Positions 1 to 64,000 of a DNA stretch of 64,000 nucleotides are shown one piece after another. The stretch comes from Sanghuangporus weigelae (lineage: Eukaryota; Basidiomycota; Agaricomycetes; Hymenochaetales; Hymenochaetaceae): positions 682,001-746,000 of the forward strand of contig CP137321.1 in NCBI GenBank assembly GCA_033182465.1, in the 5' to 3' direction. The notes under the pieces are model-generated. The model was not told the origin of the DNA, did not search any database, and saw nothing but the letters and a program-made list of their open reading frames with translations. The position numbers and the translations under genes are program-made. Every line of letters starts with the position of its first letter. Positions within the stretch are counted from its first letter, which is position 1.

Positions 1-872
1 GGAGGGGAACAGGAACACCTCCGTCAACAGCCCACTTGAGATGTGTTAGAGCATTTCCTGTGTACGGTGGCTGTTCTCACTCACGCTCTCCAATACGATT
101 TCTGAAATAAAGAACGGGAATAATACGACTATGACCCACTAGAAAACACTTTAGTTGGTAAATAACGATAGGAACAAATTCCACATACCCAAGCCTGGCC
201 ATAGAGAGCATAAACACGGAGCGAAAGAGTCAAGCCAGACGCTACATTTGATATGATCTGCATTACGCCAGGAAATTTCACGAAACGGAGACATCTAAGA
301 TTTTTAAATATCAAAGACCCAGCCCAACCTTTTTTGAACCTACTCACTGCTATACATCCACACAGTGTCAATGTTAACAGGATCAACTAAGAGTTCGTAT
401 ATGTTGGACAAACCTGCTGAGAGAACGGGACATGAAAGCCTGAAGTGGAATGAAGCGAACCATACAACCGAAGACGAAACACATACGCACCTATCAAAGT
501 CGGGAAGAGCGAAAGATACAACGTGTATCGGTTCTATGATCTTTGTTAGTCTTCCGCCCAAAAATATCAAAGACGAAATGTTTACACGCACCAAGAACCA
601 TAAGGCGGTCGGGAATGTGAACTTTCGTCTCCAGAATGTGTCGATTTCTCTATCGAGCGTAATAAAGTATTCGTAGAGGGCAAACGCTTTTTGAAAAACG
701 ACATTAGTTGCGTAAAATTGTACGTGCTCTAAGGTTACTCACCATAACTTGCAGTGGTATACTGCTTTACGGCCAATCTGCATCGGCAGCCAAGTCATTT
801 TAGCCATTAGTAGCAATAGTAATGTAGCACTCACAAGTGTCGAGCTGCTGTAGTTATCTGCTCTGGGTCCAT
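1..872 (-). CDS. DUF6533 domain membrane protein, 5' part (runs off the left edge)
   Basis: Multi-exon gene read leftward; its 3' end lies outside the window. The start at 872 gives MDPEQITTAARHLL. A short first exon splices (donor GTGAGT near 820, acceptor GCAG) to AVKQYTTASY and then to the DUF6533 signature YEYFITLDREI followed by FWRRKF. A later exon carries ASGLTLSLRVYALYGQAW, a membrane segment ending in the family's RVYALYG motif. DUF6533 proteins are integral membrane proteins of unknown function, abundant in mushroom-forming fungi. The whole order matches the neighbouring gene at 1804-3629, so this is one member of a tandem pair on the same strand. No break is visible in the part present. 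Exon joins were inferred by eye; the family call is firm, the exact exon ends less so. Confidence 0.75.
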
Positions 873-1803
873 AGCGGAGGAACGGAGCGCGATTGCCAAG
901 GTGGTTGCTTAGAAGGGCATTGCCGTAGAGGAGGCTGACATGTTATAAAGGCTGACAGCAATTCTAATTTTACTCTGGATGGCTATTCATCTTCTCTCTG
1001 GTCGCGGCATTGAAACTTGCGTGGGACAGATCTTATGATGGACAATGCGACCGATCATCAATATCTCCCACAGGCTATTCAAATGGATTACCTGTGCTTC
1101 TGTCCACAACCCATCAGAGCACCTCCGCTGCTTCACGCAGGCACGGAAGAAAGACGCAAGAGGACAGAAGGCACACAAGCTTCCAGAGGTTTGTGTCTTC
1201 CATGATATGGTCATGAAGTGAGGCAGAATCTCAACGCGGCAACTCTTGACAAATCTGCAGTCGGCTTCTGCCCCCCATGATCGTAGGCTAGGTGAGAATC
1301 GTTGGTAAGAACTCATGAGCTTTCATCAGACTCTGGCGAAGTTGCCAAAATTGTGAAAAACCCGCAGCGGCACAGCTCTTTTTGGGACGTTCAATCAGCT
1401 TCCAAGTCAGATTCTACTCGGAAAAGTTGTCCATAGAATACAACATACTGCACTTGACAGTCGCGCCAGGTCTGATAGGATGATAATTGTCGAATGGAAT
1501 CATCTGGAAAAACATTTGGCTGGGCAGTGAAATAAAACTACGCATTTTCCCACAATTTTCAAAAATGCACGTGACTTAGCGAACACACTCAAGCAGGAGA
1601 CATGCGACCAATGAACAAAGAGGGTGATGCAATAGCCAAGATGCAAAGTCACATCGCACCACTATCACACCCCGCTTTCCGACTCGGACTTTGGCTGCTA
1701 AAATTAGTGTGACTCTACTACTAATGCTGTCGTGAGAAATATGAAGAATTTTGAAGCTGCCATGATTCTGTACAGTTATTGAGGTATTGAGTTGCCATCT
1801 ATA
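873..1803. other. Intergenic stretch between the two DUF6533 genes
   Basis: No reading frame here shows a known motif or sensible splice context. It must hold the promoter of the gene starting at 872 and the 3' region of the gene ending at 1804. A CACGTG hexamer lies at 1568-1573. Confidence 0.5.
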
Positions 1804-3629
1804 TCATCGGTGAGACATGGTATCCAGCTCGAGTTCCGTTTCTTCTTCGGACTGTATCCAAACTTCGACCTGCCTCGGATCAATTCGTTTCGTATCTCGC
1901 TTTCGTGTGCGATCATTGAGGTTGTCGATGTCCATTTCTGCACCGAGATCTCCCAGGTATGTGCGTCCTAGATGCGCTTCGCAGTTGGCGCGGAACTGGG
2001 AGAAGTCGGTCAGCGCAACTTCCGAGGGTTCCGGTCGGCGTAGATTTAGCATTAGCCGGCATATCATCAAAGTAGTAATGACGTTTGTGAATGGAGCGTT
2101 TGCAAATTTCAAACTCTCCTTCAAGAGCAAAGCGGTGAGTCAAACATTCGGCTGGTTCAGAGATCCATACGCATACGCACTGGTGCAATCTTGAGGAGGC
2201 ATCAAAGAACGGATTATCAGTCGTTGGTAGAGGCTACCATCAAAATACACGTACAGTATACGTGAGAACGTTCGTGAGATTCACAATGAATATCACGCTA
2301 GAAGGCACCAACGTGAGTACTAGAGTCATCAGTAGCACGTCTGGCTCACAAGAAGTAGCACAACCCTGATGTACACCAGATTAGAAGACGAATCATATGT
2401 AGAGCTGAGAATGCTCACCATCTCGGAAAATGACCGTTAAAAGGCTACCTTTCAAAGTGCCGTAACGGCGTAATCGGATGACTCTGACAAGAGTCATGGC
2501 AAAGACGAGGGTCGGAAAAACAAGTTGGCCTATCCAGAATGCCGCGAATCCTGATACAATGATCTCAGAATCAAAAGCAGAGAGAGATAAGAGAGAGAGA
2601 GAGGCGCTTACTGTCCCCTCTGATATCGTGTATCACAAAATAATCAATATTGAAAGGAAATTTTATATGTTATAAGTAACGTTACTTACTCATCAGGCCG
2701 TCCAGTTAGAATGCAGCCTATTGTTCCTAGTGTGCCAGGTCGACAATTGCTTAGATTATAAAGAAAAAGGATACATACCGGGAGGAAGGCTAGCTGTAAC
2801 ACCTCCCGCAACCGCCCACTGGACAGATTTCATCAGTTTTTGAATTAGAAGGCGGCGGCAATGTCTTACAATTTCCAGACCAATCTCTGCCAGGAAAACA
2901 GGGAGAAGCACTGCAATAACCCACTTTATGTAATTTAGTGCGATCAGCGCGACAGTATCAGAGTACGATTTACCCAGGCTTGACCATACAGCGCGTAAAC
3001 ACGAAGAGAAAGTGTCAACCCAGAAGCAACGTTGGAAGCGATCTGCATTGATCCAGGAAACCGTACAAAACGGGAACACTGCTATAGGGTGTTTTTAAAA
3101 AAAAATCAATTACTATCCTTTCAAACACAGAGAAAGTGAAAAAGACCAACCTCATCTGAATAAGGATAATGAAAGCCTTGAAAACACCATTAGCCTGTAG
3201 TCACGAGTGAACTCGGTTGCAGTTCCATACCAACTACTGTCGGAAAGGTAGAGAAAAGTAGAATATATCGATTCTATTGGTACCAGAACTAAGGTCAGTG
3301 GTTCAGAAATTCAAAGGTAGAGGACAAACACTCTCACCAAGAACCATAACACAGTAGCGGACGTGAATCTTCGCTTCCAGAAGGCTTCAATCTCGCGATC
3401 CAGAGTAATGGCATATTCATAGAGGCCAATCGCTATCAATACACCATCGCCCGCGATGATGAAGAGCCTAAGTCCACATCAAATCAGGACACGTTATGTA
3501 CACACGCACCAAAGCTCCCAGTGCCATACAGTTTGATGGCGAATCTATCAGACAAGCGACGTAAGCTTCGCTTCATAGCACAAGAAGCTCTTGAGCTCAC
3601 AGATGTCGAACAACCGTTACTGCGTCCAT
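1804..3629 (-). CDS. DUF6533 domain membrane protein (complete tandem paralog)
   Basis: Complete intron-rich gene. The start at 3629 opens a 29-base exon (3601-3629, MDAVTVVRHL). It joins 3510-3544 (AIKLYGTGSF) and 3338-3432, which carries the DUF6533 signature YEYAITLDREI. Later exons hold LRVYALYGQAW (around 2970-3070), a hydrophobic segment WVIAVLLPVFLAEIGLEI (around 2870-2930), FWIGQLVFPTLVFAMTLVR with a basic loop (around 2420-2560), and the C-terminal exon with ICRLMLNLR, a typical family ending, then an acidic tail stopping at 1804. Function is unknown; the segments suggest a multi-pass membrane protein. Phases agree across the first three exons and no disabling change was seen. It probably arose by tandem duplication with the gene at 1-872. 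Confidence 0.75.
2579..2610. repeat. GA-rich microsatellite in a DUF6533 intron
   Basis: A run of GA dinucleotides, interrupted once by ATAA, in a presumed intron of the gene at 1804-3629. On the sense strand it is a pyrimidine (CT) tract and could serve as a splicing tract. Confidence 0.6.
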
Positions 3630-5608
3630 GGGAGATCAAGGTCGATGAGATCGTGGAGAGCAAATCTTATAGGTCTAGGGGAGGAATCGGCACGTATCTG
3701 GATATGGTACGGCCGCCCATGAACATCAAGAATATATAGAAGAACTTTGGTGGATTTTCGTGGGATCCTGTTCCCTCCCGCAGTCCACGAGGATACATTC
3801 CTCATTGGCTTTCAGGCTACATAAATGTATATTCCGATGCGGATCAATATCAATTTGAAAACAAAGTTCGATCATTAGATCTGGATATCTTAAGGACGGA
3901 ATGCTCTAAGACAATTGATTGATTGGAAATGACTCACATAATGCCGTGCTTGACATATACAAACCATGGAGCGCCGGTCAAGTTTCAAAAGTGTGTCTTC
4001 TTGGGTTATCACCTGTTATCACGAAAGATAAGAATTCGTACCAACCCACAGATGTGTTGTCCTGTGCACTATGACACTAAACGACCTATATGATCATGAT
4101 TAGCACAACCGTCCGAGTTGCGATGGCACAGAAAACTCAATGACAATGCATGGATCTCAGACATGCTGTGATACATTCGTGATGGTCATGGACGAACATC
4201 CACCACTGCCAAGAAGATTTACAACTGGCACACGTTTCTATTCGGTGTATTAATATTGACACCAAATTAAAATTCGGCCTACTACCAAAGAAAACCCCGA
4301 AAGGTCATCGATTCAAACCTTTTCCAATCTCCACTGAGTCCCTGAAGTTTGCTTTCACTTCACAAGAACTTCTGCAAATGCAAAAGTGTACCAGATATGG
4401 TTTACTTTTAAAGCCTTTCAAGGCACCGAAAGGACATGTTTATCGAATGCAGACCGCGATTCCTCGGCTGCTGAGCATAAAGGGATCACGTATGCCACTT
4501 AAATGCATGATGGATAGTGGAATTAACCCCACTCAGAGCGGTGGCTCCCACGAGAGCTCATCGCGTGAGCAAGAAGTTGGGGGTCGGCAAATCCCAAGTT
4601 CAACGCGTGCGCGTGATTTCCGTCGGAGCTTCAAAATATCCCTATAATAGGCAATTCACGTAGATCGCCGTTACAACAATTTTACTTTCGACCATGTACT
4701 TCTCCTCTTGCCAATACAACTGAAACCTGCAATTATTTGGGTCAAAATTGAGTTCCTTTGCTCTTATTTCTCTTATTCTGCTAAATTATCAGGGAATTCA
4801 CTAAAAAACATACTAAATGGCCTCAGTATATCTACCCGCTTCTCTTGATCTGCAGTAGCTTCTGTCTGGTAGAATAATTAAACATCCTGCAACCACATCA
4901 TCAAAAATCCTGCTTTTTTTTACATATTCTCACTATATCATATCATAGAGACAGCTCTATGGAGCCAGAATTCTTGTTTATTGCCTCCAAGCCCAGATAT
5001 TTATTTTATTTTCGAGAATTTTGCAAATTTTGAGAAACGGAGACCATAGGACAGAAGCAATACATGCAAAAGTAAAATCTACAAGTTTTCGTAGCAATCT
5101 ATGGCGTGTGGAAATTATGATGTTGGAGGGCTTTTCGTTGTAAATTCTATTGAAACTCCGACGGCGGCAGATTCTGGCGGACTCGTGGGAATGCACGCGA
5201 GTCACTTGGGTATTGCCGACCCCAAGAAGCTCTCCGAAACAAGATGCAATAAGCCCTGCCAGGATGAAACGAGGGTTTGCCGTATGATTGGACTTACCAT
5301 GAGGGTCTCCAGCAGGTTACGACGACGAAGCTCATATGTGCTGTGGACAAAGCACAGCAGCTTGCCTGCGAGATGTTGCCTTTTTGATGCAAGAACATAG
5401 TCTAGACTAGACTCTACTATCTGTGTGAGTCACTGACTGAGTGGGCTGAAAATTGTATGTTTGTCGCGTCTAGTACACGTGAGCGAGGCTTTGTGTTTCT
5501 GTCGCGTCTTCTGGGCGTAATAGGCGCGATATCCTCTGTTCTCCTACTACTATATCTCCGTATCTCCTTCTTCAGTAACTAAAACTACATCAAATAATAC
5601 TTAAAGAA
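3630..5608. other. About 2 kb without a supportable gene
   Basis: AT-rich between about 4640 and 5080. Short open frames at 3521-3739, 4378-4647 and 5101-5400 have no recognisable motif and no convincing splice partners. The right end holds the promoter of the gene starting at 5609. The left end holds the promoter of the DUF6533 gene starting at 3629. It may contain decayed repeat DNA, but no ends or repeats can be shown. Confidence 0.5.
5476..5481. promoter_or_regulatory. CACGTG hexamer upstream of the 5609 gene
   Basis: Perfect CACGTG palindrome 128 bases before the start codon. It is the consensus for bHLH (Cbf1/Pho4-type) factors. It is one of several promoter copies in this window; function is inferred only. 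Confidence 0.4.
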
Positions 5609-6792
5609 ATGTCCGGGAAAGAAAAAGAAAACACACCTTTCCAGCAGTCTTCACTGAACTTCGCGAAGGCACCTTCCGCGACCGGCGCGAAGGATGTCGC
5701 GACATCGAAGGGCAAGAAAAGGACGTTGGCCGTGTCAAATGAGTGTGAATCCTGCTCTATATCTTTCTGTCTTAAACCGTAATTCAGCCTATTTTTCTAG
5801 TCGCCATTAACCTCAATAACGCGGAAATTCCTGTGACAAAAGAGGTTTGTGGTTGAAAGTTCCGGTGCCTTGTTTTTGACTGAGAAGTTGAGTAGGTCGT
5901 AGAAGCTATGCGCAAGAGAATTCTCGAGGTGCGGATGCGTTTACTGTAGAATTTTTCGCAATGAAGAACTGATGATTTTGCGAATGAGCGAAGTTGGAGG
6001 AGCAACTTGAGGGCCAAACTGCTGCCAAACGGCCAAAGCTATCCAATCCCGCAGAAGAACCTCCGAAAGCAGGTCCTAGCACTTCAACGAGCGGAAAGTC
6101 AGGAAAGTTCAATACTGATCCGAAGAAAATTGATGCTATTATCAAGAAGATTTGGTCTAGGTACATCCTTATAAACGATATATATCTCCAGCTAGCGACT
6201 CACATTCTCAATCAGCCTGCAGAAAGAAGTGAAAACGGAGAAATATAAGTTTAGAGGAGGCCCTTCAAAAACCTGCAGGATCGAAGAAGTCATCGAAGAG
6301 GACGAGTTCTTCGAAATATTTATGGGCCGGCCTGACTACATTGGAGTGATCCAACCGCGACCTGACAATAAACCAGGGTCATCAGTGCACATCTATGAAT
6401 ATGTGAGTAGATATTCGACACATCTTTGAGTGGGCTCTGGTCTGAAAAGTGAATAGCCCATTGAGGAAATCGAGAAGATATTCGGCAAGCATTATAAGGA
6501 ACTGAAAGGCAATAGATACAGCCTTGGTGGTAAGCGGGAACATCTCTGTATAGCTCAGGCCTATCGCTCAGTGTTCGTCAACTCAGGCATTGGCGCACGC
6601 TTCGCTAAGGGTCAGAAAATCGGACTGGTATCACTGAATATCAACCATCTCCAAGTCAATTACTCGACAAAAAGCATGAAGTGCGGAATGAAATTTGAAG
6701 TCGAGGAAACACATCCGTATCGCTGTGGCCTGGACGACGTCGGCGACCATAACGAGGCATACATCTATAACCTCATGCTTGGGCTCAAGTAA
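5609..6792 (+). CDS. Unrecognised protein with charged N-terminus and folded C-terminal region
   Basis: I do not recognise this family. The start at 5609 gives MSGKEKENTPFQQSS, a polar Lys/Ser-rich N-terminus. Four or five short introns interrupt the first half: exon 1 ends at a GTGAAT donor near 5744, exon 2 starts at 5801 (AINLNNAEIPVTKE), then VVEAMRKRILE, then LEEQLEGQTAAKRPKL, which holds a possible nuclear signal (KRPK). The second half is less charged and looks globular: EEDEFFEIFMGRPDYIGV, PIEEIEKIFGKHYKEL, HLCIAQAYRSVFVNSG and KCGMKFEVEE, ending LMLGLK at 6792. The codon pattern and consistent splice phases argue for a real gene. DNA- or RNA-binding is a guess from the basic N-terminus only. 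It lies in the least conserved part of the window. Confidence 0.6.
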
Positions 6793-7001
6793 TTTGTTGC
6801 GAAGTTGCTTCTTGATGCCTTGATGTCGAGGCTCCGTTTCCGGGTAGACAACGACTTCCACTAATCCATCTTAAGTCTATGCTTGAGTTAATTCTGATTT
6901 CTTGCTGCCTGTATATAGCTATCTTGCTAACACCTCGTATTCGCTATGCCGCTATGACACATGCATTACCATTTTACTAATACTATTTGCGACAAGAATG
7001 C

Positions 7002-7752
7002 TCAATGATGATGCGGATCGGCCTCATGATCGTAGATAGGACCCATTGTTGGCTAGCAAAGTTCGTAAAGTGCAAAAATGAGTAAAGAAAGTCAGGATAA
7101 AAATTGGAAGTGATTCGATTCTCACCGGGATGTGACGCTCCCTGCATCAGACGAGAAGGCATGTCAGCATTAGAACTGATAATAAAGTAATATGGACACA
7201 CACCATTTCGTACCACCAGGAGCAGTAGGAGCTAACCGAACAAAAACGATTGATATGATGAAAATAGCAAGAAAGGGAAAAAATGCGCACTGATATACGG
7301 ATCGGGATGCTGCTTCGCCGCGAGGTCCGCCTCTGCTTTCTCCAAGATTGCCGCTAAAGCACGCGGATCACTAACATCCCTGTCGACAAAGATTAAGTAT
7401 ACAATCCGTGAACTGTACCGTATGCGATCCATAAGAACACATCGAGTTAAAGAAACCCAAACACGAAGCCAGTAAACAGGATTCTAGCTCAACGTGGTTT
7501 CACCCAAAATCAGTGCAACATACATCTCCTTCCATTACGTTCCGAGCCATTCATTCACACAACTTGATATGAAGAACGAAAGGCTCACCTATTCCTCTCA
7601 AACTCAGCTCGAATCTGCAGAGCCTTGTACCTCCACAGGTGACGATGCACAGTCCAGTCAAGTTCGTTCTTCAAATAGCGTTTGTATAGCGACTTGACAT
7701 AGAAGCGATGCGCGACAGAGAAAGGACTGACAGCCTTTGCTGCTGAGGCCAT
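7002..7752 (-). CDS. NDUFB9: NADH dehydrogenase 1 beta subcomplex subunit 9 (complex I B22, LYR family)
   Basis: Accessory subunit of mitochondrial respiratory complex I, of the LYR-motif family that binds acyl carrier protein in the membrane arm. Five exons: 7589-7752, 7291-7379, 7204-7231, 7126-7141 and 7002-7052. They sum to 348 bases, or 115 residues, the usual size. The protein starts MASAAKAVSPFSVAHRFYVK. It shows the LYR-type SLYKRYLK motif, the family segment ELDWTVHRHLWRYKALQIR, then DPRALAAILEKAEADL, HPDPYITPTAPGGTKWER and a His-rich end. HPDPY and PTAPGG are diagnostic of B22. No separate cleavable presequence is evident, normal for this subunit. The 16-base fourth exon is notable. 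All splice phases close. Confidence 0.9.
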
Positions 7753-8512
7753 GGCTTTTCGAGGCTTTGCGGTAGGCAGTGGGGAACGTTAAGAGCAACA
7801 CTGGACGACGATGATCGTCGTATACCCATTTCGGCAATGCTCGCATTCCCGCCAAGCCAGCGATCTCCTTCAAGAGAAAAAACAACAGAAATCACTTGTA
7901 TAATAATGCTGGTTGCACTCCAAAGCTGCTATTTTGCTACACATGCATCGGTCTATCGACACAGTTATGCGAAAAGATAAACGAACGAGTAAAAGACAGC
8001 GAATAGAATAATTAAGCGACGCTTGCGATCGAGATGAGAGAAAAGATGAGTACTTGTATTGTACATTGATGTCGTGCTGTCCAAAACCATCTGCTGAGAA
8101 GAGTGATGAAATGACAGTATGAGACATGCACAGGTTGCGAGCTGCGGGCGAGCGCGAAAAGGTATTCTGAACGGACAACTGGACGAGAACGGTGAATGAG
8201 ATGATACAGTCTGGTCAGATAACATACACACGAATCCGATGAGACCGAAAAATGAGTACAGATGAGAAACAGAAAGTGAACTGTGAATTACGTAGTCGGA
8301 TAAGTTGTCCGATTGCTTGTGCTTGAAGTCGCGCAGAATACTTGATGCCCCTCGTCAGAAATAGTCGAGCCGAGTCATTTCGTGGCCCCAGCCCGGTCAG
8401 GAACAGAGGTGACGAGGATGCAGGCACGACGCAGATCGGAACAGTTGATAACACTATGAGCAGACGACTGAGTAGACTCGACACCATCAAGCCCCATTGA
8501 TTCCCACTCAGT
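7753..8512. other. Promoter of NDUFB9 and 3' region of the 8513 gene
   Basis: About 760 bases with no reading frame resembling a protein family. It must contain the NDUFB9 promoter and the transcript end of the next minus-strand gene. No strong repeat or motif stands out. Confidence 0.5.
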
Positions 8513-10648
8513 TCAGCACTTGGCTTCCTCAGCCATGACCACGTCGTCATCTTCTGCTCTTCCATTTCTCACTCCCTTCACCCGACTTCGCGCCTGAGCA
8601 GCAGCACTTCTCGTTCTTCTTGCAACAGCCGTACTAACTACATTTACCGTGTCCCTCTTGGAGGCAGGAGCACTTTGCGCCCTGGAACGCGTTCTAGGTC
8701 TGGAAGCTGAAGGTGATATGAGCGAGGGTACACCTAGAAGTTTGGCCTTCTTGGGTGAAAGTGTGCGGAGATTGTATCGGCCTTTGCCTCCACTGGAGAG
8801 AGAAGTAGGGACGACTGGTAAGCTCGACTTCGTCTTGAACGAAGCGAGGCTTGGGAGGCGACTCAGACCGCCACTATTATTGAAGCTCGGGCAACGTAGG
8901 AGTGACGAATGGGAATGAGCGGAAGTCAGGCTGGGCAAACGGCGTAAAGGTGAAGAACGTGAGCTAAAGCGCGGAATGGGTGTAGGTTGAGAAGATGCCG
9001 CTGAGTGGTTTGAGTTTGCACTTGCACTAGCATGAGTAGGCGAGACAATCGTGGACGAGACACGCGCGAACGAAGGGGTGGGCGTCAATGTAGGTGTGCG
9101 ATAGCGACCCTCATTTCTGCTTTCCTCAACTTCAGGGTGCGAAGCGTTCATCTCCACATCACGCTGTTCCCCAGACTCCTGAGCCTGTATCCATGGCTGT
9201 GTTTGAGATTGAGACTGCTGTTGCCAAGCTGGCTGTGAAAGCGAGTCTTGACTCTCTAAACCCATCTGCGATGCTGACACGTTCTCATCCGGTTCGCCGG
9301 TCTCTACAGGGAGTAGTTCGGCCACTTGAGACTCGGGTAATGCGCTGGAATCTATAACAGAATTACTCATTTGAACGATATTCGGATCTAGGTGTCCTTC
9401 GTGGGGAGACGCGTCATTGGCAAGGGCTAATCTATTTAAGTCGACACCCATAGCGTTATTCGATATGTTGAACCCGTCGTCAAAAACGAGCGAACCATTG
9501 GGCGTAACAAGTGGCGTCTTGACATATTCTTCATCATCCATTTCTGAATCAGTCTGCGAATCTTGACTATCATGTGCAATAAAGGCAGGCTGCAATGCGG
9601 ATCCTTGAGCCTGAGACTGAGATCCATAAGATCGCGTGAGCCAGTCCCAGTCTTTTTCCGGCAATTGTGATGAAATGAAAGTCTTGCGCACTTGTGAATC
9701 ATTCACGTTGCTAAGACGCGAAGAAGGCGAAGTTGATCCATGGCGAGCATGCTGGCTCGAAAGAAATAAGTCCATCGATGGAAACATTGAAGACATGCCA
9801 GTACTCGCGTGAGGTATGTAGATTTCGCTGGGCTGTCGTTGCAATGGTAATCTTGCCCTGGGACTTCCGAAGCTGGGTCCTGCACCAACATTTGATCTGG
9901 AGCTCCAATTCGAACCCGTTGAAAAGATACCCAGATCAGTGTGATTCGCGAAGGCTCTACTGGGTCGAGAAGAAGGCGTAAGGCCACCACTCGATATACC
10001 CTTCGTCCGCGGACTGTTAAAGGCGAACCTTAGCGCTTCCAAGTCTTCAGAAATCTCATCTCTCCTCCTCGGGGTGTTGAATTCTAATCTTCGTGCCTCA
10101 TTCCTCTTTCTCGCCTCAAAGTCTTCAGGCGTCTCTTGAGGCTGGCGCTTTAGCTCTCGGAAGAAAGGTCTCCTTACGGTAGGGACACGAGGAAGAGTGT
10201 TCGGCTCGAAAGCGAAGTCGCGAACTTTGATGCCTAGCACCGCTAGTTCGTCCGCTGTAGGTTGCTGCCGTGGGGGAGGTGCACTAGCAGGTTCAGTCGG
10301 TACCCGTTCAAGCGGCTGTGGACCTCTTCTGGTAGCTGCAGTGCAGGATGTGTCAATTGGAGGAGGCGGGGCTCGGGAGGTAACCGGAGAGTAGGTTCGT
10401 AGTGGTGATGAGATCTTTAAAGTTAAATGGGTCGGCTGAGTAATGCAAGACCTCAAGCCAATCATGGGAAGACGACGTACCATATGACGACTCGGACCGG
10501 CAACATTAACGAACATGTTCGGACTAGAGAGGAAATTCGGTAGACTTGAAGTCGTCTTGAGTGGACTAAGTGGCTTGGGCGTCGACATCGATGGTACTGA
10601 CTCGTGGCGAGCATCAAAAGAAGTTGGAGAGACACCCATAATTTCCAT
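8513..10648 (-). CDS. Ser/Pro/Gln-rich protein of unknown function
   Basis: One long open frame (711 residues) from MEIMGVSPTSF to EEAKC. A likely 45-base intron inside it has a GTACGT donor after HM near residue 57 and a CTCAG acceptor; its length is a multiple of three, so the frame stays open whether or not it is removed. The product is largely disordered. There are many Ser-Pro and Thr-Pro sites, a charged stretch near residues 160-200 (EDFEARKRNEARRLEF), Gln/Ser-rich segments around 470-490, and a basic C-terminal region (RTRSRAQS, RRTRSAAAQARS) that could be a nuclear signal. I see no known domain. Multiple SP/TP sites suggest kinase regulation, but that is inference from composition. 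It faces the PP2C gene across a shared 579-base promoter. Confidence 0.7.
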   Translation of the reverse strand: MEIMGVSPTSFDARHESVPSMSTPKPLSPLKTTSSLPNFLSSPNMFVNVAGPSRHMVRRLPMIGLRSCITQPTHLTLKISSPLRTYSPVTSRAPPPPIDTSCTAATRRGPQPLERVPTEPASAPPPRQQPTADELAVLGIKVRDFAFEPNTLPRVPTVRRPFFRELKRQPQETPEDFEARKRNEARRLEFNTPRRRDEISEDLEALRFAFNSPRTKGISSGGLTPSSRPSRAFANHTDLGIFSTGSNWSSRSNVGAGPSFGSPRARLPLQRQPSEIYIPHASTGMSSMFPSMDLFLSSQHARHGSTSPSSRLSNVNDSQVRKTFISSQLPEKDWDWLTRSYGSQSQAQGSALQPAFIAHDSQDSQTDSEMDDEEYVKTPLVTPNGSLVFDDGFNISNNAMGVDLNRLALANDASPHEGHLDPNIVQMSNSVIDSSALPESQVAELLPVETGEPDENVSASQMGLESQDSLSQPAWQQQSQSQTQPWIQAQESGEQRDVEMNASHPEVEESRNEGRYRTPTLTPTPSFARVSSTIVSPTHASASANSNHSAASSQPTPIPRFSSRSSPLRRLPSLTSAHSHSSLLRCPSFNNSGGLSRLPSLASFKTKSSLPVVPTSLSSGGKGRYNLRTLSPKKAKLLGVPSLISPSASRPRTRSRAQSAPASKRDTVNVVSTAVARRTRSAAAQARSRVKGVRNGRAEDDDVVMAEEAKC

Positions 10649-11227
10649 TGGTATCAGCAGCGAAGTATAGAATTGAGTCCCGAAACGATAGCCAAGACGA
10701 ATAGGACGTCAAGGTTCGTCCAGTGGATGCGTGTTTGCAGAAGAAAGAAAGTTCTGATGCGAATATGTGGACGGGAGTATAAGAACTCTTCGCGAGAGGC
10801 AGTGCTAGGGGCCAGAGCCAGCGAGGTCTATAATATGCTATACGTGGCCGAGCGGAGTGTAGATGAGGTGTAGCGTGGGCGGAGACGGTGACGAATAGAG
10901 TCGCACAAAAGGCCAGCTGCCGAATCCGGTAATGGCTATGATCCGCACGCCTACTCTGACTCACCGGTCGTGGGATATGAGTTAGTTATAATCACCGACA
11001 GATGCGGGGTATTTCTGGCTGTGCTGCGGTAGCTGCGGTGCGGACGCTGCGAGGCAGAGAGGGGTGAAGGCGCCGGACAAGGAGCAGACACAAGTTTTAG
11101 TGAAATTAAATGGCGAGACGAACTTGTGGCTGGTGCTTCCGTAATAGAATTATACACGTGACTCGTGATGTCATGCTCACGCGGGATCCGTGACAAGACA
11201 AACGCGCCTTGCACCTGCGCCTAAATC
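10649..11227. promoter_or_regulatory. Divergent promoter region, 8513 gene and PP2C gene
   Basis: A 579-base gap between two divergently read genes. It contains CACGTG at 11155-11160, 68 bases before the PP2C start, followed by a CRE-like GTGATGTCAT at about 11166. No coding frame is supported. Which gene each site serves is not decidable here. Confidence 0.5.
11155..11160. promoter_or_regulatory. CACGTG hexamer upstream of the PP2C gene
   Basis: Perfect palindrome 68 bases before the start codon, in the divergent promoter. It is a typical distance for a functional fungal E-box; binding by a bHLH factor is inferred. Confidence 0.4.
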
Positions 11228-13471
11228 GTGACCACACTGTCGCTCGACGTTGCTCACCGCAGCGCTTCACCGATGCTTCGCCACCCTTGGCGCACACTTG
11301 CTGGTTCTGCAGTGCTGGTTGGCTCATCAGCTTATATCTACCGTCGTGTAACTCGTCCAAAGATTGCTCACGAGACGTTTGACATTCGCGCACCAACCGT
11401 CGGTCCTGACGGGAAGCGCACATATACGACGCAAACAATTCGTATTCAGTCTATGCCTGAGATTGAAACGCGCCTAAAAGAGAACGCGGTACTTCGTGCC
11501 TCGTCACGTCCTGGTCATATCATATGGAAACACGCAACTGCTCATTTGGCATCCAACGATCCCATTGAGGATGCCCATGCTGAAGCAATTGTACAGCGAG
11601 ATCGACAAGATGGAGATTATCTTTTCTTTACTGTTATGGATGGACACTCTGGCACGCATACTTCACGACTCCTTTCAAAGACCCTCATACCTGCCATCGC
11701 GCTGCAACTGCGCGAACTCACTACCTCACCTGATTCATTCGACTCTAAAGCTGGAAGAACAAGTTTCTTGGACAGTATCCGGTCTCTCTTTTCATCTGCA
11801 TCTAAATCATCCGGTGCAAACACGATTCCGTATGACGCTGATCCCAAATTCGTTTCTCTCGCAATTCAAACTGCCTTCGCGATGGTCGACTCAGAAATGG
11901 TCAACGCGCCTCTGCGTCTTCTACACGACCACCTCAAAGAAATAGGCGCCAAGGGAAATGAGTCTTTACCGGACCTATCAAAACATCCCATGGCACTCGC
12001 TTCTATGGCTCCAGCTCTTTCCGGTACGTTCTAAGCTACTCTTCGGCCCTTTTTCTATCCAGCCCCTGTTTTGTTCACGCGATGCGTGCGCTTAAGTATT
12101 ATTTGTTTTCTTTCGCGGTATTTTTTAAAGTCGGGTATTGATGATCATATCAAGGCAGCTGTGCCCTTCTAGCATTATTAGACACGGCGCATCGTGACTT
12201 GTACGTCGCATGCACCGGAGACTGCCGCGCAGTTGCGGGCGTTTGGGAAGAAGCGCCCGACGGTTCCGGAAGTGGAACTTGGCGAGTTGACGTTTTAAGT
12301 GATGACCAGACAGGAAGGAATCCAAGCGAGCTGAAACGGTATGTACTGTGTGACCCCTTACTCAAACAGACTCGGAGGTTTATTTGATTTGACGGTGGGA
12401 AAAATTAGACTACAGAGTGAACATCCTAAGGGCGAAGCTTCAACTGTTGTCCAGCGGGGCCGGATTCTTGGTGGACTGGAGCCGTCGCGTGCCTTTGGGG
12501 ATGCACGATACAAGTGGCCGTTACATAGCCAGCAGTTGTAAGTCATTTTTTGTCTTTTTTTACAATACCCTCATTCTTCACTTCGGTCACATTCTTCTCA
12601 AAACTTCATCCTCCTAAAGACTTCCTCTGACTCGCTTTCATCTTCCCACACATTTATGGACATAACTAACATCGTGATACCTCTCGTTCACAGATTAGCA
12701 CGTGTGTATATGGACGGGAACGGCCAAACGATACGACGCCCTCCGCCTGACTTCAAAACACCACCATACGTCACTGCTCAGCCTGTCATCACATACCGAA
12801 AACTCGACTTCCTCCCTCTCTCGGAAGTCCCGCCGATTCAATTCCCTCCGCTCAGCAGTGCTGACGGCATTGTCCCACCTTCCTCATCTCAGCCTTCCAT
12901 GTTTTCTTGGCTAAGGGAGTATGCTCCATTCACGAAAGGAAGTGAGCAGCGTGTGGGAAACGCTACTCCTTCCCCCTCCTCTGAGTCTTCTTCTCCTGTC
13001 CAGACCCCGCAACGACCACCCTCTTCGTCCCTTCGCTTTATCATCCTTGCAACTGACGGTCTCTGGGACCAAATTTCTTCACAAGACGCAGTCGCACTCG
13101 TCGGCGCACACCTCTCCGGACTACGATCTCCTTCTGTTCCTCGTTCAACCTTGAATACATACGCCCCTACACGAGTGGGAGACTCACCTGGCGTTGAGGG
13201 GAAAGCTAACCCACCCACATCCAATAAAGATCAAACCCAGAAGCAGGACGAAGGCCCTGGATGGGCGTTCGTCGACCATCATCCTGGAGTCCACCTCCTC
13301 CGTAACGCTTTCGGCGGGGCGGACACGGACCGACTAAGAAGATTATTAAGTATCCCAGCCGCTTTCTCCAGACGATTTAGAGACGATGTTACTGTGACCG
13401 TTGTATGGTGGGAAGATGGACGTTTGAATGAGGCGAAGACAGAGAATGTTAATCTGAAGGCTAAGTTGTAA
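11228..13471 (+). CDS. PTC5: Mitochondrial-type protein phosphatase 2C with N-terminal membrane anchor (Ptc5-like)
   Basis: A Mg/Mn-dependent Ser/Thr phosphatase. In yeast, Ptc5 acts in mitochondria on the E1 alpha subunit of pyruvate dehydrogenase. Four exons, 11228-12023, 12155-12338, 12409-12537 and 12694-13471, close in phase to 628 residues. Residues about 21-38 (WRTLAGSAVLVGSSAYIY) form a membrane anchor after a basic N-terminus. PP2C motifs run in order: EDAH (114-117), VMDGHSG (136-142), SCALLALLDTAHRDLYVA, CTGDCRAV, GGLEPSRAFGDARYKW, ATDGLWD (489-495) and RDDVTV with the last metal Asp near 600. A Ser/Pro-rich insert (about 440-480) precedes ATDGLWD. All metal-binding Asp residues are present, so it should be active. 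The assignment to Ptc5 over other PP2Cs rests on the anchor and the PDP-like layout. Confidence 0.85.
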
Positions 13472-14009
13472 TATATAATGAGCTGTTCACTCGTGGGTGT
13501 AGTACTGACATTGACGTGGTACATCGACTTCAAAAACCCCGGCACAGTATTTGTATCTCCCTTTGTAGAGGCGCCCCTCTGCAGCATAGAATCAATATTC
13601 TTCTCTCGTCTCTGAACCCCCTTTCGTCTTCTCCCTGATTTTACCGACATTGGTGGTTAAACTTGCTAACAAAATACAATACAAGTGTCGACAAGCTGGT
13701 TACAAATGACCTTCTTTCTTTCGTAGGTCTCTATGTATCTGATCTGCAAGAAAGTAATTTGGACAAATGCTACATTGGTCCATCAAAAATCAGCACAAAA
13801 CGCTGTGTCAAAAATTATAAAGGTAGGAATAGAAGAGTCAAAGGGGTACAGCAACGTAAAAGAAGTCGAAGGCGAAGGTGAATGAATCAAGAACAAGAAG
13901 GGAATACGTTCAGCAAAGCAAGTTAACACAACACATCGCATACAGAGCACAAGAATCTGATTCAAACTACAAACAAAAGGTGACTGGTAAAAGTACCAGA
14001 AAGGCCTGG
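13472..14009. other. Convergent 3' region
   Basis: 538 bases between the stops of the PP2C gene (plus) and the ubiquitin protease gene (minus). It should hold both transcript ends. A 72-codon frame at 13663-13881 has no motif and is not called. Confidence 0.5.
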
Positions 14010-16930
14010 CTAGTACGCAAACTTGTTCCGCGAGCCGAACTGCCTCTTAGGCACTTTTCTCAGACGGAATAACTCCCGTTCTTCATCTTGATCCCGATTT
14101 CGTTCTCGATGTAAGGTATCCCCAATGCGCGACTTCCCAAAGGGATTGCCGCGCCAAGAGGACGTGAACGAAGGAATTGCTGGTTTTGAAGAGTTCTTGC
14201 TCTCCCGACGTTGTATGTCTTTGTCTCCGTCATCACTGTCAGGAGATTTCCGCTTTGATGAAGTGGACCCGTAGAAATTAGATGGCGGGATGGCCACGAC
14301 GGGTGAAGTGACGGGAAGAGGTGACGTCGAAGGAGGTCGCGTCGGTGAAGAGGTCGAGGTCGAGGTTCCATCTTCTTGCACAATCGTTTCACTATTGTCA
14401 ACGCGGTCATCTCGGAGCGGAGATCCGGAGTCCGGTGCAGAAGCCATCGGAGATGAAGACGGGATAATAGATCCTGAGCCACCGCGCATCTCTCCGTTTT
14501 GTGGAGGACCTCCATTGTTCTGAGTCAGTTCGGAATTCTGAGGCCGTCGCTCGACCGGCTCGCCTTGCTCCTCATCGCTTTCATCTTCGTACTCGACGAG
14601 AGGCATTACGGGATGACGAGGTGTTACCTGCTGCATCGGCGTGCCCGTTACTCTCTTTTCTTTCTCTGCGGCTTCGATCTTCCTCTTCAGCATGTCTGAT
14701 TGAGGGTCAGACTTCTGAAGGAGGGGAAGAGGAATAACAGGTCCAATGAAAGGGCGCGCCGTCCTGTTTTCAGGCTCGTCTCTAGTCACGTCTCCGTTCT
14801 CTCGCTCATCATCACTCAGACTCTTCCGTTTCTTGGACGGTATCATACCATTCACAAGTCCGATGTTATTTACCGCCGCTGCAAGCGCCTGGCCCTTGTC
14901 ACGAATGTAAAAGAGCATGTACGCATTCTTCATGTTTAGAGGCTCAGGCTTCCGGGCACGCTCGACCGAATCGTCGTTCATCTCGTACCACTGCCCGTCT
15001 GCACCACGGACATGGGCGAAATAATGCCCCGAGTTCGGTCCTCCTCCCATATGCGAGATGACCCCGTAAAGAGTATACGTCGGGCCGTGTTGGCCCTCAC
15101 TCATCGCAGGTTGGAGGCTTAGTCGTTCGTCGTACCGGACGGGGTGCTGTAATTTGCGCCCCAGCGGTGTGAAGCGCTTCAGATGCACGGTAAGCACCGC
15201 CGGTGCTTCATGTATTGTGAACTGCTTCTCCGCATTCACAGGTCGTTTGCACCTTTGACAAGACCAGGTCAACGCCGCAGAAAAACAGAAGTCGAACGGA
15301 GCACCTACTTCTCGCACTTGTACTTGTCCGCCCCTTTGAGGTAATCCTTAGCAGTGAATTTCTTCAACGCTTCTTTCAGACTAGCCGTGTTGTATATGTC
15401 TATGCTGAGATCCAGTATACTATCAAATGTATCACTGTTGTAGCCACATTGCTGGCAAGTCACTCGCGACCGTAATCGACCACCGAAAATCTTGTGCACC
15501 CAGGTTGTCTCGGCAAGTTTATGGTCTATTTTTCTGTAGGGATATGAGTCGACCTAATATAGTGCAAATAAGGGACACTTACGGTGGATACCCAGCAAGG
15601 CATGATTTCTGTAAAGAGTCTATTGCGTACCGGAGGAATTCGTGCGCATCTTCTTGCCGCCCTCTCCGAAAGTGCTTTGCGATGTCTAGTAAGCCGGCGA
15701 GTTTAGTACCATTTTTTTCATGTTCTTAGAAGCACAAGATACATACAGTTCATGTTCTTAGTGATCGGACTCGGCACAAAAGCCCCGGCTTTCTGGAAAC
15801 TTAACTCCATTACTTGCTTCAACGAACAACTCATGCAGAAGCCGCTCTTCACACGGCCTGTGGACCCAAACGCACAATCAGTCAGCCGTAGCCATGATAT
15901 TAATCAGACACACATACATTCAGAACCCGTATGCATGCGGAGTATCCGAAGTAAGGGAGGAGTATGAAGCAGGCATTGCAAGGCGCTATTCAGGAAACAT
16001 GTATTGCCTGTATTGAATAGGCCCGAGCCCCGATTGTAACCTGAAGGCCAGGTCAAATCTATCGGAGGAGCATGGAGTGATGGGGATGCCTTCTGATCGA
16101 AAACGGCCTTCTTCGCGGGGCCTTGTTTTGTTTTTGTCTGGGACTACACAACAAATAGTTAGCTACCGTCGTTCTCAACGGAACGTATATTTTAAAATAA
16201 AGGAAAAATAGAATCGAATAGAAAAGTCAAATAGCAGATAAAAAACGCGTGAATGCAGGCATTGCAACCAGAGGTGGTCCCTCACCTCATTCAGAGTCTT
16301 CGGCCCCGCCTTTGGTGACGCGTTGATGGGCTCATATCGGCCTTCCAAACTCGCAGCAAACGTGCCCGACGATGACCCTTGAACAAACTCCACAGGTGGA
16401 GGAAGTCGGCTCTTAAACTCCTCGACGTCTTTCGCAGGTTGTACAGAAGCAGGTTCATCGCCCCTCAATACCGACGTCATGAACGCGTCGTTGCTTTCCA
16501 TCAGTGTTGTGTTCTGAGCAGATGAGAACGTGCTTGAGACTGGTAATGATTTTGAGGGAGTAGAGAGTGACACGGGGAGTTCGTCTTTTAGCCTGGGTGA
16601 AAGCGGAGAGGCAGGATGTGGAGGAGAGGAGTATGCGGGTGATGGCGGAGCGTGGCCATGAGCAAAGACACTGTCCATGTTCAACGGCTGTGGGGAGGTT
16701 GCGACGAGCGTAGCCATCTTTTGAGCCAGCTTTTGTACCAGAGAGTAAGATTGTCGTTCTTCTGTAGAGAGACTTCGGTACTGGGCGTCTAGAGCCTGTG
16801 GTTCTTGCCCCTCAAGTCCGCTTCTTTTAGCTGTTGCAAAGGTCCTCTGAGGCCTTCGAGTTCCGCAGAGAGCTCGACGTGATGAGCAGCCTGAAAAGAC
16901 GCGTCGAAGAGACACGGTCAAAGGGGGCAA
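14010..16930 (-). CDS. Ubiquitin carboxyl-terminal hydrolase, USP36/USP42 type
   Basis: Cysteine protease that removes ubiquitin; relatives act in the nucleolus and on histones. The catalytic Cys box is in the exon around 15930-16140: [18 protein letters not shown], then [10 protein letters not shown]. Zinc-finger Cys pairs follow ([10 protein letters not shown] near 15440; YKCEKCKRPVN across the intron around 15245-15310). The His box reads [20 protein letters not shown], followed by DDSVER and AYMLFYIRD. About 290 residues of disordered, basic tail end FGSRNKFAY. The catalytic residues are intact. The N-terminus is the uncertain part: an open frame from 16930 starts [12 protein letters not shown], while an internal Met at 16716 ([16 protein letters not shown]) is equally plausible. 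Several introns are supported, for example GTAGGT to AAAG between the CEK and CKR halves. Confidence 0.85.
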
Positions 16931-17233
16931 CGTTGTGGAAAGGTAAGTGAGTGAGAAGGAGTGAGTGAAGTGGAGACGATCATGATCAGCGACTGAAAGG
17001 GAGAGGCTAAATTGTAGTTTTTTCGACGCGCCAATCCGTGAGAATCGAAACTCAATTGATCTGATCTAATCCACATTGACCAGTAAGAATTAGATTAATA
17101 TTGAATATTGCGTATTTCTAATACATGCTTGCAGTTCGTGTTTGTGCATCAACAAAATAAAATTGCAGATCGAAAGCATTGAGTATAAAAAAACGAATGC
17201 AGATGATGCCGGTGATACCATGACAAAACATTT

Positions 17234-20154
17234 CTATAGGAAAGGCACACTTTCCATCTCGCCTGTAGCCAATAAGTCGTCGTCAAAACCCTCTTCAGCT
17301 GCTTCTTCCGGATCTTCAGGATCCCCATCGTAATGACCTTCCTCTTCATATTCGCCATGTCGGTCCTCATCCTCGTCACCATAGTTATCCTGGATTTCAT
17401 CCTCCTCGTCAGTCTCGAGATCTGCTAATGAACCGTCCAAAGAGCCAGGCATGCTATCCAAGCTAAGGCGCTTCCTTGCACGCCGCTCTCTGCTAGTCTC
17501 ATCCGTCTCTGTCCTCGAACGCGCAAACCCTCGGCCGCGTTCATCATCAGACCACGCATGTTCAACGAGTGTCTCCGTGCTTCGCGTATGCCGTTTGCTT
17601 AGCCTCTCTAGCGAAGTCATCCGTTCATCCTGCTCCGTTGGCGTTCCCGAGGCCTGGAAGAACGAACTCGTACTCTGACGTAAGCTGAAGTTCCGAAGCC
17701 TGGTGAATGTCGACATCGAAGCGTCTGAATGGGCACTCAAAGCTGGTGATGCTGGAGGAGTTGTAAGATCGGGCAGCGCAAATTCTTGTATTGGTGTCTT
17801 CCAGTAATTCACATCGGAATATTCTGTCTCGGTCTTCTGGTTAACAGGTGGAAACATCTGGTCTACGAGGTCCGTCAGATGGATATACGAGGACTTGTAG
17901 CCAGCAACCTCGAGCAGTTCCATCTTCACTTCGCCAGTCGAGTCGATCGTGAATATTCGCTGACTCGGAATGTTCACGCTACGGTACGACAATGCATCTG
18001 TTATACGGTTACCGAACCCCGCATAGAATGGATTCTTGCCCTCTCCAAATAGCCGCTGGATGTCACGTAGGCACGCCATTTTGAACATCTCGGGCTTGCG
18101 CATAATCACCTCTCGATGAAGCGAGGTCATTAGCCTATCTGGGCTCATGATTACTGGACCCTCGGGTAACTGATAGTTATTCTGGTTGATACTTTTGAGG
18201 TAGTATCTTGTCGAGTCTGCCTGCCCAATAGCACGAGATGTGAGATACAGAATTCTGTACCCATTCCTCGCGATGTCAGTATACAGCTTTGCAACACCAA
18301 GATGAGTCCAGTCTCGTCCAATCATGGTGAAGACGTGGCCAAGAGCATCAGACCTACAAATGGCGTGTAATCAGAATGGTAACAAGATTTAAACTTACAA
18401 GCACTTACTTCGTGATAGTCCCGTCGATGTCAGAGACTACAATCGAGTCTGTTTCTTCCCAGAGGAAAATACTCGCAGTGCAAGCCGTCACACCAGACGC
18501 GGAAAGCGAGAAAGTAATGAGATTCTTCCCTGGCTTCAGGTCCAGTTGTTTCTATCGACATGGCGTTTAAAAGCATACGCCAGGAGATAAGATGTGTAAA
18601 CTCACGAGCTGATCAGAAGTTAGTCGTAATGTCTTCGCGAACCGCTTAACCCTCTCTTCTGATGCCGATCTACTTGTTCTTGTCGACGCATCTCCATTCA
18701 ACTTGGATTCACTCATTGTAGGAAACGAAACAGGCGTATTCCGACCGTCTGACTTTGGGGGAGCAGAACTGGATTGGATGAGCGATGGACGTCTCTGCCG
18801 TTCCTGGATGTCCGAGCTTGGTTGTGCTAGCGGCTTTGCTGAAGTAGGTCGAGGTTGAGGCTGGCCTGGAGCCTCAGACCGACTTGATCTCCACCATCGG
18901 ACCCAAGATGAAGATGACTTCTTCGGTGCAGTAAGTTCCTCTGGCTCCGTTTCGTCAGACGAGGATAAAGGCTCCTCTTCCTCAAGCGCCTTCGCATTCA
19001 CAGGCTTCGCAAGCGCCGCTTCGCGCCATTTGGTAAGGCAGTCGAACAAAACTGACGTATCGTTGCGAGTGATATATTTGTCCTTCCACCTGATAACCAT
19101 GTTCTTGTCTTGCACCACACCAGGATATTTGATGAACCGACGGAACGATACTTGTCCATCACGAAACCGTCGTGCGTCTCGTATTTCGTCGCCGCTGCCT
19201 CCACCTTCACACGCGGCGAGCTCTTCGGAGATGCTGAGCTCAAACTCATAAGTTTTCCCGCATACGGACAGTAGGAAGCGCCTCCCACTCCTTTCATCCG
19301 CGTTTAGCTCGGCACCTTTACCGAAGAAGCCTGGTACGTCACCGACTGGTGAATTTGATAAAAGACGGGATGCATCATTCGTCTTTGAACGTGGAGGGGA
19401 AGAGGGTCGCGGGAAATCCAGCTCGTGCCCGAGCTCGGGTGGAACACTGAGACTACGCTGCGTCTCTAGGGAGTCTATTCCAGTGGGCGGAAATGTGGCC
19501 TTCATCGGCGATGGCGTAGGAAAAGCACCCCACTCCCAGGAATAACTCGGCGGGGAACCATTTGACGTATTCCCGGTTTCTGGTGGCTCAGTAATGATTG
19601 TGCCACTAGTATCTGGGGAGTCGAGATCTAATGGTTCAGGTTCCTGAAGGTCTATGGTTAGATGGAAGCTGCATTTACGGGTGACAATACTACGGGAAAC
19701 TTACATTCTCCGAGTCCAGTGTTCGTGATTCCCTTCTGTCCTCCCCTTCCTCTATCTTTGCACCGAACCTGCCTGCACCAACATGGGCACTGCTTTGATC
19801 GGGACGAGTGGCCTCAAGAAGAGGGCTCGTGATCAAATCCTCCGGTACATCACTGTCTGTCTCAAATACGAAGAATGCCTCGCCAGCGTCGCCAATCTTC
19901 ATATTGAAGGGAATTTCGCGGCCATTGACCATGACCTTCACCTTCTTGTCGACTGGTCGCAGTACCTGCCATTTTCCAAATCTGACGTGGAATGGACTGC
20001 ATGCAAGCTCTTCTTCCGTGCTGCCCTCGGCCCCATCGACTCCTGACACTGTTCGCCGCACGACGATGACATCGATGGCTCCAGTAAGCGTGGAAGGGTT
20101 GATATCTCTATAATACTGCGAAGCTGCATTGAGCGCTCCGCGCAGATAGTTCAT
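17234..20154 (-). CDS. PAH1: Phosphatidate phosphatase (lipin / Pah1)
   Basis: Mg-dependent phosphatidate phosphatase that makes diacylglycerol at the ER/nuclear membrane, controlling the balance of storage fat and phospholipid. Four exons, 19705-20154, 18606-19643, 18409-18551 and 17234-18353, close in phase to 916 residues. The N-terminal N-LIP domain starts MNYLRGALNAASQYYRDINP, including the amphipathic helix, and continues DVIVVRR and PFHVRFGKWQVLRP. The catalytic HAD motif DIDGT is at about 537-541 (VVSDIDGTITKSDALGH). The C-LIP region follows: ILYLTSRAIGQADSTR, PVIMSPDRLMTSLHREV, NPFYAGFGNRITDALSY. The tail is strongly acidic (DLETDEEDEIQD), as in yeast Pah1. Many Ser-Pro sites in the middle region fit control by phosphorylation. 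Upstream lie two CACGTG sites. Confidence 0.95.
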
Positions 20155-20779
20155 CGCCCTTGCTTGTCGGAGAGCTGATGATTAGATGAGACGGTTCTGA
20201 AGTGGTACGGTTTTGAGCTGAGCCTTCCACTGCACTGGGGTTTGGGGGTTGCGCTAGAAGAAGCAGAGCGACCAAGTAGAATACCGTCGTCTAACTGTAT
20301 TGTTGTCCGAGTTACACCGCTCGACTAAGTGGGGACTATAAGTAAGGTGCGTTCTCTACCTCCTGCCAGTGCAGATGATGCCCGACCGCAACATACCAGA
20401 TAGCCAGAAATAGACCGCGCACGTGTTCTTTTTCCGTCATTTTGGTCAAATCATTTTCACGTGAATCCGCACTTTGTCCGTCCGTTACTTGCTTACTCAA
20501 ACGGAGATGTTCAGTCGTTTATTCAAATTAGCGAGAAATACAACAGACAAAGAAAGCAGCAAGTGTCCCCGGCTAAGAAATTACACGATACAGTAAATAG
20601 TCAAAGAGTAATTTCGGTTAGAAGTACAACGCCGTTTACGACATGCACATGCACACCTAATGCAGGCATGCCTTTTTGGTCAAGTCCGTCCTAAACAACT
20701 GTCCACTAAGTGCAGGTAAATCACGCACATGTCTCCACCACCACCAAATCCCACAGCATAGTCACCTGAACTTGACACA
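20155..20779. promoter_or_regulatory. PAH1 promoter and 3' region of the F-box gene
   Basis: A 625-base gap. CACGTG occurs at 20420-20425 and 20458-20463, within 310 bases of the PAH1 start. Read on the minus strand, the second is followed by AAAATGA, so CACGTGAAAA differs at two positions from the yeast inositol/choline element CATRTGAAAT. No coding frame is supported. Confidence 0.45.
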
Positions 20780-22343
20780 CTACAGGCCGAGACCCTGTCC
20801 GTCAATCCGTTTCTTGATTCGCTTCGAAATCCACGGAGCAATCGCATCCAGGTCCGCCCATCCGAACGAACAGTATTTGTTGCGACCAGGACCAACCACT
20901 AAGTCTAAATCCTGCAGCGCAGGTCTCTCTCCGGAATGCGTGCGCGTCTCTTGCGTACACAATTGTGCGCACAACAGTAAGCCTCCAACCCACGAATTTC
21001 CTTTTTCTTCATCCAGTTCCGTACCTATCCAGCGCTTATCTTCACCTCCAGGAGTATAGAATGGATAATTCCAATGCGCAGGACCCGGTTGAGGGTGTGT
21101 CATGCGTTCATAAAGCGCTGTAGAACAATTAGAAGAAAACTTCGTAGTCAGTGTTGCAAATACCATTTGAATATGTAGGGCTGAAGTGGCTTGCAATACT
21201 TGTGGTGTCGCTAAGACTCTCGGTTCCGTCGAAGTCTTCCCTGTGGATCCCAGGAGGATGCAGCAAAATACGAGCGTTATCATTGACATGAAATGTGCTT
21301 CTGGGTTTGGTCAAAACCCCGAATGCGAGAATGCGAACATCGGCCAGTTCGACAACAAGCTACAGATTCAGATCGCAACATAAGGTAAGTGGCTCTGACT
21401 TCAAAAGAAGTGAGAATCGTCTGTCTCACCCTGATATGCGTTTCCAGGTGAGCCAAATTATTTTGTATTCTACGGAAGATTCCAAGTTAACCAGTAAACA
21501 ATAAACAAACGAAGGGCGAAACGGACTTCATTTCGTTGAAAAGACTCTGGGGGTTAAAGTTTCGGGACGACGTCTCCAAAAGATTGGCCGATCCGTTACG
21601 ATTGAGAACGACATATCTAACGGGCACCATAAGCAATGGCGCTAAGCCATACATGCAAAAACTTACTTTGTCCAAGCTTCATCGGCTGTGCAGGTCGTTG
21701 CTGATCGATGCCGGATACGATACAAGGTTCTTCGAGGAATATAATAAGAAAGATAAAGAAATTAAAGGAGGCGCATTAGCCAAGAATAGACAATAATCGC
21801 ACGCCGTCGAGCCATGCACCGGGATCCTGGGTAAAGCTTGTCAAATGTAACTCACTTTCTGTACACCTCACGCCACCTACAGCTATCTTTTCTCCACTTA
21901 ACCCAGGTGGGAAGGAAACGTCTCCGGAATGCTTCGGCGTAGTCCGTCTCAGGCAGGTTGGGCAACGTCGCCTCGAACAGCAGAAAACCAGCGCGCGCTA
22001 TGCTCAGTATGTCTAACCAGTTCGCACGAGGAAATGTCGAGAGTTCTGCAAGATGTGTCATGCAGGATTCGTACTGTCCATCCCGCCGCTGGAGGTTACG
22101 GGCGATCGGACGCTTCCATGGATTCAGGGCGGAGTCGCTAGTGATGCTACGGAGCCTCCGAGAGAGACATGAGGCAGTGGTCAATGATTCCAGATCAAGT
22201 TCACTGAGTATCTCTGCGATGAGCTCAACGGGTAGTGATTCGAAGAGTGCCTTCATATTTCCTCCTGTATGCACGCGAAGGACTCTTTGACCCTGAGAAT
22301 CGTAGCTTGACATTCCAGTACAGTGACTATAGGTCCAGAACAA
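20780..22343 (-). CDS. F-box protein
   Basis: Substrate-receptor type protein of SCF ubiquitin ligases, judged from an N-terminal F-box: FESLPVELIAEILSELDLES, then TTASCLSRRLRSITSD. It continues WLDILSIARAGFLLFEATLP and ends its first exon at EVYRK. Later exons hold ADEAWTK (around 21665-21690), LADVRILAFGVLTKPRSTFH with HPPGIHREDFDGTE (around 21165-21370), and the last exon HWNYPFYTPGGEDKRWIGTE, ending at 20780. The start could be 22343, 22313 or 22256; the last directly precedes the F-box. The middle exons are tentative. No WD or leucine-rich repeats are seen, so the substrate cannot be guessed. Similar F-box families are numerous in mushrooms. Confidence 0.7.
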
Positions 22344-22980
22344 GAGACTCAGACAATTGTTAAGACCTTTAGTCGTAGCGATGCTAGTAACGTCGATGAG
22401 TGAGACTGGGGTACAAGAGAAGACAAAGGTGTGAGATAGTAGGTTTGGTCACGTGAAAGAAGGTTTACGTCACGTCGATCATTGGATCAGGAGCGTTGCT
22501 AGTCGACGCGGCGCGACACGTCCTTGTTCGCTACGTACTTGTCGAATACAAAAACACATACACAAGAGCGTATCTTGTTTTTGTCTGCCATGTCTCCATT
22601 TCCCTTCATGATGAAGAAAGGACTTTTCGTATATGAAGGCCACGTTTCGGGCCCTTCAGCGTTGTGCTTCATCCTCCACCCCACAACCTGCTTTACGTTT
22701 TCTTTCTCCTTTAGACTAATTAACGGACAGACGCCTGGCGCGTCCTCCACATCGCATCTAATACTAGATATCTATTTTTAACATATTGCTGCTCGAAGTG
22801 GCCTCCTGCCTTCTTGCAGGCCTCTAATTTCTGATTTCACGTCAGCTCACGCTCTCTCACGACTCTGCTCAGGAAGCGGTCAAGCCTCGTATTCTGTCAA
22901 TTGGTAACGACTTCACCGATGAATTTCGCATTGGTGCGTCAGATAAAATAGTACTCCAATCAGCTCGTTGACCGTAACTT
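22344..22980. promoter_or_regulatory. Divergent promoter, F-box gene and C2H2 gene
   Basis: A 637-base gap with a CACGTG at 22450-22455 and a nearby ACGTCACGT at about 22470. A possible upstream 5' exon of the zinc-finger gene may lie near 22860-22935. No independent gene is supported. Confidence 0.4.
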
Positions 22981-24205
22981 ATGAAGCAATTAACGGGCAA
23001 GGTCAAGACACGTCCCATGATCGCATGCTCGGAATGTGGGCGCGAATTCCAACGGAATCGTAAAGCGGACCTTCAACGCCACATGCGTATTCACACAAAT
23101 GAGAAGTATGTCCTCGTTGTTACCAGGTCTAATCTTGTATTTATGATATATTCTTGATAAGGCCCTTCGTTTGTCCGCATCCAGACTGTGGCAAGGCTTT
23201 TAGACAATCCTCGGCTCTGAAGAATCATTCAAATTATCAGTATGAAGCACGCTGTTTTTAAGCCTTATTCGTTACTGACTAACCTCAATTCTAGCGTACG
23301 AGATACGTCTTTCACTTGCCAGAAATGCCAGATGAACTTCTTCGACAAGCCGACGTTCAACCGTCATGTGCGTGAGAAGCACGAGCTGGAGTACGTATAT
23401 GCATGCTCAGTATTAGGATGCGGGAAACAGTGCGTTCCGCCTCATTGCGAAATGAATCAATTGAAGACTAAAATAATTTCACTGAATTAGCTTCAAACGA
23501 AAACCTGTCTTTAAGCAGCACATGCAGGACAAGCACGCGATTAACCTCAGCGACAATGAACTCGTCAGCCACCGCGTTTCTGCAGGTCCATACCTCAAGG
23601 CTGTTACTGGTCCTAAAGCTGGTTACCATTCGGATCCGTCCCCTCCGCCCAAGTTCTCCGAGGTTACTCAAAGCATGCGATCACCTCAGATGGCTTCACT
23701 ACATCTTAACGGTAGCGTTATGTTCCCATCGAATCCAGCAATCTACGGAACCGATACCTCCTCGCCTGTGCTACTGACGGATCCATACGCATCCGTACCG
23801 AGAAAAGCTTCTGCGCCTGCGTACACCGAATCTATGAGTCATTACGCTCAACCTCCATCGGAATATGGTTTTGGTGTAATGCCTTCGGACATCTGGTTTC
23901 CTGGAAACGAAGGAGCTATGTATGATGGGCAATTCCTCGGTGTCAATCAATATGCTGCGTTCATGCCAATGGGACCGCCTGCTATTTCGCTCGCTCCTGC
24001 ACCGTCTCCGCCTCACGGCTCGCCAAACCCGTCGTCATTTCTACTGTCCTCCGGAACTTCATCCGGAAACAGTGGCAATGGAAGCCCGGGATCGTTCAGT
24101 CCTCATTCTCGCTCATCAACGATTTCTCCTGTCAGCCCGCACAACAGCCCGGGATCAGCCCATATCCATCCTTCATTGCATTCAATCCAAGTCGGATATT
24201 ATTGA
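22981..24205 (+). CDS. C2H2 zinc-finger protein, four fingers
   Basis: Probable DNA-binding transcription factor. Finger 1: CSECGREFQRN...H...H (ends MRIHTNEK). Finger 2, after an intron: FVCPHPDCGKAFRQSSALKNH, a variant with a loose second His position. Finger 3: FTCQKCQMNFFDKPTFNRH then REKH. Finger 4: YACSVLGCGK joined over an intron to FKRKPVFKQHMQDKH. Introns split the array (GTATGT at about 23107; GTATGA at about 23238; GTGCGT at about 23431). The rest is Ser/Pro-rich and disordered, ending HSIQVGYY. The start at 22981 (MKQLTGKVKTRP) is the first Met in frame, but an upstream exon is possible. The fingers sit at the N-terminus; the tail resembles an activation region. No specific ortholog is recognised. 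Confidence 0.8.
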
Positions 24206-24850
24206 ATTCTCAGTCACGGACATCTCAGAACTTTTGCAGTTTTATTCTTTACTATCCCTACATCATTTCTTCTTTTTCTCATCCAGCATTGTACACTATG
24301 GACCATATACATTCTTCATTTCTCTCCGCGGACTTCTTGAATACCCTAATGCACCTATTAATAATTTCACTCTCCTCTCGATGGATACTCCTTACTGCAT
24401 TCGTAACATAACTGTATTTTACCAAGCTGCCTTTATGCCTTCGCTATGGTCCTATGCTATCATATGCTTCGCTATGTACACCTTTGTATCATATATGCAA
24501 CTGAATTTCCTTTTTTTTCGTCTTTTCTGAATTCGTAAGACAGAGTAGTGCTGATCGTCATCGTGATCGACGTTTCTCACTTTGGTACGTGCACGTGGTT
24601 TGTTGAATTCCCAAACAAACAAACACGCGCAGGGCGCGCTGCTCTTTGAGGGTCCAGCCTGGTCCAGCACGGCTCTTACCTGCCTCTTGTGTGTTACTAA
24701 CCGTCTTTCTCATCAACCTCCACCACTCTACATCCGACAGAGTCGGATAACACTTTAGACTCTTACCAAACTACCACGAGCTTGTATCTGTGTCTCATAG
24801 TTCGTCACGCGAGCACAAGAGTCGCTCACACTTAGCCACGATAGCATTCG
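24206..24850. promoter_or_regulatory. 3' region of C2H2 gene and promoter of TB2/DP1 gene
   Basis: A 645-base gap between two plus-strand genes. The left half is T-rich, as expected of a 3' UTR. CACGTG lies at 24592-24597, 254 bases before the next start. No coding frame is supported. Confidence 0.45.
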
Positions 24851-27219
24851 ATGGCGGTCGTTGTACCAGCACTGAGACTTTACTTACTTTTTCTCAATGT
24901 TTTCGAGACGTTCAAGACTCTCAAGCCTCCTCGACGTTCGCCTCGCACGGGCGAACAGACACCACGAGCCATTTCGCAACGTAAAAGAGACATGAAGGGT
25001 TGCATTGCGATTTGGTTAGTATGGGTAAGTTTGTTGAGTCTCGCGTCTTGCCCGGCTTGTGCTTAAACGCATTCACCCAGTGCTCGTGCGCAGTGCTCGA
25101 GGGCATGGCTGACACCACTGTTGGTCTCGTAATGCCATTTTACAACGAGATCAAGGGTATCTTATACTTATTCCAAATAATCACGCGTGCACGGGTATGT
25201 TCTTGATTTTCATAAGTGTCTTGCCCGTGAAGAAACTCACTTCATGTCCAGGGCGCGGAGCCAATTTACCTGCACGTCATGCGACCTTTAGTGAAGCCAT
25301 ACGTGGCCACACTTGATTATGCACTGGAACTCGTGCACATGTTAGGCGACTTCATTACCTTGTTGATTTCAATTCCGTTTGGCTTCATTATCAACTGGTG
25401 GCGTCCTTCTGTTTCGGCGCCGGAGACATCTAGTCAAGCGAGTGAGAGCGAGTCCGCTGCATCATCGCCGGAGCCACAAGTAGAACGACACGAGCATGAG
25501 CGGAAGCCTGCAAGGCAGGCCTCTAACGATAATGGAGTTGGCACGAGAACACGAGGAATCAGGCAGGCTTCCGATGGTGCCACAGGAAGAAACTCTACTG
25601 CTGGTCCTTCGAGAATCGCAAGACCTAACGGTATCCCCCAATCCAAGTCTGACGTGACTATAAACCAAGTACGTTGCAATTTCATTGCTTTATTCTATTT
25701 ACTCCAATAGCAACTCCCACTGCAATCAGAAACATAAAATCTGGCGTCCACCAGCTAACACTGGGCTTGAACAAGACGAATATGATGAATGGCCATCCAG
25801 TCGAAGAGTTATGTCCGATTCTGCTGCCTCCACAGTCGCTGCCTCCACAGGCTCATCTACGCCTCCAGTATCTACTCCGAGTGAATTCGGCGAAATTAAT
25901 ATGATCGTGGAGGAAGTTGAAGAATGGCGTCAATATCCACCTTTCCCGTCTGCGTATCCGACTACGCCACAAGTGAGACCGAAGGCTGTTCATGTTGCAC
26001 CTAGTACTCAGCACCAATCGACATTAAACGGCATTTATGAAATGCCGCAGCCGCGCTACGAATCATCAACACTGCCACAGACGCACGATAAGCCTAACAG
26101 GTCTAAGGCTTCGGCCAATCAGACTTTGCCCAGCAGAACCGGTCGCAGAAAGTTGCATACAGAAGACGAAGCAGTGACAGTGCAGGATTTTGGTCTGTCG
26201 CTCGAGCGGATGCGTGTGAGTCCTACCTAGGAGACTCCGGCTTACACGACGGCTCGAGCGACGAGTTTGGATTGACTGAACGGAGTCTTCATAATGATAC
26301 GAATAATGAGACGGTGGCGGCGGAGGTGATGGATGTTGACGATGCTGGAGAAAGCCAGATGGATATCGATGATGATAATGTCGACAGTGGTGACGACGAA
26401 GACGATACTCTCAATGTGACGCTGCGCACTCCTCCACGCGAAAGAATAACGAATAATACGACTTTCCGGCGACACTTTCCTTCACGCGAAGTTTCACCTC
26501 CACCTGAACTGCGGTCCTTTCATCTGGTGTCCGGGGAAGATGAAGGATTTGAGGATGATACTGAACTAGAACCAGCGGGACTTTCGACTCTGGCCGTTCC
26601 GTCTAGCCGTAGGCGTGCAAACTCAAACTACACGCTCTCTTCAACGCGTGCAACTCGAACAGATAGCCAAGCGTCACTGACGACTGTTTCGCGTGCTTCG
26701 TCCGACCAAACTATCTCGCGTGCTCCCTCTCTTGCATCGAGACCGAGCAGTGGTTCCGGATCGGCTGCTTCTTCCGGCTCAAGTTCGGTGGCTGGTGTGA
26801 AGAGGCCACGTCCTGTGCAAGACAGGATAGAGGAGAGCAAGACTGGTGAAAAGTCTATCTCTGGGCGTCCCGTATCCCGCAGCTCTGTCGATATTTCAAC
26901 GAAGGCAGGCTCGCTGAAGGGTACAACCCGCGCTCGGACTTCAAAGACGCGTCCGCCAGTACCGTCTCGTACTCTCAAGCCAGTTATTCTAAATTCGAAA
27001 CCGTTACCGAAGATACCAAGGAAGCCTGCAAAGTCGATGGGGTCGGACAAGTACGACACCATTGAAAGTGTGGATGAGATGGGTCTCATTGGCTCAGCTG
27101 GCGAGACTATAAAGAGACGGAAAGTGAAGACGGCAGGACCTTCTGCAAGAGTCGGTCGGGTTCCTTCCATCCTCACGCAGATTCCTGAGGAAAAGCCGAA
27201 TGCAAGAAATCCTGCTTAA
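24851..27219 (+). CDS. TB2/DP1/HVA22 (REEP/Yop1) family ER membrane-shaping protein with long tail
   Basis: The N-terminal third is the TB2/DP1/HVA22 domain that shapes ER tubules through hairpin membrane segments: MAVVVPALRLYLLFLNVFET, then a basic linker, WLVW, then MPFYNEIKGILYLFQI and PIYLHVMRPLVKPYV. A further hydrophobic stretch is HMLGDFITLLISIPFGFII. Introns begin at 25025 and about 25196. Another joins INQ to KHKIWRPP using the CAATCAG acceptor, and one joins DFG to DSGLHDG. The remaining roughly 500 residues are disordered, with an acidic patch (DIDDDNVDSGDDEDD) and a basic Ser-rich part, stopping at 27219. Yeast Yop1 is about 180 residues, so the tail is a large extension, closer to REEP1-4 layout. 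The tail may contact microtubules, as in REEP1-4; this is inference. Confidence 0.8.
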
Positions 27220-27599
27220 TTCATTGAGTCTGACAAACGAGTCCGTCACTGATACATTTGGAGAACGTAAATGAACGATGTGTTGCGAGGAGCATGCCTT
27301 GACATATACATAATACTTATCTTGCTCTGGGTTTTCTAGTGATTTCTGTCTTTCTATTTGCGTCGCATATTAGCCAAGCACAAACTTCAGCAGAACTCTT
27401 GTAGTATACATGTACAGTACAAACACACGCATCGCTTTCGTTGTTTTTTTTTGCTATCCTGTCCGTGAAGAAACAAAATTCTGGGTATTCTGTTCACGTG
27501 ATAGGAAATTTCCGAAAAGTTGTCAAGAAGGATAACGCTGACTGACCGTTAGAATCTTCGTCTTCTGCTGTGAACAACTCAGACACGCGAGCATCTGCG
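27220..27599. promoter_or_regulatory. RPA135 promoter region
   Basis: A 380-base gap. CACGTG at 27495-27500 is 100 bases before the RPA135 start. The left part should be the 3' UTR of the TB2/DP1 gene. Confidence 0.45.
27495..27500. promoter_or_regulatory. CACGTG hexamer upstream of RPA135
   Basis: Perfect palindrome 100 bases upstream of the start codon of the RNA polymerase I subunit gene. Confidence 0.4.
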
Positions 27600-30500
27600 A
27601 TGCCTGACGGCTCCTACAACGGGTTTGAAACTCTAAAGCGAGAGCAGAGTTTTCGCAACCCTTCAAAGAAAGGTCATTCCGTTCCAATACTCAACGAACT
27701 TGCTGCACCGCACATTGAATCCTTCAATGCGCTGTTCGACGATTCTGGATTGCCTGCAGGTGACAGCGCCGGAACTGGTCTCTTGTCCCTAGTTGTCAAA
27801 GATATCGGGGAGAAAGCTGTGTTTGATTATACTGGACGAGAAGATGAACATGGCAATCGAGGTCTAGGAAATCGCATGAGCTGTACGTAGCTTCAGCTAT
27901 TAAATTTGAACGTGGAATTCATGAGCATTTATAGTTTGGATTGAGCAAGTATCTATCGCGAGACCAATGGTACCTGAGAGAGATAAGCAAGCATTTGAGC
28001 GGAAAGTATTCCCTGCAGAGGTGTGGGCAATAGGTTTTCCTCGTTGCTGAATCTCTCTGATTACCCTTGGCCATCAGGCCCGTGAACGAGTGACTTCGTA
28101 TCGGGCCAGAATGAGCATCAAGCTGTGCTGGAAAGTGCAAGGGAGAGAAGCGAATTCCATGACGAAGGAATGCGGTCTGGTACCCATTATGGTTCGAGTA
28201 CGTCCACATCCTTAATTCTGCGTAACACGTATCAAGTTATAAACATAATTTTTAGTCCATACGTTGCAATCTGCGGAACCTGTCCTCTTCCGAACTCGTA
28301 AAACGACATGAGGAACCCGAGGAATTCGGAGGTTACTTCATAATAAACGGCAACGAACGGCTCATCCGTTATCTCATCGTCCCGCGGAGGCACCATGTCA
28401 CCTCTCTCATTCGACCTTCTTTCCAGAAGCGAGGGCCTTCTTATACTCCCTATGCTGTCCAAATTCGATGTGTCCGCCCAGATCAAACTGCTGTGACAAA
28501 TACTCTGCATTACCTTTCAAACGGGAATGCGATGCTTCGATTTAGCTGGCGGAAACAGGAATATGTTATCCCCGTCATGCTCATCCTAAAGGCATTGGTT
28601 GGAGCTGCGGATAAGGAAGTATTCGAAGGAATTGTCATGCAGGATTATGAAAATACGTTCCTTACAGACCGAGTGGAGCTTTTATTGAGAAGCTTCAAGG
28701 CATACAAGCTCTACACCGGAGATCAATGTTTGGAGTTCTTGGGTGATAAATTCCGCGTCGTACTCGGGCAACCTGAAGACTGGAACAACACGGCACTCGG
28801 AGTCTGGCTCATACGGAAATTTGTCTTGGTTAATCTTGAAGATCCGCGAGACAAATTCAGGATGCTCTTGTACGTCGCGCTAAGCTCGAATAACTTACCT
28901 AGGGCTTCCATGCAACTCTCTTTCTAGGTTCATGTTACGAAAGCTATACTCATCTGTCGATTCTTCGAGCTGTGGAGATAATCCAGACTCTCCGCAGCAT
29001 CAAGAGGTCCTCCTTCCAGGCTTTTTGTATGGTATGATCATGAAAGAACGATTGGAAGAGTGCTTGAATGGCCTTCGTGCTCAGATTTCACAAGACGTCC
29101 GCCGCAATGATCCATCCGTCGACTTCTTTGACGACAGGTATTTCTGCAAGGCTCTGTCTCGAGTGAACTTCGACATCGGTGCAAGGCTGCTTAATTTCCT
29201 TGCGACGGGGAATTTAGTCTCGCCGACGGGCCTTGACTTGCAACAGGCTTCCGGATTTACAATCGTCGCAGAGAAGCTGAATTGGTATCGATATATCAGT
29301 CACTTCAGATGTATTCACCGCGGTGCTTTCTTCGCAGAGTTGAAAACGACTACAGTACGAAAGCTACTCCCAGAAGCTTGGGGTTTCCTCTGTCCCGTAC
29401 ATACGCCTGACGGATCCCCTTGTGGCCTGCTAAATCATCTCTCTCGTTCATGCCGAATCGTCACTGCACCTCTTGCAGTTGCCCACCTCAAGAATCTTCT
29501 CCTTTCACACGGCATGACTTCCGTGCATACACCTTCCATCAATGGCAAATATCATCGTAATATCGCCGTCCAGTTGGATGGACGAATGATCGGATGGGCA
29601 AACCCAGTTCTAGCAAGGCATCTCGCAAATAACCTGCGTGCATGGAAGACGGAAGGCAAGTACAACGTCCCGCTTGACCTAGAAATCGGATTCGTTCCAA
29701 TTTCTCAGGGAGGACAATATCCTGGTCTCTACCTCTTCTCGTCGCGGTCGCGAATGATGCGACCTGTGAAATATATCTCGAACGATCGCGACGATCAGAT
29801 AGGATCGTTTGAACAGGTGTACATGGACATTGCCATCAAACCGGAAGAGATTGAACCCGGTGTGACATCGCATGTCGAGCACTCGCCAACAAACTTCCTT
29901 TCCATCCTAGCAAATCTCACTCCATTCTCGGACTTCAATCAAAGTCCACGTAATATTTACCAATGTCAAGTAAGTACCTAACTCAAGATCAAGATCGCTC
30001 AATTGATTGCATTTTGTACAGATGAGTAAGCAAACGATGGGGACACCTTCCACTGCAATTAAGCATCGGACGGATAACAAATTGTATCGGCTTCAATCTG
30101 GTCAGACGCCAGTTGTACGACCCGCATTACACAGCACATACGCAATGGACTCTTTCCCAAATGGCACCAACGCGGTTGTAGCCGTCATTTCTTACACTGG
30201 TTATGATATGGAGGATGCCATGATCCTCAATAAATCCGCACACGAACGAGGCTTCGCGTATGGTACTGTATATAAGTCACAGACCATTGACCTCAAGGAC
30301 ATGCATGGCGCTTCGAAAAGTACAACCGCACCCACGCTTCACTTCGGGATCGGAAAAGATATTCGGACTAGAGGAGAGAAGGCGCATCCAAGTCTCGTAT
30401 TTCTAGATGTTGACGGTTTGCCGTACGTCGGCATCAGAGTCAAGTCTGGAGATTTTATAGCTGCTTACGTGGATGACACTACGGGACGCACGCGCTTTGT

Positions 30501-31726
30501 CAGATATAAGAATGATGAAGCTGGTTACATCGACGAAGTCCGATTACTTGGTGAATACGACATCTCTTCCCTACATGTTCAATGCTAAATACTCTCTATC
30601 AGGTTCGGATGCGGGTGATTCGGAACTGCAGAAAATCAACATTACGTTCCGAATACCTCGATCACCAGTCATTGGTGATAAGTTCTCCTCTAGACATGGT
30701 CAAAAGGGCGTTTGCTCGCAGAAGTGGCCTATGATAGACATGCCTTTTAGTGAAAGCGGTATTCAACCGGATGTCATCATAAATCCTCATGCCTTTCCTT
30801 CTCGTATGACAATCGGTATGCTTGTCGAGAGTATGGCCGGCAAGGCAGGAGCAATGCATGGAATCGCACAGGACGCCACTCCCTTCAAGTATGTATTCTT
30901 TCAACAGCTATTCACGAATTATTCTGACCTATATATGTCAAAGATTTTCAGAAGATGACACAGCAGTCAACTACTTCGGAGAACAACTCCTCGCTGCAGG
31001 CTACAATTATTACGGAAACGAGCCAATGTACTCCGGAATAACCGGCGAAGAGTTCGCAGCAGACATTTACCTCGGAGTTGTGTATTATCAGCGTCTACGA
31101 CACATGGTATTGGACAAGTTCCAAGTGCGGACGACTGGACCTGTCGACCCGATAACGCAGCAACCAGTCAAGGTATCAATACTTCAACAAGATGTTCGTC
31201 TCTTTCTGGACTTTCTAACCCCGCTTCTCTCTCTTCTTTCTAGGGACGTAAACGCGCAGGAGGCATCCGATTCGGCGAGATGGAACGCGACGCGCTCATC
31301 GCTCACGGGACGTCCTTCTTGCTGCAAGATCGACTTATGAACTGTTCAGATTACTCATTAGCTTGGGTCTGCAGGACGTGTGGCAGTCTCATATCCTTAG
31401 GGTACGATGACGTCTCGCTCGGAAGTGACGGTCTTCGCGCTGGCTCATCCCAACCCAATGGTGAATACTGCCGGATATGCCGTGCAGCTTCGGAAGAGCG
31501 CGATGAACGGGAACGAGCAGCGCTTGCAAATGGTCAGGAGGGACCGGATAGGGGTGTAGTCAGCGGGATTCAGGCCAGTATCCGCGTCGCTCTTCCAAGA
31601 ACGAACGTCCTTGGAGGCGTCAAAAGTGGTGGTGACCTTGACGTGGTCGCAGTGCCATTCGTCTTCCGGTACCTCTGTGCCGAACTGGCTTCGATGGGCA
31701 TTGCAGTAGCACTGGAGGTGCGATGA
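27600..31726 (+). CDS. RPA135: DNA-directed RNA polymerase I subunit RPA2 (A135)
   Basis: Second-largest subunit of RNA polymerase I, which forms half of the active site and transcribes rRNA genes. The start at 27600 is [18 protein letters not shown]. Beta-subunit landmarks run in order: [124 protein letters not shown] and [20 protein letters not shown]. The C-terminal zinc ribbon is CRTCGSLIS...YCRICRA. The end is ALEVR at 31726. Seven or more short introns interrupt the frame, for example near 27883, 28027, 28200, 28883, 29973, 30585, 30890 and 31175. GYDMEDA and HAFPSRMT are universal polymerase signatures; the N-terminal and zinc-ribbon details point to Pol I. Confidence 0.95.
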
Positions 31727-32091
31727 ACCTCGTGTATCCCCTTGAAAAAGATTGTTCCTAGACAAAATTTTCTCGCTTTCCTTGTTGATCTTTCTTCCTA
31801 CGCTTCGCACCGGAAATCTTTCGTGCTGTCGTAAAAGTACTGTAGTCAATTGCACCCGATTTGAGATATTACAGGGTTAAAGAACGAATGTTTATAACCT
31901 CAACAAAAGGAATGGACAAATCAGGCAAGAATAAAATACCACGAGAGTTCCGCAACAAGTTCCAAGCAATAGACATAAAAAGAAGCCGCTTATACAAAAT
32001 ATAATACGTCCAACAGGGTATAGAGCTTACTTAGTATGACATAATAAGTGAAAATAATCGACCAAGGATAATAGAAATACGAATATAGAAT
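31727..32091. other. Convergent 3' region
   Basis: 365 AT-rich bases between the RPA135 stop and the stop of the minus-strand histone-fold gene. It should hold both poly(A) regions; nothing coding is seen. Confidence 0.5.
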
Positions 32092-35000
32092 CTAAGCCTC
32101 AGCAAGAACTACTTGCGCCGTATGATCAGTCGGCACAGGCTTACGGTGACTTATCGTTCCAGAATGGCGTTCCTCAGATCGCGGGGTAGGTGGTGCACCT
32201 GACTCTCGCGCACTAGCACCCCTCGTTACCTTGACCTCGTCTTTCTGAGGAGCTTCGCTATGGCCCAGAAGCACCTCCACAACTGCGGATTCCTGCTGAG
32301 CAGTCGGGAGTAACTTCGGATCGGGAGAGAAATCGGTGTCCTTCATCGGCAAGCCTGCCTGAGCGAGGAACATATCAATAAGAAGACGGCATTCATCTGC
32401 GGTCGAAGCGTTGGCCATTAGGCGGCGCAAATCTGTGGCATTAGCCGCAAATGCCTTCGGTGTGGAAGGAGGAGACAAAGCGTGGCGTTGTGGTTGCTTC
32501 GACGAGGGATGTATCGAAGGATAAGATGGAGGGGGAGTATGCAAGTTGTCAGACGGCTTTGGTCCTGTGGGAGTGACAAGAGTAGGGGTAACGGAGGAAT
32601 TTGTTGTAGTCGACATCCTGCCTTCATCAATTTCCTTCACCTGTTGCGCTTTCAGCATCGGGTTTTCATTCTCGACCTTGGAAGGCGTGGGAGGTGAAAC
32701 ATCAGCCGATCTCGATACATTGAGCCTGATGTTGCCATTTTCTTGCTGAACACCTTCAGATTCCGAGAACGCTGGTACAGCCTTTCTCAAGGTTGTGGGA
32801 GATGGCCTCGGCCGAACCGGGGATGCGGCGTCGCCAAAGGAGTGACTTGGTGAAAGAGGGGGAGACAGAGGGATCGTAACGGGAGGTACAGGCGGAGTTG
32901 GACCCTTCCCCAGCGAGATTTGACTCTGGGCGAAGGATGATAGGCTATGGAGCGACCTCTTAGCCGACAATGGCGGCGGGACGAAGGCTGGCGGTGGGTG
33001 CAGAGGAGACTTCCTGGCTACCGAAAAGTCCTCGAAGGAAGCCTGGTTCTGCAATTTGTCCATCGATTGACCGCCTTTCAGGCGCGAGACAATACTACGA
33101 AGCCGGCCTCGTTTCATCTTATTATCGAGAGAGGATGATGTTGTCGGTGTGGGTGACATGGCTTTGGGCAGATCGGGAGGACCGCTGTTGAGAAAGTCGA
33201 TCAAATCAGCTGTCTGTGAGGAAACACCTCCGACAGTCGGTGCTCTGCGTCTAGTTGCTGGCTTCTTCACTGGTCCGTCATCATCCGAATCCAGATCAAC
33301 ATCAATGGAATCGTGGCTGGCGGTCTGATGTACCCTATTCCCTGAGTACGTATGGCTAGACATTGATGCAGGCATCTTCGAATGTTGACTGGTCGGCCCA
33401 ACGCCTCTGAGGGACTGCGAGTGAACTGACTCGACAGGCAAAGTACCCAATGAGCCCTTCCGAGAGCCAGCGTGATGGTTCCCAAACGATGTCACAGACG
33501 ACTGTGAAGCGGATGTAGACCGAGTTCTTGAATGAGGCGGCTGTTCGTAAGACACCGGAGGGGCCCCTTTTGATGGTTTGTGCATTCGCACACTATTGAA
33601 GTCCTCTCCAGCTCCATTGTCCTTCATCTCCTGATCCTGGGCAACTTGCCTTTGCGCAAAGCCAGAACTGTTCTTTGGCGTTTGTAATGGAGACACGTCC
33701 GTGATACGATTGGTAACGGAGCTATCCTGGAGAGGCTCCTTTCTGGACGGTTGCTGAGGAGGTATAACCACCTTGCTTATTCCCCGCCCCTTCTCCTTGC
33801 TGTACACCTGGACGAAGCATTTCACTTAGAAAGCAACATTTTGGGGATAGAAGCTAAACTCACATCAAAAGTTCTGAGGCGGTCGGGTGTGAGGGATACC
33901 TTCATGGTGGTACCAGACCGCATCAGCTCGTCAAACTCGACCTTGGGCATTTTATAAGATACAAATCAGTAGATCAGAACCTTAAGAAGGGCGTACCTCG
34001 CTTGGGCTAGAACCCGGGCCATCATCTAAAGTAGAGTTCGGCCGCTTTCCATTGCTGATAATGGATGCTGAACGCTTATGTCCGCTCTCATGGCCGGCTT
34101 GCGAGCTGACGTCCTTATCAACGCTCATCCGTCCAAACAGTTTCTTAGTCTTCGACTTCTCTGTCGAGCTACGGGCACCAGATGACGGTAGGGTGGCAAC
34201 GGCGGTGCCAGAGCCTGCGCTGTCAGAGGAGACACGCGGTTTTGCAGCCGAATCACCGTTAAGCGTTGAGTTAGATCCTTGTGGGGTGCCATTCGCGTGA
34301 GATGTCCCCTTCACGGTCCCACTTGGACTATGGCGTATCGACCTACTTCGGCCCGGACGGTTCACCGGTGTATTGCACTGAGATTCAATCTGGTTGTGAA
34401 CTTTTCATCGGAAATTTTCAGCCAAGTGAGGAAATGTTTCCGTGTCAGAATGTAAATGTGTCGCCTTGACAACCGAAATTGTGTAGAAGACCGACCTTTC
34501 ATAATCTTGAATAGGCCATATATGGCATCATCTTCGCACAGTGCTAGGAATAAATCTTGCAAAGTCGCAGTTGACCGGCTGCTGTCTCGAGACGCGACAC
34601 GTCCCGTATTCGATAGAACATGCCTGAAAGAATGCTAAGACACCGTGATATGAGACCACTGTCAGACTCACTCGCACACGTGTCTAATAAACAGAGGTCA
34701 GTTGAGCTCCTGATGCAAGTGAATGAATGCACACGTACTCGACAATGGCCGTCAAATAGAGGGCAGCGGGGGCTATGTACTGTACATTATGCGCCGCGAA
34801 CCCGCTGGTACTCGTGACTTTTGTTTGCCACCGCTTCTCACCGTCCGTATCATCATCAGAGTCGTTAAATGTAGAGTATGCTTCACACTTTAGTCGCAAT
34901 AGCTGAATTGTAACGAGGTGGCAACGGTCAAAAGTGAGCGATATATAGCATGGCGAATGAGTTCTCACCTCGAAAGCAGGCTGTATGGGAAATTCTTGAG

Positions 35001-35367
35001 AATTCTCGGTGTACGATCGTGACGGGGCGTTTGTAGTGCGGTCCCAATAGGCTCTTAGCTCCACCTCCGCCTCGAGTAGAGCCTCCTTACCAAGAGAAGT
35101 GGGTAAAAGCTTACTCCAAGCGGCTTTTAGTTGGTCGGTGGCGAACGAGCGTGCCATGCTAAGAATCATCCACAGAAGTTCGTCAAGCAAGACGTTGACT
35201 GAGCGCAAGGCATCCGGGGAGAGTCTCGTGGGGCGTATCTCGGACAGAACGACGTCCGCAGAGCGTGGAGACAGATACAGGGGAGCTGTAGGTATTTTTG
35301 TCGTGTCAGAAAAACCGGCAGAAGTGTGGCTGATAACAGTCTCACAACGATCAGAAAGACCTGCCAT
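32092..35367 (-). CDS. Protein with two histone-fold-like segments (H2B-like then H2A-like) and a long disordered tail
   Basis: The start at 35367 is MAGLSDRCETVIS. Residues about 49-109 resemble an H2B fold: LSPDALRSVNVLLDELL aligns with the first part, and LLPTSLGKEALLEAEVELRAY matches the H2B helix LLPGELAKHAVSEG...KY in spacing. After a roughly 50-residue acidic linker, residues about 162-221 resemble H2A: APAALYLTAIVEHVCEHVL, then ASRDSSR and LQDLFLALCEDDAIYGLF. This compares with H2A YLAAVLEYL...ARDNKK...LAIRNDEEL. The H2A-like part is built from several exons, including a 12-base exon at 34672-34683. A tail of more than 700 Ser/Pro/Lys-rich residues follows, including EFDELMRSG and MKVSLTPDRLRTFD. 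The role is unknown; chromatin or TAF-like binding is inferred. Confidence 0.7.
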
Positions 35368-36442
35368 TGTGCGCGTCAATTAAGCTTGGACAAGAAGGGC
35401 AGGAATAGACCCGGCGCGTGAAAAGAGGGACGGTCGCAGCGAAGTGCGAGCGGATGAAGGAGATGGGGATGGTCGTGGTCTGAAAGAAAGACGAAAAGAA
35501 AACAGAGAGGCTGAGGCTGAGAGGAACGGCGTTGGGGTCGGGTATACAGCTCAATCTGGAATTCTCTCTACGCTTCTCCCGCGTTACTCAAATTGGTCCT
35601 TTCTTTCGCCCCCTTCTGCCGTATCTAACATTCTTTCCTCCGTCCGCCCGCCGTCGGCTCGGCGTAAGATTTTCAACAAATTCGGGCGACAACAGACAGA
35701 AGAAATACGGCACCGCAAAATGCCGTTTTTTGAACTGTGTTTTCATCAAAGAAACCATCACCATCACCACTCATGATGTTCTCGTTCTCACCATTTCTAA
35801 ATCTTATAAAGGATATGCACGCGGTTTTGCGCCCTCCTTCAGTCTTAACATTCTGTATCAATCACGGGAAGCCGGTTGCAAGCGCGGCGGAAACTCGCTC
35901 GACCCCATTACCCAGCACCTCAATTTTTTCCATGCATATATCTGAATTCGTTGGGAGGACATCAGCGTCACGCGTATCGTCGAGTCGAAATCTTATTGAC
36001 CCTCGCGATGATTGCCGTTTCTTCTGGACCGGGTGCACAAATTTGAGAATTCTCAGCATCATGTCAATGGCCTCCCTTCGCGGTTGCAACTCTGTAAGCT
36101 GGGAACTCGCTTGGAACCCTTGCTACCAGGGACGCGTCCTCCGTTCATCTCAGACCAAACCGCTTCAAGTAGTTAAGGTTGTCGGCCTCCAAGAAAGAAC
36201 GGCATATTACGTGAATCAAAGAATGCACGCTTCGATTTGTCATTGGTCTCTTCGAACCTAATGTGTACGCAGATCACTTGTGGTGAAGAAGAATCGCATA
36301 TTTACACACAGCAAGGACGACAAGCAGAGGATAGCTATGTTACAACTCTAAGTGACCCAGAAAAACAACGAAGAAAGGATCTTGTAGAAACTCGTTTAAA
36401 AATAACATTTCTCCCAGCCACAGGTCGCCGCGGATCTTCAGC
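35368..36442. other. Gap of about 1.1 kb, promoter plus possible uncalled exons
   Basis: The right-hand end of the 32092 gene promoter lies just above 35367. On the minus strand, 35862-36089 reads as plausible protein (EAIDMMLRILKFVHPVQKK, RLDDTRDADVLPTNSD) after an ACAG acceptor near 36092, and 36200-36290 reads CVHIRFEETNDKSKRAFFD. These might be 3' exons of the 36443 gene or a separate small gene, but I could not close the phases, so no gene is called. Confidence 0.4.
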
Positions 36443-38065
36443 TCACCTAGACATTGCTTTGGGTCGTGGGCGGAAATAATACTTTTTACCCTCGTCGGAA
36501 GAGAACGTCAAAGTCGTTTGTCTTCCAGGAACATCAACAACATTTGATTCCGAGTCTTTGGACTTCCCTGTGGCGGAACGAGCAAAATTGTGGCGAACTT
36601 CGCTTCTTGGTTGATTAGCTTCTCGGCCAGGCGATGCAGCTCGCCCATTAGGCTCGCTCGATAATTGCGCTGCACACACTTCGTCCCGCTCTTCCTTCTC
36701 GGGAGCGAGCAGTGAGCGACTGTCGTCATATTCTGCAGGCAGTCGACCGAATGCACATAGTTTTACTCGTGGAGTTCCGCCTTCGTCGCTGGCCTCTGAA
36801 TGATAAGGCGATTCAGATAGAGAGGAATGTTTTCTTTTCGTGGCTCGGCTGTAGAGCGGGAGTTGAAGATTTTGTTGTGTACGCTCTGACGAAGTCTCGT
36901 CCACCCTTTCGAAGTCACTCCTGGGTGTCGAAGCTTCATATGAACTGTCTCTTTCAGGCATTGACGGTCTTCTAGGCTCCAGTTCTTGCGTCCTTAGCCC
37001 GCGATCCAGGTCCTTGTGTTGTGGACTTGCTTTGGGATTGTCTGGCTCACTTGGGTTCAGCAAGAATGTCAGCTTTCCTTTTGATGGCTGCTGTTGTTCC
37101 CCAGGTTCTTTGTTGATTTGAGAAATCCTCGATGGCTGATCACTGTCATCCCGTTCTATCGGCAGTCTACGAACTTCATTTGTTCGACCAACCTCAGAGT
37201 TATATCTTTGGGCGCGAAGTTCCAGCACTTGGTGGTGATACCTCTCTTCCGCAGCCCTTTCCTCAGCGTACTTGTGACCTATCTCTTGGTGCCTCTGGTA
37301 ACTATGCGATGATTGTGGACCACGCCGAGCAGGCATGTAGTAATCCAGATACTCGTCCGCCATGGTTCGGACTGGTGTACTTGAATTACCATACGCATGT
37401 TGCATCTGCATATTGTAATTCATCGCGCTTCCGGAACGTGGAGATTCACCATACAGTCTTGTTTGCGAATATCCCGAGTTTGATAATTGCGCATAATATC
37501 GACGTTTGAGCTCTTCAACTTTAAGACCGTCTTCTGCGCATACTTTCTTCGGATCGGGTTTCGCGCCGGGTTTGTCAGGGACTTGACGGAAACGATAGAG
37601 AATTGTGGTTGGTGTGTTTGGCGAAGGACGGGGTACGTATGAAGGGGGTCGTGCAATGGGCGACGGTGACAAATAACTGAAGCAAAGTGAAATTAGCGAC
37701 GACTGTATGAACAGTAAATTACCACCTTACTTTGGGGCTCGGCTAGGTCCTGCTTGAACATGAGTTTGTGAGTGAACCGAGGAGCGATTTTGAGGTAGAG
37801 GCCATTCCTGCCTATGAGGTCGTGTTTGGGAATACCCTCGCTCATAGACTCGACCTTCATCCCGAGGTTGAGCTAGAGCCTTCACTTGAGCCTGCGCCTC
37901 AGCCTGCGCCATAATCCAAAGTTCCCTCGCAGCAGCCTCATACCGTCTCTGCGCATTCGAAAGAATTTCCGCTCGCAAAGCTCTATCTATAACCTCAGCA
38001 TTCTTCAGATTCGTCCAGGCGCCATGTCGATAAGTCGGCTCCTTATGTCCGTGTCTTCGCTCCAT
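36443..38065 (-). CDS. Unrecognised disordered protein
   Basis: Two exons. Exon 1 from 38065 (MERRHGHKEPTYRHGAWTNL) has an Ala/Gln/Glu-rich helix, RYEAAARELWIMAQAEAQAQ, then ends at a GTAAGG donor after RAP. Exon 2 resumes NYLSPSPIARPPSYVPRPSP and runs to 36443. The product of about 520 residues is polar, rich in Arg, Ser, Glu, Tyr and Pro. A possible short coiled coil is EIGHKYAEERAAEERYHHQ. Near the C-terminus sits TTLTFSSDEGKKYYFRPRP. I recognise no domain. The stop at 36443 follows a possible GTGAGC donor (MS|R), so the true C-terminus could continue through exons in 35860-36300. A nuclear role is suggested by composition only. Confidence 0.6.
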
Positions 38066-39154
38066 TATCGCCGAGTCGGACAGCCTTAAGTGCTAATAAT
38101 ATAACCAACCCAAGAAAGAAGGCGTCAACGCAGAGGGTACGTCCGAAGGGAAAATGGATTTAATGAAGTCGTTAACGAGCAAAGTATTAGACTGAGTACC
38201 ATGCGCACGAGTATTTATCTGGCTTAATTGCACTGTGTACTTTGCGCGTCGTTTGTCACGAGTACCAGACAGCAACTTTGCACTTATCAACTCGGAGCAA
38301 AGAACGGTCACAGCGCGGAACGCTGCCTCGCAAAGAAAAGTGAAACCGTATGTAATATGTTTCGAGCAGATAATCTTGTCGTTCACCCCAGTTCACCCCA
38401 GTGTTACAATATACCGTCTCGTCAGATGCTATAGACCATGTAAGTAGTTAGGCATGCACCTTGAGGTGAAAGGCGAGTAGGAACAGACCTAAGTTCACCG
38501 CCTCAAACGAGATGGGGATACCAGCCAAATTCGCAGACAGAAGGATCAAATCGTTCCACAGAGCATACCAAGTCATTCAGCATCAGACGCCACGACGAAA
38601 TACTCTTTTAAATACCTCCATACCCCTCGACTAAAAATACGATCATCGAACAGAATAGTATACCTGGAACATCTGGAGAACCAGTGATTCGCAAAGCAAA
38701 TTCGATTCCATGCAAATTGGAGCAAAGTAGCTTGTCGTGGCTGCCATGACCATGACATTGCCAGATCGGAGCTCGGATGAGATAAAAATTGTCTTGATGT
38801 CAGTTCAAAACGAACAAGCGCAAAGCTCTTTGCGCGGCGGAACCTCCGTTGGAAACTTGCTACAAAGTCATTTTATGATAAACAGTGAGCCACATTGTAG
38901 ACAGAATACTGACACATGATCTAAAGTGTTCATACTGAAGTTAGACAAATTCTTTCTTAAAATATCAGCAACGTGAACGAACAATTATACAGCATTTCGA
39001 CAGCAACTCTTTTATACAAAGCATGATCAAGGGTATCGCGATATGTTGATACAAAGGACGACGATATGGCACAAAAAATACCTAAAAGTTTCAACAGTTC
39101 TGATCAGAATGCAAGTAGGAAGGAGAGAAAGGAAATCCTTGCGCACCGAATGGG
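38066..39154. other. About 1.1 kb with no gene seen
   Basis: Between the start of the 36443 gene (38065) and the stop of SGF73 (39155), both minus strand. It holds the promoter of the former and the 3' end of the latter. A short direct repeat of GTTCACCCCA occurs near 38382-38402. Small open frames lack any motif. Confidence 0.5.
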
Positions 39155-40280
39155 CTAAGAAGGAACTCGAGCCTGAGCTGCGCCTGGCACAGTAGCAGAT
39201 ATCGGTGGCTTAGGCATGAGAGCACTCGCAAGTAGGTCCTTGCAATTCCGCAATCGTTCGCGTCGCGATATGAACCAAGTCCCTGTGTCATAAGACACGG
39301 CCAGAGGGACTCCTATGACTCCTGCTGCCTCCGCGTTACGGACTGCCTTGACCATTGCATCAAGTTCTGCTTCCGAATCTACATCATCCATGTTCTCATC
39401 TTCAAAGTCTTCTTCAGCAACGGTTAGCATAGGCGCTGCAGCTGTCGCAGTTTTCTTCCCCTTCTTGACTGTTCCGCCAGACGCTTGCTTGGTCGCGGCA
39501 TTCACTGCTGCCTGTTCCACCGCTAGCCGCTTCTTCTCCGCCTTTTCCTTCTCCTTCTTCTCCTTGCGCTCCGCCTTTGATTGACGCTTCACCGGCTCTA
39601 CATAATTGGGATTTCGCTCCCTGTTGAAGTCATTCAACAACTCGTCATAATTCTTCGACCGTCCTTGGACGGCGCGCTTCGCTCCCATAGAATGGCTTTT
39701 GCAGGTGAGAGCTCTAGAACACGGCAGCCCTTTGTCATTTATGACACCGCATTGCCTGTCGAGATCCACTGGGCCTTTGAAACGGCCCTTCGTGATTTTA
39801 GTTGCGGGCTTTTTCTTCTTTGTACCACTCTCGTTTTCTAGGGCATCCTCATTGTCAGCTTTTCGTTTATTTCCCTTCTTGTCTAACCACGTTCAAAAAC
39901 GAGGTTTCAGCCACTGAAGATACGTACTTACCGTCGAGTTTGGCGCCCTTCTTACCACCGGCGCGTATTGTTCGACACCGATCTACCAGAACATTACCAA
40001 TCGCCATCTCTGTGAGATATGGAAATGCTAACACACCGACATGTTCCGCAAACGCGCTCTTCTGAACTGCTTTACCACATTCCCTACATCTGACTACAGC
40101 AAATTCCGGCCTCAGCGGCTCTGCGCCAAATATCTTCATTTGCTTCGCGTCAAGCCATAGTGTTGGCGGAGACGGCGGTGGCTCGGAAGGAGAAGAGACC
40201 GAGGGAGACGCAGGGAGATTGTCCCATGAAAAAGGAGCACCAGGCGAGGACGGGCTGTCTGGTCGTAGCTTCAGACTCAT
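39155..40280 (-). CDS. SGF73: SAGA complex subunit Sgf73 (ataxin-7/SCA7 domain)
   Basis: Subunit that anchors the histone-deubiquitinating module to the SAGA coactivator. Two exons, 39932-40280 and 39155-39882, close in phase to 358 residues. The N-terminal part has a zinc-finger-like segment [20 protein letters not shown], matching the Sgf73 N-terminal finger that enters the deubiquitinase module. The middle holds the SCA7 domain: [20 protein letters not shown], then [17 protein letters not shown]. That gives the Cys/His pattern C-x9-C-x5-C-x2-H. A Lys/Glu-rich helix ([14 protein letters not shown]) follows. The end is rich in Ala/Pro, ending ARVPS. Known family members carry both elements in this order, so the call is firm. 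Length is shorter than yeast Sgf73 (657 residues). Confidence 0.9.
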
Positions 40281-40722
40281 GCTTCGCTGTTTGTACCGAT
40301 CTAGATTCTGTTATCTGTGTGTTGAGAAGGAACGATCGACAAACCTGAACTAGGCTGCCGCGTACGTAAGCAGCAACTATTATACACCTCACACATAGTA
40401 AAATGCGTGTCGCCTCCTACCCTACGAAACGTAGGAAACTTCCAGAACGATACAAGATAATCGTTAGAGTACATACTAGATTCAGATTTATGTTCGTACT
40501 GCATTCGCACATTTATCGCCTTGTAAACTAAACAAACAGACATCGACGCGGAGTGGAGTACCTCAGTATCAGTGCTGACATGTGTATGATATTGCATTAT
40601 ATACAGCTGAAAGGAAAAGGAACGAAAAACGAGTGTATAATTTACAAAATGCATTGCAAAAGGAACGGATCATATTGAATCTACGTACGGAACTATGTAA
40701 GTGTGTAAGTATGTGAAGCGAG
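40281..40722. other. SGF73 promoter and PSY2 3' region
   Basis: 442 bases, AT-rich, between the SGF73 start and the PSY2 stop (both minus strand). No coding frame is supported. Confidence 0.5.
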
Positions 40723-43700
40723 TCAACCATTTCCGTCATCTTTCGAGTCACTTTTTGACAAAGCCGGGGAAGTAGCGGTAGGTTTTTGCTGTCCCGAATT
40801 CTTCGAAACGGTAATCTTCACTCGAAGCTTCCTCGGTGCTGGACCCTTCCCTTGATTCTCATCACCAGCTTTGCCTGCATTCGCTTCTTCTGTAGCAACA
40901 GCACGCACCATGGCGGCAGCAGCCTTGGAAGCTTCCTCTGAAGCATTACTGAGTCGTCGATTCTTGGGAGCTAACCTCTCAAACGCGTCATCCTCCTCGT
41001 CTCCACGACGACGCTTCTCCGCCAGCTTCGCAGGTGGAGGTTTTGGAGCAAGGGATGGTTGTTCGTCAGACCCTTTAGAGACTAAGGACTCGAGTAATTC
41101 GTCTTCTGGATCCGAAGGTTCGTCTTGCGAAGGGTCGTAAGGAAGAATTTGAATCTGCCGGTGCGGGAGGACAGGACTCTGAGGTGTAGAAGGATCCTTC
41201 TCTGATCGAATCTGCTCGGACAACGGACTAGTTGCATCGTCATCGTCATCGTACTCTAGTAACGATGATAACGGTGAGACAGGCCGATTCTGTGACGGCA
41301 CGCTCATTAACCGCTGTGCCTTGCTCATCTGAGCATGAGGACCAGGAGCACTGATACGCTGCCGTTTGCGTCGGAATAGACCGAGGAACGAGTCGACTCG
41401 AGGAACCGGGACAACAGGATCGTCTTCGTTCTCGTCGCTGTTGAAGTACGAATCGTCCTCTTCTGATTCCATGACACGTTGGCCGAAGATTCGAGGTGGA
41501 ACAATAATCCTGAATGGTATGATAGATGAGTCAGAGTGTCAGTGATGTAACCAAAAATACGTACGATGGTCTCTTCTCGACTTCTGGGGGAGGCGGTTCC
41601 TTGTTGATCTCCCATCGCGAAATGAAGTTCTGGAAGGTAGCGAAGCCTTTGGCCGCTTTCGCCAGCTCCCGAATTTCAGCTTCATGCTTATCCATGATAT
41701 ACGCAATAGGATCTCTAAGATTCTCCTAAAAGCGTATTAGCATCAGCAATCAAATGGAGGCATTAAAGTGTAGCTCACCTTTCGTATAAACTCAAAGAAC
41801 TCTTGACATGTTGAACTAAGTAAGTTTTCTCGCCGCGCCTCGCGGATAGTCAGTTTGCATATAGGAGTAAAGACTTCATGCTTTTGCATATGCATAAAAA
41901 GATTGCGGTTGTTCATCTTGAGACATATTCGAAAAAATCGGAGTGCGGCTATTGTTGGAGAGCAAGCACGCTGTGAATCGATGCAAATGGAAGCAGGACG
42001 GCCACTTACCGAGGCACAGATGCTTGTCTTTGACACTTAATAAAGAAGCAATGCGGGAAACAACATTGGACGTGATGACGAAGAAATAGCTCCGAAATGA
42101 ATGCTGGATGGCAAAGCTACAGAGAAGATCACACAAATAAAGATAGACGTTGCCTCGCTCCCGGGAAGGCGTGAAAGGTGTATCTAGAAGGTGTTTGCTA
42201 CTCAACCTAGACTATATCAGTGATAAGGTTTATTACTTACTTTTTAGCTCGTGGTGATCAGGAACGTCGTGAGTCAGTGGTCGCATTAATGTTTCTATGC
42301 AAACTTTGTAAAAGTTGTCCAAGAACCGCTCAGTGTTGATTTCATCCCGTATTGGTCGGTTGAGATATGCGTTTGGAACTGATCCTGCACCGGGTTGGCC
42401 CTGAATCTGACATACGACACAGCTTTAACTGTCCACTAGGGGGGAGATATGCCGTTAGTACATACCTGAGGAGTTTCCGGTGGTGGAGGCACGGGTGGCT
42501 CAGGCGGTGTATCGACAAGTAACCTAAGCGCATCAGCTATTTGCGTCTGCACAGCAAGATCCTGGCTATTCGCCATCATGCGACATAAGGCCTGAGCAAG
42601 CGTTTCCTTGAACGGAGGAGGGCCGCCGTTCGTCACGTCAGGTATCTTCGCATGTTCTTGACTAATGCCAGCATCAGTGGCATTCGTGGGCTGACCTATT
42701 GCTACTGCCTGCGTCAAGACGTGATTCCGAACACTCTGAGAGTGATGATCCAATAAGACCGATAGGATTTCACCGGCGGTGGAGACCATATGCTTCTCTG
42801 GTCTGCATAAAGCCCATTGCACAGAATAGAGTACCCCACGTTCGACGAGAGTACGGAAGAGCGCTATCCGCGCAGGAAGCTGGACATTCTTGCCCATTAC
42901 GCTTAGTTGTTGGAGAAGTGCGATGATCTCCTTCTTGCGCTCGACATCGGCATTGTCATCGACATGATTTGCCTGAGAAGATAAAGGACCGGGAGAAGAG
43001 GAGACGGCACCGTTCACCGTAGGTGAACTTCCAGAAGGCTTATCTACTTCCATGTCCCCTCTCTTCTCCTTCTCCTTCTCCTTCTCCTTCTCCTTCTCCT
43101 TCTCCTTCTCCTTCTCCTTCTCTTTACCTTTCACGCCCACAGGCCGAATAAAGTAAGACACAAGTTCCGCAAGGAAGTGCTCGTCTCGCTGAATATGGTT
43201 AATGATATCGATCTGATTGAAGATGATGCACGAGTTGAGCACGCTGAAGGTCGAATCATCAAGCGCGCGGCCCAGGATGACGTCTTTGAGATACTGCAAT
43301 CGATACGTAGCATGTATCTTCCGTTGAATTTCCTCGTTCTTTATGACGATAGGTTGCATGAATTGCGATCGTTGTTGAAGGAATTCGCGGTAGTTCGCCT
43401 TGAACTTAGGAAATTCTGGATCGTCTGGATCCGCATATCAGATGAGAAAATGAAGCCAAAAAGAAAAGAAGACCTACATTCAAGCATCCCAACAACGCCC
43501 ATCCAAAGGTCGTCGAGCAGAATATGCTCATACATGCTGTGTTCGTTGAGAAGCACTGCCGCGAGAAATAATTAGTAAATCTACGTTACGAGCAATCTTG
43601 TCAAAAAGAGACTTACAGATGGTCTGCATGCAACTACACAGTGCGTGTAACGCATCCAGATTCTCGGCCTTCTCAGCAGCGTCGAATGCGGCCACCAGCT

Positions 43701-44952
43701 GGTAGACATATTTATTCTCTTGGATGTAGAAACATATCGTTTCTCGAGACTTGGGACTCCGTGCCATCGTCCGAATCGCCTTCTCAATCTCCCCGATGAA
43801 TGTCGCATCACCACCAGGAGGCGGTAAGTGACCCGACGAAATAATTTGAGCGGCAGTGCTCGGCACTGTCGGAGATGAGAGTTAGAAAATTTAGACTAGC
43901 CATAGACGCTGTTACAACTGAAGATGATATGAAGTCGTGATAGAAATGTGCGCCTGCGTTTACGCACAAGCAGAATCAGCACGGCCGAGGACAGTGCGAT
44001 TTTAACGTCCGCACTTGCAGTTAAGACGTACCTCTGCTATTGAGATGCTTCTGCACTTCTGTGATGAACTCCCATACTTCCGCGCACCCTTCTTGATCCT
44101 GGAAACTCAATGCATAGTCCGCCCCATCCGGCTCCGTCCAAACAATCAACGTCTGTTGCTGCCTCTGATATACATCCTGTGCGCGGACTCTACAGCTTAA
44201 GATCTCTTGCTGAGTACCCTCTGCTTTTATGATGAGCCGCGCTTCATCGAGTTCGCTATCGAACTCTCCACAGCAGAAAGCAGTGCCTCGATCCGTCCAC
44301 CGCGAGCCAACGAGCTCATAGAGCTATGAAATCAGTAGGTAAGCACCAATTTTTAGAAGTAGTTTAAGGGTAAGGGGGGAAAAGAAGCTGTGAAGATAGT
44401 CTGCGAAGAAGCTCATGCTCAGGCCCGTGACGAGGCGCGTCCAGAAAAAATCGCGTGAAATAACTTTCGCCCCTTAATCCATCACCGCAGCAACAAGTAA
44501 AGAGAAGACACGCAAGCGTGTCGAAGCGGTCAGAAGCCTGCACGCACCTTGACTCGACGTAAATCAGGATCGAAGACCTCAATCGATTCCTGGGATCCCG
44601 TTGAGCCCTGACCAGACGCGCGGTCATCACCACCGTTCATCATGAATTCCATCTCCTCATTAACATAGTTCGGCAACTCTTCTAGCTGTGGACTGGAGCT
44701 CCGTTCGCGCAACTCAATCGACTGCTGCTGTTGAGAATTGGTGTCACCAACATTGCCGTTTACAGCATTCGTCGCGGTAACCGGCGCTTGCGAGTTCTGC
44801 TGGACCAACGTGTCGTGATTGTCGGCTGTAGGAGCAGACGACGAAGGAGGGTCGGCCGAAGCATCTGTAGGTGATTGCGAAGCAGTTAGGCTAGAATCGG
44901 AAGGAAGATTGGCGTCGTCTGAATCTCTATTGTCGGCGACGCCCCGGCTCAT
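40723..44952 (-). CDS. PSY2: Protein phosphatase 4 regulatory subunit 3 (SMEK / Psy2)
   Basis: Substrate-targeting subunit of PP4, acting in DNA-damage recovery and glucose signalling. The start at 44952 (MSRGVADNRDSDD) opens a disordered, Gln/Ser-rich N-terminal extension of about 130 residues. It is followed by an EVH1-like domain: RRVKVRA, then YELVGSRWTDRGTAFCCG and DYALSFQDQEGCAEVWEFI. The SMEK domain follows: IRTMARSPKSRETICFYIQE, then EFPKFKANYREFLQQRSQF, IHATYRLQYLKDVILGRALD and LNSCIIFNQIDIINHI, and later armadillo-type helices with LFRTLVERGVLYSVQWALC. A Lys-Glu repeat interrupts the helices after FIRPVG. The C-terminus is acidic and disordered with FRRKRQR, ending KDDGNG. Many introns lie between 41470 and 44570. 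The domain order is diagnostic. Confidence 0.92.
43063..43123. repeat. Hexanucleotide repeat CTTCTC, about ten units, inside PSY2
   Basis: Nearly perfect tandem CTTCTC units. On the coding (minus) strand they read GAGAAG and encode alternating Lys-Glu after VGVKG. The tract lies in a loop between SMEK helices, is in frame, and is likely to vary in length between strains. Confidence 0.9.
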
Positions 44953-45334
44953 GACCAGCAAGGGGATAATCCGTGCCCCTCTGTTGAGTGGAGAAGGAAG
45001 AGGATACCAGCCACGGCGGAGCGCGTCGACGAACTGCGTTTTGATTGAGTGAACTGGGCGATACTGCGTCGGGTAGACGCAGCACTGAGGAAAGGCGGGT
45101 TTAGTGGTGTAGGCGATGCTTGGGTAAGTCAGTGAAAGCAACAACGTCAATTCTTTCCCTTTTTGGGACACAACTCAATTAGGTAAAGTCACGGGTGACG
45201 GAACCGCTTTTTTTTTTGTAATTACGCGTGATATCCGTCGATCCTTTTCTCCGGCTCGGATTCGGAAGGGAGGAAACTGCTCTTGTTGCTTTATACAAAT
45301 CAAATCAAAAAGCGAAACTATAGACAATTCTATT
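44953..45334. promoter_or_regulatory. PSY2 promoter and thioesterase 3' region
   Basis: 382 bases between the PSY2 start and the thioesterase stop. An open frame runs upstream in phase with PSY2 to 45171, but the Met at 44952 is preferred. A T tract of about ten bases lies near 45210. No other feature is seen. Confidence 0.4.
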
Positions 45335-46437
45335 TCACTCCGCCTTGGGAATGACCCGCTTCAGCCACTTCCCCAAGTCATCAATTTCCTCTGGAGCCGC
45401 AGAATGCACCAATCCAGAATACGAGTGGAACTCCAAACCGACGGGATCCTCTTCCGTAGCGGCCTTTATACCGCCATCCTTTGTGAGAGTCTGTACGGAG
45501 TGCGTGGCCAGTTCATATCGTACAAGTGGGTCATGCGTCCCTGTACCCCAGAAGATCGGTATCTTTCTCGCATGGTCAGACAACATCTACCAACACGAGG
45601 TTGAGATCCTGTTTGATCAAACATCATCCAGTGAATTTTACGCTCACGGAGACAAACTTATCCCGCAATGGCAAATAGCCACTCAAAACTGTGATCCCTG
45701 CGAGTTTTCTCTCGCTCGTCAATCCGGTCAGAAGGCTCATAACACCACCTTGGCTGAATCCACCAAGCACAATGCGCGAGGCAGGTATGCCATTATCCAC
45801 TTCGGAAGTGATGAGGGCATTCAGAGCAGAAGCGCTCTCCAAAAGTCCTTTTTCGTCTTCCTTTGACTTGAAACCGATTTCGAAGATGTCATACCTTCGG
45901 TTTTCTCCCTTAACAACAATGTTGATCAGGCACAAGGATAAGACTGCATACCATGCTGGCATCGACATTCCCATGTTCAACGTGACCGGCTTGACTGGTC
46001 TGCAACGCGTTTAGACATCGCGTTAGGCAATGAGCCCCCAGAGCGACTTACGCGTGAGGAAGCACCCATTTCACATGCTTCAAGCCTTCATCCTTCGCGA
46101 GCATCTTCGCAACAGGTTCCCAACCTGGACTGTGTGTATAAGAACGACATTTTACAAAGAAGCCTTGATGATGAAAACGACCTTCTCCTGTGTCACCGAG
46201 ACCGTGCAGGAAGATGACAGTGGAAGTATGTTTCGCGGTCGCGTTTACGACGAGATGCTTCAAGGGTTGAATTGCAGCCATCTTGCTGAATATCGTATCG
46301 TGTTGCCTATACGTAGATAAATAGAAGTAGAGAAGGACGACCGAGATTAGGATGACGAGGCTGGCGTAAGGTGACGGAATGGCTAATGAGGTATGAGGTC
46401 GGGTGGCAGTACCGGTGGAAGAAGGAGATGGTTCCAT
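45335..46437 (-). CDS. APT1: Acyl-protein thioesterase 1 (alpha/beta hydrolase), possibly membrane-anchored
   Basis: Serine hydrolase that removes palmitate from proteins. Five exons, 46182-46437, 46052-46124, 45952-45999, 45648-45894 and 45335-45586, close in phase to 291 residues. Family motifs: HTSTVIFLHGLGDTGEG, PVKPVTLNMGMSMPAWYDIF, nucleophile elbow VLGGFSQGGVMSL, catalytic Asp region GTHDPLVRYEL, and catalytic His in GLVHSAAPEEIDDLGKWL. All three triad residues are present. The first Met gives a 52-residue extension with one membrane segment, YASLVILISVVLLYFYL. The internal Met at 46281 (MAAIQPLKHL) would give 239 residues, the usual soluble length. Both starts are open. It is divergent from TRM10 with only 112 bases between starts. 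Confidence 0.92.
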
Positions 46438-46549
46438 CCATGACAGTCGCCGATCGATCGATTATGATCGAAGATCTCGGCCCGATCGATGAAAGAGAAA
46501 ACCTAAAAATCCGTTCCCATTGTCGATCATCATCTTTCTGGCTTTCACC
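46438..46549. promoter_or_regulatory. Compact bidirectional promoter, thioesterase and TRM10
   Basis: Only 112 bases separate the two start codons. The centre is rich in the palindrome GATCGAT: CCGATCGATCGATTATGATCG near 46450-46470 and CCCGATCGATG near 46481-46492. The repeated symmetric sites fit a shared element read in both directions; the binding factor is unknown. Confidence 0.6.
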
Positions 46550-47825
46550 ATGACCGAGTTAGTATTAACGAATCACGGCGCCATTCCAACAACATTAGAT
46601 AACACAGCAGCTACAGTCAACTCGCCTCCTACCGATGCTCCACAAGATTCTCCTTCCCAACCTTCTCTTGGACAACAGCAAGAACAACCACTATCAAAGA
46701 AGGCACAAAAACGTGCTGCCAAAGCTGCGTTCATTCAAGAAAGGAAACTCGAGAGGCGTCAACGCGAACGAGCCGCAAGGAAGGAGAAACAGCATGAGAA
46801 GAGGGAGCGATTTGTACGGGGTGAGCTTGATCACAAGGAAGGACAGGGTGATGGAAGAGGCGAAGGTGGAGAACCGGTGAGGAAGAAAGCTAGAAAGAGT
46901 TATGCAAATGGGAGAGGGAGGAGTCCTTTCAAGGCTCGTGTAGTAGTTGACTTGGGTTTTGATAGCTATATGACCGACAAGGTGCGCATATATGTTGCTC
47001 ACTTTTCTTGGTAAAATGATCATAGTTAACATCTCGGGCTTCAGGAAATCAGTTCACTGGGCTCTCAACTCGCATACTGCTACTCCGCCAACCGGAAGGC
47101 TACACAACCCTTCGAGTCACTCTTATTCACGTCATTATCCGGCCGATTGCATGCTAGACTTGAGCGAGAGAACAATGCAGGCTACAAACGTTGGACAGAC
47201 TGTGAATGGTGGGAAGAAGGGTATGACAGGTTGTGGGGTGAGGATCTCAGAGCTGATGAAGCATCCAATGCCGCGGAAGGGACAGCTAATGCAGACGAAA
47301 AGAGATCGAGGAGCAGCAAGAACGCCGTCGTTTATTTAACGTCAGACGCGGATGACGAATTGGAAGAGTTGAAGGAAGGTGAAACGTACATCCTCGGCGG
47401 GATAGTGGACCGCAATCGACATAAGGTATGACTCTTTCTTTCATGAATCTCATTCAATTCGTACTCAGTACTCCTCCTTCATCACAACATAGTTCCTATG
47501 CCAAAAGAAAGCAGCCGCTCAAGGCATCCGCACAGCGCGCCTCCCGATCGGCAAATACCTCAAAGAACTCAAAACTCGCAAAGTCCTAACAGTGAATCAG
47601 GTGTTCGAAATTCTTATACACTGGGTGGAAAGCAGAAACTGGGAAGAAGCGATTTATAGCGTGATGCCGAAACGCAAGTTCACACAGCAGTCCGGTAAAC
47701 CTCAGATAGAGGAGAAAGGACCGCAGGAAAAACAGGTGGTATTAGATGAGGCGGAACTGGTAGGCAACAGGACGCTTTCGAGCGAAGGGGATGAGAGTGC
47801 GAGTGAACGAGGAAATGAGGAATAA
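46550..47825 (+). CDS. TRM10: tRNA (guanine-9-N1)-methyltransferase Trm10
   Basis: SPOUT-fold methyltransferase that makes m1G at position 9 of tRNA. Three exons, 46550-46981, 47045-47425 and 47493-47825, close in phase to 381 residues. The basic N-terminus (SKKAQKRAAKAAFIQERK, then a long Arg/Lys/Glu helix) is typical for tRNA binding. SPOUT motifs: ARVVVDLGFDSYMTDK, EISSLGSQLAYCYSANRKA, then YLTSDADDELEELKEGETY, YILGGIVDRNRHK, and RTARLPIGKYLKELKTRKVL with VNQVFEILIHW. The conserved catalytic-site Asp in IVDRN is present. The C-terminus is acidic and disordered. The stop lies just 40 bases from the stop of the convergent NDUFAF5 gene, so the two transcripts probably overlap. Confidence 0.95.
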
Positions 47826-47865
47826 CTTGAACACTCAGGACGTTTTCAACTGTACTTATAAAAAC

Positions 47866-49364
47866 TCAGAGAACATCTTTCAATCTGGCTTTAGCGGATC
47901 CTCGCTCAAGTGGTTTGCGCTGACTCGGCGCTGGCTTCCAGCCGATCTTTGAATCAAATCGTAAGACAACCAACGCTGAACGATACTTTTCGCACGAAAG
48001 GGAATTACTTACGACGAAGATTATTTGGAAAGTCGCAGGGACGAAACCGTCCTCGTCGCCATGCAATTCTATGTATGTATGTAATAAGCTCAAACATTTC
48101 TTCTCGGATCCACAAAACATACCCTTATATATAGCCGATGCCGCTGCTAACGTATCACGATGAATGTAATTCCTCCTTTAGATCGTTATCAGCCTCTTTT
48201 GTCAGACTAGAGAAAGGAAGTAGCTGACCTGCCCACAACAGCATTACTCTCTCCCATATCTTGCAAATCTTCCATTAGCTCCCACATACTTGGATATGCT
48301 ACCCTCACTTCATCGACGTCGACTGTCAGCAGCGTGAAGCCAGCTCGCCCCATCAAATTCGACATGTCGCTGCTGTCTGTAGGATAGTGAGTAACATGGA
48401 AAGTAAATCGAAGCCTCAAAGGATGTTTACCGGTCATTGGTGATATGTGAGGAGATATACCACCTTCTCGTTCAACTTCAGCTAGCTGAAGAGAAGTCCT
48501 CGTGGAGAGTTAGCGTTTGAACAACGAATACTTGTAAGCATACTGCTACCTCAATTCAAATAATGTGTCTCCGCCAAATAGCGCACCGAGGAAGACTCCA
48601 TCAGGCTTTAGAGCCTCTCTGATCTGGATGAGTGTTCCTATAGATTTCGACCAATTAGCTTGACGGGATTGTATACCCTAAATATTGCATACCTGGCAGG
48701 TCATTGACCCAGTGTAAGCTCAAGCAAGACACAATAGCTTCTTGGGAATTCGGTGGTAGAGTTTGAAGGAGAGCTTCTTCGTCACATTGGATTCTTTCTA
48801 CCTCAACTGAAATGACCAATTGTCAATTGGACAGAGTTAGACTGAGAAAAGGGACAAACTTGTGAATTCTTCATCCCTGTCTCGTTCAAGAGTCTTCTCT
48901 TTCAGCAAGCGCATTAGCTCACATCAAGGTATACCGGATATTATGATCTTACTGCTCAAGTCCAGCATGATAGACTTCTGAACATTGTCTGGCTCTAATA
49001 GTTTTGAGAAATGACCTGGACCAGCTCCAAGGTCGACAACGGTATTGAATTTCCGTTTGATGTCCTAGCAAATGAAACTTGAGAAAAGTCTTCATTTCAT
49101 AGATCGAAAGGTCCCGCTCACAAGAAAGCGTTCCATCATCCTATTTGCCACTTCATCCCGAACGTAATCCACCTTTCGACTCCGCTCACCACCTTCTTTA
49201 GAAGCGGCTCGATCCTTTTGCATACGTTTTGCATCTCGATCAAAGATTTTGAACGGACCAACGGTATATGGATTGACTGGACTAGATCCTCCTGCGACTG
49301 CAGCAAAAGAACGAGTCAAGGAGCGATACCGAGAGAGCCGGAGTACATTGTTGACGGAATGCAT
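47866..49364 (-). CDS. NDUFAF5: Complex I assembly factor NDUFAF5 (mitochondrial SAM-dependent arginine hydroxylase family)
   Basis: Mitochondrial matrix protein; the human form hydroxylates an Arg of NDUFS7 during complex I assembly. The start at 49364 gives [20 protein letters not shown], a basic amphipathic presequence, then [20 protein letters not shown], the family hallmark, and [14 protein letters not shown]. Next come the SAM-binding motif [15 protein letters not shown], then [20 protein letters not shown] and [19 protein letters not shown]. The late motif [20 protein letters not shown] is followed by the C-terminal [13 protein letters not shown], joined over an intron to [13 protein letters not shown]. 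Many small exons; splice sites in the middle (around 48480-49080) were only partly traced. It shares the complex I theme with NDUFB9 elsewhere in the window. Confidence 0.92.
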
Positions 49365-49566
49365 GTAAACCTACGCGCTTTTCAACATCACAAATATACA
49401 CTTTATGTGCACGCACGAGAGCAGCACGTGATGTACTCGTACACTAAGACGCCGCAGTCTTAGTCTACTCCTCTTCTTCAACATTTCACAATCTCCTCTT
49501 CCATAGAATCCCAGCCCTCGGCCGTCTGTAACTACATCGAATGTGAAGGCACAACATATCATCAAA
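49365..49566. promoter_or_regulatory. Divergent promoter, NDUFAF5 and zinc-finger gene
   Basis: 202 bases separate the starts. CACGTG at 49425-49430 lies 61 bases from the NDUFAF5 start and 137 from the other, so it could serve both. Confidence 0.5.
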
Positions 49567-52500
49567 ATGTCTTCTGGGAATCACCCAAACAGTAACTTTC
49601 CAAATAGTAATCTGCCACCTATAATCCCGCCGGTCATTGTTGCGCCAGAACAATACGAGGCGAACGTGAGATATATGCAGCATCTGCGGCAACAAGTCGA
49701 GCTTTTCAGCCAGATGAACAGGGACGGATTCGAACTTTATCGAAGAGCAGAGGCTGATCTTAGCCGGAGGGTAGCTGAGGGGGAACGAGCAAGGTGCGTC
49801 GTCGGGTTATGACTCTTATGACTTGCTGATCATGACTCCCCAAGGCAACAACTGCAACAATTGCACCAGGTGGCAAATATGAGGGCTATCGCCGGACCAT
49901 TTCCAGCCTCGGGTAACAGAGTCGGTCCCTTACCAAATACTAGCGCGAACTTCATCACGTACCATCCACCTGTTGCCGTGCCTACCACGAATTACATCAA
50001 CGGAAACAACGCCTTCATGTCGAATACGCGAGAGGCACACAATTCGAATCCGAGTTTTGGTGTTGTATGTCTCTATATAATGTTTGTATAAGTCGTTATG
50101 AACATGATCGTTATGTCCAGGCATCTTCAAGTTCACAACACGACGAAAATATCCGTGTACATCGACCTGCTCCAAGTTCGTCTACCATCTCCAGCCAGAA
50201 TATTTTTCAGGCTATGAGACAGCAGCGAAGGACGAGTAATACAATCGTGGATGTGCCTTTATCGCAGCGAGCTCCGCCACCAAGTGCCAGTAGTCAGACC
50301 GTTGCGCCAACGTCCGCATCCTACGCTCAACATCAGGGTCACCCAAATGCGTCAGCAAACACTGGTATGCATAACTTTTTGACGCAAGCTTCCTATCTGA
50401 CTTTCATCTTGAAGCTCCAGTACCGCCGAAAGCTCATATCCAATTCCAACAAACTCAGCTCAACATGCAGCAGGCGCCCTTCTATCAGGTCCCGGTTGCA
50501 AGTAACCCGTTTTCTTTGGGCCCAAGACAAGGCATATCGGGCTCCGGTCCAAGCCACCAGGCTCATTACTCCTCCCTCAGCTCCTCTCTAGCTGGGGCAT
50601 TAGGGGAAACTTCATCTGCCCGGAGTGCAACTGGTTCGATTCCTCGGACGACCACGGAGAATCCCCCTACCACGGGAGAAGCCACAAGCCACATCCAACA
50701 GACGACGGTGTCCGATTCGGTTTCGGCAGACAACATGTCGAGGGCAATTGATGACTTAACATCGCAATCGAAAACTGGTACCGCCTCGGCTGTGTTTAAG
50801 TCCATGTCAGATGAGCAATTCATGCGAGCGCAAAAGGAACTTGCCAGTATAGGTCAAAGCCAACTAGAGAATAAGTTGGATTCGTTACCCAACCAAAGAC
50901 AACTTTCGGCGCATCCCAGTCACGAGAGCTTCTGGCCTCATTCTGGCGCCCGACGAGCTCAAAACGAGCCTTCTCTCCTAGGAGGCTCTTCATCTGTATC
51001 ATTTGCAAACGTAAATCTAAACATATTTTTCAATATATGTGAACTTACGCCAATCAACGCAGATTTCGCGAGGACGTGGCGCCAATGATACTCAAGTTTC
51101 GCAACCAGCTGTCGGTTCTACGACGCAGTCCGGAGCGTCGAGTTCTACTTTCGAATCTGTCCCACAAAATTACGCAGTTCCTTCAGGGTCCCAGTGGTCT
51201 AAATCTAATGTTGCAAACGTAAGCCACTCTGCACCTGTTGCTCGTGTATTGAAGGTTTCAACTCATTTCTTTGCCCAGCGACCTGAGATCTTTTCTACTC
51301 GAAACATTCAAGATTATTACTCAGTTGCCGTCGCTTCCCAGAACGCAAACCAGCCTCAACTTCAGGTAGTTCAAGGACATCCGAATTCTCATCACCAGCT
51401 CGAGATTGGCCGGTTTAGCACCCCACCACCTAATAAGAACCGGCCTCCAGATCCCATAACTCCAGCATCCGCAAATAAAAAGACCCTTGCGAAGGATATT
51501 CTCTGGGCACTGAACAAAGTGCCAGAAAAACGCAAGGCTTCAACTCCCGAGTCTTCTGCGTCTGATGTTGACCTGGAGCCACCGCCGTCGAAGAGACACG
51601 GCATCGAATTTCAGCCGATCGATATACCGGTAATGGTCGCAGACGTCTTTACTATGCCCTCTACCCTTCCCGCCGAGGCACATAACGATTCTGCTAGGAT
51701 CGAGGAGGTAAACGAGGATGTAGGTGAAGGTATGGATTTTGAGGATGCCCCGTCCACGATGAGAGGCGACAGCCCTGGAGCTGGCAATCCTGAGTTATTT
51801 CCTATAACTGTAACGACTTCTGACATCCAGACTGTCCCCGACTCGCTGCCTTCACATTCCGCAGTAGAGTCTCGCGCCTCAAGTGAGGTCGAAGTTGTCG
51901 CGGACACTGCACTACAGCCCATCGAAGACACCTCGGTTCCATTATTCCTGCCCGACCCAGAAATATCTCCGACGCCATCTTCACAGAGAAGAAGGAAGCC
52001 TCAAAAGAGTGCCCATGTTGCTTCCAGTTCATCACTATCTGCTGCTCCGGCGCACAAGCCACAGCATAAGAAGAAGGTATATGTGGAAGTTCCGATCTTG
52101 ACGGAAGCAGAACGACAGCTTTTCTTTCTGAAAAAAGACTCCGGGCATATTATAACAAATGCGCCGTCGACTGGCGCGACCATGCAACAAGACTCCGAAG
52201 TTGTCCATACGTCTGTACCTCAAGCTAATACCGTCGATGGTTCGTAGGCGCTAATTACGTTGTTTTCTGATACTTATTTTTATTTTATCATACAGAAAGC
52301 CGCCATCGTGCAGGTATCTATCTATCTTCCCTGGAAAGTTTATCATGTGTTCTCAACGCAAATATTTTTTTCACTCGATAGCACAGGAGGTCGCTGCTGT
52401 CGCAGCATCTAGACTCAGGAAGCGACCCTGTCTCTGGAACGATTGTTTTCACGTCGCAAACAGTGCGAATAGCCTTAAGGTTCATGTTTTGGAACACGTC

Positions 52501-53515
52501 GAGTCTATTCCGGATAAGGTGGCATCTTTCATCCTGATTGAAGCATGTTACTAACGCAGAGGAAAGGAGAAAATATTTCCGTGTTGGTGGGGAGAATGCA
52601 TTAGAAGGTTTAACAAGCGGGAGGTGCTCGCCAAACACCTGCAGAACCACATAGGGAGATGCATATTCTGCGCGTATCAAGGTAGATATCACCTTCGATA
52701 ACACAACCATTTTCTCAACGCATCGTATCACAGATTGCGAAGCGGCATTTGGGAACCCTCTGGATCTTCTAGCCCACGTCGAAACGAATCATTCGCCAAG
52801 CGACAATTTGAGACCGTCCATCAAGCCGGTCGTCCCAATGATGAAATCTGTTCCACCATTGGGAACAATGTTTGCATATCGTGTTATTAATCTGCCTGTA
52901 CAAACTGCCGAAATCTCACCAGAGCGCCGAGCGAGGCTCGGTCCTTGGGTCAGTACTGGCTTATCATATAGATAATACATACGGGAAAATTATTAACACA
53001 ACTAACAGGTCGCAAAGAACTGCTTTGGTAGTGTCAACCTAGGTGCTCCAAAGTACAACGCTCGAAATCAACCACAGCGTCGGCGTGCGGTCGAAGATGA
53101 ACCGAAGCTTCTGGGTGATTGGCAGGACAGATACGACTTCTTGGAACTGTGGCCCACGAAGCTGCCTCCGAACTGCGCTAACCTCGAGTCGGCGAAAGCC
53201 ACAGAGGAGATCGAACGTGGATTAGTGCTTTTGCCGGATAAAGCTGGACCCCATGGACCTCTGAGAGAACAGCTTCTCACGTCTCGTGCCGACCGCCTCA
53301 AGCTACCCGACAATGAGAAGTATGACGTTGAGGCCGAGTATTACCCTGAGGAGCGTGGTGACAAACTGTCGGAAATCAAGGTGGAGGCACCATCCCCTAT
53401 CGTCTCGCAAGAGCAGGAGCAATATCCTCGCGCCAGTTCGCATGAGCCGTCCATCGGTTATTCAGATTGCTTAGGTGTTGGAGAATCACAGCCAGTAATC
53501 ATGAGCCCCGCGTAG
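49567..53515 (+). CDS. Long disordered protein with C-terminal C2H2 zinc fingers
   Basis: The start at 49567 is MSSGNHPNSNFPNSN. A short helix (YMQHLRQQVELFSQMNRDGF, then RRVAEGERARQQLQQL) may be a coiled coil. About 700 residues of Ser/Gln/Pro-rich disorder follow, with a basic segment, KNRPPDPITPASANKKTLAK. The folded part is at the C-terminus: RKRPCLWNDCFHVANSANSL then KVHVLEH (finger 1), FPCWWGECIRRFNKREVLAK then HLQNH (finger 2), CIFCAYQDCEAAFGNPLDLL then HVETNH (finger 3). All have C-x4-C spacing, as in GLI/ZIC and AEBP2 fingers. A conserved-looking stretch then reads LGPWVAKNCFGSVNLGAPKY and WQDRYDFLELWPTKLPPNC. The fingers are split by introns (for example a GTATCT donor near 52314). 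It is probably a nuclear DNA- or chromatin-binding protein; no ortholog is named. Confidence 0.75.
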
Positions 53516-54470
53516 GGACTCGTTACTTCCTTCGCTCTATTTGTGCTGTCATGTGTCTTTTGATTTATCGAATCACCTTCTTTGTCGCTAAACGTTTACT
53601 GTCCGTGTTAATGCTATCTACGTTACACGTGTACTACTGTGCACCTCGTGATTGGTTAGTACTCATTGCTTAAAGACCCTTGATTTAGAACCACCATTGG
53701 CACGTTCCAAGCGGAAAGACCTTGCATGATTCAATCAGTCTGAGACACATAGAAAACATATTATGATTGAAAAGGGGAGAAACCCGCTTCGTATTACAAC
53801 TAGGTAGTGCACGACAAAGTATCCGATACAAATAACACGAAATAAACTGTTCACATCCATATTCATGCTGGCAATAACGAGAACGATCACAAAGATGGTG
53901 ACATATACATACAGAACTATATATAAAAACCGAGGATACGTTAAGCGTGCGCAAGTGTATCGGAGTGATCATGCTGTAGACAAAGAATAAAAGACGAGAC
54001 TCGTTGGTTGGTAAATGCAGATATGGTTGGCTGACTGGTGGTAAGATAAAAGAAGTTGACCAAGAGAAGTAAGAGGAAGAATATGAGAGCATTGATTTAT
54101 GGCTGTTATGCAAAAGCTGCAAGGAATAACGCTGGACGAATGGATAATGACAACAGGAGCTATATCAGTGATGGTTGTCAAGTGCGAAGTGTCAGAAAAG
54201 AATAAGTAAAGATGTAGAGCCCAAATGACGACAGAAAGTAACTATATGGTGGGGTAGCGCGGGAGACGATTAATTGCGTTTTTGATATTGCAGATGTGGG
54301 AAGATGAATGGAGGTGGATGCTAGGGCATGATAAAGAACTAGAGAGTCCAAGGGCAAGGACAAGCGACAATGAGGAACGAAACATTTGAAAATGAGGATT
54401 TGCTGAACAAATACATAGATTGTAATGCATGCCGAGAGCGAAAGATGCAAGCCTGCCAAGCGGAAGAGCA
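53516..54470. other. Convergent 3' region, 955 bases
   Basis: Between the zinc-finger gene stop (plus) and the RRM gene stop (minus). AT-rich, with several small frames lacking motifs. It should hold both transcript ends. Confidence 0.5.
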
Positions 54471-57400
54471 TCAGGCAGAACGCGCTGAATCCAGATTTGG
54501 AGCGTTTGTCAACTCATTAGGTGATTTGACGGTTTCTGCCGGTTCAGAGGCTGCAGGCTGAGGAGTCATCTCGGGAGGAGTGGACGGACCGAACGGAGAG
54601 AATGTCGATGCAAAACTCGAATTATTTGATCGAGCTAATCCCGGAGCGCTTGTCTGGCTAGTAAAGCCGAAACCAGAAGAAGGTGGAGGAGAAAAGAATC
54701 GGGGTGGAGGTGGCGACGAAGTGAAGTATTGAGAAGGGGAGGTTACTTCATTCGCATCCCGTCGCATCCCTCTAATGGCATTCATGTCGATAGATAATAT
54801 ACCTGCGGCTGATTGCCGCGAAAACGCTTCTTGCAGACTTGAGAAAGAACTGGAACCAGAGCTGAGGGACTGCAAGCTCTGCTGAAAGCCATTCCCATTA
54901 GCCACATTAGTTGGTGTACGAACTCCGAGAGGATTCTTGCTGTACGAAAGTCTAATACCACCCTTGACCAGACCATTCAGGGTATGGCCATATAAGTCAC
55001 TTAAAGCTCTCGTGGCATAATTCACGTCTTCAAACTAAGAATAAAGAAGAATAAAACATGAGTATATTCAATCAGGTTAGATGAGTCATTAACATACCTC
55101 CACGAAGCACATTGGCCCGTTGCTCTTCTGGCGGAAGCAAAGCTTCCTATACCCGGGACATCGAGCAAATACACTTCGGAGGCTATCTTCCAGTAAGTTC
55201 GGTTGGTTCCCCGGAATGGGAGAAGTCGGAAGATTGCCAACATAAAGAGTGTTGATCTGCGAGAAGTAATCAAAGATAAGCAATCATCTCATGTAAACAT
55301 TACGTTCAAAACATACAGGTGGATTCTGATCGGATGGATTCCCCCGCGATGCTGCACCAGAGCTAGACCCAGAATTTGGCGAAGGTAACTGCGGTGACAT
55401 AGCCCCCTGTTGATGATTAACATCTATATTGCTGATCGTCCGCGACACATCTTCATCAACACTGCCCGAACTACTCCGCGAACCAGATGCGCTAGAAGAA
55501 CCTGACGTCGGCACTAGCGGCAAACCTTGCCCCTGATTTATAGCCGATTGTTGCTGTTCAGAAAGAGAAGCCAGAATCCCTGAAGACGTAACAGGTACAT
55601 CAGCTGTCGGCGAATACGGTCGCGAGCGAGAGCCGAGGGACGACATTGAAGGACGAGATGAGAGCGACATTGCCGGAGTCGGAGAGAATAGTTCGGTTTC
55701 TTGAGGAGCACCGTGATCGGAAGCGCCACTGCGCGAAGAAACCGAAGCAGGACCAGGTGTTGGTTCGGTCGGACTGGTTTCTTGTGACGAAGTAGGTTGT
55801 ACACCAGCCAAATTCGTCGCAATTCCGAGATGAGCTGAGCGCGCCGAGCTCATCGCAGCAGTACCACCAATACCCAAATTGGCAACTCTCTGTGCGTTTG
55901 AAACGGGTCCAACAGGCCACCCGTCCAAGCTCTGGCCGCTCACGCTTTCCTGTGGAGAAAAGAGCGAGGCCGAGAAAGGAAGTGCGCTCAAGCTCTCCGA
56001 TGGCGAAGTGACATTCGAGAGTATAGGTTGGCGTTGCGCATTGGCCACAGAATGGAATGCGTCGTAAGCGGCTTGGTTTCCTGCACGCAGCCTGATCCGC
56101 TCCGCCTCTCTCTCTCTTCTTCGCTTTTCACGTTCGCGCTCATCCTCCTCGAGACGCTCCCGAGGTCCGCGGGTCGCTTGGATATTTAATCCTGTGAGGC
56201 TATTCGATAGAGCATTTACAGATCCAAAGTCGCGCCGACGTCGGTTATCACGGTCCTCGTCTTGTGATTCAAATCGGTCACGCCGAGTCAGTCCACCGAG
56301 CCCCATAGCACCTAGAGTACCAAGCTCACGTTCTCGTGCTGTCAAAAGTTCGGGACCAGGACCCGTTCCAGGCGACAACATCCCTGTCATAGCATTTATA
56401 TTCTCCGGAATACTGCCTAAGCCCCCACCGTGCGGTCCGGTTACTGCGTTTGGTAATCCACCTCCCATTCCGGGACCTCCGACGTTCACGCTCAGAGGAG
56501 GACCAATTGGACCAACTCCTCGCTTGGTATGCAAGTTTTTCTTCGCCATTTCTGCCTTCAGCACTGCGCCCTTCTCGATATCAATCCGTCGGCCTTGCAA
56601 GAGGTCACGAGCGCTCAGCGCCTCACTGCGGGTGCGGAACTTCGCGAAACCTATGATCTGCTTGCGAGGCTGGGGATTAGTTCCCTGCTGATTGTTGCTT
56701 GTGCTACCAGTAGGGTCATTTGGGTCAACTGGGGCCCAGCCATCGCGACCATCTGAGCCACCCATAAAACCGTAAGGATCATTTGCACCAGGGTAAGGAA
56801 AGCTTGTTTGGTACGATCCACGGCCAGAATTACCGGTGTTGGCAGATGGTGCATTTGATCCATAGGCCGTCGAATCCTTGTTCGGAATCTTCAATGTCGC
56901 AGCCTCAAAGCCAGAAGAGAAAGTGAACATATTCTGGAATTCACGTTCCTGAGAAACGACAATCGTTATCAGTCGACATATTCATTGGAAGAGGAAACAT
57001 TATTAACGAACCTGCATATCATCAGGAAATCCAACCACGAATATTGTTGATATTTCCTCTTGTTGAGTCGCAACATTCGACAGCCCGTTCGCATGTGACA
57101 CCGACGGTGCTGCCATTGGTACATTATGGTTTGATGGTACATGCGCACCGTAACTAGGTTGAGACTGCTGCTGCGCTTGTAACATCCCGTTTGGGAACGG
57201 TTGACCGACATAGTTCTGTAAGTGATGTTGCTGTTGCGCCTGACTTTGGGTAGGTTTGGACATTTGGTGGCTTTGTAACATCACTGCCCCTGCAGCAGAC
57301 GCATTGAACGGATCCATGTTTGCGAATACTGGTTTGCCATTTGGCTTCATTACTGAAACGTCATTAATAAAGTCATATCCGCGAGAACCCGCCGTCTGTT

Positions 57401-58043
57401 GCTGTTGCTGATGTGGCAGCTGAGCAAGAGACTGGTGCGTCCCAAATACATCGGCTGCAGATAGAGCATTGTACTGATTAAAGTTCAAGGTGTTTGATTC
57501 GGGACTGAAGCCGGCGGACGCGGGACCGGGCATTGATGGTCGAGCTCGAGGAAGAAAAGGGCCAAACAACGAGTTGCTTCTGAAAGCAGAATTATCAAAA
57601 GGGCCTGTGGATTGGGTGTCGCTATCCGGGAAGGGGGAAAACTCCGTCGAGGGCTCAGAGCCTGATTTATGGTACAACGTTTGCTGAGGGGTATGTATGA
57701 AGTCTTCACCGCCACGAGCCGCATATGCTAGGCTAGCTCGCTGGCCACTAGGTGAGTCACTTCGTGGGGGTGGTTGCGAATGAACCTGCATCTGATAGGG
57801 AAACGACACACCGGACGATTCCATTGACGATTGAGATGAAGACGAGTTGAAGTTGCGTCCTTTACCACTGCCAATCGCTTTGCCACCTCCAGCAGCCTCC
57901 GAGTCGGAAGAGAAGACAGGATCAGTGTCCGCGTCGGTGTCGATTTGATCCAGTAAGGAACGGTTGATGAAGTCCTCGTCGGCTCCCCCGTGCTGATGCA
58001 CGGGGACCAGAACGGACCGTTGTTGCGCAATAGTAGATGCCAC
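54471..58043 (-). CDS. RNA-binding protein of the Scw1/Whi3 family (two RRMs)
   Basis: Post-transcriptional regulator; fission yeast Scw1 affects cell-wall integrity and septation, and budding yeast Whi3 binds cyclin mRNA. Four exons are visible: 57003-58043, about 55300-56950, about 55090-55273 and 54471-55025. The N-terminus is disordered with Gln tracts. The first RRM starts [14 protein letters not shown], crosses an intron to [20 protein letters not shown], and ends [20 protein letters not shown] with [17 protein letters not shown] long Ser/Arg-rich linker follows. The second RRM is [43 protein letters not shown] then [14 protein letters not shown], and [17 protein letters not shown]. The GPMCFVEFEDVxYATRAL and SKNPLGVR segments are diagnostic of the family. 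The Gln-rich N-terminus fits condensate formation, as in Whi3; this is inference. Confidence 0.9.
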
Positions 58044-59173
58044 GGTGACTAGCGGAGAGACTGATGAAGTGCTTGTTACAAAAGACGGGTATATCCGCGC
58101 GATATCTTCTTGTTGGGCGACGACGTCGACGGCTAGTGACGGCTACGAATAATCGCGTCGGACGCGCCCAGACACGCTTTACGAGGAGCGACAGAGGCCC
58201 CTTGAGCTGAGATGACTAGATGGATGGCGCAAAGATTGGCGACGAAAATAAAAGTGTCGGCGTGCACGTCGTAGACGGCGACGACGACGGATCGTGATGG
58301 TGACGCGAAGAGAGACGATGGAACAGCAAGGAGAGCTAAGCGATGAGAGGAAAGTATTGTAGAGCAAAGCGGTGCGGGGATTGTGAGAAAAAGGTGGCAA
58401 GGGCAACGGACGACGAGCGGAGTACGCCGAACGCTGTTGGCGGGGTCGGGAGAAAGTGAGCGCGTGTGCTACGGCGATTGTGTCTGGCAGTAGATGTTGT
58501 TTAGGGGAGTTTGGTAATCAGGCTTTCCAAATTTAGTTACTCTTTCCCAGCGCACAGACCACCTCCCCTCAGCACGCCACCTGCTCACCGTCGATGGCGA
58601 TGAGCACGACATGTTAATATAGAGTACATTACCAGCATGGTTGAGCTGGATATCAACCAGGAAGGATTGAGGCAGGCTGAAGGTTCAGGGCGCTAGCGAC
58701 GCCAAGGATGCTGGTGGAAGAGGAACAAGATACAAAAAAGAAAGAAGACAAGGCAAGGCGGCAAGGCAAGGCAAGGCATCATCAATGTCCTCGTCGAAAT
58801 TCACTAGTCACAGGTTCTCCGGCAAGGCCCACGTTTTATAACAATTTCACTTTTACATATTAGTGCCAATCCCGTCGTGACGTCTTCTCGTCGGTCTACC
58901 GCCGTTCTAGCTACGTTCCAGTCAAACGTGGTGCCCATACAAAGTCTAGTATACAGTAGATTACAGTGCAATATTGCCAAACAGATCAGATCATAAACAG
59001 ATATCGTCCTGTGCGACAGTCAAACGATCTCGTAAGCTCGCAACTCGAGGAATGCCATGTAAGCCTTCTTCCATTGTACTCACAGTACGCATCAACGGGT
59101 ATCAACTAGTTCTCATTGTTCCCAGCTGGAAGCTCGAAGAACAATCGGATGCTGCCTTGCTTCAGACCGGTTG
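58044..59173. other. RRM gene promoter and long 5' region
   Basis: 1130 bases between the RRM gene start and the stop of the small membrane protein gene (both minus strand). No coding frame is supported. A purine-rich repeat of GGCAA occurs at 58749-58778. The first 200 bases are rich in CGACG and may be 5' UTR. Confidence 0.45.
58749..58778. repeat. GGCAA short tandem repeat
   Basis: Five to six copies of CAAGG/GGCAA, with one GGC interruption, in the upstream region of the RRM gene. Confidence 0.7.
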
Positions 59174-59560
59174 TCACTTCCGGCGTATGTCAATGACAAT
59201 TCCTCCAGTCACTAATCCAAATGCAGCGTATATTCCAATGACCCAAAGAAATGCACCAATAAATCGCCATCGCGCTCGTGACACTGCCTGCTCCATTGCA
59301 TATGGCGATCGCGGGTCGTAATATGGTAAAAGCGCCCCTTGTTGTAACTGTTGGGGTAATGGCGTTGGACCATACGCCTGGTGCTGAGGGTGCTCAGGTA
59401 ATTCGCTCGGGAAAGACGTCCCATAGACGGGGAAGGGTAGTGTAGAAGATGGAGCTTGGGAAGATGACGCGGATGGTCGTTCTGCAGAACGATCTGTTGA
59501 GTCGATTGAAGGAATAGCGGAGTACGCCGGAGGAGGCGAATCATTCTTGATGATCGTCAT
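59174..59560 (-). CDS. Small single-pass membrane protein with PY motif
   Basis: Single-exon frame of 128 residues from the Met at 59560 (MTIIKNDSPPPAYSAIPS); the frame is open further upstream, but this Met directly precedes the conserved-looking part. The PPPAY sequence at residues 9-13 is a PY motif, the binding site for WW domains of Rsp5/Nedd4 ubiquitin ligases. A Gln/Pro-rich linker follows, then RARWRFIGAFLWVIGIYA, continuing as a hydrophobic segment and ending DIRRK. The topology is probably a cytosolic N-terminus with one membrane span near the C-terminus. A role as an Rsp5 adaptor is inferred from the motif and anchor only. No named family is recognised. Confidence 0.6.
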   Translation of the reverse strand: MTIIKNDSPPPAYSAIPSIDSTDRSAERPSASSSQAPSSTLPFPVYGTSFPSELPEHPQHQAYGPTPLPQQLQQGALLPYYDPRSPYAMEQAVSRARWRFIGAFLWVIGIYAAFGLVTGGIVIDIRRK

Positions 59561-60153
59561 GGTCGTTATAAACGAGCTACAACAGGTGTTGGTCGTTGCA
59601 CAAATCGACGCGCCGCCGCTGCTCGAAGGGAAGAACGTCACCGGACTGGAAAGGAAATTGATGGTCGATCTTGTCATGTCACATACGGAGTGAGTCGCTG
59701 ACTCAGACAGTCAGGTCTGCGCCAAGACCTGCCACTTGTAGAATTTAAACCTGCATGATGCGAGCTAGATTATCCTTGCAAATACCAGAGAGCTGGTCTG
59801 AATAATACACGCTCTGCTCTACTAGTACTAGAAAGAAGCTTAAGATAGAGGTAGAGTTTTTTTTTCAGATTTTCTTATACAAAATTTTCTTGTGCACCTT
59901 TTGTTAAACAAGAAAAGGCAATCAGAAACGGGTGGCGCCGAAGTCAGGGCCGCGAAGACGGTAGCCGAGACCTTAAGCTTAGGCTTAGGTTACGTGACAC
60001 TGACAAATCATTCTTGACTGCTGCGATACCCTTTCGGACTCGGGGCGTCTGAGTCTGGTCAGATCAGTTTACATTACATAGGCCAAATGAGCCCATTTAT
60101 CAGGTATTCAATCTCCTCTCTCTCTCTTGTTCTCCAACGACACCCTCCTAATC
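59561..60153. promoter_or_regulatory. Divergent promoter between two membrane-protein genes
   Basis: 593 bases. A run TTAAGCTTAGGCTTAGGTTACGTGAC near 59972-59997 and a poly-T tract near 59857-59866 stand out. A CT-rich stretch immediately precedes the 60154 start, common before fungal starts. Confidence 0.4.
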
Positions 60154-61357
60154 ATGCGCATAAAAACCAGAGCGGCTGCGCTTATCCTTTCTCTCGTCGG
60201 TGCCGCAGTCAACTCATTCGTCGCTGCCCGTGTCCTCTCCTTCTGGCGCGTGCTCAAGTGGGAGTCAGAGAGCGAATGGGAGGGGTCTCCAGATAGCTGG
60301 CGTGTCGACAGCCTGAAGCTCGTTTGGCTTCTCGTCACTGCTTATTTCACTACTGCCAGCGTAGTCTGTGTCATCGGGGCAATCGGAGTCATAAAGGTGC
60401 GTGCCATGCCCACTTGTTGTTTCACACTTGTTGCTGACTGTGCACCAGCGCACGCCCGCATTTGTCCGCCTCTATCGAGACTATTCGCTTGCCGACATTT
60501 GTTTCTGTGGGCTTCTAACTGTCGGGGCTGCACTTGCCTCATTTCGGCCCTCGGCGCGTGCCACTATCTGCGAGGAGATATCTGGACAACCGGAGCTTCT
60601 TCGCGACCTCGCAGACGCCGGCCTCAACCCGGAGAATTGTGAACAATGGTTTGAACATGCCGTCCTCGGGTTTGTGGCGATAACTGCTATCTTGCTTGTC
60701 GTCCGCGTGAGTTTTCACCCTTTCATGCCGCGACACCCGCGACACTTTTCTGACGTAACCTCTTTTATGCCCATCTTTTGACGGTTGATTTGTTATCGTA
60801 TCGATTTTGGCGGGGGCAACTTACAAATCGCATGGATTGATAACAACAAACTTCGATAATAACAACAACAGTTGCAATTTATTTTCACAGTATCACAGTA
60901 TTACAAGCTTCTTCTGCGGCAACGAACGTACGGGTTTGTTGATGCGGAGGACTCCGATGTGCCTCTGGGATCTGTTGAGACCAGTGATGGTGGCAAGCCA
61001 CAACGCGTTTACTTGCTCCCAGCACGCCCCGCACAAGAAATGTACATGGACTCGGCCAGCTTACCTGTAGTTGATGGCTCAATGCTCGTCTATGCACCAG
61101 TCCCGATCGAGTCACTCTCAGAGACGGAGGCGCGCGAGCTGGCGTCGAACGAAGCGTGGGTCTCGCGCACGCCAGGCTACTCTCACACTCGGAAGCACTT
61201 GCATGGTCATGGGCATTCGCTTTCTCGTTCCCACTCTAGAAGTCATCGCTTTGGCTACGGCCATGCGTCCTCCTCGTACAGACGTTGTGACCTCCCGTCG
61301 CTCTCTGAAGAGATATTACTGCCGACTTATACCGACGAACCGGACAGGAAGGCATGA
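60154..61357 (+). CDS. Multi-span membrane protein with His/Ser-rich tail, unknown function
   Basis: Three exons: from 60154 (MRIKTRAAALILSLVGAAVN), from about 60450 (RTPAFVRLYRDYSLADICFC), and from about 60870 (LQFIFTVSQYYKLLLRQRTY) to 61357. Four hydrophobic segments are visible: ALILSLVGAAVNSFVA, LVWLLVTAYFTTASVVCVIG, DICFCGLLTVGAALASF, and FVAITAILLVV. A region with Cys near the third loop (ARATICEEISGQ, NPENCEQWFEHAVLG) looks extracytoplasmic and could form a disulfide, as in tetraspan proteins. The cytosolic tail is polar with repeated His/Ser/Arg (HTRKHLHGHGHSLSRSHSRS). I recognise no characterised family; it resembles hypothetical tetraspan proteins of mushrooms. Splice ends: GTGCGT donor after VIK, ACCAG acceptor. 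Confidence 0.65.
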
Positions 61358-63034
61358 CGTCGGAAGTAGGGTTATTTCGTCTCCATCTTTTTTTTTGTTT
61401 ACACGTCAGGTTGGTTCCTAAGAAGGACTAATGTAATCTTGTCTTCTGCAGCCTGGGCTTGCACCGATGTGAAGCGCACGTCTTGGCTGACATATCAATT
61501 TCCTCCTTCCCAGCGTTGTCGGCATGTTTAGACATTCTTTGATGTCCATTCACACTTGCAACAACTTTCTTTGTATACCACTTGTGTATTCTGACTTCCT
61601 ATCCACATATTCAGCCCTCTCGACCTCCACATTCCTGAAGTGGGGTAATTTTACTATTCTTCTCGTTTTGTATGACTACCACCAGAATCTTTTATTTTTA
61701 TGGTACGCTCATTTGTCTTTTGTTCCCTTGTCCATTTGTTCCATGGGATTCTGGAGTTGTTTATGTGTATGACTCTTATTTGCCCCTCTTTTCTTTTAAA
61801 GTATGATGGTGTTGATGTTGCATTAGAGTTTTATATAAAGCTTTGATGAACTCAGGAATCCTTAAATGCGAGATTTAAATCGAGGAAACATCTTTCAGCT
61901 CCATAAAACTTCGTTGCGACTCAGTTCGTCATGTACAAACAGAAAATCAATATTCGCGTGAGGAAAGCATAATCGGAAATGCGAATGAATTCGATGCCAT
62001 GAATCCAGAGCCTGAAGTACATTAACATTAGAAGTCAGAGAGATCTAAACCTGTCCTGCTTACAACCTCGAAAGAGTATTGATATTGCAAGCCCTCGGAA
62101 TTTGAATAAGGAAAAGAAGAATAAAGAATGTACCTTTGGTCAAAATATAAGATTACGACCCGTACGCTGGTATCTTCTGATGCAGGACAATTCAAACCTG
62201 AGAGGTTTCAACAAATGTCATGAAGCAATCGATACTACCTACAACACTCCCACTTCATATCTCTTTTGAATGGTCGGAATACAAACCAGATGCGTAACAC
62301 GAAACCAGTAAATATTCAAGAATCGAAAACCGCACAAATCTGCCCTATTGCGGAGACTGACGGATCTGATCAGCGAAATGAAAGCAGCAGAGTATCACTA
62401 TCAGGCCAAATGATGACACCGTATAACGCTCATATGAGCCAACTACGAGTTCAAGTTATGTACTTGAATTGAGAGTTACTTCATGAGTCAGCTCTTCTGG
62501 AAGCGTGGCTCTGACGAAAGCAGTGTTTTCGACTCAAGGTGAGGCAAACCCTGTGCCACAGCACTCAAGATATGAACAGCCGTGATATAACATCAGATCG
62601 ATACCTTTACAGAAGATGAAAATGGTAGTAGACAAACGTGGACAAGAACAGTCTGGAAAATTATGCCTGCAAGCGTGGGATAAATAAACCATATACGGAA
62701 ACTGTGGTGTTGGTGGTGACAGACTTGCTCCTTTCTCAGTGACTGACTGTCTTCTCCTCCTCGACTCTCAGCCCTCTACAGCTCCTTGTTGTTGATCACC
62801 ATCGATACTTTTGCCTTTCTTTTTACTACCCACATACGACTCTTCGCCGATCCTTTTCCCTGCTCTTCATTCATCATCGTTTGTCGTCGTGTATTGACTT
62901 CAGCTTTGTAACCCGCCACAGTTCCTCCGATCCCATCAAGTGTCTTGCTCCAGTCGTACGCATTCTATTTCATCACAGTCGAGCACTAATTCGTTGTAAT
63001 TACTGACTTCATTTCTTAACTTTGAAGGTCCAAG
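61358..63034. other. Gap of about 1.7 kb, 3' UTR and promoter of the Btz gene
   Basis: No coding frame is supported, including the 68-codon frame at 62266-62472. The last 300 bases are CT-rich (CTTCTCCTCCTC near 62750), as expected of a promoter or 5' UTR of the gene starting at 63035. Confidence 0.5.
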
Positions 63035-64000
63035 ATGTCTCCCGCTGTCGTCGTTTCTCAGTCGTCTCCAAGCACTTCAAAAGACCTAGCGAAGCCAACA
63101 CACCGTTCGGAGTCCGCGAAGGTACAGCCTCGTGCACACAAGACTAGAGTAAACAAAAGGCGGGCTAGGGCTAGGCGAGGCGTAGAGAGTGACGATGAGA
63201 TTGAGCGGGAGACAATGAGCGACGTGTCAGATACAGACGATGACCTTACACCGTCTGACTCTGCTTCCGATTCAGAGGCAGAATCCGAGTCCGAGTCGCT
63301 TGCCATGCATAACGGGCGACATCGTGCTGCGGATACCCCGAGCACGACACAGAGCCCCCCGCCTGGAGAGATCGCGGGGTCGAGTACGAAGTCAGACTTG
63401 GAAGCTGTCGATGCCTCTCAATCACCACCACGCTCTGCTCCTGCGTTCTTTAATGCAGGCAATGACTGGTCAGACATGGTAACGGCCGAAAATGTGAATG
63501 GTGCTGCACCACTTCCCGTTATCGATTTCTCTGAACTAGCTGCTGGTGAACCGCCACATCTGACTCCTCAGGACACGGAAGATGTCAAGGGAGAGGACAC
63601 GAGCACTCGGCACGGGACTGAACAGCCGCAGCGTGGCGGGAGTCCAAGTTCTCGTGGTGTGGGAGGTCGTTCTGCTAGACATGCTTACCAGCAGCGTTTG
63701 CAGTCCGATCCGTCTTTCGTACCGACTGTTGGAGAATTTTGGAGTCATGACGACAGACTCATGCAGAAGGATCTGCGAAGCTTAAGTGACTGGTGGAGAG
63801 GTCGTTGGCAAGGCCGAGGGCGTGGACGAGGAGGATTTATTGGGAGGGTCTTGCGCGGCCGTGGGCGAGGCGGCTTCTCTGGGGCTTCAAGACCTGTTGT
63901 ATCCAATGGTTCAGAGGATGAACTTCACAATCCGGGTGAAGATGCTCTGCAACCAGATCATACCGTTCCTCCAGTCGAGAAACCCTGGACACACGACGGA
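63035..64000 (+). CDS. CASC3/Barentsz (Btz) domain protein, 5' part (runs off the right edge)
   Basis: Exon-junction-complex component that clamps eIF4A3 on spliced mRNA; the name is by family. The start at 63035 (MSPAVVVSQSSPSTSK) is an open frame of 322 codons to the edge with no intron so far. The N-terminal part is charged and acidic (DDEIERETMSDVSDTDDDL, then SDSEAESESES). The Btz (SELOR-like) core: DPSFVPTVGEFWSHDDRLM, then QKDLRSLSDWWRGRWQGRGR, an RG/RGG-rich segment, and the second WxHD-type motif EKPWTHDG at the edge. The WSHD and WTHD pair matches the metazoan FFEHD and WEHD motifs that bind eIF4A3. The C-terminus lies beyond the window. Confidence 0.8.
   Translation, partial: MSPAVVVSQSSPSTSKDLAKPTHRSESAKVQPRAHKTRVNKRRARARRGVESDDEIERETMSDVSDTDDDLTPSDSASDSEAESESESLAMHNGRHRAADTPSTTQSPPPGEIAGSSTKSDLEAVDASQSPPRSAPAFFNAGNDWSDMVTAENVNGAAPLPVIDFSELAAGEPPHLTPQDTEDVKGEDTSTRHGTEQPQRGGSPSSRGVGGRSARHAYQQRLQSDPSFVPTVGEFWSHDDRLMQKDLRSLSDWWRGRWQGRGRGRGGFIGRVLRGRGRGGFSGASRPVVSNGSEDELHNPGEDALQPDHTVPPVEKPWTHDG

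Follow-up and report, generated by a model that had tools for sequence, protein, structure and literature searches.

A candidate N-terminal H2B-H2A pseudodimer of the Sos H type in a long, largely disordered protein of Sanghuangporus weigelae

The locus and its gene model

The window analysed is a stretch of 64,000 nucleotides of Sanghuangporus weigelae (GCA_033182465.1, contig CP137321.1, positions 682,001 to 746,000 of the forward strand), and all coordinates refer to it. One gene, read from ATG to stop, occupies 32092-35367 on the reverse strand; the interval named in a preliminary description of this DNA runs between the start codon and the stop codon of a seven-exon model, whose spliced reading frame of 966 residues has no internal stop. 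The six introns are all short (48-95 nt). The splice model places the parts of the gene as follows:

32092..35367, reverse strand: whole coding region, seven exons, 966 residues
34969..35367, reverse strand: exon 1, residues 1-133
34902-34739, reverse strand: exon 2
34683-34672, reverse strand: exon 3, 12 nt; this micro-exon (34672..34683, HVCE) completes alpha2 of the H2A half (histone score and donors)
34623-34496, reverse strand: exon 4
34400-33997, reverse strand: exon 5
33941-33864, reverse strand: exon 6
33807-32092, reverse strand: exon 7

By histone score, this model (125) ranks second of the 315 stop-free splice models of the micro-exon region, between the first (136) and the best one lacking the micro-exon (115). 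The top two each contain a tiny exon and give proteins of equal length; the second was chosen on the strength of its donor sites, GTACGT and GTGAGT. The four residues of the micro-exon make up roughly one turn of helix in the second histone fold. As the frame is kept when this exon is skipped, it could act as an alternative-splicing switch, as predicted from the genomic sequence.

Concerning the other genes of the window, pieces of the second-largest subunit of RNA polymerase I (Rpa2/RPA135) lie at 28932-30588 on the forward strand, convergent with the fused-histone gene. The Rpa2 piece scores higher with the PDB chains 7aoc (487.5 bits) and 4c2m (454.3) than with 7ob9 (307.5), which we take to be those of S. 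pombe, S. cerevisiae and human, respectively; this fits a fungal host. A PP4R3 (phosphatase 4 regulatory subunit 3) domain is found at 42436-43359 (reverse); the ORF bearing it has no match in PDB at E<=0.001, and ten perfect copies of CTTCTC lie within it (43063-43122). A SCA7 zinc-binding domain, presumably as in the SAGA subunit Sgf73, is present at 39155-39769 (reverse). Pieces of a Lipin/Ned1/Smp2 gene with LNS2 and Lipin_mid (17234-19505, reverse), a PP2C piece (12656-13471, forward) and a piece of a ubiquitin carboxyl-terminal hydrolase (14010-15317, reverse) are also found. No second double histone fold elsewhere in the 64-kb window lies above the inclusion threshold.

Two histone-like halves in one chain

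The preliminary description had proposed an H2B-like fold followed by an H2A-like fold in a single polypeptide, and this order is borne out by matched halves in the PDB, shuffle and profile comparisons. The motifs on which it was based are present: the H2B-type one, LLPTSLGKEALLEAEVELRAY, in exon 1 and the H2A-type one, APAALYLTAIVE...VASRDSSR...LQDLFLALCEDD, in exons 2-4. Both halves stand, but their limits do not: 49-109 and 162-221 are revised to 36-112 and to 126-139 plus 178-233. The features of the domain are:

35032..35262, reverse strand: H2B-like half, residues 36-112, with alpha1, alpha2, short L2, alpha3 and alphaC (local scores, profile match)
34885..34992, reverse strand: H2A-like alpha1, residues 126-139 (FPIQPAFELLRLKC), interrupted by intron 1 (aligned to H2A)
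34792..34881, reverse strand: acidic loop inserted into L1 of the H2A-like half, about residues 141-170, with DSDDDTD (gaps against SOS1; disorder)
34500..34770, reverse strand: H2A-like alpha2-L2-alpha3, residues 178-233, exons 2-4 (PDB matches to H2A; shuffles)

Each half was aligned locally to a panel of ten sequences (H2A, H2B, H3, H4, NF-YB, NF-YC, TAF12, POLE3 and the N and C halves of SOS1), with shuffles that preserve composition and not helix periodicity. The first half exceeds all 1000 shuffles only with H2B (score 47) and the SOS1 N half (48), and the second only with H2A (61) and the SOS1 C half (65). An earlier run of 2000 shuffles gave 1 and 3 as high for the first half against H2B and the SOS1 N half, respectively. 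All other comparisons of the first half, including those with H2A and the SOS1 C half, remain at Z <=2.0, and the next panel members for the second half are NF-YC (Z 2.5) and H2B (Z 2.0). In a first run the second half had scored 44 against full-length H2B (Z 4.4, 4 of 2000 shuffles as high); once the N-terminal tail of H2B is removed the score drops to 33, which 51 of 1000 shuffles reach. Two stretches of the tail, used as controls with the same panel, give Z <=0.6.

The same comparisons bear on the suggestion, made in the preliminary description, that the protein may be a relative of the TAF, NC2 or NF-Y families. These too are histone folds; however, TAF12, NF-YB, NF-YC and POLE3 stay at Z <=2.5 with either half, that is, in all eight comparisons, and no Pfam family of this type matches. 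A TAF or NF-Y identity is rejected on these grounds, and we regard the whole class, NC2 included, as very improbable.

In searches of PDB, residues 1-334 have 75 matches at E<=10 (best E 0.0068), and among the 60 listed, 59 are H2A or H2B-H2A chains and one is SOS1. The second half alone has 193 matches (best E 0.0074), and the 60 listed are all H2A-bearing chains. Residues 1-242 reversed give one match, to an unrelated chain, the forward search having used residues 1-334. The alpha1 of the H2A half, FPIQPAFELLR, aligns with FPVGRVHRLLR of H2A. Between alpha1 and alpha2 about 30 residues, some of them acidic, are inserted according to the gaps against SOS1, and the block 121-180, which spans this insertion, scores as disordered on the charge-hydropathy plot.

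Pfam assigns no histone to either intact half; the H2A half without its loop insertion reaches 12 bits with Pfam Histone (E 0.25), under the cut-off of 26.4. NCBIfam has no match to the protein. A Pfam match to Kiwellin-1 at residues 234-308 (E 0.06) is also under the cut-off and was taken as spurious. A two-sequence profile of the protein and SOS1, on the other hand, matches both halves: the H2B-H2A fusion 7ybf scores 62.4 bits, with separate domains for the H2B half (28.9 bits, i-E 6.9e-6) and the H2A half (32.0 bits). The reversed protein with SOS1, as a single decoy, gives 28.3 bits to 7ybf in one stretch (chain residues 85-161), and its best fusion, 6k0c, scores 32.2 bits, with 3.4 bits in the H2B part. 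SOS1 alone scores 39.3 bits against 7ybf, a value from phmmer which, coming from a different program setting, serves as a guide only. When aligned by MAFFT, the protein is 28% identical to SOS1, and its reversal 21%. Chance or composition is an unlikely source of the likeness, given the shuffles, the reversed query and the reversed profile (one decoy). The chain carries tandem histone-fold sequences, one of the marks of a double histone fold (DHF).

The H2B-like half is the fainter of the two, and it could be asked whether the histone fold is confined to the H2A-like half, with the first 120 residues forming another helical bundle. Residues 1-120 alone have no match in PDB at E<=10, and the sole significant BLASTP piece against SOS1 lies in the H2A half. 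The predicted structures of exon 1 are weak as well: pLDDT is 50.1 for residues 1-133 and 65.6 for residues 28-133, with pTM of 0.28 and 0.33, respectively. In the low-confidence model of residues 28-133 the helices (34-41, 51-87 and 91-112) fit the positions of alpha1, alpha2-to-alpha3 and alphaC, but alpha2 and alpha3 are merged and the expected L2 break is absent; Foldseek with the exon 1 model, itself weak, returned no histone among two matches (best E 1.2). Against this reading, none of 1000 shuffles equals the H2B or SOS1 N half score whereas H3, H4, NF-YB, NF-YC, TAF12 and POLE3 are unmatched, the two-sequence profile detects the H2B half, and the order and spacing are those of Sos. Nor is a faint H2B half unusual, because SOS1, a solved double fold, behaves likewise: its own N half reaches Z 5.5 against H2B, and among the 60 listed of its 210 PDB matches the best stretches in histones begin no earlier than residue 67. 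We therefore hold a lone H2A-type fold to be improbable. The two halves of the double fold likely form a self-contained dimer, by analogy with the known ones, in which they would most likely be packed together by a histone handshake.

Comparison with Sos and other double histone folds

Sos is the classic activator of Ras. We know of no explanation for the origin of the histone pseudodimer at its front. According to two papers, the order of the Sos H domain is H2B-like, then H2A-like (PMC13088155; PMC1866393), and human SOS1 (PDB 1q9c, 3ksy) has the same N-terminal order in one chain as the protein described here. The two halves can be aligned with SOS1 one after the other, in the sequence expected of H domains of the Sos family. 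The preliminary description had set the protein apart from the canonical separate histones; the fusion is confirmed, but its kind is already known, as the two folds follow each other in this order in the Sos H domain too (PMC13088155).

Based on the sequences compared, the closest natural double fold appears to be the Sos H domain, among the matches listed and with ABTB2 considered by description only. Sos is preferred through a shared deletion and not by score, since the scores are nearly equal (48 vs 47 for the first half; 65 vs 61 for the second). H2B residues are missing at overlapping sites at the end of alpha2 and in L2 (nine here, ten in SOS1), and at this deletion the protein and SOS1 align together with single-residue gaps. 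An independent loss of the L2 residues in SOS1 and in the fungal protein is possible. Both domains are acidic overall (pI 5.9 for SOS1 1-185 vs 5.0 here). There are also differences: the DH, PH, REM and Cdc25 (RasGEF) domains of Sos have no Pfam match in the 966 residues (E<=1), an acidic segment is inserted here into L1 of the H2A half, the basic linker KRKRR of SOS1 is missing, and the protein continues into a tail of 721 residues.

Other double folds were compared partly by description. ABTB2/Cca3 has H2B-like and H2A-like folds within a larger eukaryotic protein, as described in PMC13088155, but its ankyrin repeats and BTB domain have no Pfam match here (E<=1). SPT3 has two histone folds per chain and occurs in fungi, by the same account (PMC13088155). 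Families of the SPT3 type have no Pfam match in the protein at E<=1 or E<=10, yet Pfam misses the histone likeness too. The folds of SPT3 are of the TAF13/TAF11 type. The histone doublets of Marseillevirus, again by description, are fused folds of the H2A/H2B type; unlike what is proposed here, they package DNA according to the same source (PMC13088155). The nucleosomal H2A-H2B dimer shares the order and positions of the helices, FP(I/V) at alpha1 and YLxAxxE in alpha2, whereas the domain here is fused and acidic and has lost DNA contacts and the L2 of H2B.

A fungal version of this known fold looks new, because Table 1 of a 2026 review gives SPT3 as the sole fungal double histone fold (PMC13088155). 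Among the matches listed from open-licence papers, we found no fungal double fold of the Sos type. Relatives of exon 1 were not found in viral contigs, prokaryote genomes or plasmids, nor relatives of exon 7 in viral contigs or prokaryote genomes; this says little, as these collections are not intended for fungal genomes. Fungal databases, we presume, may well hold orthologues annotated 'histone-fold'.

Charge, tail and probable role

The domain has a pI of 5.0 and the tail one of 9.8. The net charge is -2 for the first half and -7 for the second (-4 without the insertion), while the H2A half of SOS1 has +2. We compared the residues R29, R42 and R77 of H2A and those of L2 of H2B, which we take to be histone DNA contacts: R29 is replaced by P and R77 by T, R42 is unaligned, and H2B positions 83, 85-88 and 90 fall in the gap. 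The DNA-contact residues of alpha1, L1 and L2 that mark a core histone are not found here. At the eight positions which we assume to make up the histone acidic patch, four retain an acid (E56, D90, E91 as D, and H2B E113). The features of the tail are:

32095..34368, reverse strand: basic tail from residue 246 to residue 966, with many S, P and T residues and 23 S/T-P sites (composition)
33244..33267, reverse strand: KKPATRRR, a basic cluster preceded by an acidic run and a possible nuclear localisation signal (sequence)

The disordered tail of more than 700 residues reported earlier is present, with 721 residues that are mostly disordered by composition: between residues 241 and 960, ten of the twelve sixty-residue blocks are classed as disordered by their charge and hydropathy, the exceptions being 661-720 and 841-900.

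Our preferred reading, with a probability of roughly 60%, is that of an N-terminal H2B-H2A pseudodimer of the Sos H type on a long, mostly disordered protein, which lacks histone-type DNA binding and serves as a docking module. Judged by its sequence, the pseudodimer would no longer bind DNA in the manner of histones; we read it as a docking module and not as part of a nucleosome because it is acidic and no longer has the residues by which histones touch DNA. Its ligand would most likely be a partner protein or its own basic tail, and the tail, with its S/T-P sites, may recruit further partners under the control of kinases. Docking is the most likely role by analogy with the regulatory, protein-binding Sos H domain: the Sos double fold no longer has electrostatics suited to nucleic acids and functions in autoinhibition and protein contacts (PMC13088155), and the histone-like fold belongs to the regulatory portion of Sos (PMC3118925). 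Docking to protein is favoured over binding of DNA or lipid, as the DNA contacts are lost, the domain is acidic and KRKRR is missing.

The preliminary description had also considered a fungal chromatin factor, and this retains some plausibility, weakened by the lost DNA-contact residues and the acidity of the domain. The protein would then be a nuclear pseudodimer, as proposed for ABTB2/Cca3, which binds DNA or mimics H2A-H2B for chaperones or remodellers. Its nearest folds are indeed H2A and H2B, half of the acidic-patch positions are still acidic, and KKPATRRR resembles a nuclear signal; yet R29 and R77 of H2A and the L2 contacts of H2B are gone, the pI is 5.0, and no H2A docking domain was seen, since the H2A alignments stop at alpha3. 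Overall we judge a role in chromatin or transcription rather unlikely. Recruitment to membranes through PIP2 or phosphatidic acid has a precedent, in that the Sos domain is the best natural double-fold match among the matches listed and its histone fold is reported to mediate interaction with PIP2 or PA (PMC3762125). SOS1 1-185 is itself acidic, so that an acidic pI is not in itself enough to dismiss lipid binding, but the missing counterpart of KRKRR and the charge of the H2A half against +2 in SOS1 make such a function quite unlikely.

Returning to the docking module, a more tentative proposal, which we put below even odds, concerns its ancestry: the fungal protein and the Sos H domain may share a fused H2B-H2A ancestor which predates the split of fungi and animals, with fungi retaining it as an independent docking domain borne by a disordered scaffold, and the animal lineage later joining it to a RasGEF. 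If true, this would explain where the Sos histone domain came from and define a new class of histone-fold proteins in fungi. A fungal relative without RasGEF would suggest that the module was once a protein-binding unit by itself, and would lengthen the short list of double histone folds by one family.

Two further stretches of the tail, at about 587-604 (TADLIDFLNSGPP) and at 846-875 (TDLRRLMANASTADECRLLIDMFLAQAG), are motif-like and appear amphipathic or helical by eye in a moment scan; both may be binding motifs.
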